DNA of 64,000 nt from Acidobacteriota bacterium (GTDB lineage: Bacteria; Acidobacteriota; Thermoanaerobaculia; Gp7-AA8): NCBI GenBank assembly GCA_003223645.1, contig QHVT01000006.1, positions 186,001 to 250,000 on the forward strand, in the 5' to 3' direction. Positions 1 through 64,000 of this stretch are shown in pieces; the first letter of the stretch is position 1, and every line of letters begins with the position of its first letter. A program made the position numbers and the translations under genes. The notes under the pieces were generated by a model. That model was not told the DNA's origin, ran no database searches, and saw only the letters and a program-made list of their open reading frames with translations.

Positions 1-16
1 TGGACCACGGCAATTT

Positions 17-44
17 GTGGAGCGGCGGCCGCTTCGGCCGCCGG
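17..44. repeat. Hairpin repeat, family B (GC-rich)
   Basis: An inverted repeat, cggcggccg / cggccgccg, follows the lead-in gtggag. The same lead-in and arms recur at 1101-1183, 19153-19182, 20722-20752 and 60341-60409, so this is one copy of a dispersed palindromic repeat. The flanks (1-16 and 45-70) hold nothing recognisable. Confidence 0.7.
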
Positions 45-70
45 TATGTGGATCAGATGGGTCAATCGTT

Positions 71-600
71 TTGAATCACCAATCAAAGCGTCTGCCTGCC
101 GAGTGAACAGCTTTGATGGGCGAGACAAGACCCCTTGCCTCTCGTGACATAGGTGCTTGATTGTCGCGACATGATCTTTGATTGGCGCGGCAAGTCGTTT
201 GATGCGCGAGACCAGCCCCATTGCCTCGTGAGACAAGATTCCTTGCCTGGCGTGACAAGAAGCCAGCCTCGCACGTCGAATTGCAAGGCGCGAGGGGCCA
301 AACCTTTTGCCTCGCGAGGCAAGGGTGCTGTCGCGACAATCAATTGTCATTTCGCGACAATCAAGCCTCCATGTCGCGACAATCAAGCTCCATTGCCTCA
401 CCAATCAAAGTCGATGGATCGCCGATCAAACTTGCTGTCGTGTGAATCAAGCCCCTTTGCCGTGCGAAGCGAGCTCGCTGCCGCGCCAAGCAGGCCTGTT
501 GTCGCGCGGAGCGAGCTTGGTGTCGGGCGAATCAAGCACCTTGTTTCGCGGGGCAGGTCGTTTGACGCGTGAATCAAACCACTTGATTCGCGTGTCAAAG
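71..600. repeat. Helically phased array of about 25 quasi-palindromic 21-bp units
   Basis: Units of the form TG-N3-CGCG-N3-CAAG with a 4-6 bp spacer begin at 72, 93, 114, 136, 158, 179, 200, 222, 244, (265), (286), 308, 329, 350, 372, 394, 415, 436, 458, 479, 500, 521, 542, 563 and 584. The bracketed two are strongly degenerate. The mean period is 21.3 bp, two turns of B-DNA. Good units are near-palindromic, for example ttgcctcgcgaggcaag at 307-323 and tgtcgcgacaatcaag at 372-387. Spacings alternate between 21 and 22, so no single reading frame carries the repeat through; the open frames here look like by-products. No RNA gene or CRISPR organisation is visible. The array lies downstream of the 626-946 gene. 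Confidence 0.85.
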
Positions 601-625
601 TCGACGCAGCGCAGCGATGTTCGTC

Positions 626-946
626 TCAGCCGATCGGCGGCCCGATGCGCACCTGCAACCAGACCCAGAACAGCTCGAAGAAGTCCTGATCCATCAGGCC
701 GCCCGGAGGCGCGATCCGCACGCTTGGCGGTTCTGGTGCAGGCGCCGCCGAGGTCACACCGGTCGGTGGCGTGATCCGCACACCCGGCGGATCGGGCACA
801 GGCTCCGCCGAGGTCACGCCGGTTGGCGGTGCGATCCGCACGCCCGGCGGATCGTTCAGCGGGGGCGGGTCGTCCGCGTAGAGCGCGGGTGCCGCGAAGA
901 TGACGATGAGCGCAAGGACAGCTCCGCCTTTGAAGACACGTCGCAT
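626..946 (-). CDS. Small secreted proline-rich repeat protein
   Basis: The predicted 106-residue protein starts at ATG 946, behind a strong Shine-Dalgarno (aaggaggg, 3 nt before the ATG). A 15-codon longer frame exists but lacks such a site. Residues 1-25 form a signal peptide (MRRVF, hydrophobic core, cut near ALYA-DD). The mature part is about three copies of a 20-residue unit, PPGVRIAPPTGVTSAEPVPD and variants (PPGVRITPPTGV, PPSVRIAPPGG). It ends in an aromatic stretch with VRIGPPIG. The DNA shows the same 60-bp tandem repetition at about 690-860. I do not recognise the family. It lies downstream of the sigma/anti-sigma pair on the same strand, 255 bp away, and may belong to its regulon (inference). 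Confidence 0.7.
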   Translation of the reverse strand: MRRVFKGGAVLALIVIFAAPALYADDPPPLNDPPGVRIAPPTGVTSAEPVPDPPGVRITPPTGVTSAAPAPEPPSVRIAPPGGLMDQDFFELFWVWLQVRIGPPIG

Positions 947-1100
947 AAACCCTCCTTCGCCGGTCTGCCGGCCGGCCGTTCGGGAGGGCACCCTCGCAGG
1001 AGGAGTGGCCGAGGGAGGCGGACTTTATATGGAATCTTCGTCTGGGATTCGCCGCCGTCGCGCACTGGTGCTCGAGATAGCGTCGCTATGTGGCGACCGC

Positions 1101-1183
1101 AATCTGGTGGAGCGGCGGCCGCTCTCGGCCGCCGAATTCTCGCGAGAGGCCGGCGGCCGAAGCGGCCGCCGCTCCACCAGATT
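1101..1183. repeat. Long hairpin, family B
   Basis: Outer arms 1101-1123 and 1161-1183 are perfectly complementary over 23 bp (aatctggtggagcggcgg and its mirror). Inner arms tcggccgccg / cggcggccga extend the stem. The element fills most of the 255-bp gap between the 626-946 gene and the TPR/anti-sigma gene. It may terminate transcription from 2560 or separate the small gene from it. Confidence 0.8.
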
Positions 1184-1201
1184 CATTGTTGAACCCTCGG
1201 A

Positions 1202-2560
1202 TTAGCTAGAGGGCGGACGGGGCGGAACGAACTGCAAGGAGGGTTGGAGCTCGACGCGGCGGAGGAACACGCGGACGTGCTCGATGCCGGCCTTCGTCAG
1301 CCGCTTCGCGGCGGCGGCCTCCTTCAAGTAGGCGATGGCGGCGAGCGCGCCCGTAAGCATTCCGGCGTTCGTGAAGACCGCGAACATATGCTGCGCGAGG
1401 ACCACGATCTCCTTATGGCGGTCGAGCGCGAGCAGCCCTTCGCAGATGTCGAGCCCGACGTACGCTGCGTACGTAACCATGCCTCCGGCTTCCAATTCGG
1501 CAGCGATGTCCCGCATGCGGCGGATCGCCTCTGCGAGCTTGCCTCCCTGAAAGACCACGCGAGCAATGCCCCACTCGGTTAAGAGCCGCTCACATTTCGG
1601 TCCGCGCTCGCGGAAGATGACGATCGCGCGGTGAAAAAGCAAGCTCGCTTCGGCGAGATTGCCGCGGTCCACTTCGCAGTTGCCCGCGGCGTAAGAGCCG
1701 AGGGCGATCCAGTGAGCGTTCTGCGTGTTCTCACCGTGCTCGATGAGGCGGCGGAAGACGGGGAGCGCGCCGTTGGGGTTTCCGGCCTCGAACATGATGC
1801 TGGCCCGCAGAAATATCGCGTCCATGCGCCGTTTCTCGTCGCCCGCGTGCGAAAACCCGAGTTCGGCATGCTCCGCGATCGCCATAGCTTCATCAAAGCG
1901 AAGTTGAGCGTACAAAACGCCTGCGCGCAGGAGCGCAATGATGGCGAGGCCGAGACCGTTGTGGGGCGTCTTCCGGTAGGCACGTTCGGCGCGGTCGAGG
2001 GATTCGGCAGCATGTGGGAACTGGCCAAGGAGTAACTGCGCTTTCGCCCGCTCCTTCCACGCCGCGCCGCGGAGCTGGTAGACCGCAAAGGAAGGATACA
2101 GGTCGTCCGGCAATACCTCCGCTACTGAGACCGCGGCATCGGCGAGCGTGAGCGCAATCTGCGGTTTGCTCTTGTGGATGGCGTGTGCCGCCGCGTTGAG
2201 CTTCCTTACCACGCCGCCCGTGCGGTACCGCCGCTTCGCAGTGAGCGCATCCCACGCTAAGCGGATCGGATTCTCCAGGTACTCCTTGAGGAGGATTTCC
2301 GCCTCGCGGTCTTCTTCAGCGACCCGCGCCCCGTAGTCCATCAGCGCGGCGTAGGTTGCGGAACCAATCATGGGCTCCCACGTGTCGTCCTCGCCGAGCG
2401 CCTCGTCGGCTTCGTCGTCGCGGATCACGAAGAAGTCGTGTGCCTCCTGGCACTCCGGGCACATGGCAAGGTGGGCCTCGATCTCGCGGCGCCGGCCCTC
2501 GGCGATCGACTCGGGCTCTGCGGCGTACAGTGCCAGCTCTCCTTCAGGGATATGGCTCAT
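1202..2560 (-). CDS. Anti-sigma (ZAS-type) protein with TPR-like repeats
   Basis: The 452-residue protein begins at ATG 2560, which overlaps the stop of the sigma gene as ATGA, so the two are translationally coupled. Near the N-terminus is a zinc-binding anti-sigma motif, H30-x3-C34-x2-C37 (HLAMCPEC). Residues about 120-430 are Ala-rich paired helices of TPR type (for example AHWIALGSYAAGNCEVDRGN, then LAEASLLFHRAIVIF). There is no clear transmembrane helix, so a cytoplasmic sensor that binds the sigma factor through the zinc domain is likely. The TPR part probably senses a protein or peptide partner. The pairing with an ECF sigma is direct; the identity of the signal is unknown. Confidence 0.8.
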   Translation of the reverse strand: MSHIPEGELALYAAEPESIAEGRRREIEAHLAMCPECQEAHDFFVIRDDEADEALGEDDTWEPMIGSATYAALMDYGARVAEEDREAEILLKEYLENPIRLAWDALTAKRRYRTGGVVRKLNAAAHAIHKSKPQIALTLADAAVSVAEVLPDDLYPSFAVYQLRGAAWKERAKAQLLLGQFPHAAESLDRAERAYRKTPHNGLGLAIIALLRAGVLYAQLRFDEAMAIAEHAELGFSHAGDEKRRMDAIFLRASIMFEAGNPNGALPVFRRLIEHGENTQNAHWIALGSYAAGNCEVDRGNLAEASLLFHRAIVIFRERGPKCERLLTEWGIARVVFQGGKLAEAIRRMRDIAAELEAGGMVTYAAYVGLDICEGLLALDRHKEIVVLAQHMFAVFTNAGMLTGALAAIAYLKEAAAAKRLTKAGIEHVRVFLRRVELQPSLQFVPPRPPSS

Positions 2561-3114
2561 GTCCGCGGCTTCTCCGTCATGGTGTGGTAGGCCTCGAGCG
2601 CGCGCTTCCGGCACTTGGAAAGGCAGATCAGGACGGTCATCGGCTTGAAGTGGAGCGAGCTCGCGATCGTGCGTGTGTCTTCGCCGACGAGGTAGTAACG
2701 ATGAAGAAGATCGCGGCAGCGGCTCCCGATCCGCGCGAGGAGGCGGCGGAGCAGGAGCTTGCGCTCGACTTCGAGCTGGATGGATTCGGTCGGGGCCGCG
2801 GCGCACGGCACGTCGTCGCAGAAGATCGCGTCCCGCGCGCCGATGCGCCGCAGATGGTGGCGCGCCGCGTTGCAGATGCCGCCGATGAGGTACGGCCCGA
2901 CGTCATGCACCTCGCCGGCGTTCGTGAAGTAGGTGGCGAACACGTCGTGGACGAGCGGCTCGGCTTCGGCTACGGGGATGCCGAACTTCTTTACGGCGAT
3001 CTTTCGCAGGAGCGGCGCGAATTGCAGGTACGCCTCCTCGAACGACGCGGGCGCACCGGTCTTCCCCGGCAGCACCGGCGTCGTGTACTTCACCTCGCGG
3101 GGTTCCTGCTGCAT
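2557..3114 (-). CDS. ECF-family RNA polymerase sigma factor
   Basis: The 185-residue protein has a sigma region 2-like helix pair (FEEAYLQFAPLLRKIAVKKF ... AEPLVHDVFATYF). It also has a region 4 helix-turn-helix (LLHRYYLVGEDTRTIASSLH, then MTVLICLSKCRKRALEAY). ATG 3114 is preferred because aaaggag sits 7 nt upstream; a start at 3147 would add 11 residues. The stop overlaps the anti-sigma start. The region 2.3 -10-recognition segment is poorly conserved relative to well-studied ECF factors, so the group cannot be named. No convincing ECF-type promoter was seen upstream, so autoregulation is unproven. Confidence 0.82.
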   Translation of the reverse strand: MQQEPREVKYTTPVLPGKTGAPASFEEAYLQFAPLLRKIAVKKFGIPVAEAEPLVHDVFATYFTNAGEVHDVGPYLIGGICNAARHHLRRIGARDAIFCDDVPCAAAPTESIQLEVERKLLLRRLLARIGSRCRDLLHRYYLVGEDTRTIASSLHFKPMTVLICLSKCRKRALEAYHTMTEKPRT

Positions 3115-3306
3115 CCCACTCTCCTTTGAGGGGTGACGGAACTTCATCGTTTCCTACCCTCTGGTTGATGACGGTCAGGAAATACGAAGGTCTGCTCCGC
3201 CCCTGTCGTCAGAAAACGCGAGGCCGCACCACGGCCGAACCTCGCTACAACAGACGCGGGAAGCGCGTCATGTTCATGAACTCCTTCATCGCCGGACATT
3301 CTCCGC

Positions 3307-3555
3307 GTGAATAGCCCCCGCGTTCTGGATGTCCTGCCACAGCTCTCCGGCCGGGCGCGCAGTGCGCTCCGCACGGGTGGAATCGAGACCGTCGCGGACC
3401 TGGCGTACTGGAACGAAGGATCGCTCCGCTGCCTGAAGAACGTCGGACCGGTTACGGCGCTGGAGATCGTCACCGCCGCACGCAGCGCGGGGCTCGCGTT
3501 GGCGCCGGAAGACGCGCTACGGCCGTGGCGGCTCGACCCGGAGCGCTGGGGATGA
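3307..3555 (+). CDS. Small helix-hairpin-helix protein resembling the RNA polymerase alpha C-terminal domain
   Basis: The 82-residue protein starts at GTG 3307. Residues 8-62 have the two-helix HhH layout of the RpoA C-terminal domain: LSGRARSALRTGGIETVADL, then LRCLKNVGPVTALEIVTAAR. The GxxT/K-NVG pattern is the hairpin that contacts the DNA backbone in this family. It is not rpoA itself, since the large N-terminal dimerisation domain is absent. It is followed 16 nt later by a degenerate S24-like gene on the same strand. A DNA-binding accessory role is inferred. Upstream, 3115-3306 holds no other gene. Confidence 0.65.
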   Translation: MNSPRVLDVLPQLSGRARSALRTGGIETVADLAYWNEGSLRCLKNVGPVTALEIVTAARSAGLALAPEDALRPWRLDPERWG

Positions 3556-3571
3556 GCTTCGACAGGGTGCC

Positions 3572-3970
3572 TTGACGCGCCGCAGAGCACAGGCCAAACC
3601 CGATGTCATGGCCGTCGTGCAGATCGCAGGAGCGATCGCTCACGGTGCGCCGCTCGATCGCGCCGGCGCAGGTACGACAGTCGAGGTGCCGTGGGCGCGG
3701 GTCGAGACGAGCGACATCATCTACCGTGTCGCCTCGACTCCGCCGGGGCTGGATCTTCAGCGAGACGACTTGCTCGTGGTCGAGCCGAGGAATCATGTTG
3801 CGACCGCGGAGCTCGTCGTCGCAGCGCTCGGCGAACGCCTGTTCCTCGGCCGCTGGTGGGGGAAGCACGGGCGCCGGGCGGTCATGGACGCGACCTACAC
3901 ACCGCTCATCGAGGATGAATCGCTGCGCGTCCTCGGCGCCGTCACCGTCGTGATGCGCTATCTGGAATGA
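3572..3970 (+). CDS. S24/LexA-like fold protein, apparently without the catalytic dyad
   Basis: The 132-residue frame opens at TTG 3572; ATG 3608 is an alternative start, and neither has a clear ribosome site. Residues 45-130 resemble the LexA/UmuD C-terminal fold: SDIIYRVASTPPGLDL, then RDDLLVVEPR, TAELVVAALGERLFLGRWW and LRVLGAVTVVMR. In active S24 peptidases a Ser lies in the first block and a Lys in the TVKR block. Here the Lys position reads LGRW and the Ser-x-Met is lost, so self-cleavage is unlikely. No DNA-binding N-terminal domain is fused, but the HhH gene just upstream could supply one (inference). The family call is tentative. Confidence 0.5.
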   Translation: MTRRRAQAKPDVMAVVQIAGAIAHGAPLDRAGAGTTVEVPWARVETSDIIYRVASTPPGLDLQRDDLLVVEPRNHVATAELVVAALGERLFLGRWWGKHGRRAVMDATYTPLIEDESLRVLGAVTVVMRYLE

Positions 3971-3998
3971 GGACGCTGCTCTCCAACGCGGGCTGGAC

Positions 3999-4135
3999 AC
4001 TTTCCCGAGCCCGCGCCCGCGCCCGCTTCCGCGCCCGGGGTGGGGGGGGGAACACAGTCACTTCGCTCCCCCACCCCGGGCGCGGAAGCGGGCTCGGGGC
4101 TCGGGCTCGGGAGTGGAAGCGGGCGCGGGAAAGTA
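3999..4135. repeat. Nested long inverted repeat upstream of the radical-SAM gene
   Basis: Arms 4021-4046 and 4068-4093 are perfectly complementary over 26 bp (core gcgcccggggtgggg / ccccaccccgggcgc) around a 21-nt loop. Outside them, actttcccgagcccgcgccc at 3999-4018 is mirrored imperfectly by gcgggcgcgggaaagt at 4119-4134. The arms are built of iterated (t)cgggc/gcgggc words. It could terminate the 3307-3970 pair or be a REP-like element. Confidence 0.8.
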
Positions 4136-4150
4136 CAAGCGGTGGGCCGT

Positions 4151-4156
4151 TATAAT
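4151..4156 (+). promoter_or_regulatory. Possible -10 box (TATAAT)
   Basis: TATAAT stands out in GC-rich surroundings 19 nt before ATG 4175. Transcription would begin about 12 nt before the start codon, giving a nearly leaderless mRNA. That fits the absence of a Shine-Dalgarno. No good -35 box is seen, so this is weak. Confidence 0.3.
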
Positions 4157-4174
4157 CCCCTTCCTTTCAGCGCC

Positions 4175-7100
4175 ATGTCCAAGACCGCGTGCGTTGTTCC
4201 CTTCACCACCCTCGACATCAGTCCCGACGGTACGCCGATCATTTGTTGTCAGGCGCCGGTCGCGCTGACGGTCGATGGACGTCTCGCCAACGCGAAGATC
4301 GATTCGATCGAGAAAATCTGGAACGCGCCGGAGATCGTCGAGTTGCGCGGCGCGATGGCGCGCGGCGAGAAGCCGGACGCCTGCCGCATCTGCTGGGAGC
4401 ACGAGAACGCGGGCTCGCTCAGCCTGCGCCGCATCATGGGCGAGTCGATTCATTACACGACCGGCGCGGATTGGTCGCTCGTGAAATTCATGCGCGCGTC
4501 GGCGGCCGCGGGACATCGTCTCGAAACGCGTCCGCGGTGGTATCAACTGCAGTTCGGCAACACGTGCAATCTGCGTTGCCGCAGTTGCTGGCCGGAGTCG
4601 AGCTCGCGCATCGCCGCCGATCCCGTGCATCGCGCCTGGTACGACCCCGATTCGTATCGCATCGCGCGCGGCCCTGCCGCGTGGTATCGCGATCCCGAGC
4701 GGCTCGCGGAGATTCTCGACGGCGACGATGAGATCCTTCTCTCCCTCCTCGGCGGCGAGCCGTTTCTGATCCAGGAAGTCTGGGACTTTTTGCAGATGCT
4801 CGTCGACCGCGGCTGGTCGCGGCGCGTCGTCCTCACGCTCACCACCAACGGCACGCGCCAGCGCGCGGAGCTGGAGCGGCTCGCGCCGGCGTTCCGCAAT
4901 TTCATCGTCAGCGTGAGCATCGACGGACACGGACCGCTCTTCGAGTATCTGCGCAGCGGAGCGAAGTGGACGGAGCTCGTGCAGAACCTCGACTGGCTCG
5001 TGCGAGTTCCCCACGTCCGAACGATCGTCAGTCCGACGATGCAGAACACGAATGTGCTCTCCGCGGTAAAGCTTTTTCGATTTTTCGACGAGCGCGCGCT
5101 CGACGCGACGTTCAACGTCCTCACGAATCCGGGTTTCCTCAGCGAGAAAAATCTTCCGCCGCGCGTGCGCCGCATCGCCGCGGAGCGGCTGCGCGCGTAT
5201 CTCGATGAAGACTGCCGGCCGGAGAACGGCGCCGTCGTGCAGGCCTGGGCGACGCTGCTCGAGCAGGAGCACGAGCTCGATCCGAAGCTCTTTCACGATT
5301 TCATGGTGTTCACGAATGATCTCGACGCGTCGCGCGGACAGAGCCTCGCGGACGTCGATCCCGAGCTGTTCGCGCTGCTTCGTGCCTCGGGCATCGAATG
5401 GACGAACGAGCGGCGACACGCGCAAAGCAGTGTCGAGAAAACGATCGCGTCGGCGCCGGCGCGCGTGAACGCGACGGTTTCCGCCGACGACGCGATCATG
5501 AAATTGACCGGCAGTCTTCCGCTCTATCTCCAGTCAGGCAGCGGCATCGTCGACGCGATCGAGTCGATCCTTCACAAACACGGACACGAGGGCCTCGCGA
5601 ATGCGCGCGCGGTCGCCGACTTCGCGTCGCACTACGGACGCATCACGCGCGTGCTGCAGGCGCGCACGCCGCACGCGGTGGTCTACGCGTGCGACATCGA
5701 TTCGAACGCGGTCGCGTTTTGCGAGCGCGAGCTCGGCGCGGTGCCGGTCGTCACCGGCTGGCGTCCCGATGAAGACGAACTGCCGCGCGACGTCGACGTC
5801 GTCGTCTGCATCTCGCTCCTCACCCACACGCCGCTCGACCACTGGCGCCGCACGCTGCGCGCGTGGCAGCGCATGCTCCGCCCGGGCGGCATCGTCGTCT
5901 TCACGTTTCTGTCGGAGACGTACTTCGATTCGTGGCGCGCCGGTGAGATGGAGGTGTACGGCAACTACTCGCCGCCGCAGCGGGACGAAGTCGTGCACGC
6001 GTTCGAGCAGCACGGCTTCGCGGCGTGTGAGCTGCGCGGAGACAACTATGGCGGCGACTACGGAATTGCCTTCGCGCGATCGGAGATCGTCCGCGCCGAA
6101 GTCGCGAACGCCGGACTCGAGCTCCTCGAGCTCGAAGACAACAGCGCGTCCTTCGGCCAGTCAGTCGTCGCGGCGCGAAAACCGGGAGAGCAGACGAACG
6201 ACATGCCTGAGCCACGCGTAGTGAATCGCGATGTGCGCGTCATCGCGTTGTACGACTCCCGGTTTTACGAGAACGGAGAGCGCGAGAGCGTCTGGTCGCA
6301 GCTCGCGGCCGCGCAGCCTCCGCGTCCGCTGCCGGCCGACCTCGGGTTCTGCGATCCGCGCGTCGCCGAGGTGCGCGAGGCGCAGGCGGCGCTCGCCCGC
6401 GCGCACGGCATCGACGCGTTTTGCTTCGTGCAATCGAAGTGGGACGCGCCGCTGCGCGATGTACTCGCGGCCGGACGTCCCGATTTTCCGTACTGCATTT
6501 TGTGGCGCAACGAAGACCGCGCGGCGATCTCGGATGAAGACGCCGAACAGTTGTTCATCGAGCTGCTGCCGCACTTTCGCGATCCGCGCTACGTGCGACG
6601 CGACGGCCGTCCGCTTTTCATCGTCGCCGACGTCGCGACACTCCCCTCTCCACGCATGACCGCGGCGAAGTGGCGTGCGATCGCCGAGGCGGAAGGCGTT
6701 GGCGAGATGCACCTCTGCGCGGTCGAGCCGATTCCGACCGACCTCGTCGACGACATCGGATTCGACTCCCTGCTCGAAGCGCCGGCGATGCATCGCGCGA
6801 AGTCGTATCGCGAAACCGCCGCGAACGCGCTGACGCGACATGCGCCGCCGAAATTCATTCGCACCGTCGTCGCGCAGCGCGAGCCGTTCGACGCGACGAA
6901 CGTCGAGCATTACGAGCTCTGGCTGCGCTCGATCCTCGAAAGACAAACCGACTTCGTCTTCATCGATGGCTGGAACGCGTGGAGCGACGGTGCGTATCTC
7001 GAGCCCGACGATCGCGACGGCCGCGCGTTTCTCAACGCAACGCGTCGTGCGACACGCGGACTGTCGAGCGGCAAAGTTCTCGTGCGGCGGCTGCGCGACA

Positions 7101-7660
7101 CGCTCGGAAACGTGAACGGCGACACCGGTCGATTGCTGAGCGAGCTGGATCAGGTCGTCTCGATGCACGAGCGCTCGCGCGACGAATTGTCCGCGCTGAT
7201 CGAAGCCGCGCTCGTGACGTCGAACAGCAACGGATCGTCGATGCAGCGCGGCGTGCTCATTTCTCCGCGAGTGTTCGAGGCGTCGCCGGGCCGCGTTTCG
7301 GTCGATGCGATCGGTACGTTGATCGGACCGCAGATTCACGGAACGGCCGATCCGGTGATGCTCGACGGACATCACGTCACGTTTCGCGGCTGGGCGCACT
7401 CCGGAGTCGCCGATCCGAACGTCGTCGACCTCTTTCTCGTGCTGACGTCCGGCGGCGAAGACCGCGTCTATCGCGTGTTCGAGCGGACCGCGCGGCCCGA
7501 CGTCGTCAGCGCGTTTCCCGATTACCCGGAGCGCTGCGGCTTCGAAGGCACGATTCCAATCCGCGAACTGCCGCCCGGCGACTATCGCGTCGGCATCGTG
7601 CAGCGCACGCCGTCCGCCACGTTTTACGATCCCACGACGCTGTCCGTGCGGCGGGCGTGA
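4175..7660 (+). CDS. Three-domain protein: radical SAM (twitch type) + methyltransferase + WbsX/GH99-like
   Basis: This is a 1161-residue predicted cytoplasmic protein. Residues 1-95 hold a Cys-rich twitch/SPASM-like segment (ICCQAP, CRICWEHENAG). Residues 120-400 are a radical SAM core with the cluster ligands C131-x3-C135-x2-C138 (TCNLRCRSCW). Residues about 450-660 are a class I methyltransferase (VVYACDIDSNAVAFCE; MLRPGGIVVFTFLSETYF). Residues about 687-955 match the WbsX/glycosyl-hydrolase-99-like family (RVIALYDSRF ... GFCDPRVAEVREAQAALAR ... FIDGWNAWSDGAYLEPD). The last 200 residues carry a short helix and a beta-rich part. Such domains are usual in O-antigen and glycan clusters. The fusion and the next gene suggest modification of a surface glycan or carrier; the substrate is unknown. 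An upstream-extended frame to 4040 runs through the hairpin and is rejected. Confidence 0.82.
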   Translation: MSKTACVVPFTTLDISPDGTPIICCQAPVALTVDGRLANAKIDSIEKIWNAPEIVELRGAMARGEKPDACRICWEHENAGSLSLRRIMGESIHYTTGADWSLVKFMRASAAAGHRLETRPRWYQLQFGNTCNLRCRSCWPESSSRIAADPVHRAWYDPDSYRIARGPAAWYRDPERLAEILDGDDEILLSLLGGEPFLIQEVWDFLQMLVDRGWSRRVVLTLTTNGTRQRAELERLAPAFRNFIVSVSIDGHGPLFEYLRSGAKWTELVQNLDWLVRVPHVRTIVSPTMQNTNVLSAVKLFRFFDERALDATFNVLTNPGFLSEKNLPPRVRRIAAERLRAYLDEDCRPENGAVVQAWATLLEQEHELDPKLFHDFMVFTNDLDASRGQSLADVDPELFALLRASGIEWTNERRHAQSSVEKTIASAPARVNATVSADDAIMKLTGSLPLYLQSGSGIVDAIESILHKHGHEGLANARAVADFASHYGRITRVLQARTPHAVVYACDIDSNAVAFCERELGAVPVVTGWRPDEDELPRDVDVVVCISLLTHTPLDHWRRTLRAWQRMLRPGGIVVFTFLSETYFDSWRAGEMEVYGNYSPPQRDEVVHAFEQHGFAACELRGDNYGGDYGIAFARSEIVRAEVANAGLELLELEDNSASFGQSVVAARKPGEQTNDMPEPRVVNRDVRVIALYDSRFYENGERESVWSQLAAAQPPRPLPADLGFCDPRVAEVREAQAALARAHGIDAFCFVQSKWDAPLRDVLAAGRPDFPYCILWRNEDRAAISDEDAEQLFIELLPHFRDPRYVRRDGRPLFIVADVATLPSPRMTAAKWRAIAEAEGVGEMHLCAVEPIPTDLVDDIGFDSLLEAPAMHRAKSYRETAANALTRHAPPKFIRTVVAQREPFDATNVEHYELWLRSILERQTDFVFIDGWNAWSDGAYLEPDDRDGRAFLNATRRATRGLSSGKVLVRRLRDTLGNVNGDTGRLLSELDQVVSMHERSRDELSALIEAALVTSNSNGSSMQRGVLISPRVFEASPGRVSVDAIGTLIGPQIHGTADPVMLDGHHVTFRGWAHSGVADPNVVDLFLVLTSGGEDRVYRVFERTARPDVVSAFPDYPERCGFEGTIPIRELPPGDYRVGIVQRTPSATFYDPTTLSVRRA

Positions 7661-7665
7661 CGCGC

Positions 7666-9480
7666 ATGTTCGAGAACCTCACCTGGCTCGACGACCGCGT
7701 CCTCCTGCGCGATCTCGTCTTCCGCATCGAGCACGCGCGCAACGACAACAACTGGGACCTCGGCGATCGCTGCTTCGGTTTCTACAAGACCAAAGCACTC
7801 GTCGATCAGTACGAGCGCTTCTGGTCGGCGCGAGACTTTCGTCCGAAGCACATGCTGGAGATCGGCATCTGGGACGGCGGAAGCGCCGCATTCTGGTGGG
7901 AGCACCTTCCGCTCGAGAAACTCGTCGCCATCGATCTGCAGGATCGCAATGACAGCGCGTACTTTCGCGAGTACGTCGCGAACAACCGGCTCGAAGCGCG
8001 AATCAAAACGCACTGGCAAACGAACCAGGCCGATCGCGCGCGATTGCGTCGCATCGTCGACGAAGAACTGGACGGTGTCGTCGATCTCGTCATCGACGAC
8101 GGCTCGCACATGTACGCGCCGACCAAGGCAGCATTCGAGACAATCTTCCCGCTCATGCCGCCCGGCGGCCTGTACATCATTGAAGACTGGGCCTGGGAGC
8201 ACGACGCGGGATTTCAGGATCCATCGTTCATCCTCGGCAGCGACGAAGGATTGAGCCGTCTCGTGCGCGAGCTGCTCGAAGCGACCGGCAGTTCGAAGAC
8301 ATTGATCCGCAGCGTGACGGTGTACGAAGGATTCGCCGTCATTGAGCGCGGCGAAGACGCATTAGCCGAATTTCATCTCGACGATCACATTACGCGCCGC
8401 GCATGGCGATCGGACGAAGCCGCGCCGCAGCGCAATGAGGACGTGAAACTCATCGCGTTCTATCTCCCGCAATTCCACCCGATTCCGGAAAACGATCAGT
8501 GGTGGCAAAAGGGATATACCGAATGGAGCCGCGTCACGCGCGGCAAGCCGCTGTACGACGGCCATTATCAGCCGCACCTCCCCGAGCGCCTCGGCTATTA
8601 CGACCTGCGACTCGCCGAAACGCGCGAACAGCAGGCCAGGCTGGCGCGCGCGTACGGCGTCTACGGCTTCTGCTATCACTATTACTGGTTCGCGGGCCGG
8701 CGACTATTGGAACGCCCCCTCGACGAAGTGCTCGCATCCGGCCGCCCCGATTTTCCGTTCTGCATTTCCTGGGCGAACGAGACCTGGACGCGACGCTGGG
8801 ACGGCGGCGACAAGCGCGTCTTGTTAAAACAGACCTACAGTCCCGATCTCGATCGCGCGCTCATTGACGACCTCGCGCCGTTCTTCCACGACAAACGCTA
8901 CATCCGCGTCAACGGCAATCCGATGTTCGTCGTCTATCGCCCGCTCGACATGCCCAATCCTTATGCGACCACCCAGCGCTGGCGCGAAGCCGCGCGCGCA
9001 AACGGACTCGCGAACCTGCACCTCGTCGCCGCAATCACGTTCGGCCTCCCCGACCCCCGACCCCTCGGCTTTGACGCCGCCGTCGAATTTCCGCCGCACA
9101 TGGACGACATGCTCGACCTGCGCTGCGAAGTCCCCGGCCTCGACCCGAAATTCGACGGCAACGTCTGCGACTACACCCGGATGGTCGACCGCATGCTGTC
9201 CCGCCCGGCCCCTTCGTACCGCCGCTACCGCACCGCCACCCCGTCGTGGGACAACACCGCCCGCCTCCGCCACAAAGCAACGATCTTCCACGGCGCAAGC
9301 CCCGCGCATTACGAACGCTGGCTCCGCGAGCTCGTCCAACAAGCGCGCCTAACAGACCCGGCGCACCGCTTCGTGTTCGTCAATGCGTGGAACGAATGGG
9401 CCGAAAGCGCGCACTTGGAGCCCGACCGGCGATTCGGGATGGCGTATTTGGAGGCGACTTCGCGGGCGTTGGCGCCATGA
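7666..9480 (+). CDS. Methyltransferase + WbsX/GH99-like glycan enzyme
   Basis: This is a 604-residue protein. ATG 7666 follows the previous stop by 5 nt; an in-frame GTG at 7657 overlaps that stop. Residues 1-235 resemble CmcI/cephalosporin-hydroxylase-type methyltransferases (HMLEIGIWDGGSAAFWWEHL; DLVIDDGSHMYAPTKAAFET; PPGGLYIIEDW). Residues 259-600 are a canonical WbsX domain: VKLIAFYLPQFHPIPENDQW, WQKGYTEWSRVTRG, YGFCYHYYWFAGRRLLERP, SWANETWTRRWDG, and FVFVNAWNEWAESAHLEPD near the end. It shares the methyltransferase-WbsX order with its upstream neighbour and is surely co-transcribed with it. Known WbsX proteins lie in polysaccharide loci; the exact activity is not established here. Confidence 0.85.
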   Translation: MFENLTWLDDRVLLRDLVFRIEHARNDNNWDLGDRCFGFYKTKALVDQYERFWSARDFRPKHMLEIGIWDGGSAAFWWEHLPLEKLVAIDLQDRNDSAYFREYVANNRLEARIKTHWQTNQADRARLRRIVDEELDGVVDLVIDDGSHMYAPTKAAFETIFPLMPPGGLYIIEDWAWEHDAGFQDPSFILGSDEGLSRLVRELLEATGSSKTLIRSVTVYEGFAVIERGEDALAEFHLDDHITRRAWRSDEAAPQRNEDVKLIAFYLPQFHPIPENDQWWQKGYTEWSRVTRGKPLYDGHYQPHLPERLGYYDLRLAETREQQARLARAYGVYGFCYHYYWFAGRRLLERPLDEVLASGRPDFPFCISWANETWTRRWDGGDKRVLLKQTYSPDLDRALIDDLAPFFHDKRYIRVNGNPMFVVYRPLDMPNPYATTQRWREAARANGLANLHLVAAITFGLPDPRPLGFDAAVEFPPHMDDMLDLRCEVPGLDPKFDGNVCDYTRMVDRMLSRPAPSYRRYRTATPSWDNTARLRHKATIFHGASPAHYERWLRELVQQARLTDPAHRFVFVNAWNEWAESAHLEPDRRFGMAYLEATSRALAP

Positions 9481-9509
9481 GTGACTGGCGTTTATTGCCG
9501 TACTTAGTC

Positions 9510-10127
9510 TTAGTACTGACTCGTGATGCGCAACAGGGCTGAAAGCGCCAGAACGGCGATTAGCAGCGTAGCGGACCAAACGTCTAATATCGGCGCAACG
9601 GCTGCACCGGTCGGCGGCGCGACGTATAAATTAGCCGTTGCGTTGTTGTTGAACAAGTTCGAATCGGGACTGGCAGCCGTTACGGAGGCCGATGCACTTA
9701 GGCCACCTTGCCATGGATAATCCACGTTGAGGTTCAGCTGTATGTTCGCCGAGAAGGAAGCAGACGGCGAGAGAGAAGACTGAGTACAAGTTACGACTGG
9801 ATTGGGGCCTACCAACGACGATGTACATGTTGCAGCACCTAAGAGAGTCGTGATGTGATCTACCGTCGTATGGGGTGGAAACGTTACGGTTGCCACCACG
9901 TTGCTCGCGACACCCGGGCCGGCGTTCGTTACCTCAAGATAGAAGAGCGCATGCCCACCGGGCGTTACGGTATATGGTCCGCTCCCGCAACCGTTGCCGC
10001 CTCCGCAACCAGACGCATCGGAGGATCCAACAAAGTGCGTAATGGCGACGTCCGCTTGAGCCAGCGCGATGGCAGGCAAGGCTAGTAAAATAGCGACAGC
10101 AACACATCGCAGAGCGCCTGATCTCAT
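9510..10127 (-). CDS. Secreted DUF11-type protein with an IPTL-CTERM-like anchor
   Basis: The 205-residue protein starts at ATG 10127, which overlaps the subtilase stop as ATGA. Residues 1-23 are a signal peptide ending ALAQA. Residues 25-165 form a DUF11/CARDB-like beta domain (TVTPGGHALFYLEVTNAGPG; ASNVVATVTFPPHTTVD). The C-terminus reads APILDVWSATLLIAVLALSA followed by LLRI, like the IPTL-CTERM sorting signal (motif, hydrophobic helix, basic end), with ILDVW in place of IPTLS. It is probably exported and processed at the surface. Base composition from about 9.5 to 12.7 kb looks less GC-rich than the flanks, possibly reflecting later acquisition. Confidence 0.75.
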   Translation of the reverse strand: MRSGALRCVAVAILLALPAIALAQADVAITHFVGSSDASGCGGGNGCGSGPYTVTPGGHALFYLEVTNAGPGVASNVVATVTFPPHTTVDHITTLLGAATCTSSLVGPNPVVTCTQSSLSPSASFSANIQLNLNVDYPWQGGLSASASVTAASPDSNLFNNNATANLYVAPPTGAAVAPILDVWSATLLIAVLALSALLRITSQY

Positions 10128-12181
10128 TTGGTATTTCCTTGGAGTTCGGTAAAGTGTACGGCGCGGATAGCCGTAGTATTTGGAGTGAGCGTAGGATCGG
10201 TGTACGAGGGCGGCGTCAGCCCGATCGCGGAGAAGGCTTCTCCGAGGCGGGCTCTAAGTTCCTGCACGTGATCTACTTTCACCGCAATCCCGACGAGCGA
10301 CACATCCGTCCACGCTGCAGGAGTGAGCAGAGCGAATGTGCGAATACTGTTCGTCGCCGCGCGAAGGTCGGTGATGTGAGCCGCGCGGATGACTGTGGTG
10401 GTTGGCGTCAGCGGATCGTCGGAATAGGAAACAGTGGTAGCGAGGTCTAGATTGCTCGGCGCAGATGCGTTGCTCGACGTATCGAGCGCGACAATCCGGT
10501 ATTGGTATGTCGTCTGCGCGGTAACCGTATGATCGGTGTAGATTGGCGAGTTAGCTGTATCGATCTGCAAAAATGCGTCAGTGCGGGTCGCTCGGCGTTC
10601 AATGCTGTAATAGCTCACACCATGCTCGTCGGCCGCGGCATTCCATGAAAGTACTACGGTCGTGGTCGACGTAGCCGTTGCAGTAAGGCCGGCAGGCGTG
10701 GTCGGTGCGGTATGATCAGCAGTGAGCGCTGACCAAACATTAATGCGTGGCTTGGTAACACCGTTCGTGTCAGTAATTGGCACGCCAGTAGATACCAAGT
10801 CCTGCAGGAGCGTCGCTATCGAGGCGTTGGGCGATTTTTGCTTAAGGAGCGCCAATGCACCCGTTACGTGTGGCGCGGCCATGGAGGTACCGCGCGCCCA
10901 ATCAAAGGTTCTATTGAGTACGGAAGAGGTAATGCCAACATTGGCGGCATTGCCATCGCCCGGTGCCAGCAAGTTCATTTCGGCGTGGCTGTCGGAGAAT
11001 GACCACACCGTGTCATCTTTGGTCGTAGCCCCAACGTCGATTACGCCTTCAAGGCAACCGGGCATGAACAGAGCGTTCTTATTGCCATAGTTGCCCGTGA
11101 TGCCGACGACCGCAATGCCGTCGGAGATAACCAGAGTGACTGCGGCTTGCATTGAAGGGTTATCGTTGCGGCACACGAACCTGGAGGGATAGGCGGGATC
11201 TCTTTGCTGGAGGCTCATGTTAACAGCCGTAATCTTGTACTCTGGATGCTCCAGATGTATGGTGTGAACCTGCTTCAGGGCATCGAGAAGATCAATATTA
11301 AAGTACTGGGCGCATGGCGCCGGATCGCCGTTACAATCGCTCGCATCGAGATTTGCGTGGTACACCTGGATCGAAATGATATTGGCGCCCTTGGCGATGC
11401 CCCAGATGTTATCCACATCTGAGGAGCCGGCCGCGATGCCCGCAACGTGCGTACCGTGCCAACACCCGCTGATCGTGGCATTGCAGTTTACGCCAGCATT
11501 CATTTCGGTCATCTCCCTATGGCCGTTTGGGCAGACGCTCGCCGAGCGCGGATTCGAGGCGAAGCTCGACGAATAGCATGCCTCGGCGACGAACCTGGCC
11601 TCCCCAAAAAACGGATGTGTCTTCTCGACTCCACTATCGATGATTGCAACCGTACGACCCGTCCCTACGAAACCGTTGGTCCACGCGGTCGTCGCGCCTA
11701 TTTTGGTCGCCGTCTGGTGTAGGCCTCCGGATCCGCTGTCATTGGCTTCGATACTTGCGACAGAGTAATCAAGATTGAGCCGGACGAGAAGATCGACGTC
11801 GGCCATAAAGGAAACGTATGGTATCGGTGAAAAATCGCGTATCTCAAGGTTCGCACGGTCAGCATAGCGATTGCGGAAGCTCTCCATGGCCAGCGCGATA
11901 GCCGCGTGCTGGTTGCTTCGCGCTATCGGGTCCAAGAGCCCATCGGGTACCCACTCTCGGTCGAGTTTGAGGCCGACGATCACGTATATCGGATGACCGG
12001 CCGCTCGCCGGAGGAGTTCGTCCATCGGCGTACCCGGACGGGTGTGAGAATCGGAAGGCGGCGTAGAGGTGGCGTTCGGACGCAGCTCGAATCGTCGAGC
12101 GAGAGCAGACGGCGCGACCCCGAGGAGTGAAATCACATAGCAGAGTGCAAGAATGGCAGTGCGGATCGGACGACGGAGCAT
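10124..12181 (-). CDS. Secreted subtilisin-like (S8) serine protease with fibronectin type III domain
   Basis: This is a 685-residue protein. Residues 1-28 are a signal peptide (hydrophobic core, APSALA). The catalytic triad is visible: Asp in TVAIIDSGVEKTHPFFG (about residue 181), His in CWHGTHVAGIAAG (about 242), and Ser433 in GTSMAAPHVTGALALL. The oxyanion region is GITGNYGNK, with N in place. Residues about 490-590 are fibronectin type III-like (PAGLTATATSTTTVVLSWNA ... YQYRIVALDTSSNASAPSNL). The last 90 residues hold two similar blocks (IRAAHITDLRAATNSIRTFA; IRAVHFTELQ). It is translationally coupled to the surface protein downstream, which could be its substrate or partner (inference). 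Confidence 0.92.
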   Translation of the reverse strand: MLRRPIRTAILALCYVISLLGVAPSALARRFELRPNATSTPPSDSHTRPGTPMDELLRRAAGHPIYVIVGLKLDREWVPDGLLDPIARSNQHAAIALAMESFRNRYADRANLEIRDFSPIPYVSFMADVDLLVRLNLDYSVASIEANDSGSGGLHQTATKIGATTAWTNGFVGTGRTVAIIDSGVEKTHPFFGEARFVAEACYSSSFASNPRSASVCPNGHREMTEMNAGVNCNATISGCWHGTHVAGIAAGSSDVDNIWGIAKGANIISIQVYHANLDASDCNGDPAPCAQYFNIDLLDALKQVHTIHLEHPEYKITAVNMSLQQRDPAYPSRFVCRNDNPSMQAAVTLVISDGIAVVGITGNYGNKNALFMPGCLEGVIDVGATTKDDTVWSFSDSHAEMNLLAPGDGNAANVGITSSVLNRTFDWARGTSMAAPHVTGALALLKQKSPNASIATLLQDLVSTGVPITDTNGVTKPRINVWSALTADHTAPTTPAGLTATATSTTTVVLSWNAAADEHGVSYYSIERRATRTDAFLQIDTANSPIYTDHTVTAQTTYQYRIVALDTSSNASAPSNLDLATTVSYSDDPLTPTTTVIRAAHITDLRAATNSIRTFALLTPAAWTDVSLVGIAVKVDHVQELRARLGEAFSAIGLTPPSYTDPTLTPNTTAIRAVHFTELQGNTK

Positions 12182-12254
12182 AGCTCTCTCTTTGTCTAGC
12201 TACGATTTTGGACGGTCATGGGTCAGTACAGACAGGATTGTCTGTCCTCCACTG

Positions 12255-12674
12255 CTATTCAATCGGATAGCGCTTCATGTCCTCGTACAACGGCGTCAGC
12301 GAGGCAATGGTGCAGTCGGTGTCGGTGATCGTATACGTCGTTAGAAAGTCTTCGTAGCTTCGTGCGCGCCACATCGTGCCTCCGGGATCAACGACGATCG
12401 ACCGCCCGGTGCCGCCGCGGAAGATCCGCGAGCCGTCCGTGCCTGCATGTTCCGAATAGGTCCATGGCCTCTCCTGGGGTTGCTGACCCATGAGGTCCCG
12501 GATGCCGGCCAAGAGCTCTGCGAAGAGATCTCCGCGCGCCGGGGGATCGGCTTTGAGCGTCGTGGCGACTGCGTCACGAAGAAGGTCGTCCGCCGGAGAG
12601 GTCAGCACCGACGAAGTGAGCGAATTCTCGTCGGTTCCTTCCTGCGGGGACACCGCGGGATGATGTTCGCTCAT
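12255..12674 (-). CDS. Hypothetical protein, 139 aa
   Basis: The frame starts at ATG 12674. The protein is soluble and acidic, with no signal peptide or membrane segment. A Ser/Thr-rich N-terminus (to about residue 30) is followed by helices (LLRDAVATTLKADPPARGDL, FAELLAGIRDLMG) and a beta-like half (IFRGGTGRSIVVDPGGTMWRA). I recognise no family. It lies 73 bp upstream of the subtilase start on the same strand and could share its transcript. Codon bias fits a real gene, but the coding call rests mainly on the frame and spacing. Confidence 0.55.
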   Translation of the reverse strand: MSEHHPAVSPQEGTDENSLTSSVLTSPADDLLRDAVATTLKADPPARGDLFAELLAGIRDLMGQQPQERPWTYSEHAGTDGSRIFRGGTGRSIVVDPGGTMWRARSYEDFLTTYTITDTDCTIASLTPLYEDMKRYPIE

Positions 12675-12704
12675 GGCGCGGATGGTACACCGGTCCGCCG
12701 GCGT

Positions 12705-13139
12705 CTATTTCTTCTTCGCCCGCGAATTGATCTTCTTCGCCTCCGCGAGCAGCCGCTCCACTTCGCGCGCGTCGACTTTCTTGTCGCCTGACACTTTCTG
12801 GATGTCTTTCAACAGCGGCTGGAGGCTCTGCACGGTGATTTTCTCGCCGCGCATATTCGTGCGCAGGGTTTCGATCTCATCGTCGAGCGATTTTTTCTGC
12901 GCGGCGGTGACGTCTTTCGTGTACATGCCGCGCAGGTCGCCCATCGTCATTCCGAACACGAGGTCCATCAGCTCGGTGAAGCCGCCGTGCGCGAGGTAGG
13001 CGCCGCCGGCGAAGACGATGACGAGGACCAGCACGGACGCCGCGCCGCATCCGGACGACACCCAGGACGGCAGAACGCGCGCCGGCGAAGGGCCGGAGTA
13101 ATAGTCGGCGGGACGATGAATCCGCGGTTCAACAGCCAT
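12705..13139 (-). CDS. Hypothetical single-pass membrane protein
   Basis: The 144-residue protein starts at ATG 13139; ATG 13157 is an alternative that would overlap the divergent receiver gene. Residues about 28-50 form one transmembrane helix (AASVLVLVIVFAGGAYLAHG). The remainder is a charged, helical region likely to be a coiled coil (KKSLDDEIETLRTNMRGEKI) with a Lys-rich tail. It has no recognised domain. It lies head-to-head with the receiver gene within 20 bp, so the two may share a regulatory region. Confidence 0.6.
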   Translation of the reverse strand: MAVEPRIHRPADYYSGPSPARVLPSWVSSGCGAASVLVLVIVFAGGAYLAHGGFTELMDLVFGMTMGDLRGMYTKDVTAAQKKSLDDEIETLRTNMRGEKITVQSLQPLLKDIQKVSGDKKVDAREVERLLAEAKKINSRAKKK

Positions 13140-13157
13140 CCCGGTCGAGGGTATCAT

Positions 13158-13556
13158 GTGCGCGAAATGCGTCCAGCAGAGAACGTCACAGTCCTGATCC
13201 TCGATGACAACCCGCTCGTCCTGAAGCTCGGCCGCGCGCTGTTAGAGCGCGAAGGATGCCTCGTCCTGACGGCGTCGAGCTGGATCGAGTTCAACCACGT
13301 CCTGGCCGGCAACACGCCGGACATCATCTTCCTCGACGTCAACCTGCCGAGCATCAAGGGCAATCGCCTCAGCGAAGTGCTCAAGTCGCAGTCGAACAAA
13401 AAGGACATCCCGATCGTGCTGATCTCCGACCTTCCGGAGCGCGCGCTCGAAGAGATGTTCCCCAGCTCCGGCGCGAACGCATGGATGCGCAAGCCGCTCA
13501 CGCGCGACAAGATGGTCGACATGATCACGAAGTACGTGCCGGCGGCGAAGAAGTAG
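13158..13556 (+). CDS. Stand-alone response-regulator receiver protein
   Basis: The protein is about 132 residues. GTG 13158 is chosen because gaggg lies 7 nt upstream; ATG 13167 would be three codons shorter. It is a single CheY-like receiver: an acidic pair in VLILDDNPLVLKLG, phospho-acceptor Asp60 in PDIIFLDVNLPSIKGN, Ser in VLISDLP, and the conserved Lys in AWMRKPLTRDK. It has no output domain, so it works through protein contact or as a phosphorelay link. A histidine kinase lies 3 kb away at 16669-17703; partnership is only a guess. Its TAG stop forms one edge of the hairpin at 13553-13648. Confidence 0.88.
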   Translation: MREMRPAENVTVLILDDNPLVLKLGRALLEREGCLVLTASSWIEFNHVLAGNTPDIIFLDVNLPSIKGNRLSEVLKSQSNKKDIPIVLISDLPERALEEMFPSSGANAWMRKPLTRDKMVDMITKYVPAAKK

Positions 13557-13648
13557 TCTTCGGTCGCGCGGTTACGCAGTCGCGCGGTTACGCGGCAACC
13601 GGGCGGCTGGGGCCGCGCAACCGCGTAACTGAGCGACCGCGCAACTAC
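13553..13648. terminator. Bidirectional hairpin, family A, between convergent genes
   Basis: Arms built of iterated gcgcggttacg / cgtaaccgcgc words fill the gap between two convergent genes. The left edge gtag contains the receiver stop and the right edge ctac contains the PBP stop. Copies of the same family lie at 16173-16246, 32247-32333, 34921-34996 and 48355-48433. A terminator role is inferred from position and dyad symmetry. Confidence 0.65.
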
Positions 13649-16170
13649 TGATTTCCACTCGTATTCGTAGTGGCAGTCGTTCCAGTCGTCGCCGTCGTCG
13701 CGGTCGGCGGCGCCGGTGACTCCGCCCCCTCCCCCGTTTGCGCGGACGCATCGGGTGTGGTTTGGGTCGGTTCGGCTTCCTTCGGGACGTAGAACGGTCT
13801 CTGCAGGTAGTAGGGCAATTTGCTGACTTCGACGCTCGCGCCGCTGCAGTCTTTGTCGGGCTCCTGTCCGGCGACGAAGGCCTGCATCACCGGACGCTCG
13901 CACGGCCCGACGCCGCGGCGTCCGCTGCGCAGGTCCATCGGCACGACGACGATTCCCGGCGGCGCTTCGAAGTCCGCCTTCGCAACGCGCAGCTTCTGCG
14001 TCTCGAACTGCTTCATCACGTCGATCCAGATCGGCAGCGCGACGTCGGCGCCGGTCGCGCCCCCGCCCAGCGACTTGCTGGGATCGTCGTAGCCGACCCA
14101 CACGCTGACGGTGTACTCCGGCGAGAAGCCGATGAACCACGCGTCAGTGTAGCCGTTGGTCGTTCCCGTTTTTCCGGCGAGCGGATCCGCGAGCGTGTGC
14201 GCCGCGTACGCGGTGCCGCGATCGATCGTGCCCTTCAGCATGTACGCGATCTCGTACGCGACCGGCGCGGACGTCGCCTCCGACAGTTCCGCCGGCGGCG
14301 CTTCGAGCACGCGATCGGTTTGATCCGAAATCTTCCGGAGGTAGTGCGGCTTGACCAGCACGCCGTTGTTGGCGAAGACGTTGTACGCGGCCGTCATCTC
14401 CACCGGCGACACGCCCGCCGCGCCCAGCGCGAGCGACGGATATTTCGGCAGATCCGCGGTGATGCCGCAGCGGCGCGCGAAGTCGACGACTTGATCGCCG
14501 CCGACCATCATGTACGTCTTCACCGCCGGCACGTTGATCGACAACTCCAGCGCGCGCTGGATCGTCACGATGCCGGCGTACTTGCCGTAGTAATTTTTCG
14601 GCGCGTAGGTCTGATTGCCGACCGGGATTGCGACCGGCGCGTCGAACAGCGTGTCCGCCGGCGTCAACCCTTTTTCGAATGCCGCGCCGTACACGAACGG
14701 CTTGAACGACGATCCCGTCTGCCGCCGCGACTGCACCGCGCGATTGAACTTCGACATCTGGAAGTCGTAGCCGCCGACCAGCGCGCGGATCTCGCCGCTC
14801 TTCACGTCGAGGACGACGATCGCGCCCTGCACGAGCGGCATCTGATCGAGCATCCACTTCCGCTCCGTCGTTTTCGCAGGGGGCGCGGGCATCTTGCCCG
14901 CGTCCCTGGGGCGGGCGGGACGCCCGCTCTCCTCGGACAGAAGAACGTGCACGAGATCGCCGCGCTTCAGCACGCCGGCGAGCGTCTTCTTGCTCGTCCA
15001 CGCCCACGACTTCGCGTCGAGGTCGATGCGCTCGTGCGCGAGCCGCACGGTCACGCGATCGTTTGTCACTTCGAGCACGACCGCCGGATACAAACGATCG
15101 ACCGCGTACGGCTCGTTGCTCCAACTCGGATCGCGATACGTTTCGGGATCGAGTCCCTCCGCGACGAGATTGCGCGCCGGTCTCCGGAAGCCGCGACGCT
15201 TGTCGAAACGCCGCAGTCCGCGCTGCAGCGACGTCTCGGCGATCTGCTGCATGTGCAGGTCGAGCGTCGAGTCGACTTTCAGTCCGCGTTTGTAGAGGTT
15301 CTCGACGCCGAACGCCGGGTTGCGCTCGATGTACTGCCGGATCTCTTCCGAGAAGTACGCGCCGATGCGCGGTGCCTCGTCTTTGTACGTGCCGAGGATG
15401 ATCGGCGCGTTGACGGTGCGCTGATATTCGGCGGCGGTGATGAACTTCTCCTTCAGCATCCGGCCGAGGACGTAGTCGCGCCGCACTTTCGTGCGATCGA
15501 TGTGCGTGATCGGGCTGTAGTACATCGGCGACCGGATCATCGCCGCGAGCACCGCCGCCTCGGGGATCGACAACTCTTTCGCGTGCTTGCCGAAGTACAA
15601 ACGCGACGCCGCTTCGACGCCGTACGCGCCGTGGCCGAGGTACACCTGATTCGCGTACAGCTCGAAGATTTGATCCTTGGTGAAGTCCTTTTCGATCTGG
15701 ATCGCGAGGAACATCTCGTTGATCTTGCGGCGGAAGGTCTTGTCGGGCGTGAGGTAGACCTGCTTCGCGAGCTGCTGGGTGAGCGTCGACGCGCCCTGCG
15801 CTTTCTTCCGCTCGATCACGTCTTTGACGACGGCACGGATGATCGCCTTCGGATCGACGCCGCCATGTTTGTAAAACTCCGAGTCCTCGGTCGCCACGAC
15901 CGCATTGACGAAGTTCTGCGACATCTCGCGCTTCGAAATCACGATCCGCTTCTGGATCGAATACTCCGCGAACGGAACGCCGTTGCGGTCATACACGCGC
16001 GTGATGATCGCCGGCTGATAGTCGGCGAGCGTCTTCACCGCCGGCATCCGCACCGCATGCGCGAACAAAAATCCCGCGGGCACGCCGAGGCCGGCCGCAA
16101 CGAGCAGCAGGAGCAGGCGCGACTTGCGGCGCGAGGGCGGAGGGGCGGGCGCGAGTTGGTGATCTGACAT
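13645..16170 (-). CDS. Class A penicillin-binding protein (PBP1A type)
   Basis: This is an 841-residue bifunctional peptidoglycan synthase. Residues 15-40 are a membrane anchor (SRLLLLLVAAGLGVPAGFLF). The GT51 transglycosylase covers about 60-235 (ATEDSEFYKHGGVD with the catalytic Glu near residue 94; GASTLTQQLAKQ). The transpeptidase spans about 440-730, with the SxxK nucleophile in TGSSFKPFVYG (about 486), SVWVGYDDPSK and the KTGT motif in AGKTGTTNGYTD (about 668). A low-complexity Pro/Thr tail follows. Residues about 412-431 (SEESGRPARPRDAGKMPAPP) are encoded by a dispersed hairpin repeat inserted in frame just before the transpeptidase. The longer frame to 16245 runs through repeat DNA and is rejected. 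Confidence 0.95.
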   Translation of the reverse strand: MSDHQLAPAPPPSRRKSRLLLLLVAAGLGVPAGFLFAHAVRMPAVKTLADYQPAIITRVYDRNGVPFAEYSIQKRIVISKREMSQNFVNAVVATEDSEFYKHGGVDPKAIIRAVVKDVIERKKAQGASTLTQQLAKQVYLTPDKTFRRKINEMFLAIQIEKDFTKDQIFELYANQVYLGHGAYGVEAASRLYFGKHAKELSIPEAAVLAAMIRSPMYYSPITHIDRTKVRRDYVLGRMLKEKFITAAEYQRTVNAPIILGTYKDEAPRIGAYFSEEIRQYIERNPAFGVENLYKRGLKVDSTLDLHMQQIAETSLQRGLRRFDKRRGFRRPARNLVAEGLDPETYRDPSWSNEPYAVDRLYPAVVLEVTNDRVTVRLAHERIDLDAKSWAWTSKKTLAGVLKRGDLVHVLLSEESGRPARPRDAGKMPAPPAKTTERKWMLDQMPLVQGAIVVLDVKSGEIRALVGGYDFQMSKFNRAVQSRRQTGSSFKPFVYGAAFEKGLTPADTLFDAPVAIPVGNQTYAPKNYYGKYAGIVTIQRALELSINVPAVKTYMMVGGDQVVDFARRCGITADLPKYPSLALGAAGVSPVEMTAAYNVFANNGVLVKPHYLRKISDQTDRVLEAPPAELSEATSAPVAYEIAYMLKGTIDRGTAYAAHTLADPLAGKTGTTNGYTDAWFIGFSPEYTVSVWVGYDDPSKSLGGGATGADVALPIWIDVMKQFETQKLRVAKADFEAPPGIVVVPMDLRSGRRGVGPCERPVMQAFVAGQEPDKDCSGASVEVSKLPYYLQRPFYVPKEAEPTQTTPDASAQTGEGAESPAPPTATTATTGTTATTNTSGNQ
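14880..14937. repeat. Family F hairpin inside the PBP gene
   Basis: The sequence gcgggcatcttgcccgc, then gcgggcgggacgcccgc, matches the intergenic copy at 24093-24152 almost base for base. It is read in frame as a 20-residue Pro/Arg-rich linker between the PBP domains. Confidence 0.8.
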
Positions 16171-16172
16171 TT

Positions 16173-16246
16173 CGGTTGCTCGGTTGCTCGGTCGCGCAGT
16201 CGCAAACGCCGCGTAACGGCGCGACCGCGTAACCGCGCAACCCAAT
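16173..16246. repeat. Family A hairpin upstream of the PBP gene
   Basis: Iterated ggttgctcggttgctcgg on the left is mirrored by cgcgaccgcgtaaccgcgca on the right. It lies between the PBP start at 16170 and the divergent gene at 16265, so it occupies the shared promoter region of both genes. Confidence 0.65.
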
Positions 16247-16264
16247 ATAAACTACGCCCTCCAA

Positions 16265-16672
16265 ATGTCCGCGAAACCCCTCTCGAATTCCAAGCCCGAC
16301 TGGTCGCGGCTGATTGGTGACTCTCTCAAACATCACGGGGTGTGGCACACGTACGCAAAGTTGCTGGAGGCGCGAAGCGCGTATCCGGGCGACCTCTCGC
16401 TGCGCGGTTACGTCGAGATCGTGCGCAACACGATCGTGCGCGACTTTCTCGCGCATCCGAAAGGCATGCAGGCGGTGCCGAAGCTGAGCGCGGAGTTCAT
16501 GTCCAACTTCGACCGCTTCAACCTCAACGCGCAGGAGGGATATCTGGTGTCGCTCATCGACGGCAGGCTCGATGTTTCAAAGTTGATCCTGCTCAGCCCA
16601 TTCGACCCTTTCAACACGGTCTTCATTCTGGCAAAGCTGCAGGCCGAGCGCGCCATCACGGTGCCGCAATGA
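16265..16672 (+). CDS. Hypothetical protein coupled to a histidine kinase
   Basis: The 135-residue protein begins at ATG 16265, just beyond a family A repeat. It is soluble and mostly helical (WSRLIGDSLKHHGVWHTYAK; LRGYVEIVRNTIVRDFLAHP; AVPKLSAEFMSNFDRFNLNA). I recognise no domain. Its TGA stop overlaps the kinase start (ATGA), which strongly suggests joint translation and a role with the kinase, for example as sensor partner or regulator. The composition resembles neighbouring genes. Confidence 0.7.
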   Translation: MSAKPLSNSKPDWSRLIGDSLKHHGVWHTYAKLLEARSAYPGDLSLRGYVEIVRNTIVRDFLAHPKGMQAVPKLSAEFMSNFDRFNLNAQEGYLVSLIDGRLDVSKLILLSPFDPFNTVFILAKLQAERAITVPQ

Positions 16673-17703
16673 CGACCTCGCGCGTGCTCCTCGATCATCT
16701 CCCCCAGCCGATCGCGGTCGTCACGGAAAGCGGCGGTGTCGACTACAAAAATCAGGCGTTCGACGAGACGTTCGGCAGCGACGCCGCGCAGTGGCTGAAG
16801 GAAGCCGCGCGCGCGGTGGCCGGCGAGCGGGGATGGCTGCACGGATTTTTCGTCGAAGGCGATGACCTTCGCACGATCGACGTCGAGATCGAAGGACGCG
16901 TGTATCGCGTCGATCGCATTCTGCGCGTCACCGAAGGCGAGACGCCGGCAGTCGCGCTCTCGTTCGAAGACGTGACGCGCGAGCGCGAAGCCGAGCAGGC
17001 CAAGTCCGATTTCACCGCGCAGATCGTGCACGACCTCCGCGGACCGCTCTCCGGAATCCAGGGCACGCTCGAGTTCATCCTCTCCGCCGACACGAAGCTC
17101 GACACGATGTACGCCGACCTCCTGCAGGAAGCGCAGCGCGAGTCGGAGCGGATGATGAATCTGATCAACGAGATTCTCGACTTCTCAAAGATCGAGTCCG
17201 GCAACTTCGTCGTCGAGCAGGAGCCGGTGCGCGTGGCGGGCGTGTTGAAACGCGCCGTGCGCAGTCTGCAATCGGTCGCGGGGCGCGACGAAGTGTTTCT
17301 CCTCAGCGCGCACGGACGCGACGTCCCGCAGATCATCGGCAGTGTCGAAAAATTGACACAGGCGGTGATCAACCTGATCTCGAACTCGCTGAAGTTCACG
17401 CCGCAGAAGGGACTCGTGTCGGTCGGCGCGCAGATCGAGCGCAAAGGCGATGTGGCCGAGGCGATCGTGATCACGGTGACGGACAGCGGAATGGGGATCA
17501 AGGCGGAGGAGCTGCAGGCGGTGTTCGAAAAGTACAAGCAGAGCGGCACGAAGTCGATCCGCGGCGGCTCCGGCACAGGCCTCGGACTGTACATCGTCAA
17601 GCAGGTCGTCGAGGCGCACGGCGGGGAAGTGTCGGTGGCCTCGGTCGAGGGAGTCGGCACGAGCATGGTGTTGCGGTTGCCGGTGCGGCGCGCGGCGGCG
17701 TAG
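16669..17703 (+). CDS. PAS-domain sensor histidine kinase
   Basis: This is a 344-residue protein without membrane segments, so a cytoplasmic kinase. Residues 1-110 are PAS-like (LLDHLPQPIAVVTESGGVDY ... VALSFEDVTRERE). The HisKA helix carries the phospho-acceptor His in IVHDLRGPLSGIQG (about residue 119). The ATPase domain shows the N box (QAVINLISNSLKFTP), the G1 box (VTDSGMGI) and the G2 box (GGSGTGLGLYIVKQ). The upstream unknown gene overlaps its start. No response regulator is adjacent; the nearest is the lone receiver at 13158-13556. The stop codon lies within the left arm of the 17700-17788 hairpin. Confidence 0.92.
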   Translation: MTTSRVLLDHLPQPIAVVTESGGVDYKNQAFDETFGSDAAQWLKEAARAVAGERGWLHGFFVEGDDLRTIDVEIEGRVYRVDRILRVTEGETPAVALSFEDVTREREAEQAKSDFTAQIVHDLRGPLSGIQGTLEFILSADTKLDTMYADLLQEAQRESERMMNLINEILDFSKIESGNFVVEQEPVRVAGVLKRAVRSLQSVAGRDEVFLLSAHGRDVPQIIGSVEKLTQAVINLISNSLKFTPQKGLVSVGAQIERKGDVAEAIVITVTDSGMGIKAEELQAVFEKYKQSGTKSIRGGSGTGLGLYIVKQVVEAHGGEVSVASVEGVGTSMVLRLPVRRAAA

Positions 17704-17788
17704 GACTTTGTAGGACAGATAGGACGTATAGGACAGATAGGACGTCCTACGATGTCCTATACGTCCTATCTGTCCTACAAAGTCCTAC
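17700..17788. terminator. Perfect 35-bp stem between convergent genes (family K)
   Basis: Arms 17700-17734 and 17754-17788 are perfectly complementary. Each is made of iterated taggac(agatagg) words. The left arm contains the kinase TAG stop and the right arm the TAG stop of the VWFA-related gene. The 19-nt loop carries its own palindrome, aggacgtcct. A bidirectional terminator is the simplest reading. Confidence 0.8.
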
Positions 17789-19410
17789 TTCACATCCACC
17801 TTCAGCGTGGCCATCCCCGCTCGCTGCGCGAGTCCGTCGAGCACGCCGACGGCGATGTGATGCTCGCCCGCCCCCATCTTCATGTGCAGCGTGTGGCGCC
17901 ACCATTTCGACTTCGCGGTCTCGTACTCCGCGACCGGCACTTCGACGACCTGTTCCTGATCCATGCCGCTGACGAAGTCGGAGTCGCTCGCGGTGACGGC
18001 GTAGTGGACGGTGAACTTGCCGCGATACTTGTCGCCGTCGCGCAAGAGCAAAAGCCGGCCGATCAACACGCCGACATCGACGTCGACGTTGTAGCCGCCG
18101 CGCTTTTCTTTGACAGGAGGGTTCGCGCGCGCGGCGATGCCGAGCTCGTTCGGCACGTTCGCGGTGACGAGCGCGGCGACGACGCGATCCGTCATCTCGC
18201 GCGGCGGCGACTTACGGGTGACCTCGTTGCGCGCGCGGATGTTGTACTCGGGATGATTGCGCACGCGCACGGCGACTTTGTGCGCTTTGTCGTAGTCGTC
18301 GCCGGCGCGGTACGCGAGCGAGTAGTAGGACGCGACGTCGCGCTCGATGGTGCGCAGGACTTCGTCCGCGTGCGTGTCGCCCCTCAGGAACTTCCCTCCC
18401 GTTTTTCCGGTGAGGATATTCATCGTGTCGGCGGTGTTCTCCAGCGCGCGCTGCACGGCGATCGTGTTGAGCGACTTGTCGTCGTCTCCGAATGAGAGTC
18501 GCAGATCGAACTCCGGCTGAATGCCGTAGAGCGTGATGCCGTTCGAGCTGGCCATGCGCGCGAGCTCGTCGAGGACCGGCCGCAAATCGAGATAGGCAGG
18601 CGGAACATGTTCCGACGGCGTTTCAAATGGAGCATCGGAGATGTCGAACTGCGCGGGCATGCCGGGCGTGTTGTCGTCGAAGAACTCGAGACCGGGAGTC
18701 GCGGGCAGCGACTCGGTGAACGTCACCAGCACCTTGCGGCCCGGGAGCGTTGCCATCGTCGCGATGATCGCGCGCAAGGTCGTCAATCGATTCTCGACGC
18801 GACGCCGCACGACCGCCGCGTGCCGGCGACGGAGTTCCAGCAATTCCTTGCGCGCACTCGCACGCTTCGACTCCAGCTGAAAGCGCCGCAACTCCCCTTC
18901 GAAGCCGACGTCCGGCCGGTACGTCTGCGCCTGAATCGCATTCGCGAGCGTCGAGCGGACGGACTCGCGATCGCCGGTGAGCTCGACGCCGACTTTGTCG
19001 CCGAGGTTCGCGGGACGAATCACCATCGCCTCGTCGCCGGGACGCATCGTGCGCTCGAGCATCTCCGACGCGTTCTTCGCCAGCGAGTTGCGCACCTGTT
19101 CGGTGAGGCTCATCTCGTCGACGAAGAACACGATCTTCCTCGGCGGCGGCACCTGTGGAGCGGCGGCCGCCTCGGCCGCCGGCGCGTTTGCAATCTGCGT
19201 CGCGGCTTTCTCCGAATACGCCGCAAAGTTCGTGATCGGCTGCGGCTTCCCGTCTTCGAGCAGTTCGAAGTCTTCCTTGCGCAGCCCTTCGACGGCGTTG
19301 CCGGTCTTGTCGGTGACGATGACGTCGATGTCGTGGATGCGCACTTCGATCTGCTCGACGAAGGGCGCCTGCTGCAGCGCGAGAAGTGCGAGGAGCGGAA
19401 GGATTTTCAT
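17785..19410 (-). CDS. Secreted VWFA-related protein (acidobacterial type)
   Basis: This is a 541-residue protein with a short signal peptide (MKILPLLALLALQQ). Residues 20-60 hold the N-terminal block typical of this family (EVRIHDIDVIVTDKTGNAVE; GKPQPITNF). The VWFA-related domain begins near KIVFFVDEMSLTEQVRN, where FVDEMS stands in for the metal site, and continues through VLVTFTESLP and NGITLYGIQPE. A C-terminal beta domain follows. Residues 77-86 (NAPAAEAAAA) are encoded by a family B repeat. It lies 4 nt after a paralogue and may be the last gene of an aspS-aroB-VWFA-VWFA series. The function is unknown; a surface adhesion or scaffold role is inferred from VWA domains. Confidence 0.85.
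   Translation of the reverse strand: MKILPLLALLALQQAPFVEQIEVRIHDIDVIVTDKTGNAVEGLRKEDFELLEDGKPQPITNFAAYSEKAATQIANAPAAEAAAAPQVPPPRKIVFFVDEMSLTEQVRNSLAKNASEMLERTMRPGDEAMVIRPANLGDKVGVELTGDRESVRSTLANAIQAQTYRPDVGFEGELRRFQLESKRASARKELLELRRRHAAVVRRRVENRLTTLRAIIATMATLPGRKVLVTFTESLPATPGLEFFDDNTPGMPAQFDISDAPFETPSEHVPPAYLDLRPVLDELARMASSNGITLYGIQPEFDLRLSFGDDDKSLNTIAVQRALENTADTMNILTGKTGGKFLRGDTHADEVLRTIERDVASYYSLAYRAGDDYDKAHKVAVRVRNHPEYNIRARNEVTRKSPPREMTDRVVAALVTANVPNELGIAARANPPVKEKRGGYNVDVDVGVLIGRLLLLRDGDKYRGKFTVHYAVTASDSDFVSGMDQEQVVEVPVAEYETAKSKWWRHTLHMKMGAGEHHIAVGVLDGLAQRAGMATLKVDVK
19153..19182. repeat. Family B hairpin read in frame
   Basis: The sequence gtggagcggcggccgcctcggccgccgg is the family B core, translated on the minus strand as part of an Ala/Glu linker. 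The paralogous gene has a copy at the matching place (20722-20752). Confidence 0.75.
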
Positions 19411-19414
19411 TTTT

Positions 19415-20944
19415 CTATTTGGCGTCGATGGTCAGCGCGTTGATGCCCCACGTCATCGACGAGGAGTCGAGCACGCCGACGGCGAGACGATGCGGACCGA
19501 GCCGCGTGTTGAAGTGCAGCGAATGCGTCCACTGCTGCGATCGCGCGCGCTCCCAATCCGTGTCAGGAATCTCGACGAGTTGCTCGCGATCGACGCCGCT
19601 GACGAAGTCGAGGCGCTCGCCGCTGATGGCGTAGTGCACGGTGAAGCGCGCGCGATGCACTCCGTTCTCTTCTTCGAAGGTCAGCTTCTCGATCGGGATC
19701 ACGACGTCGACGGTCGTCGATACGAGTTTCCCGTTGCGCTTCGAGCCGGCCGGATGTGCGTTGATGCCGAGATCGTTGCGCGGCGAGGCGGCGATCAGAC
19801 TGCTGACCACGCGATCCGTCAGCTCGCGGCGCGGCGACTTGTTGATGGTCTCGCTGCGCGTGCGCACGTGCAGTTCGGGATGATTGCGCACGCGCACTTC
19901 AACGCGCAGGGCCGTTTCGAGCTGCCCCTGCGTGTGATACGCCAGCGAGTAATACGACTGCATGTCGAGCGCGACCTGACGCATCACGTCGTCGGCGCGC
20001 GTGTCGCCGCGATACCAGGTGCCGCCGGTCAGCTCGGTAAGGACGTTCATGCCGTCTTCGCTGTTGGCGAGCGCGCGCGCCGCGCCCGCGTCCGGATGTC
20101 CGGCGGTATCGACCGGGGCGACGGGCGAACCGACTTCGGGCTGGAACCCGTAGATCGTGATGCCATTCGCGCTCGCCGTGCGCGCGATGTCCTGAAACTC
20201 GGGGGTAAGGTCGACATAGTCGGCGCGCATGTATTCGCCCGGGACGTCGGGAGCCGCTTTCGCGACATGATTTCCGATAGCGCATCCCTCGCGTCCCGGT
20301 TGTGCGGGCAGCGACTCGGTGACGACGATGACGAACTTGCGTCCCGGCAATTCGGACAATGTCGTCACGGCCGCACGGATCGTTCCGAGACGCTGCTCGA
20401 TTTTCTGCCGTTGCCGCTCGGCCATCAGACGGGAGGCCTTGCTCAGATTCATGGACCTGATCGAATTCACGAAGCGCTGGTCGTCAATCACCCGCGGCGA
20501 CTGCAGATCGAGCTTGCTGTCCTCCATCGCCTTCGCGAGCGCCGTGTCGATCGCCGCGCGATCGGACGTGAACGTCCCACTCGACGCCGGACGCACGATC
20601 ATCAATTCATCGCCTACGCGCAAGATCCGATCGATCAACTGATGAATGCTCGCGACGAGCCTTCGGCGCGTGACGGGATGCAACGTCATCTCATCGATGA
20701 ACACGGCAAAATGTCGCGGCGGAAGTGGATCGGCGGCCGCCTCGGCCGCCGGCTTTTCCGCATACTCCGCGAAGTTCGTGATTTTCTGCGGGACGCCGTT
20801 TTCGAGGATGTCGAAATCGTTCGCCGTCAGTCCGCCGGCGTGATCGCCCTTGGCGTCGGTGACGATGACATCGACGCTGTGCAGCCGGACGTCGAGTTTT
20901 TCGTTGTACGTCGCAGCGAGGAGCAGCGCCAGGACGAGATGCAC
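19415..20944 (-). CDS. Secreted VWFA-related protein, paralogue
   Basis: This is a 509-residue protein starting at GTG 20944, 4 nt after the aroB stop. The signal peptide is short (HLVLALLLAA). Its order matches the downstream paralogue: LDVRLHSVDVIVTDAKGDHA, VPQKITNFAEYAEK, a linker, then FAVFIDEMTLHPVTRRRLVA, FVIVVTESLP and NGITIYGFQPE. The C-terminal part (SLAYHTQGQLETALRVEVRV, then SFDFKF-free beta strands) is also shared. The linker at residues 65-74 (PAAEAAADPL) comes from a family B repeat. The two genes are a tandem duplication; a third, more diverged member lies at 45688-47142. Confidence 0.85.
   Translation of the reverse strand: MHLVLALLLAATYNEKLDVRLHSVDVIVTDAKGDHAGGLTANDFDILENGVPQKITNFAEYAEKPAAEAAADPLPPRHFAVFIDEMTLHPVTRRRLVASIHQLIDRILRVGDELMIVRPASSGTFTSDRAAIDTALAKAMEDSKLDLQSPRVIDDQRFVNSIRSMNLSKASRLMAERQRQKIEQRLGTIRAAVTTLSELPGRKFVIVVTESLPAQPGREGCAIGNHVAKAAPDVPGEYMRADYVDLTPEFQDIARTASANGITIYGFQPEVGSPVAPVDTAGHPDAGAARALANSEDGMNVLTELTGGTWYRGDTRADDVMRQVALDMQSYYSLAYHTQGQLETALRVEVRVRNHPELHVRTRSETINKSPRRELTDRVVSSLIAASPRNDLGINAHPAGSKRNGKLVSTTVDVVIPIEKLTFEEENGVHRARFTVHYAISGERLDFVSGVDREQLVEIPDTDWERARSQQWTHSLHFNTRLGPHRLAVGVLDSSSMTWGINALTIDAK
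20722..20752. repeat. Family B hairpin read in frame
   Basis: The sequence agtggatcggcggccgcctcggccgccg is a slightly degraded family B core. It encodes the Ala-rich linker of the VWFA-related paralogue. Confidence 0.65.
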
Positions 20945-20948
20945 GACA

Positions 20949-22019
20949 TTAGCCTAACACCGCATCGACTCCGTAGGCGACTTCTTCCGCAGTCACGTCG
21001 CTGACCACGACGCAGTCGCCGACGCGGCGCGGGAACACCATCACCCGCGCGTCGCCGGTGTTCTTCTTGTCGTGCTCCGTCGCGGCGAGCACTTCGTTCT
21101 TGTCGAGCGGCGGCAGCGGCGACGGCTCGTGTTTGAGGATCGCGCGCTCGATGCGCGACGCGATGTCTTTCGGCAGCAAACCGCGCCGCACCGCGATCGC
21201 GTTCGCGCCTATCATTCCCCACGCGACCGCTTCGCCGTGCGTCAATCCTTCGTAATGCAGCGCGGCCTCGATGCCGTGCGCGATGGTGTGGCCGTAGTTC
21301 AGCAGCCGGCGCAGGTCCGCTTCTTTCTCGTCCGCCGACACGATCTCCGCTTTTACGCGGATCGCCTTGCGCACCATTTCGTCCATTACTTCAGCAGGCC
21401 GCCGTTCCGGCGGCAGGTCGATCGCGTCGCTCTCGAACATCGAGAACAGCGACTCGTCGCCGATCACGCCGCCTTTGAGCGCCTCGTACATTCCGCTGAG
21501 CCGCTCGCGCGGCGGGAGCGTGTCGAGCACCGCGGTGTCGGAGACGACCGCGCGCGGCGGAAAGAAACTGCCGATGAGATTTTTCCCCTTCGGATGATTG
21601 ACCGCGAGCTTGCCGCCGATCGAGCTGTCGACCTGGGCGAGGAGCGTCGTCGGCACGTGCACGAGATCGATCCCGCGCAGAAAGATCGACGCCGCGAATC
21701 CGGCCGTGTCGCCGATCATCCCGCCGCCCACCACCACCGCCATCGAGTCGCGCTTCGCGCCGCACTCCAGGAGCAGCGTCACGATCTTCGCCGCGGTGTC
21801 GAGCGTCTTGTTGGCCTCCCCTTCGTCCATCTCCAGGATCGTCGCGTTCGGAAACGACAGCGCGACGCGCTCCCCGAATCGATCGCGCAACGCCTCCGAG
21901 GTGATGAGGAAGACGCGGCCGCGCGCGCGAACGAGCTCGCCGACATGATCGAGGAGATCGCGGCCGACATAGACGGGATAGGCGGCCGAGGCCTGGGTGA
22001 TCGTGATGAATGGAGTCAT
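20949..22019 (-). CDS. aroB: 3-dehydroquinate synthase
   Basis: This 356-residue enzyme, of normal length for AroB, converts DAHP to 3-dehydroquinate in the shikimate pathway, using NAD and a divalent metal. Diagnostic blocks are the NAD-binding GGGMIGDTAGFAASIFLRGI, then VPTTLLAQVDSSIGGKLAVN, HPKGKNLIGSFFPP and the metal-ligand region (LLNYGHTIAHGIEAALHYEG; LTHGEAVAWGM). It starts at ATG 22019. It lies downstream of aspS, separated by 227 bp of family D repeat, and directly upstream of the VWFA-related pair. Confidence 0.97.
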   Translation of the reverse strand: MTPFITITQASAAYPVYVGRDLLDHVGELVRARGRVFLITSEALRDRFGERVALSFPNATILEMDEGEANKTLDTAAKIVTLLLECGAKRDSMAVVVGGGMIGDTAGFAASIFLRGIDLVHVPTTLLAQVDSSIGGKLAVNHPKGKNLIGSFFPPRAVVSDTAVLDTLPPRERLSGMYEALKGGVIGDESLFSMFESDAIDLPPERRPAEVMDEMVRKAIRVKAEIVSADEKEADLRRLLNYGHTIAHGIEAALHYEGLTHGEAVAWGMIGANAIAVRRGLLPKDIASRIERAILKHEPSPLPPLDKNEVLAATEHDKKNTGDARVMVFPRRVGDCVVVSDVTAEEVAYGVDAVLG

Positions 22020-22029
22020 GCGCGTCCAC

Positions 22030-22246
22030 CGTCATCCTGAGAGCCTGTGAAAAAATGTGTCATCCCGAGCGCAGCGAGGGATCCCCGGCGTAAGAGCGCT
22101 TGACGCTCCGTCGGCGGGGGATCCTTCGCCGTCTTTGCGGCTCAGGATGACACCGATTTTTTCACAGCCTCTGAGTCGGCGAAGCGCGACGAAGGATCTC
22201 AGAATGCGACGCCTGGCATTTCGAGATCCTTCGCCGTCTGCGCGGC

Positions 22247-22258
<12 letters not shown>
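22030..22258. repeat. Family D repeat cluster (gtcatcctgag ... ctcaggatgac)
   Basis: Facing copies of gtcatcctgag and ctcaggatgac enclose agcctgtgaaaaaat, gagcgcagcgagggatcc and cgagatccttcgccgtctg words. The same modules recur at 28760-29010, 43605-43740 and 57485-57500. One edge overlaps the end of aspS, whose last residues and TGA (TCA TCC TGA) are repeat sequence. No gene lies in this gap. Confidence 0.8.
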
Positions 22259-23986
<1,728 letters not shown>

Positions 23987-24054
23987 CAGGCGCGGGAGAT
24001 TAGCACAGCGATTCGGCGTCGAGCCGGTGCACGGCGCAATGCACAGGTCTCGAT

Positions 24055-24152
24055 TTTCACCCTACGCTTCGCGCCACCCTCTCCCCGCATGGCCGAGGAG
24101 AGCGGGCATCCTGCCCGCCTCCGGGGGCGGGCGGGACGCCCGCTCTCCTCGG
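24055..24152. repeat. Partial family E followed by family F hairpin
   Basis: A truncated family E module (cgcttcgcgccaccctctcc) runs into the family F hairpin at 24093-24152 (gaggagagcgggcatcctgc mirrored by gggacgcccgctctcctc). It lies between aspS and the GMC remnant, just after the latter's stop. Confidence 0.75.
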
Positions 24153-24163
24153 TGTGCGGCCGC

Positions 24164-24531
24164 TCACTGGCCCTTCGCCGCCGCGATGATCACGGCGGAC
24201 GCTTTTTCGGAAATCATGTAAATCGGCAGCACGATGAAGTAACCGGGGATGTGCGGGAACGCGCTGGCGTCGACGACTCGCAGATTCTTCGTGCCGAATA
24301 CATTGAAGTTGCTGTCCAGCACGGCCGTCGGATCGGTGGGCACTCCGATCTTGCACGTGCAGGACGCGTGATGTCCCCACGCCTGGTTGCGAACCCATTG
24401 TTTGATCTCGTCGTCGGTCTGGATATTCGCACCGGGCATCAGCTCCTGCTTTACGTACGGCGATCCCTGCATCAGGCGCCGGAGCCGACAATGATGTAGT
24501 CGTGCTGCGCGTCCTGATTAGAACTTGCCAT
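24164..24531 (-). pseudogene. GMC oxidoreductase remnant with internal deletion
   Basis: The start at ATG 24531 overlaps the upstream oxidoreductase end. It encodes a 19-residue N-terminus, ending in the FAD Rossmann entry DYIIVGSGA, then hits TGA. From ATG 24472, in another frame, comes a 102-residue C-terminal piece typical of choline-dehydrogenase-type GMC enzymes (WGHHASCTCKIGVPTD; NLRVVDASAFPHIPGYFIVL). The roughly 400 residues between are absent. So the second GMC gene of this operon lost its middle and is dead as an enzyme. The C-terminal fragment might still be translated. Confidence 0.85.
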
Positions 24532-26077
24532 GATCTTTCTTCGTCATCTCCCGTTTGTGGAGCATCCAGAACGCAACGCGCTCCGCGAGCGCACTGATGG
24601 TGTAGGAAGGATTGGTTGCCAGTGCGGTCGGAATGATCGAGCCGTCGGCGACGAACAGGCCCGGGCATCCGTGGACTTCGCCTTGCGGATTGACGACGCC
24701 GCCATCCGCGGTGTCGGACATGACGGCGCCGCCGAGGGGATGCGCGGTGAGCAGGCCCGTGCCGATGATGGGATTGTAGGTTTCCGGCGCGGAGTAGTCG
24801 CCGGAAAGCTGCTGGCTCAACTCTTTGAGACAGGCCGTCAATTCGCGATAGAGCGGCATACTGTCGGTGGGGTCCCAATTCAGGCGGATCCGCCCATTGT
24901 GCAGAGTCAGCACGCCGTTCCCGGCGTCGGTGCCCATGCCGAGATATCCGAGGGAGTGCGTGTCGGACGTGCTGACCGTCAGCTTGCGGGTGCCCATGAC
25001 TGCTTCGAGGAACGGGATGAGGCCGAGATCCTCAATGAAGATTTTCAGGTCTTTTGTACTGAAATCCGCGCCGACGGTGATGGACGGTCCGGCCTTCGGA
25101 GCCAGATCCTGAGGGGTGTTGATCGTTTTGGGGATGAGGAAATCGCCGTTGCCGGAAAAGTTCTTGCCGAGCATCGGACTGATCGGAGGAAGCGTCCCGG
25201 CTTCCCGCGATTTCAGCAGAATCTCCACCGATCCCATCGTGCCGGCGGCGAGGACGACCTGCCTGGCGCGCAACATTCCGATGCGGCCGGTTTCGTCTTC
25301 TTCACGGTCGCGCATGCCGGGATCGAGCACGAAGATCTCGACTTCGAAGTGATCGTCGACTTTCCTGACGACGCGCACGCGATGCAACGGATGAATCGTG
25401 GCGCCGGCTTTCCGCGCCACGGCGAGATAATTCAACGTCAGCAAGGCGCGTGCGTTGACGTTGCCGACGAAACTCTGCGAAGGCGGACAGCCGATGAGGC
25501 ATTCGCCGCAATAGACGCAGCGAGTCTGCGGGATCCCCGCTTCCGTCATGACCGGCTCCATGCCGGTATTGACGGCGATCGGAACGTAGCGCGGCTCGCT
25601 GACGCAACGGCGGCAATTCTTCGCCGCCAGCATGAATGCCGCGCTGCGCGGCGGCGGTCCAATGACCGGATTCGGCTTGGTTTCCGACGCCTGCAGCATT
25701 TCGCCGGCGATGTCGTAATAAGGATCGAGGATTTTTCGGTTGACCGACTTTGGCCAGCGCGGATTGTCGAAAATTTCGGGATGCGTCCGCAGGCGGACGC
25801 CGAAATAGTGCAGCGATCCGCCGCCGACGCCGATTCCGCGGACGACGTTCATCCCCGCTCCGATGTCGACCCAGAAATGTCCGTGGCGAACGGTCGCTAA
25901 TCCACTTCCTGTGGTCTCGATCTCGCCGCGCCCTGTCGGATATTCTTTTCCTTGCTCCAGAACGGCGACTTTTTTTCCTGCTTTAGCGAGTCGGCACGCA
26001 ACGGCTGCGCCTCCGAATCCCGAGCCGATGACGGCGACATCGACATCCATCCCGATCGCTGATTGGGCTGTGGACAC
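24518..26077 (-). CDS. GMC-family (cholesterol-oxidase-like) FAD oxidoreductase
   Basis: This is a 519-residue protein. GTG 26077 has aggagg 6 nt upstream. The FAD-binding motif is VAVIGSGFGGAAVACRLA near residue 13. MNVVRGIGVGGGSLHYFG is a GMC flavin motif. CVYCGECLIGCP (about residue 190) is a ferredoxin-like Cys set found in a subset of cholesterol-oxidase-like enzymes. The C-terminal catalytic region has LLTAHPLGGAVMSD and PGLFVADGSIIPTALATNPS. It has no signal peptide. It lies between an exported alkylsulfatase-like protein upstream and the GMC remnant downstream. Alcohol oxidation following sulfate-ester hydrolysis is a reasonable but unproven link. Confidence 0.9.
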   Translation of the reverse strand: MSTAQSAIGMDVDVAVIGSGFGGAAVACRLAKAGKKVAVLEQGKEYPTGRGEIETTGSGLATVRHGHFWVDIGAGMNVVRGIGVGGGSLHYFGVRLRTHPEIFDNPRWPKSVNRKILDPYYDIAGEMLQASETKPNPVIGPPPRSAAFMLAAKNCRRCVSEPRYVPIAVNTGMEPVMTEAGIPQTRCVYCGECLIGCPPSQSFVGNVNARALLTLNYLAVARKAGATIHPLHRVRVVRKVDDHFEVEIFVLDPGMRDREEDETGRIGMLRARQVVLAAGTMGSVEILLKSREAGTLPPISPMLGKNFSGNGDFLIPKTINTPQDLAPKAGPSITVGADFSTKDLKIFIEDLGLIPFLEAVMGTRKLTVSTSDTHSLGYLGMGTDAGNGVLTLHNGRIRLNWDPTDSMPLYRELTACLKELSQQLSGDYSAPETYNPIIGTGLLTAHPLGGAVMSDTADGGVVNPQGEVHGCPGLFVADGSIIPTALATNPSYTISALAERVAFWMLHKREMTKKDHGKF

Positions 26078-26100
26078 AGGTTTCCTCCTAATGACTTTTT

Positions 26101-28170
26101 TTATCGAAGCGTCAGCTGCGGCGATTGTGTCGGAGGCTGCTGGAACATGTCCGTGAACTGCTTGAGCCCATCACAGGTTCCTTTGATGACCTCGACCAAT
26201 CTCGGACTCTGAGTACAGCCGTTGTACATCGCCGTCGTAAAGGCCGTCTGATTCCTCTGGTTGATGAGCGTGTCCTCGTTTTGAAGAAGAGTCAGGAGGT
26301 TCGGCCGGGTGATCGATACCTGCACACTCGCGGCATTCCATGCGGCATTGAATTCTTTCGAGCTCGTCGTAATGAAGCGAACCACCGCTTTGTCGCGCTG
26401 AAGCACGTATTGTTCTTTGGGGAAGCCGGGCCCTTCATCAGGAAACAGGAAGCCGAGGGAGGCTTGTGTCGTGTCGTTCGGCTCGAGCCAGATCGTCCAG
26501 GACGAGACCCATTTATCCGGCGGAAGATTGGCGATGAATCCCGCCGACGTCAGTCCGCCGGGAATCGGAGGATGCGGAAACGGCGTGCAGCCCGGGCCAC
26601 CCGCCGGCTGAAAACAGAGCTCCTCTGCCGACGTGATGTACCAATTTCTCCAGTTCGGGTTCGTCACCTGTGTCGCGAGCTGGCGGAAGGCATTCGCTTT
26701 GACTTGTCGCGCCGGCATGTCTTCGTGGTCGACGCGGATCAGAATCGTGGCCAGCTCGGCAGCCCACTGATACTGTTGCTGCGCTAGTGCGTGCTGCGCT
26801 TCCTGCAGCAATTTGTCTTTGCCGATCAGCGCGATATAGCCGGCAGCGGTTTCCACCGGAGGCGTGGGATTGAGCTCCACCGGATCGCCCGGAAACCAGC
26901 CGAGATAGCCGAAGTAGATTTCACGAACCCCCTGGCGCACCGACCCGTAAAATTCGCGCAGATAGTCCTGCGGATCCATGTTCGCGGCCGGCATTGCCGG
27001 CTGGAGGCTCATGAGATTCGTGATCAGATAGTCAGGGAGAATGACCTTGCTCACCAGCTCATCCGGTGTAAATCCCTGATCCATGTAACGAACGGTTTGG
27101 TCGTGCGTGAATTGAACGGCATCGCGGAAGTTGACGAGCAGCGTTTGCACGTTTTGCGCTCCGCAAAGGGGAACGCCGTGGCTCGGAACCATGCACCAGG
27201 AGTTGTAATTGCGGAGCGTATCGACGCTCTTGTACCACGTCGCCGGACTGCGATAAGAGGTTCCGCGCAGGCTGTACAGGTTCGGGAACGAAGGTCCCTG
27301 AATGACCTCCGCGGAAAACAACAGCCCTCCGTCGCCGGAACCGCCGTTTTTATTGTCCGGCACAAAGACCATCAGCTCGTCATTGGTCTCGCTGGGGACA
27401 TAAACCAGCTGCAGGGTCAGGCCCGCCACGTTGAATTCCATCTGCTGGTTGAACATGCGCGACGGCAATCGGAACATGGAGACGCCGCTATTGACCTGCG
27501 GGCCGATTCCGTCATTGATGCGGTTCGCGCCGTTGTTCGGGCCGAGATACGCTCCGTACATGTATGCGGAGCGCGGATTGATCGCCGCGCCGGACAGCGT
27601 CGCGGTCTGGGTCAGACCGTCGATGATGTTGGCCTGTCCCAGAATCTCGACACAATCGGGACGTGCAGTATAAGTTCCATCCTGGACCTTGGACGGGTCC
27701 TGCGGCGGACACGCGCTCTTTCCCGATGCGCGCACAAACGTGTCGACGCCGGAGATATGGTCGATATGGTTGTGCGTGTAAATAATGGCCTTGACCGGAA
27801 GTTTGCCGTCGGGAGTCGGAACGCGCTGCTTGAACAGGTCGGCGACCACCTGCGCGGAGGTCTCCTCGCCCAGCGTGTCCACAATGACGACGCCGGACGG
27901 CCCCACCAGCATCATGCTGTTGGCCAGCTCATAACCGACCGCGCTGTACACGTTGTACTTGAGCCCAGCCGGAAAACTGCCGCTGGATTTGGGATCATTC
28001 TTCAAGTCGTAGATCTTCACCGGGCAGAAGAAATTCGTGTGGCCGACTAAGAGAGGGTTCGCGGGAATGGTCGGCCGAGGAACGGGTGACGGGCACGTTC
28101 CTGTCTGCGCCCAGGCACTGGTTCCGATCAGGCAAACGAGGATCCACACAGAAAACTGTTGACGGGCCAT
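26101..28170 (-). CDS. Secreted alkylsulfatase-like metallo-beta-lactamase-fold hydrolase
   Basis: This is a 689-residue protein with a signal peptide (residues 1-21, ending AWAQ). The zinc motif THNHIDHISG (about residue 133) marks the SdsA1/BDS1 type III sulfatase family. Further family blocks are ANSMMLVGPSGVVIVDTLGE, SAEVIQGPSFPNLYSLRG and NSWCMVPSHGVPLCG. The C-terminal third resembles the SCP2-like domain of these enzymes. It would cleave primary alkyl sulfates to alcohol and sulfate in the periplasm. It is first in the minus-strand series with the GMC oxidoreductase, 23 bp apart. The 28174-28372 gap holds only a hairpin repeat. Confidence 0.9.
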   Translation of the reverse strand: MARQQFSVWILVCLIGTSAWAQTGTCPSPVPRPTIPANPLLVGHTNFFCPVKIYDLKNDPKSSGSFPAGLKYNVYSAVGYELANSMMLVGPSGVVIVDTLGEETSAQVVADLFKQRVPTPDGKLPVKAIIYTHNHIDHISGVDTFVRASGKSACPPQDPSKVQDGTYTARPDCVEILGQANIIDGLTQTATLSGAAINPRSAYMYGAYLGPNNGANRINDGIGPQVNSGVSMFRLPSRMFNQQMEFNVAGLTLQLVYVPSETNDELMVFVPDNKNGGSGDGGLLFSAEVIQGPSFPNLYSLRGTSYRSPATWYKSVDTLRNYNSWCMVPSHGVPLCGAQNVQTLLVNFRDAVQFTHDQTVRYMDQGFTPDELVSKVILPDYLITNLMSLQPAMPAANMDPQDYLREFYGSVRQGVREIYFGYLGWFPGDPVELNPTPPVETAAGYIALIGKDKLLQEAQHALAQQQYQWAAELATILIRVDHEDMPARQVKANAFRQLATQVTNPNWRNWYITSAEELCFQPAGGPGCTPFPHPPIPGGLTSAGFIANLPPDKWVSSWTIWLEPNDTTQASLGFLFPDEGPGFPKEQYVLQRDKAVVRFITTSSKEFNAAWNAASVQVSITRPNLLTLLQNEDTLINQRNQTAFTTAMYNGCTQSPRLVEVIKGTCDGLKQFTDMFQQPPTQSPQLTLR

Positions 28171-28279
28171 TTTGAGTCCTTTCGACCTTAGAGGCGTGGA
28201 TTGACCGAAGCGGGAAGTAATTCGATATTATCACGCGCGGATCCCGACACTCTCCCTACGCGGGAAGCGGAGTTCGCTG

Positions 28280-28337
28280 GTGTGGGGCGGGCTTTCTAGC
28301 CTGCCCCGGGGCGCAGGCTGGAAACCCTGCGCCACAC
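28280..28337. repeat. Family C hairpin
   Basis: The left arm gtgtggggcgggctttctag is mirrored by gcaggctggaaaccctgcgc and cacac. Copies lie at 30816-30874 (inside a gene), 45621-45685 and 61662-61730. It sits in the divergent region between the alkylsulfatase and antitoxin genes. Confidence 0.8.
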
Positions 28338-28372
28338 CTGCGCCTACACACGAAGATGTGTAAACTGAGGGC

Positions 28373-28573
28373 ATGCCGACGAACCTGGCAATCGACGACC
28401 GGCTGTTGGAAGAAGCGCGCCGCGTCGGTGGCCAACGCACGAAGAAAGCGACCGTCACCGACGCGCTCGCGGAATACATTCAGCGGCGGAAGCAGGCAAA
28501 GATCCTGAAGCTCTTCGGAACGATCGATTTTGATCCCAAGTACAGCTACAAGAAGCAGCGGCGTAAGAAATGA
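28373..28573 (+). CDS. VapB-like antitoxin
   Basis: The 66-residue protein has the ribbon-helix-helix-type N-terminus of VapB/DUF2191 antitoxins (MPTNLAIDDRLLEEARRVGG, then KKATVTDALAEYIQRRKQAK). The basic C-terminus (YSYKKQRRKK) would bind the toxin. Its stop overlaps the ATG of the broken vapC (taag...ATGA arrangement at 28570-28573). With the toxin broken, it is an orphan antitoxin that may still bind its operator or neutralise another VapC. Confidence 0.82.
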   Translation: MPTNLAIDDRLLEEARRVGGQRTKKATVTDALAEYIQRRKQAKILKLFGTIDFDPKYSYKKQRRKK

Positions 28574-28735
28574 AGGTGCTGGTCGATACGCCGATCTGGT
28601 CTCTGGCGTTCAGGGCTCGAATACCGACTTCCTGATTTGCGCCGTCGCATCACGCAACGATTTTCGATCTTCACGACCGACAAGGATTTCGCGCATTTCG
28701 CCAGGGTCCTGCCGATCGCGCCGCACGAGATGTGA
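28570..28735 (+). pseudogene. VapC (PIN-domain) toxin remnant
   Basis: ATG 28570 opens MKVLVDTPIWSLAFR, the PIN entry with its first acidic residue, then runs to a stop at about 28635. In a second frame follows NTDFLICAVASRNDF. In a third, FSIFTTDKDFAHFARVLPIA precedes PHEM and a stop at 28735. These pieces match the start and the end of a VapC. About 80 central residues are missing and the rest is frameshifted. Confidence 0.8.
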
Positions 28736-28759
28736 TCCGCTAAAGGAAGCTCTGCACAA

Positions 28760-29010
28760 TTGTCTCGTGTTATTCCGAGCCGCGAAGACGGCGAGGAATC
28801 CCCCGCCGAAGCACGACCAGCGCTCCGTCGGCGGGAGATCCTTCGCCGTCTTCGCAGCTCAGAGGCTGTGAAAAAATCTCCGTCATCCTGAGTCGGCGAA
28901 GCGCGACGAAGGATCTCAAAATACGAAGAGCCTGCAATTTAGAGATCCTTCGCCGTCTGCGCGGCTCAGGATGACGGGATTCTTTCACAGGCTCTCAGGA
29001 TGACAGTTGT
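28760..29010. repeat. Family D repeat cluster
   Basis: It contains agagatccttcgccgtctgc, ctcaggatgac and gtcatcctgagtcggcgaag modules like those at 22030-22258. It occupies the whole gap between the vapC remnant and the end of the diguanylate cyclase gene. No coding potential is seen. Confidence 0.75.
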
Positions 29011-29021
29011 GCAGAGTCTCC

Positions 29022-32000
29022 TCAAATCGCAATCTCCAGCGCCTGCGCTGACGACTCCACCACCACCATCCCCCGCCCCACCGCCGCGCTGGCATCGCTG
29101 CGGAATTGGTCGGCGGCGGCGGCGGGGTCGGTCTCGCCGCAGGCGACGGTGACCCACGCATCGCGGCCGCTGTGTTTCGCGGAGTAGAGCGCGATGTCGG
29201 CGATGTCGACGGCATGTTCGAAGGCGACGGCGCGACTCGCGGTGCGCGAGAAGGGCCACACCGTCGCGCCGATCGAGCAGGTGCGGCGGAGGATCGTGCC
29301 GTCGGGGATCGGGAACTCGTGCGCGGCGACATTCGCGCGCACTTTCTCGGCGAGCTCGGATGCGAGCGCGCGGTCGACGAAGCGGATCACGATCAGGAAT
29401 TCTTCGCCGCCCCAGCGCACGATCGTGTCGGACGCGCGCACGGTGCGCTGCAGCACGCGCGCGAGCTCGGCGAGCACGGCGTCGCCCGCGGCGTGGCCAT
29501 GTTTGTCGTTCACGCTCTTGAAGTGATCGAGGTCGACGAGCATCACGACGAGATCGCCTTCGCCACGCGCGGCCAGCTCGAGATCGGCACCGATCGTTTG
29601 CTCGAGATAGCGCCGATTGCGGAGACGCGTCAGCGGATCGGTGAGACTCGCCTCTTCGATGCGCTCGTACGCCGCGCTCAACTCGCTCGTCCGCTCCGCG
29701 ACCAGCACCTCCAGCTCCGCGGCGCGCGCGCGGATGCGACGCACGCGCAGCCGATACGCGCCGTACATCAGCGCGGCGATGGCGAGCGCGGCGAGCGCGC
29801 GGAACCAGAGCGTTTGATAGAACGCCGGCAGGACGGTGATCGGCAGCCGCAGCTCGCGCGCGTTCGTGGCGCCGACGAGCAGCGTGTACGTGCCGGGCGG
29901 CAGGCGGCTGTAGGTGATCGACCGCTGCGACTCGCCCGCCGTCGTCCAATCGGCATCGAGCCCTTCGAGCTTGTAGCGATACCGCCGTCGCGTCGAGGAC
30001 GTGTAGTCGAGCGCCGCGACGTCGAGCGTGAAACTGCGCTCCGCCGGCGTGAGCGTGAGCGCATGCAGCGCCGCCGCGCCGGCGCGCGCGTTTCCTTCGA
30101 TGCGCAATCCGGTCGCGACGATCGGAACCACCGCGGCAGTGTGCGTGATCTTCGACGGATCGACGATCAGCAGACCTTCCGGCGATCCGAACAGCAATCG
30201 GCCGTCGCGCATGCGCGCGCGGCTGGCGATGAAGAAGTTGCGGAACGCGACTCCGTCCGCCGACGCGAGCTCACGCGCCGTCCAGTTGCGCGGATCGACG
30301 CGCAATCGCGGACCGACCCACAGCATTCCGTCCGCGTCTTCGATCAACTCCTCTGCTGCGGACGGTGCGCGCGAAAGCTTCGTCGCGAGGTTGTCGAAGT
30401 GCGCGACGCGTCCGTTCCACTCCGCGAGTACCGCCGCGCCACCGGCGGTGCCGGCCCACAAGCGGCCGTCGCGCGCGATCATCAGATCGGGAACCCAGTT
30501 GTCCGGCAGCGCGCCGCGCACGCTCGGGTCGCGCGCGATGCGCACGATCGTCTCGCTCCTGCGATCGAACGAATAGAGGCCGTTGTCCGTGCCGACCCAC
30601 AGCGTGCCGTCGCGCGCGTCAACGATCGATTCGATCGCCGGCGACGACTTCGCCGCGCCCGGCCAGCTGCGATACATACGCGTCGTCATCGTCGCGGGAT
30701 CGATGCGCACCATTCCCTCGGCCGCGCCCGCCCACACCATTCCGTCGCTCGTGAACGCGATCGTGCGAATCGGTCCGCCCGGAAGCTTGTCGGCGCCGAT
30801 GCGCTCGAATCCCCCGTGTGGGGCAGGCTTTCCAGCCTGACTCCCGGGCGCAGGCTGGAAAGCCTGCGCTACACCCGGACGCAATCGATGCAGCATCGAG
30901 TTCAGCGTCGCGACCCAGATCGTGCCGTCGTCCGATTGCGCGAGACAGGTGATGCTGCCGTCGCTCAGCGCGTTCGGATCATTCGCGTTCGCGCGGAAGC
31001 CGTTGATGCGATGAAGATCGCGATCGAAGACGTCGATGCCGTTGCCGTTCGTGCCCGCCCAGATCGTGCCGTCGCGCATCTCCATCGCGCGCACGACGGC
31101 GCGATGCGTGAGCCTGTCCGCGCGATTCGGGCTGAAGCGCAGCGCGCGAAACGCACGCGTTCGCGGATCGTGGCGCACGATGCCGTCGCCCCACGTGCCG
31201 ACCCAGACGACGCCGCTGCGGTCTCGGAAGATCGCGCCGGTGCGGTTGTCGTGCAGCGCGTCTTCGAGCAACGGATCGGATTGCAGCCGATCGATGATTC
31301 CGAGCGACGCCTCGTCGACGACGTCAATCCCGCCGCCGAACGTCGCGATCCACATCTCCCCGGCCGCCCCTTCGGCGAATCCGTACACCCAGTAGTGACT
31401 GAGACCGTTCGGATCTTCCGGACGCGGAAGGAGCCGCGTCATCGCACCGCTTCTCGGATCCAGGACCGCCGCTCCATGTTCCTCGGTGCCGATCCAGATC
31501 CGACCGCGCGCGTCTTCGAACAACTTGATCACGTACTGCGCGTCGAACCCGAGGCGCGTGAAGTGATCGCCGTCGAGCCGCTGCAGTCCGTCGCGCGTGC
31601 CGACCCACAACCGTCCCTCGCGATCGGCGAGCAGTCCGCGCACGCGATCGTCGGCGAGGCTCTTCGGATCGTCCGCGTCGTGATTGAAATGCTCGATGCG
31701 TCCCGACTTCGGATCGAGTCGATCGAGTCCGGCCGTCGTCGCGATCCAGATGCTGCCGTCGCGCGTCTCGGCGAGTCCTTCGACGCGGTCGTACGCGAGC
31801 GTGCGCGGATCGCGCGGGTCGTGCTGATAGCGCGTGAACGTTTCGGTGCGCGGATCGTAGACCGACAAACCGCCGCTGAACGTGCCGATCCACAATCGTC
31901 CATCGGACGCGACGAGCAGCGCGCGGACATAGTTGCCCGCGATCGTCGACTGATCGCCGGCATTCGACCGGAACACACGGAACTCGAAGCCGTCGTAGCG

Positions 32001-32177
32001 AACGAGCCCGCCCTGCGTACCGAACCAGAGCAGCCCCTGGTGATCCTGCGCGATCGCGCTGCAGAGATGCGCCGGCACGTCCTGCGGAATCACCACGCGC
32101 TGAAACGAGATCAGCGCGACCCGATCGGCGCGTGCGCACAGCGCAAGCGCACACAACAGAACGGTGCGGCGGATCAT
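29022..32177 (-). CDS. Propeller-sensor diguanylate cyclase
   Basis: This is a 1051-residue protein; ATG 32177 is used (GTG 32183 is possible). A short signal sequence (MIRRTVLLCALALCARA) precedes about 700 residues of two-component-regulator propeller repeats (LLWFGTQGGLVRYDG; GRLWIGTFSGGLSVYDP) in the periplasm. A Y_Y_Y-like domain follows (RRYRYKLEGLDADWTTAGES). A transmembrane helix lies near residue 790. The GGDEF domain carries the active motif GGEEF (about 922) and an intact I-site, RASD, five residues before it, so product inhibition is expected. It makes cyclic di-GMP in response to an unknown periplasmic ligand. Residues about 434-454 are repeat-encoded. Confidence 0.93.
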   Translation of the reverse strand: MIRRTVLLCALALCARADRVALISFQRVVIPQDVPAHLCSAIAQDHQGLLWFGTQGGLVRYDGFEFRVFRSNAGDQSTIAGNYVRALLVASDGRLWIGTFSGGLSVYDPRTETFTRYQHDPRDPRTLAYDRVEGLAETRDGSIWIATTAGLDRLDPKSGRIEHFNHDADDPKSLADDRVRGLLADREGRLWVGTRDGLQRLDGDHFTRLGFDAQYVIKLFEDARGRIWIGTEEHGAAVLDPRSGAMTRLLPRPEDPNGLSHYWVYGFAEGAAGEMWIATFGGGIDVVDEASLGIIDRLQSDPLLEDALHDNRTGAIFRDRSGVVWVGTWGDGIVRHDPRTRAFRALRFSPNRADRLTHRAVVRAMEMRDGTIWAGTNGNGIDVFDRDLHRINGFRANANDPNALSDGSITCLAQSDDGTIWVATLNSMLHRLRPGVAQAFQPAPGSQAGKPAPHGGFERIGADKLPGGPIRTIAFTSDGMVWAGAAEGMVRIDPATMTTRMYRSWPGAAKSSPAIESIVDARDGTLWVGTDNGLYSFDRRSETIVRIARDPSVRGALPDNWVPDLMIARDGRLWAGTAGGAAVLAEWNGRVAHFDNLATKLSRAPSAAEELIEDADGMLWVGPRLRVDPRNWTARELASADGVAFRNFFIASRARMRDGRLLFGSPEGLLIVDPSKITHTAAVVPIVATGLRIEGNARAGAAALHALTLTPAERSFTLDVAALDYTSSTRRRYRYKLEGLDADWTTAGESQRSITYSRLPPGTYTLLVGATNARELRLPITVLPAFYQTLWFRALAALAIAALMYGAYRLRVRRIRARAAELEVLVAERTSELSAAYERIEEASLTDPLTRLRNRRYLEQTIGADLELAARGEGDLVVMLVDLDHFKSVNDKHGHAAGDAVLAELARVLQRTVRASDTIVRWGGEEFLIVIRFVDRALASELAEKVRANVAAHEFPIPDGTILRRTCSIGATVWPFSRTASRAVAFEHAVDIADIALYSAKHSGRDAWVTVACGETDPAAAADQFRSDASAAVGRGMVVVESSAQALEIAI
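30816..30874. repeat. Family C hairpin inside the diguanylate cyclase gene
   Basis: The sequence gtgtggggcaggctttccag, then a loop, then caggctggaaagcctgcgct, is a nearly perfect copy of the intergenic family C. It is read in frame as GVAQAFQPAPGSQAGKPAPH between propeller blades. Confidence 0.85.
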
Positions 32178-32246
32178 GGCCACGCATCGATTATGCGCCG
32201 ATCGCTAGGGCGCGGTGTGTAAAGTGATGTAAACCCATGGACGATT

Positions 32247-32333
32247 ACGCGGTCCGCGCGGTTACGCGGTTACGCGGCCGAGGCTACGCTGCGCAATCGC
32301 GCAACTGCGAGACTGCGCAACCGCAGCCTACGC
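32247..32333. repeat. Family A hairpin at the breakpoint of an ABC ATPase gene
   Basis: Iterated gcggttacgcggttacgcgg is mirrored by tgcgcaaccgcagcctacgc. The right edge directly abuts the surviving codons of the ATPase (ATG at 32334), in place of its N-terminal half. Confidence 0.75.
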
Positions 32334-32822
32334 ATGTGGGACGTGCGGAAGCGCGCGGTCAGCACGTTTTCCGGCGGGATGCGGCAGCGGTTCGGGATTG
32401 CGCAGGCGCTGTTGGGAAACCCGCGACTCGTGATCGTCGACGAGCCGACGGCGGGTCTCGATCCCGAAGAGCGGAATCGATTTCACAATCTGCTGAGCGA
32501 GATCGGAGAGAACGTCGTCGTGCTCTTGTCAACGCACATCGTCGACGACGTGAACGATCTCTGTCAGCGGATGGCGGTGCTCGCGAGCGGATGCGGGCTC
32601 GTCGAAGGAAGACCGGCGGAGCTGATCGCGTCGCTCGAAGGAAAGATCTGGCGCAAGACCGTGCCGAAGGGCAGCGTCGCGGAGTACAGCAACGTCATCT
32701 CCACGCATCTCTTCGGCGGCGAGACGCGGATTCACGTGAAGTCGGATGTGAGGCCGGATCCCGACTTCGAGCCAATCGCGCCCGAGCTCGAGGACGTCTA
32801 TTTCTCGGTGCTCGCTTGCTGA
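32334..32822 (+). pseudogene. ABC transporter ATPase, 5'-truncated (no Walker A)
   Basis: The 162-residue frame begins at the helical region just before the ABC signature (VSTFSGGMRQRFGIAQAL). It keeps Walker B (LVIVDEPTAGLDPEER) and the H loop (LLSTHIVDD). About 130 N-terminal residues with Walker A and the Q loop are gone. Immediately upstream lies a family A repeat, and no N-terminal half exists elsewhere in the window. The product cannot bind ATP normally. It overlaps the permease/peptidase start, as intact homologues do, so it is the remnant of that exporter's ATPase. Confidence 0.85.
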
Positions 32823-35800
32823 CGGACATCGTGCGCTTCGAGTGGCGCTATCACATGCGACAGATCTCGTTTGTCGCGGCGCTGTTGATTTACGCGACGC
32901 TCGGCTTCGCGCTGACGGCGACCGGCTTCGGCCCCGACAACATCAACATCAACTCCCCTTACACCATCGCCGAGTCCCTCGGGCTCCTCTCGCTCACCGC
33001 GATCTTCGCGATCGCGGTCTTCTGCGCGAGCGCGGTCGTGCGCGACCGCGAGTATCAGATGGAGGAGATCGTCTTCTCTACGCCGGTCGAAAAGTTTCCG
33101 CTCCTCTTCGGCCGCTTCGCCGGATCGTTTCTCGCCGCGTTCACCGCGTTCAGCGCGACGGTGATCGGGATGCTGATCGCGCTGGCGATGCCGTGGCAGG
33201 ACGCGACGCGCATCGGCGCGATCGCGCCGCTTCATTACATTTGGACGCTCGTCGTGCTCGTCCTTCCGGGCATGCTCTTCGCGGCCGCGCTGCTCTTCGG
33301 CGTCGCCGCGCTGACGCGCAGCATGATCGCCACCGTCGTCGGCGCCGTCGCGATCTACGTCTTCTACTTCATCGCCGCCGCGCTCACGAACTCGCCGCTG
33401 ATGGCATCGAGCGTCGCCGGCGCGGATACGGCCGCGGGCGCGTCGCTCTTCGATCCATTCGGACTCGCGGCGTTCTTCGAGCAGACGCGCTACTGGACGC
33501 CGGCCGTGCGCAACGTGCACGTCGTGTCGCTGACCGGAACGTTCCTGCTGAATCGCGTGGTTTGGATTGGTGCAGCTGCGCTGGTGTGGATGCTCGTGTA
33601 TCGCTTTTGGACTGCGGCAGCTACGCTGCCGCTTTCTTCTAAGTATGAAAAAGCGGCGGCGGAGCCGCCGCAGTCCAAAGGCGCTTACGCGCCTGTCCCG
33701 ACTTCGTTCAATGCTTTTCGCGCGCTTCGATCCACGCTCAAGCTCGAGCGTCGCTCATCGCTGCTGACCATCCCCTTCGCCCTCCTCACGCTCCTCTGGC
33801 TCGGCCTCGCCTTCATGGAGATCGTCTCCGATCTCAGCGGCGAGTACGGCACCGTCGCCTATCCGGTCACCGGATTCATCCTGACGACGATCCAGCAGCC
33901 GCTGACGCTCGTCGCGCTGATCCTCATCATCTGGTACAGCGCGGAGATCGTCTGGCGCGAGCGGATGATCGGGATCGCCGAAGTGATCGACGCGACGCCG
34001 GCGCCGCGCGCGCTGTTCGCGCTCGCGAAGTGGATCGCACTCGGCACGCTCATCGTCGTGCTCATCGCCGGCGGCACGCTCGCCGCGGCGGTCGTGCAAG
34101 TGATGCGCGGCTACACGCACTTCGAGCCGGACGTGATGCTCGCGTTCGCGTGCCTCGCGGCGGTGCCGCTCATCCTCCTCGCGGCAATCGCGATGTTGGT
34201 GCAGCGCATCAGCCCAAACAAATACGCCGGCATGCTCCTGGTGCTCCTCGTCGCGATCGGTCTTCGTCGCGTCTACACGCTTTCCGGAGTGTCGGTCGAC
34301 TACTCGTCGATGAACGGCTTCTTCATCAGCAGAAGCGTCTCGACGCTCGACTGGCGAGCCGAATACGAGAAGACCTATCGCCCGCTGCCGCAGCCGCGCG
34401 TCATCGGCGTGACCGCGAACGTGTCGCTGTACCCGCGCGAGCGCCGCTATCGCATCACCGGCGCGTATCAACTCGCCAACGAGACCAAAGCGCCAATCGA
34501 CAAAGTGCTCGTGGCCGTCGGCCGCGACGCGCGCGTTGCATCGATGTCATTCTCCGGCGCGACGCTGATCAACGACGACCACCGCTTCGCGATGCACACG
34601 TATCGCCTCGATCACCCGCTGCAACCCGGCCAGCGCGCGGAGCTCCGCTTCGATCTCACCTGCGATCATCCCGACGATCCGACGATCGTCCCCAATGGCA
34701 CCTTTCTCCTCGATCGCCGCGTCTTCCCCACTCTCGGCTATCGCCGCGGCTACGAAATCCGCGACGCCGCGCAGCGGAAGAAGCGCGGACTCGCGCCGAT
34801 CGCCGAGCGTCCTGACGAAGACGCCGTCGCCGACGAATGGATCGCCTTCGACATGACGATCTCCACCGACGCCGATCAGATCGCGCTGACGTCCGGCGAT
34901 CTCGTGAAGCAGTGGATTGTGGTTGCGCAGTTACGCGGTCCCTCGGTCTCGCGGCAAAACCGCCGAGCAACCGCGAGACCGCGCGACTGCGCAACCTCGG
35001 CGAACGACCGCCGCTACTTTCACTATGTGGCGACCGCTGCCCTCAGCGGTCGCGGTGCCGCGGAGGGCAGCGGCACCCACAAAGCATTGCACTCCGTCTT
35101 CGCGATCGTCTCCGCGAAATACGCGGTCGCGAAGGCGAACGGCGTCGAGCTGTACTACGCGCATCCCGTCAACGCCGCGCGCATCCTCGGCGCGGCCATC
35201 GAGTCGAAGCGCCTCTTCGAACAAGCCTTCGGCGCCTATCCGCTGCGCGTGTTGCGCCTCGCCGAAGTGCCGGCGTATCTGCGCGCCGGCGGCTTCGCGA
35301 CGCACGGCCTCATCGTCCTCCCGGAGAACCGCACGTTCCTCATCGACGCGCGCGACCCGAGGCGCATCGATCTCGTGACGCGGCGCGTCGCGCATGAAGT
35401 GGCGCATCAATGGTGGGGACATCGCGTCGCGCCCCCCGACGCGCCCGGCGCCAGCGCGATCGTCGAGTCACTCGCGAAATACTGCGAGCTGCTCGTGCTC
35501 GAGAAAAAGTACGGGCGCGACGTCGTGCGGCAATCGCTCGCGTACGAGCTCGATCTCTACCTCGCCGGCCGTGTGGCGCCTGGCCCACTTCCTTCGTCAT
35601 CCGAAGTCCCGCTGTCGCGCTGCGCCGACGAACCGTATCTCTACTATCGCAAGGGCTCGATCGTCATGTACGCGCTCCGCGATCTCCTCGGCGAAACCAC
35701 GTTCCATCGCGCGCTGCGCAACTTCGCGAACGAACAAGGCGGAGCCGGACATCAGCCGCACTTCGCCGATCTCGTGCGTCACATCCAGGCGGTCGCGCCG

Positions 35801-36127
35801 CCGCAACATCATCGGCTCATCGATCAGTGGCTGAATGACATCGTGCTCTACGACATCCGGCTCACGTCAACGAGCGTGAAGCCGATCGGCAATCGCTACG
35901 AAATCACGATGACGGTCGACACGAACCTCCGCTTCGACGAGTCGATCGAGATCGGCCTCTTCGCGCGTGACGAAACACCGATCGTCGTCGCGCATCAGCC
36001 GCTGCATCGCGGACGCAACACGGTCGTCATGATCGCTGACAAGAAACCCGACCTCGCGATCGCCGATCCCTATTTCACGCGCGTCGACGTCAATCGATTC
36101 GACAACCAAAAAACCCTCTATCCTTAA
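32816..36127 (+). CDS. ABC-2 type permease fused to an M1-family peptidase
   Basis: The protein is about 1103 residues. A start at TTG 32816 overlaps the ATPase stop; GTG 32831 and ATG 32852 are alternatives. Two permease halves, each with several transmembrane helices (residues 15-260, 310-490), are followed by a periplasmic M1 domain with H860-E-V-A-H864 (RVAHEVAHQWWGH) and the downstream Glu in IVESLAKY. This matches the known permease/M1 fusion family. Two repeat blocks are read in frame: residues about 264-288 (family H) and about 702-755 (families A and G), the latter in the peptidase N-terminal beta part. With its ATPase truncated, transport activity is doubtful; the peptidase might persist. 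Confidence 0.85.
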   Translation: MLTDIVRFEWRYHMRQISFVAALLIYATLGFALTATGFGPDNININSPYTIAESLGLLSLTAIFAIAVFCASAVVRDREYQMEEIVFSTPVEKFPLLFGRFAGSFLAAFTAFSATVIGMLIALAMPWQDATRIGAIAPLHYIWTLVVLVLPGMLFAAALLFGVAALTRSMIATVVGAVAIYVFYFIAAALTNSPLMASSVAGADTAAGASLFDPFGLAAFFEQTRYWTPAVRNVHVVSLTGTFLLNRVVWIGAAALVWMLVYRFWTAAATLPLSSKYEKAAAEPPQSKGAYAPVPTSFNAFRALRSTLKLERRSSLLTIPFALLTLLWLGLAFMEIVSDLSGEYGTVAYPVTGFILTTIQQPLTLVALILIIWYSAEIVWRERMIGIAEVIDATPAPRALFALAKWIALGTLIVVLIAGGTLAAAVVQVMRGYTHFEPDVMLAFACLAAVPLILLAAIAMLVQRISPNKYAGMLLVLLVAIGLRRVYTLSGVSVDYSSMNGFFISRSVSTLDWRAEYEKTYRPLPQPRVIGVTANVSLYPRERRYRITGAYQLANETKAPIDKVLVAVGRDARVASMSFSGATLINDDHRFAMHTYRLDHPLQPGQRAELRFDLTCDHPDDPTIVPNGTFLLDRRVFPTLGYRRGYEIRDAAQRKKRGLAPIAERPDEDAVADEWIAFDMTISTDADQIALTSGDLVKQWIVVAQLRGPSVSRQNRRATARPRDCATSANDRRYFHYVATAALSGRGAAEGSGTHKALHSVFAIVSAKYAVAKANGVELYYAHPVNAARILGAAIESKRLFEQAFGAYPLRVLRLAEVPAYLRAGGFATHGLIVLPENRTFLIDARDPRRIDLVTRRVAHEVAHQWWGHRVAPPDAPGASAIVESLAKYCELLVLEKKYGRDVVRQSLAYELDLYLAGRVAPGPLPSSSEVPLSRCADEPYLYYRKGSIVMYALRDLLGETTFHRALRNFANEQGGAGHQPHFADLVRHIQAVAPPQHHRLIDQWLNDIVLYDIRLTSTSVKPIGNRYEITMTVDTNLRFDESIEIGLFARDETPIVVAHQPLHRGRNTVVMIADKKPDLAIADPYFTRVDVNRFDNQKTLYP
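33606..33679. repeat. Family H hairpin inside the permease/peptidase gene
   Basis: Arms tttggactgcggc and gccgcagtccaaa are perfect over 13 bp, with an inner cagctacgctg palindrome. The intergenic copy is at 43534-43592. It is read in frame as a linker between the two permease halves. Confidence 0.8.
34917..35085. repeat. Families A and G inserted in tandem inside the permease/peptidase gene
   Basis: Family A spans 34921-34996 (ggttgcgcag / ctgcgcaacc and ggtctcgcgg / ccgcgagacc). Family G spans 35026-35079 (gtggcgaccgctgccctcag). Together they add about 54 residues without breaking the frame. Confidence 0.8.
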
Positions 36128-36867
36128 TGGATATGAGCAAACTCGAGCACGTTTTTCTGCTGATGCTGGAAAACCGTTCGTTCGATCACATGCTCGGTTT
36201 ATCGGGCATCACCGGCACCGATGCCGTGACCGGCGCTCCGACCACCATCGACGGACTGGCCGGCACGGAGTCGAATGCGTACAACGGCACGACCTACGCC
36301 GTGAGTCAACCGGCCCCGCAACAGATGCCGGTCGATCCGGGCCACGAGTTCACTGATACGCTGATCCAGCTCGCCGGTCCGGGCGCGACGTATCCGGCGG
36401 GCGGTCCGTATCCGCCGATCAATAACAGCGGCTTCGTCGCCGACTACGCATCGTCTCCCTCGCCGCACGAAGGAAGCGCGCCCGGCAACTACGGCGAGAT
36501 CATGGCGTGCTTCTCGCGACTCCTCGGCGTCCCGCCGCTGACGGCGCGCGACCAGGCGGCGAGCGATCTGCTGCCGCTGCTCGCGACCGCGGCGCGCAGC
36601 GACGCGCCGAAAACATTGCCGGAGCCGATTGCGAAGGCCGCAACGCGCGACGATCGCCACGTCGCGGATGACAACGCGCCGATCACCGGCAATCTCGCCG
36701 GCTTCCTGCACATCGCGCTGCGTTATGACCTGGCGATGTCGCCGTCAGAGTCGCGCGGCGCAACGATCGCGCGCGTTCGCTCGCTGAAGACGCGCGGCGA
36801 AGCCGCCGACTACATCAACGAAGTGCAGGCGAAGGCCGCGACGTTCTCCGGAAAGCCGCCGCTGTGA
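36127..36867 (+). CDS. Phospholipase C-type phosphoesterase lacking its catalytic core
   Basis: The 246-residue frame starts 1 nt inside the previous stop (TAATG). The N-terminus is classical for the bacterial phosphoesterase/phospholipase C family (LEHVFLLMLENRSFDHMLG, and NYGEIMACFS near residue 125). The normal next part, about 250 residues with the metal-binding core, is missing. The sequence jumps to the family's C-terminal region (GVPPLTARDQAASDLLPLL). The junction is in frame. The product should be inactive. It overlaps the PAP2 gene by 4 bp (GTGA), so translation of this remnant may still drive its neighbour. Confidence 0.8.
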   Translation: MDMSKLEHVFLLMLENRSFDHMLGLSGITGTDAVTGAPTTIDGLAGTESNAYNGTTYAVSQPAPQQMPVDPGHEFTDTLIQLAGPGATYPAGGPYPPINNSGFVADYASSPSPHEGSAPGNYGEIMACFSRLLGVPPLTARDQAASDLLPLLATAARSDAPKTLPEPIAKAATRDDRHVADDNAPITGNLAGFLHIALRYDLAMSPSESRGATIARVRSLKTRGEAADYINEVQAKAATFSGKPPL

Positions 36868-37601
36868 CCGACGACGCCGTCCCGCTCCGATGGAGCATGG
36901 TCGTGCAGTCGCTGACGCGGCCCTACGCCGTCAGTGTCTGGATGGTCCTCCTCGTCTCGCTCGTGCCCTTCTACATCTTCATCGCCGAGTGGACGGAAGA
37001 TCGCGTGCATCACGTGCCGGCGATCGCACTCGATCGCGCGATTCCGCTCGTGCCCGCGTGGGCGCTGTTGTATGGCGCGCTCTATCTCTTCCTGATCCTG
37101 CTGCCGGTGTTCGTGGTGCGGCAGGAGGATCACATCCGCCAAACCGTGTTCGCGTACTTGTCGATCTGGATTACGGCGTACGTCTGTTTCCTGCTGTACC
37201 CGACCATGGCCTTGCGCCCCGCGATCATCAGCGGCAACGGATTCGCCGCATGGGGACTGCGATTCCTCTACGGCGCCGATCCGCCGTTCAATTGCTTCCC
37301 GTCGCTGCACGTCGCGCATTCGTTCGTCTCGGCGCTGACGTCGTATCGCGTGAATCGCAGCCTCGGATTCGGATCGATCGTCTGCGCGTCGCTCGTCGGC
37401 GTCTCGACGCTGTACACGAAGCAGCACTACCTCGCCGACGTCATCGCCGGAATCCTGCTCGCCTGCGTCGCGTACGTTTTCTTCCTGCGCAACGTGAACG
37501 TTCCGCCGATCGATCGCCGTCTCGCGCCAATGCTCGCGCTCACCGTCGCAGGCATCGTCGCGATCCTCTTCGCCGGCTCGTTGGCCGCGTTCAGCCTTTG
37601 A
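36864..37601 (+). CDS. PAP2-family membrane phosphatase
   Basis: The 245-residue protein with about six transmembrane helices starts at GTG 36864, overlapping the upstream TGA. PAP2 motifs are present: FPSLHVAHSFVSALTS (catalytic His) and STLYTKQHYLADVIAGILLA (second His and Asp). The layout resembles the inositol-phosphotransferase-like branch of PAP2. It probably dephosphorylates or transfers a lipid phosphate at the membrane outer face. It sits with a phospholipase C remnant, fitting a former lipid-turnover pair. Its 3' end overlaps the convergent carbonic-anhydrase gene by 11 bp. Confidence 0.88.
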   Translation: MTDDAVPLRWSMVVQSLTRPYAVSVWMVLLVSLVPFYIFIAEWTEDRVHHVPAIALDRAIPLVPAWALLYGALYLFLILLPVFVVRQEDHIRQTVFAYLSIWITAYVCFLLYPTMALRPAIISGNGFAAWGLRFLYGADPPFNCFPSLHVAHSFVSALTSYRVNRSLGFGSIVCASLVGVSTLYTKQHYLADVIAGILLACVAYVFFLRNVNVPPIDRRLAPMLALTVAGIVAILFAGSLAAFSL

Positions 37602-38103
37602 GGGACTTGTCCTTGTACTCGACGTAATTGCGCCACGAGCGGTCGAGGTGCGCGAGCTCTTCGTCGGTCAGCGGACGTTTCACGCGCGCGGGCACGCCGA
37701 CAACGAGCGTTCGCGGCGGCACCTGCATCCCCTCAGGCACGAGCGCGCCCGCGCCGATGAGCGCCGACTCGCCGACGACCGCGCCGTCGAGGACGCGCGA
37801 GCCCATCCCGATCAGCGCGCGGCGCTGCACCGTGCATCCATGCACGATCGCTCCATGCCCGATCGTCACCTCCTCGGCGATGACCGTCGGCCAATCGAGA
37901 TGCGTGACGTGAATCGTGCAGTTGTCCTGCACGTTCGTGCGCGCGCCGATGCGGATCGCATTCACGTCCCCGCGAATCGTCGCCGCGTACCAGATCGAAC
38001 AATCGTCGCCGAGCTCCACGTCGCCGATGAGCGCGGCGTTGTCGGCGACGAAGACGCGTTGCCCGAGGCGCGGCGACTTGCCGTCGTAAGAACGGAGGAT
38101 CAT
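37591..38103 (-). CDS. Gamma-carbonic-anhydrase-family hexapeptide protein
   Basis: This is a 170-residue left-handed beta-helix protein (FVADNAALIGDVELGDDCSI, GDVNAIRIGARTNVQDNCTI, GHGAIVHGCTV). Metal-ligand histidines are likely those in TIHVTH, GHGAIVHG. It ends in an alpha helix (LTDEELAHLDRSWRNYVEYK). The length fits the YrdA/PaaY-type subgroup, for which carbonic anhydrase activity is variable. It lies 28 bp downstream of the large secreted gene on the same strand. Confidence 0.92.
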   Translation of the reverse strand: MILRSYDGKSPRLGQRVFVADNAALIGDVELGDDCSIWYAATIRGDVNAIRIGARTNVQDNCTIHVTHLDWPTVIAEEVTIGHGAIVHGCTVQRRALIGMGSRVLDGAVVGESALIGAGALVPEGMQVPPRTLVVGVPARVKRPLTDEELAHLDRSWRNYVEYKDKSLKG

Positions 38104-38131
38104 TCGGCGCGCGAGATTAGCATGGAGCCCC

Positions 38132-40267
38132 TCAGTGCCGAACCGACCGTCGCGGCGGCGCGCTCTCGGTGCGCTCGAGCGTGCGCGTGAACGCGCGCGT
38201 GACGCCCGCGCTCTCGAGGTCGACGCGGTCGTAGCCGAACGTCACGCCGGCCGGCGACGGCATGAGCGAGAAGCGCGAGAACGGCGGCTGCTGCGTGACG
38301 TCGAACGGCTCGCTGTCGATCGCCTCCGCAAATCGATTGAGACGCAGCGCGCGCAGGCGTCCCCTTTTGTCGTTCCACGCGAGCACGTATTCGGAGCCGT
38401 TCCACGCGAGCTCGATCGTATCGGTCGGAATGCCGTCGATGTCGCGCAGCCGGCGCGGTCCGGCAATCACTTGTCCCTCCGCATTGAGCTGTGCGACGCG
38501 AATCGTCCACGTCGATCCTTCGAGCGTCATCCAGGCGAGCGTGACGCGACTGCGATCTGTCGCCGCGGCGACGCGCCTCGCACCTCCGGTGCCCGCGTCG
38601 ACGAACAGCGGAGCGCCGTCGATGCCGATCGACCACTGCTCCGAGAATCGTACGGACGCGTGGGCAATGAGCAGGCGCGAAGCGGTCATCACGGGAGTCG
38701 GCCACCTCAACTGGTCGCCGGTGGGTAGGTCACGTTGCTCTTCGATGACGCCGTCATCGGTCACGCGCGCGATGTGCAGCTTGGCCGCGACCGCTGCGAC
38801 GACGAACGCGTTGCCGTCGTACGTAACGGCGGGAGCGTCGTCGGTAGGCCCGCTCGTCGCGAGCACGAGCGGTGTCGAATCGAGGACCGTGCCGTCGAAT
38901 GCAACGCGGCGCGCGAGAACTCTCGCGTATGCAAAGCCGGGGTCGAGCGCCGGCGAACTTTGCAATCGCCATGCGACGAGATAGTTCTTCTTTCCCATCG
39001 CGATCGCAGGGTGGCTCAGACAGCAACCAAGGCGAGTGATCGGGACCGCGTTTCCATTCAGCGTCCCCGTGATCGCGCCGTTCGAGTCGCGCCAGACCGC
39101 GAGATTCCCGGCGACGTGTACGTCGTACTGCGCGGCCGGCGAGGAGGAAATGAGGTTCGACTCCTGCGGCGCATTCGCCAGCGACGCGAAATCGTCGGCC
39201 GCACGCCCGAACACGTCCCGTGCGCTCCAGATCATCAACTGCTTCGTAACGTTCGATGCGAATAACGGCAGCGTGCTTGCGAGGAGGAAGCGGTCGCCGA
39301 GAAGGTCGCCGTTCGGCGCCATGCGTCGCGCGAAGACGCCGTATTCGGCGCCGCTGTAGGTGGGACCGTACGTGAGAAGGAAATCACGGCCGTCCCACTG
39401 CACGCCGGATTGGTCCGGATGGGACTCGAACGAAAGGGGAAGGAGCGGACGGACGACGTGTCCTTCGTAGTCGGCCATCACGAAGCTGTCGGCCAGGCTC
39501 GAAGTCGATGTGATGACGACGCGATCGCGCGACGCCACCGCGGCGAGACTCTCGTTGTGCAGCGGAACGAGGGGCAGCGACACGCGCGAGAGTACGCTGC
39601 CGCTTCCGTTGATCACGTTCAGTCGCGGCGCGCCCTTGCAGCCGCCGTCGCATCCCGCGGGCACGTCGACGACGACATATCGTCCGTCGTACGCGCCGGC
39701 CCACAACACGCTTCCGAACGTCGCGTCGATCGTCGTCAGCGGTGCACCGTCGCGATCGAGCAGCGTCGCGACGACGCCGGGCGACTCGAACAACAAGTAC
39801 GTTGCACCATTCGAGGCGATCGCCTGCGGCTGTCGCGTCGCGCTGAGTCGCCGTGCGTCCGCGAGAGGATGTCCGTTCTCGTCGACGCGCAGCACGTTCG
39901 ATCCGTTCGCGGTGAAGGCGATCAGATACCCGTCGCCCGCCGACGCAATATGCGGTGCTCGCGCGGCCTCGGCGAGACGGATGCCGAGTGGCTCGGCGGG
40001 ACGGCCGTCGGTTCCGATGCGCGTCGCGTACAGCGGAGCGGCGGTGTTGGGGTCGGCGGTGCCGTCGCCGCCGGCGAGGCCGTCGCCGCGGCGATCGATC
40101 CACACGGCAACGAAATCGCGGCCGTTCGACGCGACCGCAGGCTGCTCCTGATTGAAGGCCGCGGGACCGATGTCGAGCGGCGACGCGATACGCGTTTCCG
40201 GTCCGAACCGCACGTCGGCGGCGAAAAGCGTTGTGGCGAAGAGGAAACAAAGCGTCATGCGGTACAT
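38132..40267 (-). CDS. Secreted propeller-like protein of unknown function
   Basis: This is a 711-residue protein with a signal peptide (MYRMTLCFLFATTLFA). The mature part repeats blocks such as PAVASNGRDFVAVWIDRRGD, APHIASAGDGYLIAFTANGS and IELAWNGSEYVLAWNDKRGR. Each is an S/A-x-G/D-Y/F-L/V-V/I-A/V-W strand motif spaced about 45-60 residues apart, which suggests a beta-propeller. No catalytic motif or anchor is seen. Similar proteins with this strand motif are common in Acidobacteriota and Myxococcota (general knowledge). It lies divergent from the M1 aminopeptidase gene. Confidence 0.8.
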   Translation of the reverse strand: MYRMTLCFLFATTLFAADVRFGPETRIASPLDIGPAAFNQEQPAVASNGRDFVAVWIDRRGDGLAGGDGTADPNTAAPLYATRIGTDGRPAEPLGIRLAEAARAPHIASAGDGYLIAFTANGSNVLRVDENGHPLADARRLSATRQPQAIASNGATYLLFESPGVVATLLDRDGAPLTTIDATFGSVLWAGAYDGRYVVVDVPAGCDGGCKGAPRLNVINGSGSVLSRVSLPLVPLHNESLAAVASRDRVVITSTSSLADSFVMADYEGHVVRPLLPLSFESHPDQSGVQWDGRDFLLTYGPTYSGAEYGVFARRMAPNGDLLGDRFLLASTLPLFASNVTKQLMIWSARDVFGRAADDFASLANAPQESNLISSSPAAQYDVHVAGNLAVWRDSNGAITGTLNGNAVPITRLGCCLSHPAIAMGKKNYLVAWRLQSSPALDPGFAYARVLARRVAFDGTVLDSTPLVLATSGPTDDAPAVTYDGNAFVVAAVAAKLHIARVTDDGVIEEQRDLPTGDQLRWPTPVMTASRLLIAHASVRFSEQWSIGIDGAPLFVDAGTGGARRVAAATDRSRVTLAWMTLEGSTWTIRVAQLNAEGQVIAGPRRLRDIDGIPTDTIELAWNGSEYVLAWNDKRGRLRALRLNRFAEAIDSEPFDVTQQPPFSRFSLMPSPAGVTFGYDRVDLESAGVTRAFTRTLERTESAPPRRSVRH

Positions 40268-40302
40268 GCAAATAACAATACCCTATGCTAAGTTCGGTTG
40301 CA

Positions 40303-42180
40303 ATGAAACGGCGCACCACGCTCGCGATCTTCGCGTTCGTCTTCCTTTTCGCCGCGAAGCAGCGCTCGGTGCGCCCGCCGGAGACCGCGCCGCTCGACCA
40401 GCCGCTGCACGACCGCTTCTCGTTCTCGCAGCCGCTGAAGGTGACGACGCATCACCTGTCGCTCGATCTCACCGTCGATTTCGCCACGCAGACGATTCGC
40501 GGAATCGCGGTGTTGGACATCGAGAATCTGACCAACGCGCGCGAGCTCATTCTCGACAGCGAGCGACTGGCGATCTCGCGCGTCACGCTCGACGACGGCA
40601 AGCCGGCGACGTGGACGCGGGAGACGGACGGCACGTTCGGCGCCGCGCTGACGATCCCGATCGAGCCGTCGACGACGCGCGTCACGATCGAGTACACGAC
40701 CGATCCGCGCGCGTCGGGACTGTTCTGGAACACGGCCGCGCAGAGTTACGGACGCGTGCAGCCGTACCTCTACTCACTCAATGAGCCTGTCGGCGCGCGC
40801 AGCTGGATTCCGATTCAGGACACGCCGGCGATGCGCCTGACGTACGACGCCACGGTGCACGTGCCGCCGACGCATCTCGCAGTGATGAGCGCGGACAACA
40901 ATCCGCGCGCGACCACCGCGACCGGCGTCTATCACTACACCATGGCGCAACCGATTCCGCCGTATTTGATCGCGATCGCGGTCGGCCGCCTCGACTATCA
41001 CGCCTTCGACGAGCGCACCGGCGTCTACGCCGAGCCGGAATTGATGGACGCCGCGATTTCCGAGCTGAATTACATGCCGCAGATGGTCGCGGCCGGCGAG
41101 CGGATCCTCGGACCGATTCCATTCCCGCGACACGACGTCGTGCTGATGCCGCCCACGTTCGTCGCCGGCGGCATGGAACACCCGATGCTGAACTTCATCA
41201 GCCCATTCGGCGCCGTCAGCGGAAATCATCCCGCCATCGTGGAATCAAAGAGTCTCATGGCGCACGAATTCGCGCATTCCTGGTCCGGCGACGCGACGAC
41301 GCTGGCGACGTGGGACGACGTCTGGCTCAATGAGGGCATTACGTCGTATCTGACGCTGCGCATTCTCGAGGAGATGAACGCCGGCGATCGCGTCGAGTTC
41401 TACTATTTCGTCGATCGGCAGAACGTCGAGAATCGCGCGCAATTCGCCACCGATCCGCGCGCAACCCTTCTCCACAACCGCGTCAATTTTCCCTGGGACG
41501 GCTTCGCCACGAATTCCTACACCAAGGGCGAGATCTTCATGCGCACGCTCGAAGACGTTCTCGGCCGGACGACGCTCGACGCCTTCCTCCACGACTATTT
41601 CTCAAGAAACAAGTTCCATTGGACCGACGACCGCAATTTCATCGCGCTGTTGCGCGATCACGTCGGCGGCGAGCGCCTGACGACAGCGCAGGTGATGGAG
41701 TGGATCTATTTCACCGGCATCCCCGCCAATTGCACAGTGACGCAACAATCCGCGCTCTACAATCGCGTCCTCAATCGCGTCAACGCATTCGTCGCCGGCG
41801 CGCCAATCAATGTCCAGGGCTGGACCGAGACCGAGACTACGCTCTTCTTCCAATTCCTCCCCACCAACACCTCCCGCACCCGCCTCGCCGCTCTCGACGC
41901 CGCCCTCGGCATGAGCCTGCGCGAGACCCCGACGCTCGCGTTCCTCAATCTCAGCATCATCACCGGCTACACCGCCGCCAACGCAGCCATCGAGCGCGTA
42001 TTGATGCACGGCGGCCCAAACAGCTGGATCCCGTCCATCTACGCGACGCTCTTGTCCGTCAACGGCGGCCGCCAACGCGCCATCGACATCTTCTCGCGCG
42101 CACAGGACCGCTATGAGCCGAACGTGCGGAGGACGGTGGAGCAGATGATCGCTCAGAGCGCGTTGGCAGGGGCGGCGTGA
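40303..42180 (+). CDS. Secreted M1-family metallo-aminopeptidase
   Basis: This is a 625-residue protein. ATG 40303 (KRRTTLAIFAFVFLFAAKQ signal region) is preferred over 40285, which has no better ribosome site. The substrate exopeptidase motif appears as GGMEHP. The zinc site is HEFAHSWSGD with the third ligand Glu in WLNEGITSYL. A C-terminal helical region follows, as in leukotriene-A4-hydrolase-like M1 enzymes (IPANCTVTQQSALYNRVLNR). It would trim N-terminal residues from peptides in the periplasm. Confidence 0.93.
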   Translation: MKRRTTLAIFAFVFLFAAKQRSVRPPETAPLDQPLHDRFSFSQPLKVTTHHLSLDLTVDFATQTIRGIAVLDIENLTNARELILDSERLAISRVTLDDGKPATWTRETDGTFGAALTIPIEPSTTRVTIEYTTDPRASGLFWNTAAQSYGRVQPYLYSLNEPVGARSWIPIQDTPAMRLTYDATVHVPPTHLAVMSADNNPRATTATGVYHYTMAQPIPPYLIAIAVGRLDYHAFDERTGVYAEPELMDAAISELNYMPQMVAAGERILGPIPFPRHDVVLMPPTFVAGGMEHPMLNFISPFGAVSGNHPAIVESKSLMAHEFAHSWSGDATTLATWDDVWLNEGITSYLTLRILEEMNAGDRVEFYYFVDRQNVENRAQFATDPRATLLHNRVNFPWDGFATNSYTKGEIFMRTLEDVLGRTTLDAFLHDYFSRNKFHWTDDRNFIALLRDHVGGERLTTAQVMEWIYFTGIPANCTVTQQSALYNRVLNRVNAFVAGAPINVQGWTETETTLFFQFLPTNTSRTRLAALDAALGMSLRETPTLAFLNLSIITGYTAANAAIERVLMHGGPNSWIPSIYATLLSVNGGRQRAIDIFSRAQDRYEPNVRRTVEQMIAQSALAGAA

Positions 42181-42189
42181 TGCGGATCA

Positions 42190-42575
42190 AATGCTCTCCG
42201 GATTCGAGAAGTTCACGTGTCGCGTTGAGATGACGTTCTAATGAATTGAGACCGTGCGGTGACAAATCGTCTCACACGCGCCATCCACGGATGAAACGTT
42301 CTCACGATCTGAGACCTTCACGTCTCGCGTCGAGAGGACGCTCTCACGATTTGAGACCGTGCCGCGACAAATCGAGTCACACGCGTGATCCGCGGAGAAA
42401 CGTTCTCACGATTCAAGACACTCACGTCTCGCGGCGAGAGGACAATCTTTCGATTTTCGACCCTCGTGCCTCGCGGTGAGATGACAGTCTTTCGATTGAA
42501 GACACTCACGTCTCGCGGTGAGAGACAGTCTCTCGATTTGCGACCCTCGTGTCATCCGCTGAGATGACGCGCTGA
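42190..42575. repeat. Second helically phased array, about 18 units of 21 bp
   Basis: Quasi-palindromes of the form TCTC-N-CG-N4-GAGAC recur with the gag-type right half at 42206, 42227, 42248, (42269), (42289), 42311, 42332, 42353, 42374, 42395, 42415, 42436, 42458, 42478, 42499, 42520, 42540 and 42561. The mean period is 20.9 bp. In the right part, a GC-rich unit (tctcgcggtgagag) alternates with an AT-richer one (tctttcgattgaagac), giving a 42-bp higher-order repeat. The sequence is unrelated to the 71-600 array, yet the period and dyad are the same. It follows the M1 aminopeptidase stop directly. Confidence 0.85.
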
Positions 42576-42631
42576 TCTTTTGTTAGAAATGTCTCTCAAA
42601 ACGGACAGCGTCCGTTAGGATTGAGGAGTGC

Positions 42632-42786
42632 ATGACATCGGACGTAGACAAGGCAAGTCACCTATTTGCGACCGCCCGCCGTTCCCGCGCGGGACTACAT
42701 TCACGGCGATGAAAACGCCATTTCGGAAGGCGAAGAGCGCGGCGAGGAGCATGCGCCCATCTTATCAAATAACTGTCACGTCGTAA
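42632..42786 (+). other. Two very short overlapping open frames, coding doubtful
   Basis: ATG 42632 has gaggag 6 nt upstream and opens 26 codons (MTSDVDKASHLFATARRSRA...). Its TGA overlaps ATG 42709 (ATGA), which opens 25 codons to 42786. The arrangement looks like coupled small genes, but the length is too short to judge. A small palindrome, acggacagcgtccgt, lies just before at 42601-42615. The rest of 42576-42837 shows nothing else. Confidence 0.2.
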
Positions 42787-42837
42787 GCCTGACATTCGTC
42801 ACGGGACACGCCGCGCCGCGCGCGCTACATTGCCGGC

Positions 42838-43533
42838 ATGCAGGAGAGTGTGCCGTTCCGCCTTCGCGCGCACGAGGTGTCGCGCATCGAGGCGTTCAGC
42901 GACATCGTGTTCGGGTTCGCGCTGACGCTGATCGTCGTTTCGCTCGAAGTTCCGGAGTCCTATGAAGAGCTGATGCACGAGATGCGCGGCTTCCTCGGCT
43001 TCGCGATCTGTTTCGCCGTGCTGATGTGGATCTGGCACGCGCATTACACGTTTTTCCGCCGCTACGCGCTCACCGACAACTACACGATCGTCATCAACAC
43101 GATGCTGCTGTTCCTCGTGTTGTATTACGTCTATCCGCTGAAGTTCATCTTCTCGATCGTCACCGGCACGATCAGTCCGCACGGCGGCGACGGCGTCACG
43201 CTCTTCATCATCTACGGCCTCGGCTACGCCGGCATTTTCTCGCTGCTGCTCCTGCTGTATGCCCATGCCTGGCACCGCCGCGCCGAATTGCAGCTCAATG
43301 AATACGAAGTGCACGACACCGTCACATCGATGTGGATCTTCGGCGGGTACATCAGCGTCGGCGTGCTGTCGTCATCGATCGCCGTACTGTTTCCCCGCGG
43401 GCACGCCTGGGCCGGCTGGTCCTACTTCCTTTTAGGCCCGCTGTCCGCGTCCATCGGCGCGCGCCGCGGATACCTGCGACGCCTGTTGCACGAGCGATTG
43501 GTCGCGGCGGCGACGAGCGTGCCGGCGGCGTGA
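42838..43533 (+). CDS. TMEM175-like (DUF1211) membrane channel protein
   Basis: This is a 231-residue protein with six predicted helices. The family signature R-x3-FSD is seen in RIEAFSDIVFGFALTLIVVS, which lines the pore in bacterial TMEM175 potassium channels. Further helices include GFAICFAVLMWIWHAHYTFF and VINTMLLFLVLYYVYPLKFI. Bacterial members are often two-repeat subunits; this is one of about normal length. Its TGA is directly followed by the family H repeat (tgatttggactgcgg). Confidence 0.85.
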   Translation: MQESVPFRLRAHEVSRIEAFSDIVFGFALTLIVVSLEVPESYEELMHEMRGFLGFAICFAVLMWIWHAHYTFFRRYALTDNYTIVINTMLLFLVLYYVYPLKFIFSIVTGTISPHGGDGVTLFIIYGLGYAGIFSLLLLLYAHAWHRRAELQLNEYEVHDTVTSMWIFGGYISVGVLSSSIAVLFPRGHAWAGWSYFLLGPLSASIGARRGYLRRLLHERLVAAATSVPAA

Positions 43534-43910
43534 TTTGGACTGCGGCAGCTACGCTGCCGCTTTTGGACACCGTATACAAAGCGGCGGCGCAGTATTTAGA
43601 GATCCTTCGGCGTCTCCGCGCCTCAGAGGCTGTCAAAAAATCGGTGTCATCCTCAGAGCCTGTGAAAAATCCCTCGTCGCCTGAGGAGCGCGGGCGGCCG
43701 GGACGGCCGCTCTCCTTCGTCTCCAACAACGATTTTTTCACAGCCTCTGAGAATGTGGTGACCGCTGCCCTCAGCGGTCACAGCGCCGCCTCACGGCGGC
43801 GCTAGCGGCGCGTAGCGCCGCCGCGACCGCTGAGGGCAGCGGTCGCCACAAAGCTCTTGGAATTTTCACAACCTCTGAGCCGCAAAGACGACGAAGGATC
43901 GCCCGCCGAC
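43534..43910. repeat. Repeat island: families H, D, F and G
   Basis: It contains, in order, family H (43534-43592), family D/F modules (43600-43735: gagatccttcggcgtctcc; gcgggcggccgggacggcc) and family G (43752-43850, gtggtgaccgctgccctcag mirrored by ctgagggcagcggtcgccac), followed by aaagctcttggaattttcac. The G block and its right flank recur nearly identically at 57683-57815. No gene is seen in this 390-bp gap. Confidence 0.8.
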
Positions 43911-43925
43911 GGAGCATCACGCGTT

Positions 43926-44612
43926 CTAATGCCGGGGATCCCTCGCTGCGCTCGGGAGGCTCACACCCTTCGCAAGGAACCAGACCGTCGCGACTATTCC
44001 GGCCAGGAACATCGGTAGCAGGAAGAACGGCGATCCATATTGCGGCGCGAGCAGGAGCAGGAAATTGCGCGCGATGAATCCGAAGCCGGCGATCGCGAAG
44101 AGAACGCCCAGGAATTTCGGAAGATAGCCGGAGCGGAAGATCAAGTAGCCGCGGAGCAGCGTCGCGATTCCGTAGAGGGCCATGAATGCGGCCGCACCGA
44201 GGTTGTAGGTTTTGAGCGAGAGCAGCGCGAGCGTGTTGCGCTGGTCGACCGAGAACGACTGCAGATAGCCGGCGTCGGACAATAGCTGTGACGACGCGAG
44301 ATAGAACAGCTCCGCGAAACCGAAAACGGCCGTCGAGACGAGGCCGAAGAATGCCGCCAGAAGCGCCAGCTCCCGGTGGACGGGCCGCAACAATACGTAA
44401 AACGCCCACGCCAATCCGATGTCGCAGATCGCTTCGATCAGATACGCGGCGAATCCGAAACGGAACAGGAAGTCGGAGCTCTTGAGATTCGCGGCCGTCA
44501 ACGCGGCGTCGGAAGCGACGATGAGTTTTCCCGGAACATACGCCTCGCCGATGCCGCCGCCGATCATCGACAACAGGAACAGTACTCCCGCGAGCCTTGC
44601 ATACCGGGCCAT
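43926..44612 (-). CDS. DUF4386-family membrane protein
   Basis: The 228-residue protein starts at ATG 44612, with ggagg 7 nt upstream (the frame to 44630 is longer but lacks a site). About six hydrophobic helices are visible (LAGVLFLLSMIGGGIGEAYV; ICDIGLAWAFYVLLRPVHRE; LLAAFFGLVSTAVFGFAELF). The pattern matches DUF4386, a membrane family without assigned function. The last dozen residues (SLPSAARDPRH) come from a family D repeat module, so the native C-terminus has been replaced or extended. Confidence 0.82.
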   Translation of the reverse strand: MARYARLAGVLFLLSMIGGGIGEAYVPGKLIVASDAALTAANLKSSDFLFRFGFAAYLIEAICDIGLAWAFYVLLRPVHRELALLAAFFGLVSTAVFGFAELFYLASSQLLSDAGYLQSFSVDQRNTLALLSLKTYNLGAAAFMALYGIATLLRGYLIFRSGYLPKFLGVLFAIAGFGFIARNFLLLLAPQYGSPFFLLPMFLAGIVATVWFLAKGVSLPSAARDPRH

Positions 44613-44633
44613 CGAGACTCCTCCCGTCATCTT

Positions 44634-45107
44634 CTACGGCGCGTTCGGAGTCAGGGTTGCAGCGTTTCGCTTATCGGACCACGCCCGCAGAAATGCCACG
44701 ACGCAAAGCAGCGACGCGATGGCGAACGCCGTACCGGCGCTTGCGGTGATGAGGAACTGTCCGTAGTTCGTGGACGCGCGGCCCTTCGAATAGTGGCGGC
44801 GCAGTTGCTCGGGAAGCCTCGGATCGTAGTCGACCGGCACCCAATCATCGACGACACCGTCAGGCTTGCTCGATGACTCGTCGCGCAATTGCGGTCCACT
44901 GACTGCCGGTTGGCCTTTCGGTCGATATTCATAGTGATATCGATTGCCCTGCTTCACCAAAACGCCGTGAACCTCGCTCGCGTTTCGCCATCGGTAGTCC
45001 CTGGCGGCGCTGTGAAGGGATCCAAATGCAAACCCCGCGAAGAACAACGCGACGAGCAGCGAAAACGCCATCCGCCCTTCGGGCGGCGTCGGTCCGGCAG
45101 CGGGCAT
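44634..45107 (-). CDS. DUF3592-like membrane protein
   Basis: The 157-residue protein starts at ATG 45107. One transmembrane helix (MAFSLLVALFFAGFAFG) is followed by a beta-rich external part of about 80 residues (VHGVLVKQGNRYHYEYRPKG; VPVDYDPRLPEQLRRHYSKG), then a second helix (ASAGTAFAIASLLCVVAFLR). This is the DUF3592 layout. It lies 21 bp upstream of the DUF4386 gene and is probably co-transcribed with it. It is divergent from the lectin gene. Confidence 0.65.
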   Translation of the reverse strand: MPAAGPTPPEGRMAFSLLVALFFAGFAFGSLHSAARDYRWRNASEVHGVLVKQGNRYHYEYRPKGQPAVSGPQLRDESSSKPDGVVDDWVPVDYDPRLPEQLRRHYSKGRASTNYGQFLITASAGTAFAIASLLCVVAFLRAWSDKRNAATLTPNAP

Positions 45108-45209
45108 GGACCCACGGTAACAGATCGATGAAACGCTCCGGGCTCTTTCGTCACTATCCTGGTGAGTGTTCAACCTCACACATCATTTGAGCGAAAGGAA
45201 ATCACGATC

Positions 45210-45611
45210 ATGGCCTATCAATTCGTCGTCAAAGCCAACAGCAACAGCGTCAGCGGCGGCGCTCCGCTGAACACCGGCATCGCGGTCAACCCGGGGCAGC
45301 TGCTCACCATCACCGCGTCGCCGGACGATACCTGGAGCGCCGGATCTGGAAACCGGACGTCCAACGCCAATGGACTCGGAAACCCTCAGGGCGGCAACTT
45401 CGGCGCGTTCACCAAAGGCGATTTCTCGTTTCTCTACGGCAGCCTGGTCGGCAGTCTCGATAACGGCAAGACGTACTTCGGCGTCGGCACGCGACTCGAG
45501 ATGACGGTCCTCGCGCCGGGGAGACTCTCCCTGTATTACTGGGACATCAACAACGCGGACAATACGGGAGACGTCACCGCCACGGTCGACGTTTACAACG
45601 GACCGCAATGA
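45210..45611 (+). CDS. LecA (PA-IL)-like lectin
   Basis: The 133-residue protein starts at ATG 45210 after gaaaggaaatcacgatc. It has no signal peptide, as in Pseudomonas LecA. The fold markers of PA-IL-type lectins are present: an N-terminal strand (AYQFVVKANSN), a VNPGQLLTITASPDDTWSAG segment, FGAFTKGDFSFLYGSLVGSL in the place of the LecA AxCGALVxKIG block, and a C-terminal SLYYWDINNADNTGDVTATV containing the Asn/Asp calcium and sugar loop. A calcium-dependent galactose-type binding role is inferred. The gene stands alone. Confidence 0.7.
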   Translation: MAYQFVVKANSNSVSGGAPLNTGIAVNPGQLLTITASPDDTWSAGSGNRTSNANGLGNPQGGNFGAFTKGDFSFLYGSLVGSLDNGKTYFGVGTRLEMTVLAPGRLSLYYWDINNADNTGDVTATVDVYNGPQ

Positions 45612-45620
45612 TCGCGGGCC

Positions 45621-45685
45621 GTGTGGGGCAGGCTTTCCAGCCTGCCTCCCGGGAGGGGGGACAGGCTGGAAAGCCTGTCCCACAC
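45621..45685. repeat. Family C hairpin between convergent genes
   Basis: The left arm gtgtggggcaggctttccag is mirrored by aggctggaaagcctgtcccacac across a Gly-tract loop. It separates the lectin stop (45611) from the VWFA-related stop (45690), so it is a likely bidirectional terminator. Confidence 0.8.
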
Positions 45686-45687
45686 CG

Positions 45688-47142
45688 CTACGGAATCACA
45701 ATCGCCTGCCGCGCGAATCCGATCGTGTTGTCGGAGCGCATCAGCACCTTCACGACGTATTGTCCCGACGGCAATTCCAATTTCCCGCGCACGACGCCGG
45801 CGGCGGGGACGTCGCGCTGTTTGTAGTCGACGACCGCGCCTTTGGAGTCGAAGACGTAGCAGAGCAGCTCGACCGGGCCATTGGCGACCATTTCGGGAGT
45901 GACGTCGATGTCGATGAACGGCCGCACGCGCCAGGAGATCTTCGGCGCCGGACCGGATTGCGGGATGTCATTGAGGATGATGTCGGCGAGGCGAAGGCCG
46001 TCGCTGGGATTCGCGGGCTCCATCGTTTTCGAGAAGCCGCGGCGGAAAGAGAGCGTCGCGCCCGACCGGGCATTGCGCAGCTTGACGTCGATCTTGTTGT
46101 CGCCCTTGCGCGCGTTGCGGGGCATGGTGAAGCCGAGGCGATAGCCGTAGGCCGTCGAATCGGAAATGACGTTCAATGCGGTCTTGAAATCGTTCGTGTG
46201 CTGGATGAACTGGCCGCCGGTTTCCTGGGCCATCATGCGAATGGCGTCATTGAGAAAGGAATTGCGATCCGGCGATCCGAGGTCGATCGCGTCGATGACG
46301 ACGTTCGCGCGGCGGAACGTGTCGAACATCCCTTTCATTGCGTCCGTCGTCGCATTGTCGGTCGCATACGGATTCGAGTACACCGCATTCGGATTGAATC
46401 CCTCGGACAGCATGACGAAGTGTTTGTAGCCTTCGAGCTGCGCGAGGCGCGATCCGATCAGATCGAATCCCGCGATCTGGTCTTCGATGAGCCGCTTGAG
46501 GGGCATCATGCGATTCGCGGAGTCCGCTGTTTCGCGCTGCAGTGTATTGACGGTCGTCTGCATGATGATCTCGCCGTCGTCGAGCCGATTGCCATCAACG
46601 GCCTGCCGCTCCGCGGCCGAGATGGTGAGCGCAAGCGGATCCTTGAACGGGCTGTCGCTCAGCGTCAATGCCGCACGCCGCGCGACGGCGTGGTCGTTCG
46701 TGAACGGGACGATGAATTGCGCGCCGTTGTTGTGCGTGAACGTCACGATCGCGAAGTAGTCGGCGAGAGACGCGCGGTCGATCATCGCCACCGCCGCTTT
46801 TTGCGCGCGGCCGATCGCCTCGACCCGCGTGAAGACGAGATCGAAGAAAAGCAGGAACAGGCGCCGCTCGCGCGGGTCGCGCGGCGCGATCGCCACCTGC
46901 GACGCCTTCTGTTCCTGCGGCACGGCCGTGAAATCGACGACGTCGAAATAGTCGATCGCCTGCGGCTTGCCGTTGACGAAGAGCTGGAAGTCGTCCTTCT
47001 TGAGATTGCGAATCGGGCCGCTGGTGTTGAAAACGTACACCGGAACGTCGACCACTTCGACGGTCACGCTTTCTTTCACTTGCGCGAGCAACAGCGGAGC
47101 GCAGAAAACGATGCACGCGACGGCGATGGAGCGGGTTCTCAT
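45688..47142 (-). CDS. Secreted VWFA-related protein, third family member
   Basis: This is a 484-residue protein with a signal peptide (SIAVACIVFCAPLLLA). It carries the same N-terminal block as the 17.8-20.9 kb pair (VTVEVVDVPVYVFNTSGPIR; DDFQLFVNGKPQAIDYFDVV). The VWFA-related domain follows (RLFLLFFDLVFTRVEAIGRA; DYFAIVTFTHNNGAQFIVPF; GYKHFVMLSEGFNP). The C-terminal beta part includes YGYRLGFTMPRNARKGDNKI. No repeat-derived linker is present. It lies 9 bp downstream of the MFS gene on the same strand. Confidence 0.85.
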   Translation of the reverse strand: MRTRSIAVACIVFCAPLLLAQVKESVTVEVVDVPVYVFNTSGPIRNLKKDDFQLFVNGKPQAIDYFDVVDFTAVPQEQKASQVAIAPRDPRERRLFLLFFDLVFTRVEAIGRAQKAAVAMIDRASLADYFAIVTFTHNNGAQFIVPFTNDHAVARRAALTLSDSPFKDPLALTISAAERQAVDGNRLDDGEIIMQTTVNTLQRETADSANRMMPLKRLIEDQIAGFDLIGSRLAQLEGYKHFVMLSEGFNPNAVYSNPYATDNATTDAMKGMFDTFRRANVVIDAIDLGSPDRNSFLNDAIRMMAQETGGQFIQHTNDFKTALNVISDSTAYGYRLGFTMPRNARKGDNKIDVKLRNARSGATLSFRRGFSKTMEPANPSDGLRLADIILNDIPQSGPAPKISWRVRPFIDIDVTPEMVANGPVELLCYVFDSKGAVVDYKQRDVPAAGVVRGKLELPSGQYVVKVLMRSDNTIGFARQAIVIP

Positions 47143-47151
47143 GAGCTCAAA

Positions 47152-48354
47152 TTACCTCCGCCACAAACGCCATGTTGCAACAGACCAGACAATTCCGAAA
47201 AGGAGCGAGAGCGTGGCCGCGCTGACGGTGGCGACGAACGGACCGAAATGATCGGACGCGAGGCCCGCGCCGAGGCTGGAGATTGCCATCGTCAGCGTCA
47301 CGAAGCCGTAGTCGGCGGCGAAGACGCGGCCGCGGATGAAGTCGGGCGTCTCGCGCTGCAGGCCGTATGACGAGATCTGCCATGCGGCGCCGCCGCCGAG
47401 GTGCGCGAAGCAGACGGCGATCGAGCCGACGATGAGCGAATGCGAAAGTGCGAGCGCGGTGTAGCCGATACTGAAGGAGATGACGCACAACGCGATCGCG
47501 CGATACTGCGCGTCGTCTTTGCGCACAGCCGCGCGCACAAGAAACGGACCGAACAGCGCGCCGAGTCCGCGCGCGGCGAAGAGGACGCCGATCCCGAACG
47601 CGCCGGCGTGGAACACTTCCCTGCCGAACACGCTCACCATCGCCACGACGCCCGCGCCGAGGCCGTAGCCGCCTTTGACGGTGAGCAGGCCGAGCACGCG
47701 CGGCTTCTCGCGCGCGAAGCGGACGGTCTCGCGGATCGACTCGAGGAGCGGCGGACGCTCGTGGTGTCCGCGCTCTTCCGAAAAGTGCACGCGCATGCGC
47801 GACAGAAAAAACGCGGAGAGGAGAAAGCTCGCGGAGTCGACGATGAAGGACACGTTGCGGCCGAACATCGCCGTGACCGCGCCGCCGATGCCCGCGCCGA
47901 CGGCGAGCATCGTGCCCCACGTCGACGACATCAGCACGTTCGCCGGTCCGAGCTCTTCGGGCTTGACGATGTTCGGCAGCGCGGCCTGCGACGCCGGCTC
48001 GAAATACGCGGAGCCGATCGAGATGAGGATCACGCCCGCGAATGCGATCGGCAGCGTCGCGGGCGAGCGCGCGAGGAGCGGAAGAAGACACGCGATCGTG
48101 CGCCCGAGATCGGTCGCGATCATCAGTTTGCGGCGATCGATGCGATCGATCAGATGTCCCGCGTGCGGCGTGAAAAGAAAAATCGGCAGTGTCTGCGACA
48201 GCAGCACCAGCGAGACCAGCGTCGCCGAGTGCGTGAGCTGGAGCACGAGATCCGCGAGCGCGACCGTGAGAAACCAATCGCCGCCGAGCGAGATCAGCGT
48301 GCCGGCGTAGAGCAGGCGGAAGTCGCGATTTTCACGAAGGAGGCGGAAGTACAT
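47152..48354 (-). CDS. MFS transporter (EntS/MFS_3-like exporter)
   Basis: This is a 400-residue protein with 12 predicted helices. It opens with the typical LLRENRDFRLLYAGTLISLG and a loop 2-3 motif (GHLIDRIDRRKLMIATDLGR). Its length and pattern fit the MFS_3 group, which exports siderophores or drugs. The substrate is unknown. The family A repeat begins right before the ATG (caacc-ATG), so no Shine-Dalgarno remains upstream. Confidence 0.88.
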   Translation of the reverse strand: MYFRLLRENRDFRLLYAGTLISLGGDWFLTVALADLVLQLTHSATLVSLVLLSQTLPIFLFTPHAGHLIDRIDRRKLMIATDLGRTIACLLPLLARSPATLPIAFAGVILISIGSAYFEPASQAALPNIVKPEELGPANVLMSSTWGTMLAVGAGIGGAVTAMFGRNVSFIVDSASFLLSAFFLSRMRVHFSEERGHHERPPLLESIRETVRFAREKPRVLGLLTVKGGYGLGAGVVAMVSVFGREVFHAGAFGIGVLFAARGLGALFGPFLVRAAVRKDDAQYRAIALCVISFSIGYTALALSHSLIVGSIAVCFAHLGGGAAWQISSYGLQRETPDFIRGRVFAADYGFVTLTMAISSLGAGLASDHFGPFVATVSAATLSLLFGIVWSVATWRLWRR

Positions 48355-48547
48355 GGTTGCGCGGTCGCTCAGTTACGCAGTTGCGCGGCGAAGGATACGC
48401 TGCGCAACCGCGCGACTGCGAAACTGCGCAACCGGCATCACCGAAAATACATGATTCAGGCGCATAGGCGCACAGGCGCACAGGCTCATAGGAGAGGACG
48501 ACAACCAACTATGAGCCTATGCGCCTATGAGCCCATGTGCCTCGCCT
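48355..48547. repeat. Family A hairpin followed by family I hairpin
   Basis: Family A (48355-48433: ggttgcgcgg / ccgcgcgactgcg ... gcgcaacc) abuts the MFS start codon. Family I (48458-48547: aggcgcataggcgcacaggc mirrored by gcctatgcgcctatgagccc) abuts the folA stop, whose TAG is part of the repeat (taggcgagg). No other signal is seen in the gap. Confidence 0.8.
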
Positions 48548-49067
48548 ATCCCTCCTCCGGAATGGCGTGTCCCGCGGGGGCGATGCGGTCGTACGTGAGG
48601 AACGAGTAGGGATAGTCGTTCTTTTCGTCGGCGTCGAAGTGTTCGGAGTCGGTGAGCTGCCATTCGCCGACGTCGTCGAAGTCGGGGAAATAGGCGTCGC
48701 CCTGCAGGTCGGCGTGGATGCGCGTGAGGTACATGCGATCGGCGCGGTGAATGGCCTGCTCGAAAATCTCGCCGCCGCCGGCGATGAATGGCTCCTCGTC
48801 ATTCGCCGCGATCTGAATCGCGTCTTCGAGCGCATGCACGACGCGCGCGCCTTCGACTCGGTACCCCGAGTCGCGCGTGATGATGACGAACGTGCGGCCG
48901 GGCAGCGGACGTCCGACCGACTCGTACGTCTTGCGGCCCATGATCATGTGATGCCCCATCGTCAGCGCCTTGAGGCGCTTCAGATCGGCCGACTGGTGCC
49001 ACGGCAGATCGTTGTCGCGCCCGATGACGTTGTTCGAGGAGAGGGCGGCGATGATGGAGATTCTCAT
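48546..49067 (-). CDS. folA: Dihydrofolate reductase
   Basis: The 173-residue enzyme starts at ATG 49067 (a four-codon longer start exists). It reduces dihydrofolate to tetrahydrofolate with NADPH. Family signatures are ISIIAALSSNNVIGRDNDLP, WHQSADLKRLKALTMGHHMI, MGRKTYESVGRPLPGRTFVI and FIAGGGEIFEQAI. The active-site acid of bacterial DHFR corresponds to Asp in SADLKR. It lies downstream of thyA on the same strand, with a family E repeat between them. It recycles the dihydrofolate that ThyA produces. Confidence 0.97.
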   Translation of the reverse strand: MRISIIAALSSNNVIGRDNDLPWHQSADLKRLKALTMGHHMIMGRKTYESVGRPLPGRTFVIITRDSGYRVEGARVVHALEDAIQIAANDEEPFIAGGGEIFEQAIHRADRMYLTRIHADLQGDAYFPDFDDVGEWQLTDSEHFDADEKNDYPYSFLTYDRIAPAGHAIPEEG

Positions 49068-49073
49068 ACTCGC

Positions 49074-49216
49074 AGGCACCGCCCCTCACCCGGCCTTCGG
49101 CCACCCTCTCCCCGCAAGCGGGGCGAGGGGCAACAAACGAGACTGCTGCCGAGTGGCCCTTTCCCCCGCATGCGGGGAGAAGGTGCCCGAAGGGCGGATG
49201 AGGGGCGGGTCATTAG
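49074..49216. repeat. Family E repeat (cccctcaccc ... gggatgagggg)
   Basis: Modules cccctcacccggccttcggc, caccctctccccgcaagcgg and gcccgaagggcggatgagg form a long imperfect dyad. The second full copy is at 57535-57675. It separates thyA from folA. Confidence 0.8.
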
Positions 49217-49225
49217 AAATGGGGC

Positions 49226-50020
49226 TCATACGGCGATCGGCGCTTTGATGGCCGGATGCGGATCATAGTTCTCGAGCGTGAAGTCGCTGAACTTGAAATC
49301 GAAGATCGAGCGCACGTCGGGATTCAGTTTCATCGACGGCAGCGGACGCGGATCGCGCGCGAGCTGCTCGCGCGCCTGCTCGAGATGGTTCGAATACAGA
49401 TGCGCGTCGCCGAGGGTGAGGATCAAGTCGCCGGGACGGAGCTCGCACACCTGCGCGACCATCATCGTCAGCAGCGCGTACGACGCGATGTTGAACGGGA
49501 CGCCGAGAAAGACGTCGGCGCTGCGTTGATACATCTGGCAGGAGAGACGTCCATTGGCGACGTAGAACTGGAAGAGCGCGTGGCACGGCTGCAGCGCCAT
49601 CTTGTCGAGATCGCCGACGTTCCACGCGCTGACGACGAGCCGACGCGAGTCTGGATTTCGCTTGATCTCGGCGATGACGTTCGAGATCTGATCGATGTGG
49701 CGTCCGTCCGCCGCCGGCCACGAGCGCCATTGGTATCCGTACACCGGACCGAGCTCGCCGTTCGCGTCCGCCCATTCGTCCCAGATCGTCACCTTGTTCT
49801 CGTTGAGAAAACGGACGTTCGTGTCGCCGGCGAGGAACCAGAGCAGCTCATAAATGATCGAGCGAAGATGCAGCTTCTTCGTCGTCACGAGCGGAAAGCC
49901 GCGCTCCAGATCGAAGCGCATTTGATGGCCGAAGATGCTCAGCGTGCCGGTGCCGGTACGATCGGTTTTCGGCGCGCCGTGATCGAGGATCTCGCGGACG
50001 AGCGACAAGTATTGCTGCAT
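49226..50020 (-). CDS. thyA: Thymidylate synthase
   Basis: This is a 264-residue protein, exactly the usual length when read from ATG 50020. It methylates dUMP to dTMP with methylenetetrahydrofolate. The catalytic Cys is in [12 protein letters not shown], and [20 protein letters not shown] is the family block. The N-terminus has [20 protein letters not shown] and the C-terminus AIKAPIAV. The frame upstream to 50047 passes through repeat DNA and is rejected. Confidence 0.98.
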
Positions 50021-50030
50021 GACGGGATGG

Positions 50031-50176
50031 TAGGCGCAAAGGCGCAAAGTCTCAAAGGCTCACAGGCGTAAAGGCTCAGAGGCTCAAAGACTCAGAAGCT
50101 CAAAGGAGGCCGCCACCCGCCCGCGGTTCTCCTTTGAGCCTTTGCGCCTTTGAGCCTTTGCGCCTTCGCGCTTACA
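50031..50176. repeat. Family I hairpin in a divergent promoter region
   Basis: Left side: iterated ggcgcaaaggcgcaaagtct and ggctcaaag words. Right side: ctttgagcctttgcgccttt. The stem surrounds a ccgcccgcgg-like centre. It fills nearly all the space between the thyA and lysA start codons, leaving little room for ordinary promoters. Confidence 0.8.
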
Positions 50177-50190
50177 CTTCGCGCCGTCAG

Positions 50191-51456
50191 ATGGAGTACC
50201 GGTCCAACTCGCTCTACATCGGCAACATCGCTACCTACGCGCTCGCGGAGCGCTTCGGCACTCCGCTCTACATCTACGACGCGAGCGTGATTCGCGCGCA
50301 GATCGCGAAGGTGCGCGAGTCATTCGCCGGCCTCCCCTTCCAGCCCTTTTACGCGATGAAGGCGAACAGCAATCTGTCGCTGCTGCGCCTCGTGCGCGGG
50401 CAGGGGTTCGGGTGCGACGCGGTGTCGCCGGGCGAGATTCATCTGGCGATGCGCGCGGGGTTCACGCCGGACGAGATCTGGTTCACGTGCTCGAACGTCT
50501 CCGATGCCGATCTGCGCGCCATTCCCGATCCGCGCATCGTCGTCAACGTGAACTCGCTCTCGGAGATCGATCGCTGTCTCGCGCTCGATCTGCCGAATCC
50601 GATCGCGCTGCGCGTCAATCCGGACGTCGGCGCCGGACATCACGCCGACGTCATCACCGCCGGCGAGAGCGTGAAATTCGGGATTGACCTGGCCGAGGTG
50701 GAGACGGCGCGGATGCTCGTCGAAGACTCTGGACGGACGGTCGTCGGGATTCACGCGCACATCGGCTCGGGCGTCGACACGCCGGAACCGCTCATCGATT
50801 CCGCCGCGCGTCTGTTGCAGCTGGCGACGTCGTTCGCGCAACTGCGCTGGATCAACTTCGGCGGCGGGATGTCGATCCCGTATCGTCCCGGCGAAAACGA
50901 ATTTCCGATCGCGGACTACGGCGCGCGGCTCTCGGAGATCGCCGCGCAGTTTCTGCGTGCGCGCAACCTGACGGCGATCCTCGAGCCAGGCCGCTACATC
51001 GTCGCATCGTCGGGCGTGCTGCTCGCGCGCGTGACGACGAAGCGGATCAGCGCCGGCGTCGAGTGGGTCGGAGTCGACACCGGCTTCAACCATCTCGTGC
51101 GGCCGTCGAAGTACAGCGCATATCACCATATTCTCAACGCATCGCGCGGCACCGCCGCATCGCTGCGCGAGAGCTGGGACGACTCGATCGCGCGCGACGA
51201 AGTCGTCGTCGCCGGCAATCTCTGCGAGTCGGGGGACGTGTTCACGCGCGAGGGCGGACACGTGGTCACGCGGAAGATCGATCGCGTGAATGTCGGCGAT
51301 CTCCTCGCCTTCTGCGACGCCGGCGCGTACGGCTTTTCGATGGCGTCGCATTACAACGCGCGGCTGCTTCCGCCGGAGGTCCTCGTCGACGGAGACGACG
51401 CGCAACTGATCCGCGAGCGGCAGCAAATCGACGATCTGGTGAGGGGAATGGCATGA
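50191..51456 (+). CDS. lysA: Diaminopimelate decarboxylase
   Basis: This 421-residue PLP enzyme of fold type III makes lysine from meso-diaminopimelate. The PLP lysine is in PFYAMKANSN. Other markers are GCDAVSPGEIHLAMRAGF, the HIGSG loop (VVGIHAHIGSGV), GGGMSIPY, EPGRYIVASSGVLL and the CESGD motif in NLCESGDVFTREGG with CDAGAYGFSMASHYN. Start ATG 50191 gives the expected N-terminus; the longer frame is repeat DNA. Its stop overlaps the next gene's start (ATGA). Confidence 0.95.
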   Translation: MEYRSNSLYIGNIATYALAERFGTPLYIYDASVIRAQIAKVRESFAGLPFQPFYAMKANSNLSLLRLVRGQGFGCDAVSPGEIHLAMRAGFTPDEIWFTCSNVSDADLRAIPDPRIVVNVNSLSEIDRCLALDLPNPIALRVNPDVGAGHHADVITAGESVKFGIDLAEVETARMLVEDSGRTVVGIHAHIGSGVDTPEPLIDSAARLLQLATSFAQLRWINFGGGMSIPYRPGENEFPIADYGARLSEIAAQFLRARNLTAILEPGRYIVASSGVLLARVTTKRISAGVEWVGVDTGFNHLVRPSKYSAYHHILNASRGTAASLRESWDDSIARDEVVVAGNLCESGDVFTREGGHVVTRKIDRVNVGDLLAFCDAGAYGFSMASHYNARLLPPEVLVDGDDAQLIRERQQIDDLVRGMA

Positions 51457-53132
51457 GGCAGGCTCATAGGCTCATAGGCTCAGGGGCTCACAGAAGCTTG
51501 TTTGCGCGCGCTTTGCGCCTGTGCGCCCATGCGCCTCTGAGCCTCGCACTCGCGTTGCTCCTTTTCTCTTGCGCAACACGCCCGACAACAAAAATGATGG
51601 ACTTGAAAATCACCAACGCCCGCATTCTCGACGGCACCGGCGCGCCGTGGTTCCGCGGCGACATCGGCGTGCGCGGCGACACGATCGTCGCGATCGGCGA
51701 TCTGGCCAACGAGCCCGCGAAGTCGACCATCGACGCGCAGCAGCGCATGGTCTCTCCCGGCTTCATCGATCTCCTCGGCTGGTCGCAAACCTCGGTCCTC
51801 GAAGACCCGACGCTCGAGGCGAAAGTGCGGCAGGGCGTCACGACCGAGATCGGAGGCGAAGGAAACTCGCCGGGGCCGGCGACGTCCGGCCGCTTCCGCA
51901 CGCTCGCCGAGTACCTCGACACGATCGACCGGCAAGGCGCGACGATCAACTTCGCGATGCTCCTCGGCTCGTCGAATCCGCGCGAGATGATCATCGGCGA
52001 GATGAATCGCGCGGCGACGCCCGACGAGATGCAGCAGATGGAGCGCATCACCGATCAGGCGATGCGCGACGGCGCGATCGGCATCGGCTCGTCGCTGATC
52101 TACGTGCCGGCGATGTATTCGACGACCGAGGAGCTGATCAACATCTCGCGCGTCGCGGCGAAATACGGCGGCGTCTACTTCTCGCACATCCGCGACGAAG
52201 GCGATCACATCGACGACGCGCTCGACGAAGCGTTCCGCATCGGACGCGAGGCGAAGATTCCGGTCAACGTCTGGCACATCAAAGTCGGCGGGCGCGCGAA
52301 CTGGGGGCGCATGCCGCAGGTGATCGCGCGCATCGAAGCGGCGCGCGCCGAAGGGATCGACGTCGCGGCGAACATCTATCCGTATGCCGCGTCGTCGACG
52401 GGACTCAGCACGCTTGCGCCGAACTGGGCGCTGGAAGGCGGCTACGACGACTTCCAGAAGCGGCTCGCGAATCCGGAAGACCGCGCGCGGATCGCCGAGG
52501 CGTTTCGCGCGCAGTTCGCGAAGCGCGGCGAGCGCGGGATCTACGTCTCGCAGATCTACGCGCCGTCGCTCGCGCAGTACGAGAAGAAATTCATCGAGCA
52601 GATCGCGGCGGAGATGGGCGTGCCGGTGGAAGACGCGCTGATCAAACTGTTCGAAGAGAGCAAGCCGTCGCCGCGCGTGATTTTCTTTTCGATCAACGAA
52701 GACGACATGCGCTACGCGCTCAAGCAGCCGTTCGTGTCCGTCGGCTCGGACGCGGGCGCGGCGACGAGCGAGCGCCAGAAAAACGCCGCCGTCCACCCGC
52801 GCGCCTACGGCACGTTCCCGCGCATCCTCGGCAAGTACGTACGCGACGAACATCTGCTCACGCTCGAAGAAGCGATCCGCAAAATGACGTCGCAGGCCGC
52901 GTCGCGCGTTCACTTCAAGGATCGCGGAATCCTTCGCGAAGGGATGAAGGCCGACATCGTGGTCTTCGATCCCGCGACGATCCACGACGTCGCAACGTTC
53001 GAAGACCCGCATCATTTTTCCGAGGGAATCACGGACGTTGTCGTGAATGGGGTGGCGGTGCTGCGGGATGGGGTGATAACGGGAGCGTTGCCGGGGCGGG
53101 CGATTCGGGGGAGAGGGTACGTTAAGAGATGA
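51453..53132 (+). CDS. N-acyl-D-amino-acid deacylase-type lipoprotein
   Basis: The protein has 559 residues when read from ATG 51453, coupled to lysA. A lipobox (LALALLLFSC, Cys at about residue 40) predicts a membrane lipoprotein. The amidohydrolase body follows the D-aminoacylase pattern: LKITNARILDGTGAPWFRGD, QRMVSPGFIDLLGWSQ (LGWSQ where HxH-type dihydroxy ligands normally occur), YFSHIRDEGDHIDDALDE and VGSDAGAATSER. The first HxH is not obvious, which could reduce activity. Residues 1-33 derive largely from family I repeat DNA; TTG 51498 is a possible internal start. A role in D-amino-acid or peptide recycling fits lysA and the APC permease nearby. Confidence 0.85.
   Translation: MRQAHRLIGSGAHRSLFARALRLCAHAPLSLALALLLFSCATRPTTKMMDLKITNARILDGTGAPWFRGDIGVRGDTIVAIGDLANEPAKSTIDAQQRMVSPGFIDLLGWSQTSVLEDPTLEAKVRQGVTTEIGGEGNSPGPATSGRFRTLAEYLDTIDRQGATINFAMLLGSSNPREMIIGEMNRAATPDEMQQMERITDQAMRDGAIGIGSSLIYVPAMYSTTEELINISRVAAKYGGVYFSHIRDEGDHIDDALDEAFRIGREAKIPVNVWHIKVGGRANWGRMPQVIARIEAARAEGIDVAANIYPYAASSTGLSTLAPNWALEGGYDDFQKRLANPEDRARIAEAFRAQFAKRGERGIYVSQIYAPSLAQYEKKFIEQIAAEMGVPVEDALIKLFEESKPSPRVIFFSINEDDMRYALKQPFVSVGSDAGAATSERQKNAAVHPRAYGTFPRILGKYVRDEHLLTLEEAIRKMTSQAASRVHFKDRGILREGMKADIVVFDPATIHDVATFEDPHHFSEGITDVVVNGVAVLRDGVITGALPGRAIRGRGYVKR
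51457..51546. repeat. Family I repeat coding for a signal-peptide region
   Basis: Iterated ggctcataggctcataggct on the left and tgcgcctgtgcgcccatgcg with cctctgagcctc on the right match the family I words at 48458-48547 and 50031-50176. The repeat starts at the lysA stop and is read as the N-terminus of the deacylase. Confidence 0.75.
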
Positions 53133-53205
53133 AGGCAGAAGGCAGAAGGCAGAAGTGAGAACCTCTTCGTTCTGCCTTCTGCCTTCTGCCTTCTGCCTTC
53201 TGCCT
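53131..53205. repeat. Heptamer hairpin, family J (gaaggca)n
   Basis: The left arm is (gaaggca) repeated three times and the right arm (tgccttc) repeated four times, around a loop of about 15 nt. It begins inside the deacylase TGA stop (aTGAaggcag). Such heptamer arrays are known as short tandemly repeated sequences in other bacteria, notably cyanobacteria. Confidence 0.85.
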
Positions 53206-53230
53206 TCATGTGTAAACGCGAGGAGTGCCG

Positions 53231-54523
53231 ATGACGGAACAATCCACCGCAAAACTCATTAGAACAGTGGGGTTCTGGGGCCTCGTCGCGATGTGCATCA
53301 ACGCGGTCGTCGGCTCGGGCGTGTTCCTTCTCCCCTACGAGTCGTACAAGCTCCTCGGGCGGTTCTCGTTGTGGGCGCCGCTGCTGTTCGCGATTCCGGT
53401 GTTCATCCTCGTGCTCAATTTCTCCGAGGCGGCGAGTCACTTCAGCGAGCCGGGGGGCGCGTATTTGTATGCGCGCACGGCGTTCGGCGACTTCATCGGA
53501 TTCGAGACCGGCTGGATGAACTGGCTCGCGCGCGTCACGTCGCTCGCGTCGCTGTCGAACGGATTCGTGATCGCGCTCGCGTTGCTCGTCCCTTCCTTGA
53601 AAGAAGGACTCGCGCGCGCGGCCATCATCACCATCTCGATTCTGTTCCTCGCCGCGATCCACTTCATCGGCGTGCGTTACGGCGCCGCGTCGATTTACGT
53701 CTTCACGTTCGGCAAGCTCGTGCCGCTCATCGGCTTCATCGTCATCGCGCTCGTCGCGTGGAAGACCAATCCGCTGCCGGGATCGTTCGCGCTGCCGCAG
53801 GGCAAAGTGGACTGGAGTGAGGCGGCGCTGTTCATGTTGTTCGCGTACGCCGGCTTCGAGAACCTCGGCGTTCCTGCCGGCGAATACAAAAATCCTCGGA
53901 AGGATCTCCCCTACGCGCTGCTCATCGGCATTCTCGCCATCGCCGCGATCTACGTGCTCGTGCAGCTCGGCGCGATGTCGGCGCTGCCCGACTTGTCGAA
54001 GAGCGATACGCCGATCGCGTCCGCGGCGACGGAGATCATCGGCCCGATCGGCGGCATCATCGTGACGATCGGCGCGCTGCTGTCGATGGCCGGCACGAAC
54101 TCCGGCACGATGCTCGAAGGCTCGCGCATGCTGTACGCGCTGTCGCTCGATCGCCGCATGGGGCCGCTCTCGTTCGTGCACCCGCGCTTCCACACGCCGA
54201 CCATCGCCATCGTCATTCACACCATCGCGGCTCTCGCCTTCGCGCTCAGCGGATCCTTCCGCACGCTCGCATTGCTCTCAGCCGTCGCGCGTCTCACGAC
54301 GTACCTTGTGACGTGTCTGGCCGTGCCGCGTCTGCGCAAGTTGAACGAAGGCTTCCGCACGCCGGGCCTGATCGTGCCGATCCTCGGCACGATCGTTGGA
54401 CTCGTGTTCGTGTACAACCTCAACGCACCGAAGTTGATCGCCGCCGCGATCGCGATCGCGGTGGGGGCGGTGATCTACTACGTGTCCAGGCCTAAAACAT
54501 CCACATACACACCGCAACCGTAG
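53231..54523 (+). CDS. APC-family amino-acid permease
   Basis: The 430-residue protein with about 12 helices starts at ATG 53231, which has aggag 5 nt upstream. The N-terminal APC signature is TVGFWGLVAMCINAVVGSGV with the GSGVF substrate loop. FSEPGGAYLYARTAFGDFIG and LFAYAGFENLGVPAGEYKNP are typical. It probably imports an amino acid by proton symport. It follows lysA and the D-aminoacylase on the same strand, in keeping with amino-acid salvage. Its 3' end overlaps the convergent spmB by 32 bp. Confidence 0.92.
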   Translation: MTEQSTAKLIRTVGFWGLVAMCINAVVGSGVFLLPYESYKLLGRFSLWAPLLFAIPVFILVLNFSEAASHFSEPGGAYLYARTAFGDFIGFETGWMNWLARVTSLASLSNGFVIALALLVPSLKEGLARAAIITISILFLAAIHFIGVRYGAASIYVFTFGKLVPLIGFIVIALVAWKTNPLPGSFALPQGKVDWSEAALFMLFAYAGFENLGVPAGEYKNPRKDLPYALLIGILAIAAIYVLVQLGAMSALPDLSKSDTPIASAATEIIGPIGGIIVTIGALLSMAGTNSGTMLEGSRMLYALSLDRRMGPLSFVHPRFHTPTIAIVIHTIAALAFALSGSFRTLALLSAVARLTTYLVTCLAVPRLRKLNEGFRTPGLIVPILGTIVGLVFVYNLNAPKLIAAAIAIAVGAVIYYVSRPKTSTYTPQP

Positions 54524-55049
54524 CGATCGCCGCAACGACGTCCCCGATGAGCGCCGCGGGAACCGCGTGGCGCGTGCGCTTCACGCCGATCGCGCCGAAG
54601 TAGACGGCGAGGACGTAGAACGTCGTCTCGGAGCTGCCGTACATCGTCGCGGCCATGCGGCCGAGGAGGGAGTCGGGGCCGTGCGTTTTGATGAGGTCCG
54701 TGGCGAAGGCGAGGGAGCCGCTGCCGGTGAGCGTCCGCAGGACGGCGAGCGGAAAGAGCTCGGCGGGAAATCCGACGGCGTTCAGAAGGGGATGCAATGC
54801 GCCGGTCAGCCAGTCCATCGCGCCGGAGCCGCGGAACATGCCGATGGCGACGAGGATGGCGACGAGGAACGGGATGATCTTCACCGCGACTTCGAATCCT
54901 TCTTTCGCGCCGTCGACGAAGACGTCGTACACCTTCACCTTGCGGATCATCCCGATGAGCGGGATCGCGACGAGGAGGAGAGGAATTGCCCAACGCGAGA
55001 TGCCTTCGAGCGTCAGCCGAATTGCATCGCCAATGATCGACCAGGTCAT
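54492..55049 (-). CDS. spmB: Spore maturation protein B-like membrane protein
   Basis: This is a 185-residue membrane protein with the nucleoside-recognition (Gate) domain. Characteristic stretches are AIPLLLVAIPLIGMIRKVKV, YDVFVDGAKEGFEVAVKIIP, RTLTGSGSLAFATDLI and the ATMYGSSETTFYVLAVYFGA block. SpmB-like genes are widespread in non-sporulating bacteria, where the role is unclear. Its start overlaps the spmA stop (ATGA). Spore formation should not be inferred. Confidence 0.92.
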   Translation of the reverse strand: MTWSIIGDAIRLTLEGISRWAIPLLLVAIPLIGMIRKVKVYDVFVDGAKEGFEVAVKIIPFLVAILVAIGMFRGSGAMDWLTGALHPLLNAVGFPAELFPLAVLRTLTGSGSLAFATDLIKTHGPDSLLGRMAATMYGSSETTFYVLAVYFGAIGVKRTRHAVPAALIGDVVAAIATVAVCMWMF

Positions 55050-55666
55050 TTCTGCACCTCTTCGGCGGCCGAGGCGGCCGTCGCTCCACTCGGATAAAAG
55101 CGCTGCAACAGCTTCGCGGCGATCACCGCGGCGGCGGTGCCGATCGCAGTCGCGACGAGCGAGGGCGCGATGATCCAGGTCGGATTCGCCGAGCCTTGCT
55201 GCGCGAGGATGGCGATCATCGTCGCGGGGATCAGCTGCACGCCCGAGGTGTTGAGCGCCATGAACGTGACCATCGGGTTCGTCGCAGTGTCCTTGTTCTC
55301 GTTCAGCGTCTGCAGCTCTTCCATCGCTTTGATCGAGAGCGGCGTCGCGGCGTTGTTGAGGCCGAGCATGTTCGCGGCGACGGAGAGCACGATCGCGCCG
55401 GACGCGGGATGTTCCGCCGGCACTTCGGGGAAGAGCAGGCGCATGACGGGACGCAGCGCGCGTCCGAGGAGCGTCACGAGTCCCGATGCTTCGGCGACGC
55501 GCATCATGCCGGACCAGAGCGTGAGCACTCCGATGAGGCCGAGCGCGACTTCGACCGCCGTCTTCGCGGAATCCATCGCGCCCTTCGTCACCGCATCGGC
55601 CTTGCCGGTGAACGCCGCGACGATCAATGCGATCGCCATGAGACCGAACCAGACGTAGTTGAGCAT
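55046..55666 (-). CDS. spmA: Spore maturation protein A-like membrane protein
   Basis: The 206-residue protein starts at ATG 55666. It has the SpmA pattern: MLNYVWFGLMAIALIVAAFT, EVALGLIGVLTLWSGMMRVA, ANMLGLNNAATPLSIKAMEE and MVTFMALNTSGVQLIPATMI. It is coupled to spmB, with which it should form one membrane complex. The C-terminal GATAASAAEE is encoded by sequence resembling half of a family B repeat. It lies 23 bp from the divergent PP2C gene, so both promoters must sit inside coding or start regions. Confidence 0.92.
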   Translation of the reverse strand: MLNYVWFGLMAIALIVAAFTGKADAVTKGAMDSAKTAVEVALGLIGVLTLWSGMMRVAEASGLVTLLGRALRPVMRLLFPEVPAEHPASGAIVLSVAANMLGLNNAATPLSIKAMEELQTLNENKDTATNPMVTFMALNTSGVQLIPATMIAILAQQGSANPTWIIAPSLVATAIGTAAAVIAAKLLQRFYPSGATAASAAEEVQK

Positions 55667-55689
55667 GCGGGCGATGGTAACGTGTTGCG

Positions 55690-57495
55690 GTGCGGTGCGT
55701 CGCGCTTCTCGTCCTCGCGCTCGTCCAGCTCGATCGCGGGTGGACTGTCGCCGTGACGCCGCCGCGCGCGACGCCGCCCGGAAAGGCCGCCGGTTGGAGC
55801 GTCCGGGTCGATGAGCGTCCGGAGCTCGATCTCTGGTTTCGCAGGCAGTTGCCGTCGACGACGCCGCCGGACGCGCAGCTCGTCTTCCGTTTTTATGCGA
55901 GCAACGTGTCCGTCTTCGTCGAGCAGCAGCGCATCTATCAATTCGACGACGAGCGCGTGCACGATCGCATGACGATTCACGTCGTTGCGCTGCCGGCCGA
56001 TGCGGCGGGGAAGACGCTGTACGTGCGCGTGCAGCATCCGCGCGGTGATCCGTACTTCGGCGGTGCGCCCTGGCTCGCCGCGCGCGATGAGCTGCCGGCC
56101 GCCATGCACGCAATCGCCATCACGCCGCTGCGCGAAGACCTCGGCGACATGATCGCGGGCGCGATCCTCTTCGTCATCGGCCTCGTCGCGCTCCTCGCCT
56201 CGTCGGTCATCCGCCGCGGCGACACACGCACGCTGCTCTGGTTCGGGCTCATGTCCGCCCTGTATGGCGCGCGTCTCCTCGCCGACTCGCACCTCCCCTT
56301 CGCCCTCGGCATGCGCGCGCAGCTCATGCTCTACGCATCCGCGTGGATCACGTACATGATCAACCTTCCGGGATGGGCGCTCGCGCGGCGGCTGATCGGC
56401 GGAGGCTGGAAGTCGACTCTGCGCTGGCAGCTCGCGATCTTCATGATCTTCGCCCCGGTCGGAATCGCATCCGATCTCATCAGCGGCCGGCCCCAATCGC
56501 TCGAGCTGGTGAACAACGTCCTCGTGATTCTCGGCGGCGTCAACATCATCATCAATCTGGTGCTTCTGCAGTACAACGTGCTGCTCCGCGAGAAGCGCTG
56601 GTGGCCGGCGGAGCTGCGCGTAGTGCTTGCCGGTTCGTTGATCTTCACGCTCCTCGCGCTGGGCAACAACCTCTCCCCGCTGGGCCTCTTGCCGTGGGGC
56701 GATACGGGCGAGCACATCGGCTTCATCATCTTCGTGCTCGCTCTCGGCTTCGCCGCGACGCGTGAATTTCTGCGCGGCGAGCGCGCACGTGTCGCGTTGG
56801 AGAACGAGATGGCGACCGCGCGCGAGATCCAGCAGTCGATCCTTCCGGCGACGATGCCGGACGTCGCGGGACTGCGCTTTCACGCGCTGTACGATCCCGC
56901 GTCGTCCGTCGCCGGCGATTTGTACGACGTGCTGCGCGTCGACGAACAGCGCGCGGGCGCGATCGTCGCGGACGTCTCCGGCCACGGCGTTCCGGCCGCG
57001 CTGGTCGCGTCGATGATGAAGATCGCGGTGTCGTCGCAGGCGCCGCTCGCGCACGACCCGCCGGCGCTGCTGCGCGCGGTGAGCCGCACGCTGCGCGGAC
57101 AAGTGAAGCGCGTGTTCGTCACGGCAACGTATCTCTTCTTCGACATGGAGCAGCGTCGCGTCGACGTCGCAAACGCCGGCCATCCCTCGCCTCTCCTGCA
57201 TCGCGACGGCGACGTGCGCGAGATCGGCGGCCAAGGCGTCGTCCTCGGACGCTTCGACGCGCCGTACACCGCGGAGTCGATCGAACTGCGCGTGCACGAC
57301 CGCATCGTCGCGTACACCGATGGAGTGACCGAGGCGCTGAATGCGAAGGGAGAGGCATTCGGGGAAGAGCGATTGCACGCGATGATCCGAGACGGCGCAG
57401 GCGCGGACGACATCGCACGCGCGGTGCGGCAATGGCGCGATCCGAAAACTGAAGCGGACGATGTGACACTGCTGATCATCCAGGTGTCATCCTGA
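55690..57495 (+). CDS. Membrane sensor PP2C/SpoIIE-type serine phosphatase
   Basis: This is a 601-residue protein from GTG 55690. A signal-like N-terminus (CVALLVLALVQLD) precedes an extracytoplasmic beta domain (to about residue 140) and six to seven transmembrane helices (about 155-360), a 7TM-type sensor layout. A short coil (ENEMATAREIQQSILPATMP) links to the SpoIIE/RsbU phosphatase domain: SVAGDLYDVL, IVADVSGHGVPAALVASMMK, VANAGHPSPLL, IVAYTDGVTEALN and DDVTLLII, with all metal aspartates visible. It probably acts on an anti-anti-sigma factor, but none is adjacent. Its last codons (TCA TCC TGA) are the edge of a family D repeat. Confidence 0.93.
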   Translation: MRCVALLVLALVQLDRGWTVAVTPPRATPPGKAAGWSVRVDERPELDLWFRRQLPSTTPPDAQLVFRFYASNVSVFVEQQRIYQFDDERVHDRMTIHVVALPADAAGKTLYVRVQHPRGDPYFGGAPWLAARDELPAAMHAIAITPLREDLGDMIAGAILFVIGLVALLASSVIRRGDTRTLLWFGLMSALYGARLLADSHLPFALGMRAQLMLYASAWITYMINLPGWALARRLIGGGWKSTLRWQLAIFMIFAPVGIASDLISGRPQSLELVNNVLVILGGVNIIINLVLLQYNVLLREKRWWPAELRVVLAGSLIFTLLALGNNLSPLGLLPWGDTGEHIGFIIFVLALGFAATREFLRGERARVALENEMATAREIQQSILPATMPDVAGLRFHALYDPASSVAGDLYDVLRVDEQRAGAIVADVSGHGVPAALVASMMKIAVSSQAPLAHDPPALLRAVSRTLRGQVKRVFVTATYLFFDMEQRRVDVANAGHPSPLLHRDGDVREIGGQGVVLGRFDAPYTAESIELRVHDRIVAYTDGVTEALNAKGEAFGEERLHAMIRDGAGADDIARAVRQWRDPKTEADDVTLLIIQVSS

Positions 57496-57815
57496 GCCGG
57501 CCCACCGCGCGATGCTCAGACCTCGATCGTAATGACCGCCCCTCACCCGGCGCTTCGCGCCACCCTCTCCCCGCATGCGGGGCGAGGGGCAACATGTACG
57601 AGCATCGAGATTTGTTGCCCTTCTCCCCGCATGCGGGGAGAAGGTGCCCGAAGGGCGGATGAGGGGCTGTCATTAGAAGAATGTGGTGACCGCTGCCTCA
57701 GCGGTCACGAGCCGCCTCACGGCGGCGCCAGCGGCGCGTAGCGCCGCCGCGACCGCTGAGGGCAGCGGTCGCCACAAAGCTCCTGGAAATTTTCACAACC
57801 TCTGAGCCGCGGCGA
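57485..57815. repeat. Repeat island: families D, E and G
   Basis: Starting at the PP2C stop (gtcatcctgagcc), it holds a full family E copy (57535-57675, ending agggcggatgagg) and a family G copy (57683-57775). It finishes with the same right flank (ggaaattttcacaacctctg) as the island at 43534-43910. No gene is seen here. Confidence 0.8.
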
Positions 57816-57818
57816 AAC

Positions 57819-57848
57819 TTGACCGCCCTTGCTGACTCCGCCACAATC
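57819..57848 (+). promoter_or_regulatory. Weak candidate promoter for the TonB receptor
   Basis: TTGACC at 57819-57824 and acaatc at 57843-57848 are 18 bp apart, about 45 nt before the receptor ATG. A second AT-rich block, tatata, lies at 57868. Both are only suggestive. Confidence 0.25.
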
Positions 57849-57892
57849 GACCTCACAGCCAAAACCTATATAGGAACGGAAGGGAGCACGTA

Positions 57893-60331
57893 ATGAAAGC
57901 CCGGTCAATGAATCCCGTTCTCGTCGTCCTCGTCGTTGTCCTCGCACTGCCGATGGTGCCGCTGTTCGCGCAGGAACAGCCGCCGCCGCAGCAACCGCAG
58001 ACGGCGGAAGAGGAAAAGAAACCGAAGACCTCCGAAGAGATCGTCGTCACCGCGCGTAAGCAGGAAGAGACGGTGCAGGAAGCGCCGATCTCGGTTGCGG
58101 CGCCGACGGAATCGCAGCTGCGCGACCGCGGCGCGGAGACGCTCGAAGACGTCGCCGTCAACGTCGCCGGCTTCAACGTCCAAAACGCCGGCCCCGGCCA
58201 GAGCCAGGTCGGCATGCGCGGCGTTTCCGCGGGCCGCATCATCCGCGACCAGCCGGGGGTCAAAGAGCAGGTCGGCATCTACCTCGACGAGTCGGTGATC
58301 TCGCTCTCGCTCTTCACGCCGGACGTCGATCTGTTCGACATGTCGCGCATCGAAGTGCTGCGCGGACCGCAAGGCACGCTGTTCGGGTCGGGCTCGCTCG
58401 CCGGCACCGTTCGCTACATCACCAATCAGCCGACGCTCGGCAGCGACGAGAAGACCGGCGAGGTTTCGGTCAACAACACCAGCGGCGACTTCGGCGGCAG
58501 CGTGAAAGCAGCCATCAACGCGCCCCTCGGCGCCAACGCGGCAATGCGCGCGGTCGGCTACTACACGCGCTACGCGGGCTTCATCGACGCCGTGCAGCCG
58601 AACCTCACCGTGAACGAAGGAGTGAACGACGGCGACCGCAAAGGTGCGCGCGTCGCGTTCCTCTTCAAGCCGGCGCCGAAGTGGTCGATCACGCCGCGCA
58701 TCCTTTATCAGGACGTGAAGATGAACGGCTGGAACCGCATCGATGTGTTCAACATCCTTGCGAATCCGGTCACGACGACGCGTCCGAAAGTGGATCTCGG
58801 CGAGCGCCAACAGTTCACGCAGCTCAAGGAGCCGTTCACCGATAAGTTCCTCCTCGGCGACGTGAATCTCAGCTACGACTTAGGCAAGACGACGCTGACC
58901 GCGATCACGTCGTACACCGATCGCGACATCCTCGTCGTCCGCGACGCGACGGCGCTGACCGCGAGCATCACCGGCGGCAGCTTCGCGCTTCCCGCGAGCG
59001 TCTACACGATCAACGCGCCGCTCTACGACAAGACCGGCGCGAAGTCGTGGACGCAGGAAGTGCGTCTCTCCAGCAACGGCAAGAACAAACTGAACTGGGT
59101 CGCCGGCGCGTTCTACAGCGACTCGAAGCGCGACTACGGCCAGAACCTGCCGGTCCTCGGATTCGAGGCCGCGTGTAAGGCGACCGGCGCCGCGATCTGC
59201 GCCGCCATCACGCCGACCAAGGGAACGAAAATCGCGAATACGGACGAGCTGTTCAAGTCCGATCTGCACTACGACTACAACCAGTTCGCGCTGTTCGGTG
59301 AAGGGACGTTCGCCGTCACCGACAAGCTCGACATCACTGCCGGCGCGCGCTACTACGACTTCAAGGAAGACCGTAAACAGATCTTCGACGGAATCTTCGC
59401 CGATCCGACGGACGCCGTGGGCGGCGTCAACGCGACCGGCTTCGCGCCGCGCGTGATTCTCAGCTACAAGCTGAGCGACAACACGCGCCTCAACGCGCAG
59501 GTGTCGAAGGGCTTCCGCCTCGGCGGCATCAACGATCCGCTCAACCTGCCGCTCTGCACGCCGCAGGATCTCGTGATCTACGGCGGCCATAACGCGTGGA
59601 GCGACGAGACGCTGTGGGACTACGAGGCCGGCGTCAAGACCACGGTGATGGGCGGCAAGGGAACGTTCAACGCGTCGGCGTACTACAACGACATCAAGGA
59701 CCTGCAGGCGACGCTGACCGCGGGCTCGTGCTCGTCGCGCATCGTCGTCAACGTGCCGAAGGCGCGCACGACCGGCGTCGAGGCGGAGTTCGAAGCGGTG
59801 CCGAACGACTCGTTCGACTTCGCCATCTCCGGCAACTTCAACAACTCCGAGCTGAAGTCGGACTTCAAATCGTCGACCGGCGCGGTCGTCGCCGGCATCA
59901 AGAGCGGCAACCGCCTGCCGTCCGTTCCCGAGGTTCAGCTCGCGGCCGCGGCGACGTACCGCTGGCAGATGCACTCCGGCATGGCCGGATACCTCACCGG
60001 CGTCTATCAGCACATCGGCGATCGCTACACGCAGATCTCCGATCAGGAAGTCGGATTCGGAACCGTGGACATCTCGTCGTTCCCCGGCGACATCGGCGGA
60101 CCGTACACGCAGAACATCTTTACGTTCAATCCGAAACTGCCGGCGTATGACACCGTGAACGTGCGCGTCGGCGTTCTCAAAGGCGCGTGGGACACGGCGC
60201 TCTTCGTCAACAACATCACCGACGAGCGCGCGTTCCTGGCCCTCGACATCGAGCGCGGCGACCGCGCGCGCGTGTCGTATATGACGAACATCCCGCGCAC
60301 GGTCGGCGTCAGCACGAGGTTCAACTTCTAA
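57893..60331 (+). CDS. TonB-dependent outer-membrane receptor
   Basis: The 812-residue protein starts at ATG 57893 with aagggag upstream. A signal peptide (residues 1-27, ending FAQ) and a Pro/Glu-rich stretch precede the TonB box EEIVVTARKQEETVQEAPIS. The plug (about 70-190) has MSRIEVLRGPQGTLFGSGSL. The rest is a 22-strand-type barrel ending in aromatic Phe (VGVSTRFNF). The family branch (IVVTA...EEPISV) is commonly used for siderophores, sugars or aromatic compounds; the ligand cannot be told. The MFS exporter and amine oxidase in this window are not clearly linked. Confidence 0.95.
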   Translation: MKARSMNPVLVVLVVVLALPMVPLFAQEQPPPQQPQTAEEEKKPKTSEEIVVTARKQEETVQEAPISVAAPTESQLRDRGAETLEDVAVNVAGFNVQNAGPGQSQVGMRGVSAGRIIRDQPGVKEQVGIYLDESVISLSLFTPDVDLFDMSRIEVLRGPQGTLFGSGSLAGTVRYITNQPTLGSDEKTGEVSVNNTSGDFGGSVKAAINAPLGANAAMRAVGYYTRYAGFIDAVQPNLTVNEGVNDGDRKGARVAFLFKPAPKWSITPRILYQDVKMNGWNRIDVFNILANPVTTTRPKVDLGERQQFTQLKEPFTDKFLLGDVNLSYDLGKTTLTAITSYTDRDILVVRDATALTASITGGSFALPASVYTINAPLYDKTGAKSWTQEVRLSSNGKNKLNWVAGAFYSDSKRDYGQNLPVLGFEAACKATGAAICAAITPTKGTKIANTDELFKSDLHYDYNQFALFGEGTFAVTDKLDITAGARYYDFKEDRKQIFDGIFADPTDAVGGVNATGFAPRVILSYKLSDNTRLNAQVSKGFRLGGINDPLNLPLCTPQDLVIYGGHNAWSDETLWDYEAGVKTTVMGGKGTFNASAYYNDIKDLQATLTAGSCSSRIVVNVPKARTTGVEAEFEAVPNDSFDFAISGNFNNSELKSDFKSSTGAVVAGIKSGNRLPSVPEVQLAAAATYRWQMHSGMAGYLTGVYQHIGDRYTQISDQEVGFGTVDISSFPGDIGGPYTQNIFTFNPKLPAYDTVNVRVGVLKGAWDTALFVNNITDERAFLALDIERGDRARVSYMTNIPRTVGVSTRFNF

Positions 60332-60340
60332 TCGTTTCCT

Positions 60341-60409
60341 GTGGAGCGGCGGCCGCCCTCGGCCGCCGTTTCCGCACTTTCCGGCGGCGGGGGGCGGCCG
60401 CCGCTCCAC
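60341..60409. repeat. Family B hairpin
   Basis: Perfect 18-bp arms gtggagcggcggccgccc (60341-60358) and its mirror (60392-60409) enclose an inner dyad. It lies 9 bp after the TonB receptor stop and 4 bp before the next ATG, so it may end receptor transcription. It occupies the place of a ribosome site for the following gene. Confidence 0.8.
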
Positions 60410-60413
60410 TTCA

Positions 60414-61628
60414 ATGTTTTCGCGAAGAGACTTTCTTGCCGTTGCCGCCGCTACGCCGTTCGCGATGCGTGCGTTTGCGGATTCCCCTCCCCGCGTCGCC
60501 GTCATCGGCGCGGGCGCGTTCGGCTCGTGGACGGCGCTGCATCTTCGCCGTCTCGGCGCGGACGTCACGCTGATCGACTCGTGGGGACCGGGCAACACGC
60601 GCTCGAGCTCCGGCGGCGAGACGCGCGTGATCCGCGCGATCTACGGCGCCGACCGCGTCTATGTCGAGATGGTGCGCCGCGCGTACGACCTGTGGCTGCA
60701 ACTCGATCCGACGCTGTACACCGATACCGGTGCACTCTGGATGCATCGCGGCGACGACGCGTACGTGCGCTCGTCGCTGCCGGTCATGCGCGAGAACGGA
60801 TTCGCCGTCGATCAGTTGAGCGTTGCCGACGCCATGAAAAAGTATCCGCAGATCTCGTTCAACGGAATCAAGTCGGTATGGCTCGAGCGGCGCGCGGGCG
60901 CGCTGTCCGCGCGGCGCGCGTGCGGCGTCGTGCGCGACGCGTTCACGCAAGCCGGAGGCACGTATCGCACCGCGCACGCGATGCCGAATGTGACGGACTC
61001 GCTCAAATCGCTGCGCCTCGAAGACGGAACGCGACTCGAAGCCGATCACTTCGTCTTCGCCTGCGGCCCCTGGCTCGGCAAGCTCTTTCCCGACGTCGTC
61101 GGCGACGCGATTCGCCCGACGCGCCAGGAGGTCTATTACTTCGGCACGCCGCGCGGCAGCGAGCGCTATCAGCCGCCGCGCTTCCCCATCTGGATCGACT
61201 TCGGCGAGCGGATCTTCTACGGCATCCCCGACGTTCACGGCCGCGGCTTCAAGATCGCCGACGACACCCGCGGCGAAGTCGTCGACCCGACGACGCAGGA
61301 ACGCAAGCCGAGCGAAGCGGGATTGATGCGCGCGCGAACGCTGATCGCCGAGCGCTTCCCCGAAATGACCAAAGCCCCGCTCATCGCCGCCGAAGTCTGC
61401 CAATACGAAAACAGCCCCGACGGAAACCTCATCATCGATCGCCACCCGCACGCGAGCAACGTCTGGCTGGCCGGCGGCGGATCGGGACACGGCTTCAAGT
61501 TGTCCCCCGCTCTCGGCGAGATGGTCGCTGCACGCGTGCTGCAGGACAAAGCGGTACCGGAGATGTTTCTTCTCGAACGACTGCACGCGTTGAAGAAGCG
61601 GGAAACGCAGTTCGATCGAAAGAACTAA
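60414..61628 (+). CDS. Tat-exported FAD-dependent amine oxidase (sarcosine/N-methyltryptophan oxidase type)
   Basis: This is a 404-residue protein. The N-terminus has a twin-arginine signal (FSRRDFLAVAAATPF) with a cut near AFA-DS. The FAD motif is VAVIGAGAFGSWTALHLRRL. GGETRVIRAIYG and the C-terminal WLAGGGSGHGFKLSPALGEM match monomeric sarcosine oxidase and SolA. The covalent-flavin Cys region is FVFACGPWLGKL. It would oxidise an N-methyl amino acid in the periplasm. Tat export of this family is less usual and supports a periplasmic substrate. Confidence 0.9.
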   Translation: MFSRRDFLAVAAATPFAMRAFADSPPRVAVIGAGAFGSWTALHLRRLGADVTLIDSWGPGNTRSSSGGETRVIRAIYGADRVYVEMVRRAYDLWLQLDPTLYTDTGALWMHRGDDAYVRSSLPVMRENGFAVDQLSVADAMKKYPQISFNGIKSVWLERRAGALSARRACGVVRDAFTQAGGTYRTAHAMPNVTDSLKSLRLEDGTRLEADHFVFACGPWLGKLFPDVVGDAIRPTRQEVYYFGTPRGSERYQPPRFPIWIDFGERIFYGIPDVHGRGFKIADDTRGEVVDPTTQERKPSEAGLMRARTLIAERFPEMTKAPLIAAEVCQYENSPDGNLIIDRHPHASNVWLAGGGSGHGFKLSPALGEMVAARVLQDKAVPEMFLLERLHALKKRETQFDRKN

Positions 61629-61661
61629 TCGCCTTTCACACCCGTCTTCTTTGATGCCGCT

Positions 61662-61730
61662 CCCCCGGTGTAGGACAGGCTTTCCAGCCTGTCCTACGGG
61701 GGCAGGCTGGAAAGCCTGCCCTACACCGGG
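61662..61730. repeat. Family C hairpin between convergent genes
   Basis: The sequence cccccggtgtaggacaggct on the left is mirrored by aagcctgccctacaccggg on the right, with an inner copy of the dyad. It lies between the amine oxidase stop (61628) and the trypsin stop (61735), fitting a bidirectional terminator. Confidence 0.8.
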
Positions 61731-61734
61731 AGTG

Positions 61735-62490
61735 TTATGGGAGCGCGACGAACCGGCTGAGGAACGAGCGCGCCGAAGCCGTGTCGAGTCGATAGATCAC
61801 GTTCGTCGCTTTGCACAACGAGTCGCCGGTGATCGTCGTGCCGCCGACGATGTTGGTCTCTGTGCGGCTCGCGCCGAGGAAGTTCGGGCCGCCGGAATCG
61901 CCGTAGCAGGTGCCGCCGTCGCCGGTGTGGATGTTCTGCGAGAGGCGCAGCCACGCGGGATTGATCGAGTTGAGGCTGCCGCTGACGTATTCGCGGGAAT
62001 CGAGATACGTGATCACGTCGCCGCCGGGACCGATCTCGTTCGTCGGCTCCTGTCCGCCGTAGCCGACCGGCGTGAACGGCGCGCCGACGGAAAGCGCGTC
62101 GAGCGAGCCGGCGGCCGGAAGGCGCGCCGGAGTGAGGCCTTTGACCGGCTTGTCGAGCACGACCACCGCGATATCGTGCGGATCGCTCTGTGCCTGGTTG
62201 TACAGCGGATCGGCGTAATACGTGCCGGAGAGCAGCTTCGAATTCGCGTCCGCATGTTCGTCGAACGTGACGAACACTCTCGAGACGCCGAGGTCGCAGT
62301 GCGCGGCGGTGAGGAACACCGTCGGCGAGATGAGCGTCCCCGAGCAATACGGGAACGTGCCGGACGTGAAATGTCCGACCAGCGCGCCGACTTCGGGATG
62401 CAGCTTGCCATCGTCGGTACCATACGTAATCGCCATGGCCGGGAGAGCGATGAGAACGAGAACGGTGATGAGAGAGAGAATGCGAGTCAT
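61735..62490 (-). CDS. Secreted trypsin-like (S1) serine protease
   Basis: This is a 251-residue protein with a signal peptide (TRILSLITVLVLIALPAMA). The S1 triad is visible: His in VFLTAAHC, Asp in DPHDIAVVVLDKP, Ser in YGDSGGPNF. A disulfide is likely between the Cys of FPYCSGTLIS and AAHC. Start ATG 62490 has aaggagg 11 nt upstream. Its first codons overlap those of the divergent sulfatase-like gene. Longer upstream frames run into that gene and are rejected. Confidence 0.92.
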   Translation of the reverse strand: MTRILSLITVLVLIALPAMAITYGTDDGKLHPEVGALVGHFTSGTFPYCSGTLISPTVFLTAAHCDLGVSRVFVTFDEHADANSKLLSGTYYADPLYNQAQSDPHDIAVVVLDKPVKGLTPARLPAAGSLDALSVGAPFTPVGYGGQEPTNEIGPGGDVITYLDSREYVSGSLNSINPAWLRLSQNIHTGDGGTCYGDSGGPNFLGASRTETNIVGGTTITGDSLCKATNVIYRLDTASARSFLSRFVALP

Positions 62491-64000
62491 TCCTGGACGG
62501 GCCTCCTTCGTTTGTCTGTTGCTGATTGCGCCGGCGATTTTAACCGCCTGCCGGAAAGAATCAATCACATCGGCACCCGCACCCGCGTCCGCACGTCCCT
62601 CCATCCTCCTCGTCACCCTCGACACCACGCGCGCGGACGCGATCGGCGACGCGACGCCGTCGTTCAACGCGCTCGCGAAGCAAGGGCTCCTGTTCCGCCA
62701 GGCGTATACGGCGGTGCCGCAGACGCTGCCGGCGCACACCTCGATGATGACCGGCTTGTATCCGGCGGGACACGGCGTGCACGAGAACGCGCGCCGTCTC
62801 GAGGAATCGCGCGCGCTGATCTCGGAGCGATTGCACGCCGCCGGCTATCGCACCGCGGCATTCGTCTCCGCGTTCGCGCTGGCGCGGCGTTTCGGTCTCG
62901 CGCGCGGCTTCGACCTCTACGACGACGACACGCCGCCCGGACTCGCGGAGCGGACGGCGCGCGAGACGACGGACCGCGCGATCGCGTTCTTGAAGAGCGA
63001 GAAGAATCGTCCGCTGTTTCTGTGGGTCCACTACTACGAACCGCACTATCCCTACACGCCGCCCGAGCCGTATCGCACACGTTTCGCGAAGAATCCATAC
63101 CTCGGCGAAGTCGCGGCGATGGACGAGCAGCTCGGACGTCTCGTGACTGCGTTCGGCGACGGTGCGATCGTCGTCGTCGCCGATCACGGCGAGGGACTCG
63201 GCGAGCATGGCGAAGCGCAGCACGGCAATCTTCTCTATCAGGCGACGATGCACGTACCGCTGCTCGTCGCGGGACCCGGCGTCTCCGCGGGCGCGATCGA
63301 CACGCCGGTCAGCACGCGGCGCGTGTTCGACACGATCGCCGACTGGGCCGGCATTTCTTCGGAGAGCTCACTGCGCAAGGCGAAGCCGGAAGTGCTCGCC
63401 GGCGAGGCGATGAAGCCGTTCCTCGATTACGGATGGCAGCCGCAGGTGATGGCGCTCGAAGGAAGCCGCAAGGCGATCTTCGCGGGCAAGCTCGAGGTGT
63501 ATGACGTGCTCGCCGATCCGGGAGAGACGCACGATCTCGCATCGACGGCGGCGCTCTCGCGCGAGCAGCGCGCGACGCTGCACGACTATCCGATTCCATC
63601 GATCGAAACCGCCGCGGCCGCGACTCCTTCCGACGCCGAAGAGCGCCGCAAGCTCGCGAGCCTCGGGTACGTCGCATCGGAAGTGAAGCCGGTCATCCGC
63701 AAGGACGCGCCGCGTCCCGCCGACATGACTGCACTTTTCCCGATTCTCGACCGCGCGTCGGGTCTCTTCGTGCGCGAGCAATACCGCGACGCGATTCCGC
63801 TGCTCGAACAGATCCGCGCGCGTGATCCGTACAACCTCGACGCCGCGCTGCGTCTCGCGACCGCGCATTCCGCCCTCGGACATGAAGCCGCGGCGCTGGC
63901 GGCATTCGAGGACGCGCAGCGGATCGCGCCGCTGTCGCCGGACGTGCGCGCGTATCTCGCGATGCATTACGCGCGCGCCAAGGATTGGGAGAAGGCGGCG
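62480..64000 (+). CDS. Sulfatase-like (alkaline-phosphatase superfamily) lipoprotein with TPR, 3' end beyond window
   Basis: The frame is open from ATG 62480 to the window edge, about 507 residues so far (in-frame ATG 62468 and GTG 62465 also exist). Residues 1-24 form a lipoprotein signal with lipobox ILTAC. The body has superfamily metal motifs VTLDTTRADAIGD and VVVADHGEGLGEHGEAQHGN. The nucleophile region is TLPAHTSMMTGLYPAGHGVH, with Thr instead of the sulfatase CxPxR, so it is a phosphotransferase- or hydrolase-like member and not a formylglycine sulfatase. From about residue 420, TPR-like helices begin (ASGLFVREQYRDAIPLLEQI). The substrate is unknown. Confidence 0.88.
   Translation, partial: MRVIPGRASFVCLLLIAPAILTACRKESITSAPAPASARPSILLVTLDTTRADAIGDATPSFNALAKQGLLFRQAYTAVPQTLPAHTSMMTGLYPAGHGVHENARRLEESRALISERLHAAGYRTAAFVSAFALARRFGLARGFDLYDDDTPPGLAERTARETTDRAIAFLKSEKNRPLFLWVHYYEPHYPYTPPEPYRTRFAKNPYLGEVAAMDEQLGRLVTAFGDGAIVVVADHGEGLGEHGEAQHGNLLYQATMHVPLLVAGPGVSAGAIDTPVSTRRVFDTIADWAGISSESSLRKAKPEVLAGEAMKPFLDYGWQPQVMALEGSRKAIFAGKLEVYDVLADPGETHDLASTAALSREQRATLHDYPIPSIETAAAATPSDAEERRKLASLGYVASEVKPVIRKDAPRPADMTALFPILDRASGLFVREQYRDAIPLLEQIRARDPYNLDAALRLATAHSALGHEAAALAAFEDAQRIAPLSPDVRAYLAMHYARAKDWEKAA

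Follow-up and report, generated by a model that had tools for sequence, protein, structure and literature searches.

A genome-wide class of ~21-bp intergenic arrays in an Acidobacteriota bacterium and its linkage to an undescribed, expanded protein family

A tandem array between two genes

Between genes for an M1-family peptidase and a TMEM175-like protein, the genome of an Acidobacteriota bacterium carries a tandem array of ~21-bp units (array B), and the question raised by this locus is what such an array is: a repeat encoding a peptide, a string of RNA hairpins, a plain or a selfish repeat, or DNA that is bound by a protein in helical phase. The window, i.e., the whole stretch of 64,000 nucleotides that was analyzed, spans C44:186001-250000 of the 6.38-Mb genome (G000) and includes the following features (window coordinates; P is the protein family described below).

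71..600, no strand assigned: array A, of the same class as B, without an adjoining P gene; sibling array at C21:483500-483790
40285..42180, + strand: M1-family peptidase gene upstream of B (ORF; Pfam PF01433, PF17900, and PF09127)
42190..42575, no strand assigned: array B, ~21-bp units, often dyad-symmetric; a class member and an orphan, with no adjoining P gene
42213..42443, no strand assigned: left block of B, a 105-bp (5 x 21) higher-order repeat in 2.2 copies (TRF)
42426..42568, no strand assigned: right block of B, a 42-bp repeat (GC-rich plus AT-rich unit) in 3.4 copies (TRF)
42582..42609, + strand: 3' flank of B, 28 bases in common with the sibling array, where they lie at C21:445658-445685
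42838..43533, + strand: TMEM175-like gene downstream of B (ORF; Pfam PF06736)

At lags of 42, 105, and 21, the autocorrelation of array B is 0.442, 0.434, and 0.340, respectively, and neither the value at the best lag nor that at lag 21 was reached by any of 1000 dinucleotide shuffles, confirming a repeat array with a ~21-bp base period at 42190-42575. Array A, for which the initial annotation had claimed the same period, reaches 0.456 at lag 21. The 42-bp pair that had been proposed for the right half of B is recovered by TRF (42426-42568), and the alternation of GC-rich and AT-rich units is also seen there, in the form of the cores TCTCGCGGTGAGA and TCTTTCGATTGAAGA; the 105-bp unit on the left had been missed. 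The description as ~18 units of the one motif TCTC-N-CG-N4-GAGAC claims too much, since two cores alternate on the right. Loose matches to the TCTCGCGGTGAGA and TCTTTCGATTGAAGA cores occur at 14 sites of B, with 61% of the scored pairs being Watson-Crick, and there is a single exact copy of the core TCTCGCGNTGAGA.

Dyads with exact 5-base arms are in excess in array B (18 versus 8.6 in shuffles; 18 reached by 4/300), those with exact 6-base arms are not (4 versus 2.6; 97/300), and a second dyad count gave 11 versus 6.7 (18/200 shuffles reach 11). The dyad centers are phased at ~10.5 bp (0/200 shuffles reach the phase), in a test designed only after the output of a phase test on B at 20.5-21.5 bp, which was negative (reached by 384 of at most 500 shuffles).

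Several observations concern the surroundings of the array. Just 3' of the shared flank, window positions 42638-42715 hold a ribosome-site-like GAGGAG, an ATG, and a frame of ~26 codons, possibly a relic, with no likeness to P by P profile search or tblastn. In the congener G001, the TMEM175 homolog is directly preceded by another gene, with no array between them, and a TMEM175 query against the genome contigs collection gave no match. A protein of the window matches NCBIfam TIGR03436 (acidobact_VWFA), and this match, together with the Acidobacteriota origin of the sole named P homolog (see below), points to the phylum.

A genome-wide class of intergenic arrays

Array B is a member of a genome-wide class of intergenic arrays with ~21-bp units (20.5-22 bp, often paired to 41-44 bp). 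In the 1.25 Mb of G000 that were sampled, hand listing yielded 21 such arrays, two of them weak (C44:51208 and C44:178114), which supports the earlier proposal of one class of element. The intergenic DNA was scanned for periods using a home-made gene caller. Among the 192 intergenic regions of at least 150 bp in the first 850 kb, 60 were periodic: 13 belong to the ~21-bp class by rule, 29 have 7- or 8-bp periods, and 18 fall into neither group, including C8:40417, which by eye is an array of the ~21-bp class; the hand list covers these 850 kb and 400 kb more. A uniform TRF filter applied to the 1.25 Mb gave 21 rows, 16 of them of the class by eye and the other 5 representing 7-bp multiples or coding DNA, also by eye. 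The same filter gave 2 rows in 0.8 Mb of G001, one of which the gene caller scores as mostly coding, and none in six other relatives (0.8 Mb pooled). A looser lag scan also flagged regions in G011, G028, and G035, and by eye only the last has an array, a short 11/22-bp series of TTCGAA palindromes (G035:C3:109459-109570). G035 has no P match, and its array may represent helical phasing that arose independently.

Two further kinds of repeats were observed. The class with 7- or 8-bp periods (29/192 intergenic regions in the 850 kb) comprises CGCGTAAC, GGCTCATA, GAAGGCA, and TCAGCAC types, found at window positions 16209-16242, 48400-48542, 50032-50171, and 53131-53207 and at C44:97660, 318906, and 409890; in many cases two arms face each other and could pair into a long hairpin. 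Several ~21-bp arrays, among them array A, are accompanied by a REP-like palindrome of the GTGGAGCGGCGGCCGC..GCGGCCGCCGCTCCAC type (window ~11-43; flanks of C21:60681, C21:360571, and C44:418250; C44:439846-440132), which itself makes up a 50-bp tandem at C44:439893.

Dyads were assessed in 24 arrays, namely the 21 listed ones, two of G001, and one of L187, a metagenome-assembled genome (MAG) described below. A dyad excess (reached by at most 10/200 shuffles) was found in 11 of them and phasing of the dyads at 10.5 bp (at most 5/200 shuffles) in 12, so that many arrays present half-sites on one face of the DNA at intervals of about one helical turn. Three arrays of the C21:60681 family have no dyads, and one G001 array has a single one. 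In a dyad test on consensus units, 4 of 11 reached p < 0.05 (Fisher p 0.007, moderate). G-T mismatches pooled over the dyads barely outnumber A-C mismatches (78 versus 59; 4 versus 7 in the two P-linked arrays counted), and thus the dyads bear no strand-specific wobble of the kind that RNA pairing would leave.

Recurrence and probable turnover of array motifs

The initial annotation had suggested locus-specific motifs, which is half right: several motifs occur at two or more places, and array B itself has a sibling at C21:445206-445690, with a common 3' flank, and a weaker third match at C12:44070-44188. B and its sibling are 76% identical over the aligned stretch 42510-42609, and the 28-base flank occurs at only two places in the genome, B and C21:445658, at up to 3 mismatches (reversed control pattern, 0). 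Motifs likewise recur among C21:60681, 241060, and 509877; between C21:183950 and C6:35960; between array A and C21:483500; and between C44:339336 and both C8:40505 and C21:360571, some of them also with flanks in common. The C8 array additionally matches C1:19843 (89%) and C51:80614 (71%).

Rapid motif turnover, also suggested earlier, fits the loci C8 and C21:117, where the downstream DNA shows 89% identity over 1417 bp and blastn does not align the arrays; their 43-bp consensus units agree at 24/43 positions (0/1000 shuffles). The 43-bp consensus units of C21:117080, C21:360571, C8:40505, and C44:339336 form six pairs, five of which align in register (0/1000 shuffles each), the pair without an in-register excess being C21:117 and C44:339 (63/1000). 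A G001 array aligns with C21:117 (1/1000) and C21:360 (4/1000), with no excess against the C8:40505 and C44:339336 units (150 and 141 of 1000). Outer arm bases change on both sides together (AGTCA..TGACT, CCTCA..TGAGG, CTTC..GAAG), as symmetric recognition or hairpin pairing would maintain. Presumably, the arrays lengthen by tandem duplication, which would account for the 42- and 105-bp higher-order units, and they change in motif over time and get renewed.

The arrays at C21:60681, 241060, and 509877 are composite, with a GCGGATCGGCAGTTTGCGCGT-type block abutting a GGCCGGTTGCAAATGAAAACA block and with flanks in common; the GCGGATCGGCAGTTTGCGCGT-type motif is also that of the P-linked array C21:318850. 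By eye, the cores of the array A family resemble those of B (CTCGCG..GAGAC).

A protein family linked to the arrays

Such arrays are linked to an undescribed, expanded family of ~190-aa proteins, family P, and array B takes part in this linkage through its class, without a P neighbor of its own. Reading of the array flanks revealed three arrays with homologous neighbors of ~190 aa; one P protein as query gave 15 matches in G000, and a five-sequence profile gave 30 rows at about 27 places. Five of these places lie in the sampled 1.25 Mb (profile search: C21:118241, C21:317885, C44:417649, C6:101190, and C8:41986), and a listed array is found on the upstream side at all five; profile search of six-frame translations found no sixth P gene there (next match, E 0.036). 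Three of the five had first been spotted while reading array flanks, so that the count is not an independent test of the linkage. As a baseline, a listed array ends within 1 kb upstream of 19 of 1021 called genes; the C6 P gene is not one of these 19 because its called start overlaps the array. Comparison of 84 genes at most two positions away from arrays showed no family other than P at more than two of the arrays; C44:51208 adjoins an XRE-type HTH gene, which was rejected as a general partner, having no relative at any other array in the neighbor comparison.

Two cases outside the hand list extend the linkage. The C8 array, used as a DNA query, matched C51:80614-81158, 846 bp before a P gene at C51:82004, an unsought sixth case. 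The P query of the genome contigs collection returned one named homolog, in L187 (JAFATB010000014.1, Acidobacteriota MAG), where the sequence directly preceding P agrees with the C6 array at 77/104 bases and contains units of the GATTGATAT-N6-ATATCAATC type, at least one of them changed on both arms. The dyads there are in excess (14 versus 6.5; 2/200 shuffles) and phased at 10.5 bp (3/200); TRF called no repeat, and the array rests on the C6 match and the dyad test.

Of the 21 listed arrays, 16 have no adjoining P gene, neither array A nor any place of the B motif family (C44, C21, and C12) has one, and one motif occurs both with P (C8 and C51) and without it (C1 and C44:339336). The P proteins of C8 and C21:118 are 83% identical (of the codon differences over 159 codons, 27 are replacements and 11 silent), and their arrays are not aligned by blastn; either the specificity shifted with few changes or the motif is partly free of P. 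The paralogous binding proteins envisaged in the initial annotation have a candidate in family P, present at 5 of the 21 listed arrays. At two G000 loci, C8:41278-42600 and C21:117532-118864, an ORF of about 236 aa (ORF Q), 92% identical between them and without a Pfam or NCBIfam match, sits between array and P.

At E 0.001, P was found in 8 of 60 genomes, the present one included, with 30 rows in G000, 2 in G001, 54 in G005, 50 in G014, and 7 in G017; the single weak matches in G025, G034, and G055 (E 9.6e-5 to 6.4e-4) were taken as chance. In an even draw of 396 genomes of the phylum, with 8 candidates per genome scored, 3 matched at E 1e-6, all from the same family. P rows and TRF filter rows roughly co-occur (30/21 in G000, 2/2 in G001, and 0/0 in six relatives). 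No homolog was found in the viral contig, plasmid, and phage collections searched, and searches of Pfam, NCBIfam, PHROGs, PADLOC, and PDB sequences gave nothing credible for P, PDB matches to nuclear receptors (E 0.036-1) being taken as chance; no DNA-binding domain was recognized in Pfam or NCBIfam. A structure model from the L187 sequence alone is helical and poor (pLDDT 57), and Foldseek with this model gave 42 matches at E 10 but none at E 0.001, an outcome taken as uninformative. In two P proteins, the C-terminus is a Lys/Ala/Pro-rich tail, which presumably resembles those of DNA-coating proteins. In the literature consulted, which lay outside subscription journals and preprints, we found neither such arrays nor family P.

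Possible roles of the arrays

We consider it an even bet that the arrays are helically phased platforms of double-stranded DNA for P-type proteins, with B as an orphan member. A dimeric P-type protein would bind each dyad, and the two-turn spacing would set successive dimers on one face of the DNA, allowing cooperative binding along the array. An array in front of a P gene could then autoregulate that gene or nucleate a nucleoprotein complex, and arrays without P, such as A and B, could be dispersed, distant, or relict sites that mark, insulate, or organize intergenic DNA. This reading draws on the 21 arrays in 1.25 Mb, the arrays upstream of 5/5 sampled P genes, the C51 and L187 cases, the rough co-occurrence of P and arrays by genome, the paired arm changes, and the lack of strand-specific wobble. 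Against it stand the 16/21 arrays and the whole B family without P, the diverged arrays beside the 83% identical P proteins of C8 and C21:118, the dyad-less arrays, the 4/11 units in the consensus test, the lack of a TRF call in L187, and a protein with no recognized DNA-binding domain and a single poor model.

Tentatively, and with less confidence, one may go further and picture a system of co-diversifying private protein-array pairs, in which each P paralog reads its own array of phased palindromes and the P-less arrays are distant targets; such pairs would act as parallel centromere- or operator-like marks in one chromosome, with a specificity that turns over quickly. Together, the arrays and P may point to a DNA-marking or regulatory system not yet known. 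If P reads the arrays, a single genome contains numerous natural pairs of paralogous proteins and sites that have diverged to different degrees, making the evolution of DNA-binding specificity directly testable and adding an unrecognized way of marking or organizing a bacterial chromosome.

The main rival, which we regard as rather unlikely, is that the arrays are selfish or domesticated repeats of the REP/RAYT kind, with P (and ORF Q where present) promoting their amplification and dispersal; P-linked arrays would be source copies, and P-less ones such as B non-autonomous derivatives. Arrays at several places with common flanks and the motif found with P (C8, C51) and without it (C1, C44:339336) agree with this, the dispersal of arrays is explained as well, and complementary changes that keep palindromes are reported for REPs (PMC2817692). 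On the other hand, P has no transposase domain in Pfam, six P sequences lack an HUH motif, the five sampled P genes have listed arrays on their upstream side alone rather than on both sides, and the phage, plasmid, and viral collections searched yielded no P. If true, this would be a class of palindromic repeats tied to a protein family without a recognized transposase. Plain minisatellites, made and renewed by slippage and unequal exchange, are a yet less likely explanation, under which the ~21-bp period would reflect a mutational preference for two helical turns and the P link would be a by-product. The nested 42-, 105-, and 107-bp units, the near-identical copies beside degenerate ones, and the P-less majority of arrays would all be expected; the upstream position at 5/5 sampled P genes, the C51 and L187 cases, the paired arm changes, and the near absence of arrays in six relatives would not.

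Action as RNA, i.e., tandem small hairpins within a transcript, appears highly improbable. Better folding than in shuffles was seen on both strands for 17 of 24 arrays (z -2.5 or lower), the sibling of B among them (z -5.5 and -4.3), but palindromic tandem DNA would give this too, and most arrays are indeed similarly stable on both strands, as DNA palindromes alone would be. G-T mismatches outnumber A-C in B plus its sibling (15 versus 4), in units that are not independent. The fold of B itself is no more stable than that of shuffles (z -0.66 and -0.13 on the two strands; 28 and 38 of 100 shuffles reach it), nor is that of the P-linked L187 array, and an Rfam search at E 1 gave no match for B, which on both counts differs from a known structured RNA. 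A heptad-repeat peptide, which the initial annotation had deemed formally possible, has practically no chance of being the explanation. The unit of 21 bp is a multiple of 3, and in the right half of B one frame stays open over ~70 codons, but each of the six frames of 42190-42575 has at least two stops, no ORF of 80 aa or more overlaps the array, and the 43-bp period of related arrays cannot hold a frame. With no frame open throughout, array B is non-coding, and the stops refute the peptide for the array as a whole.

Comparison with known systems

In the F-plasmid centromere parS/sopC, ParB_F (SopB) binds twelve tandem repeats of 43 bp that contain 16-bp inverted repeats (PMC6238139). The 43-bp period of some arrays here and the inverted repeats inside them resemble sopC, which has its cognate protein; in contrast to sopC, many arrays of different motif are found in one genome. 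Repeats and dyads are present here, with P as the putative binding protein. Unlike in ParABS, P has no ParB match in Pfam or NCBIfam, the lack of a Pfam match meaning that no ParB domain was recognized, and no ATPase partner was recognized when the array neighbors were read and compared with each other.

REP/BIME elements with their RAYTs are described as dispersed intergenic palindromes with complementary mutations, tied to a gene family and also found without it (PMC2817692). The arrays here are likewise dispersed extragenic palindromes with paired arm changes, except for the dyad-less C21:60681 family. They differ in that P shows no signature of a Y1/HUH tyrosine transposase, with no Pfam match beyond chance and, in six sequences, no HUH motif, in that the listed arrays lie upstream of P only, whereas a RAYT gene is flanked by inverted repeats on both sides, and in that the units run head-to-tail with 21-bp phasing. 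Finally, the heptameric intergenic repeats of Xanthomonas and Nostoc are tandem repeats dense in some genomes (PMC4692102); with their simple 7-bp units, they are like the separate 7/8-bp class found here and unlike the ~21-bp arrays.
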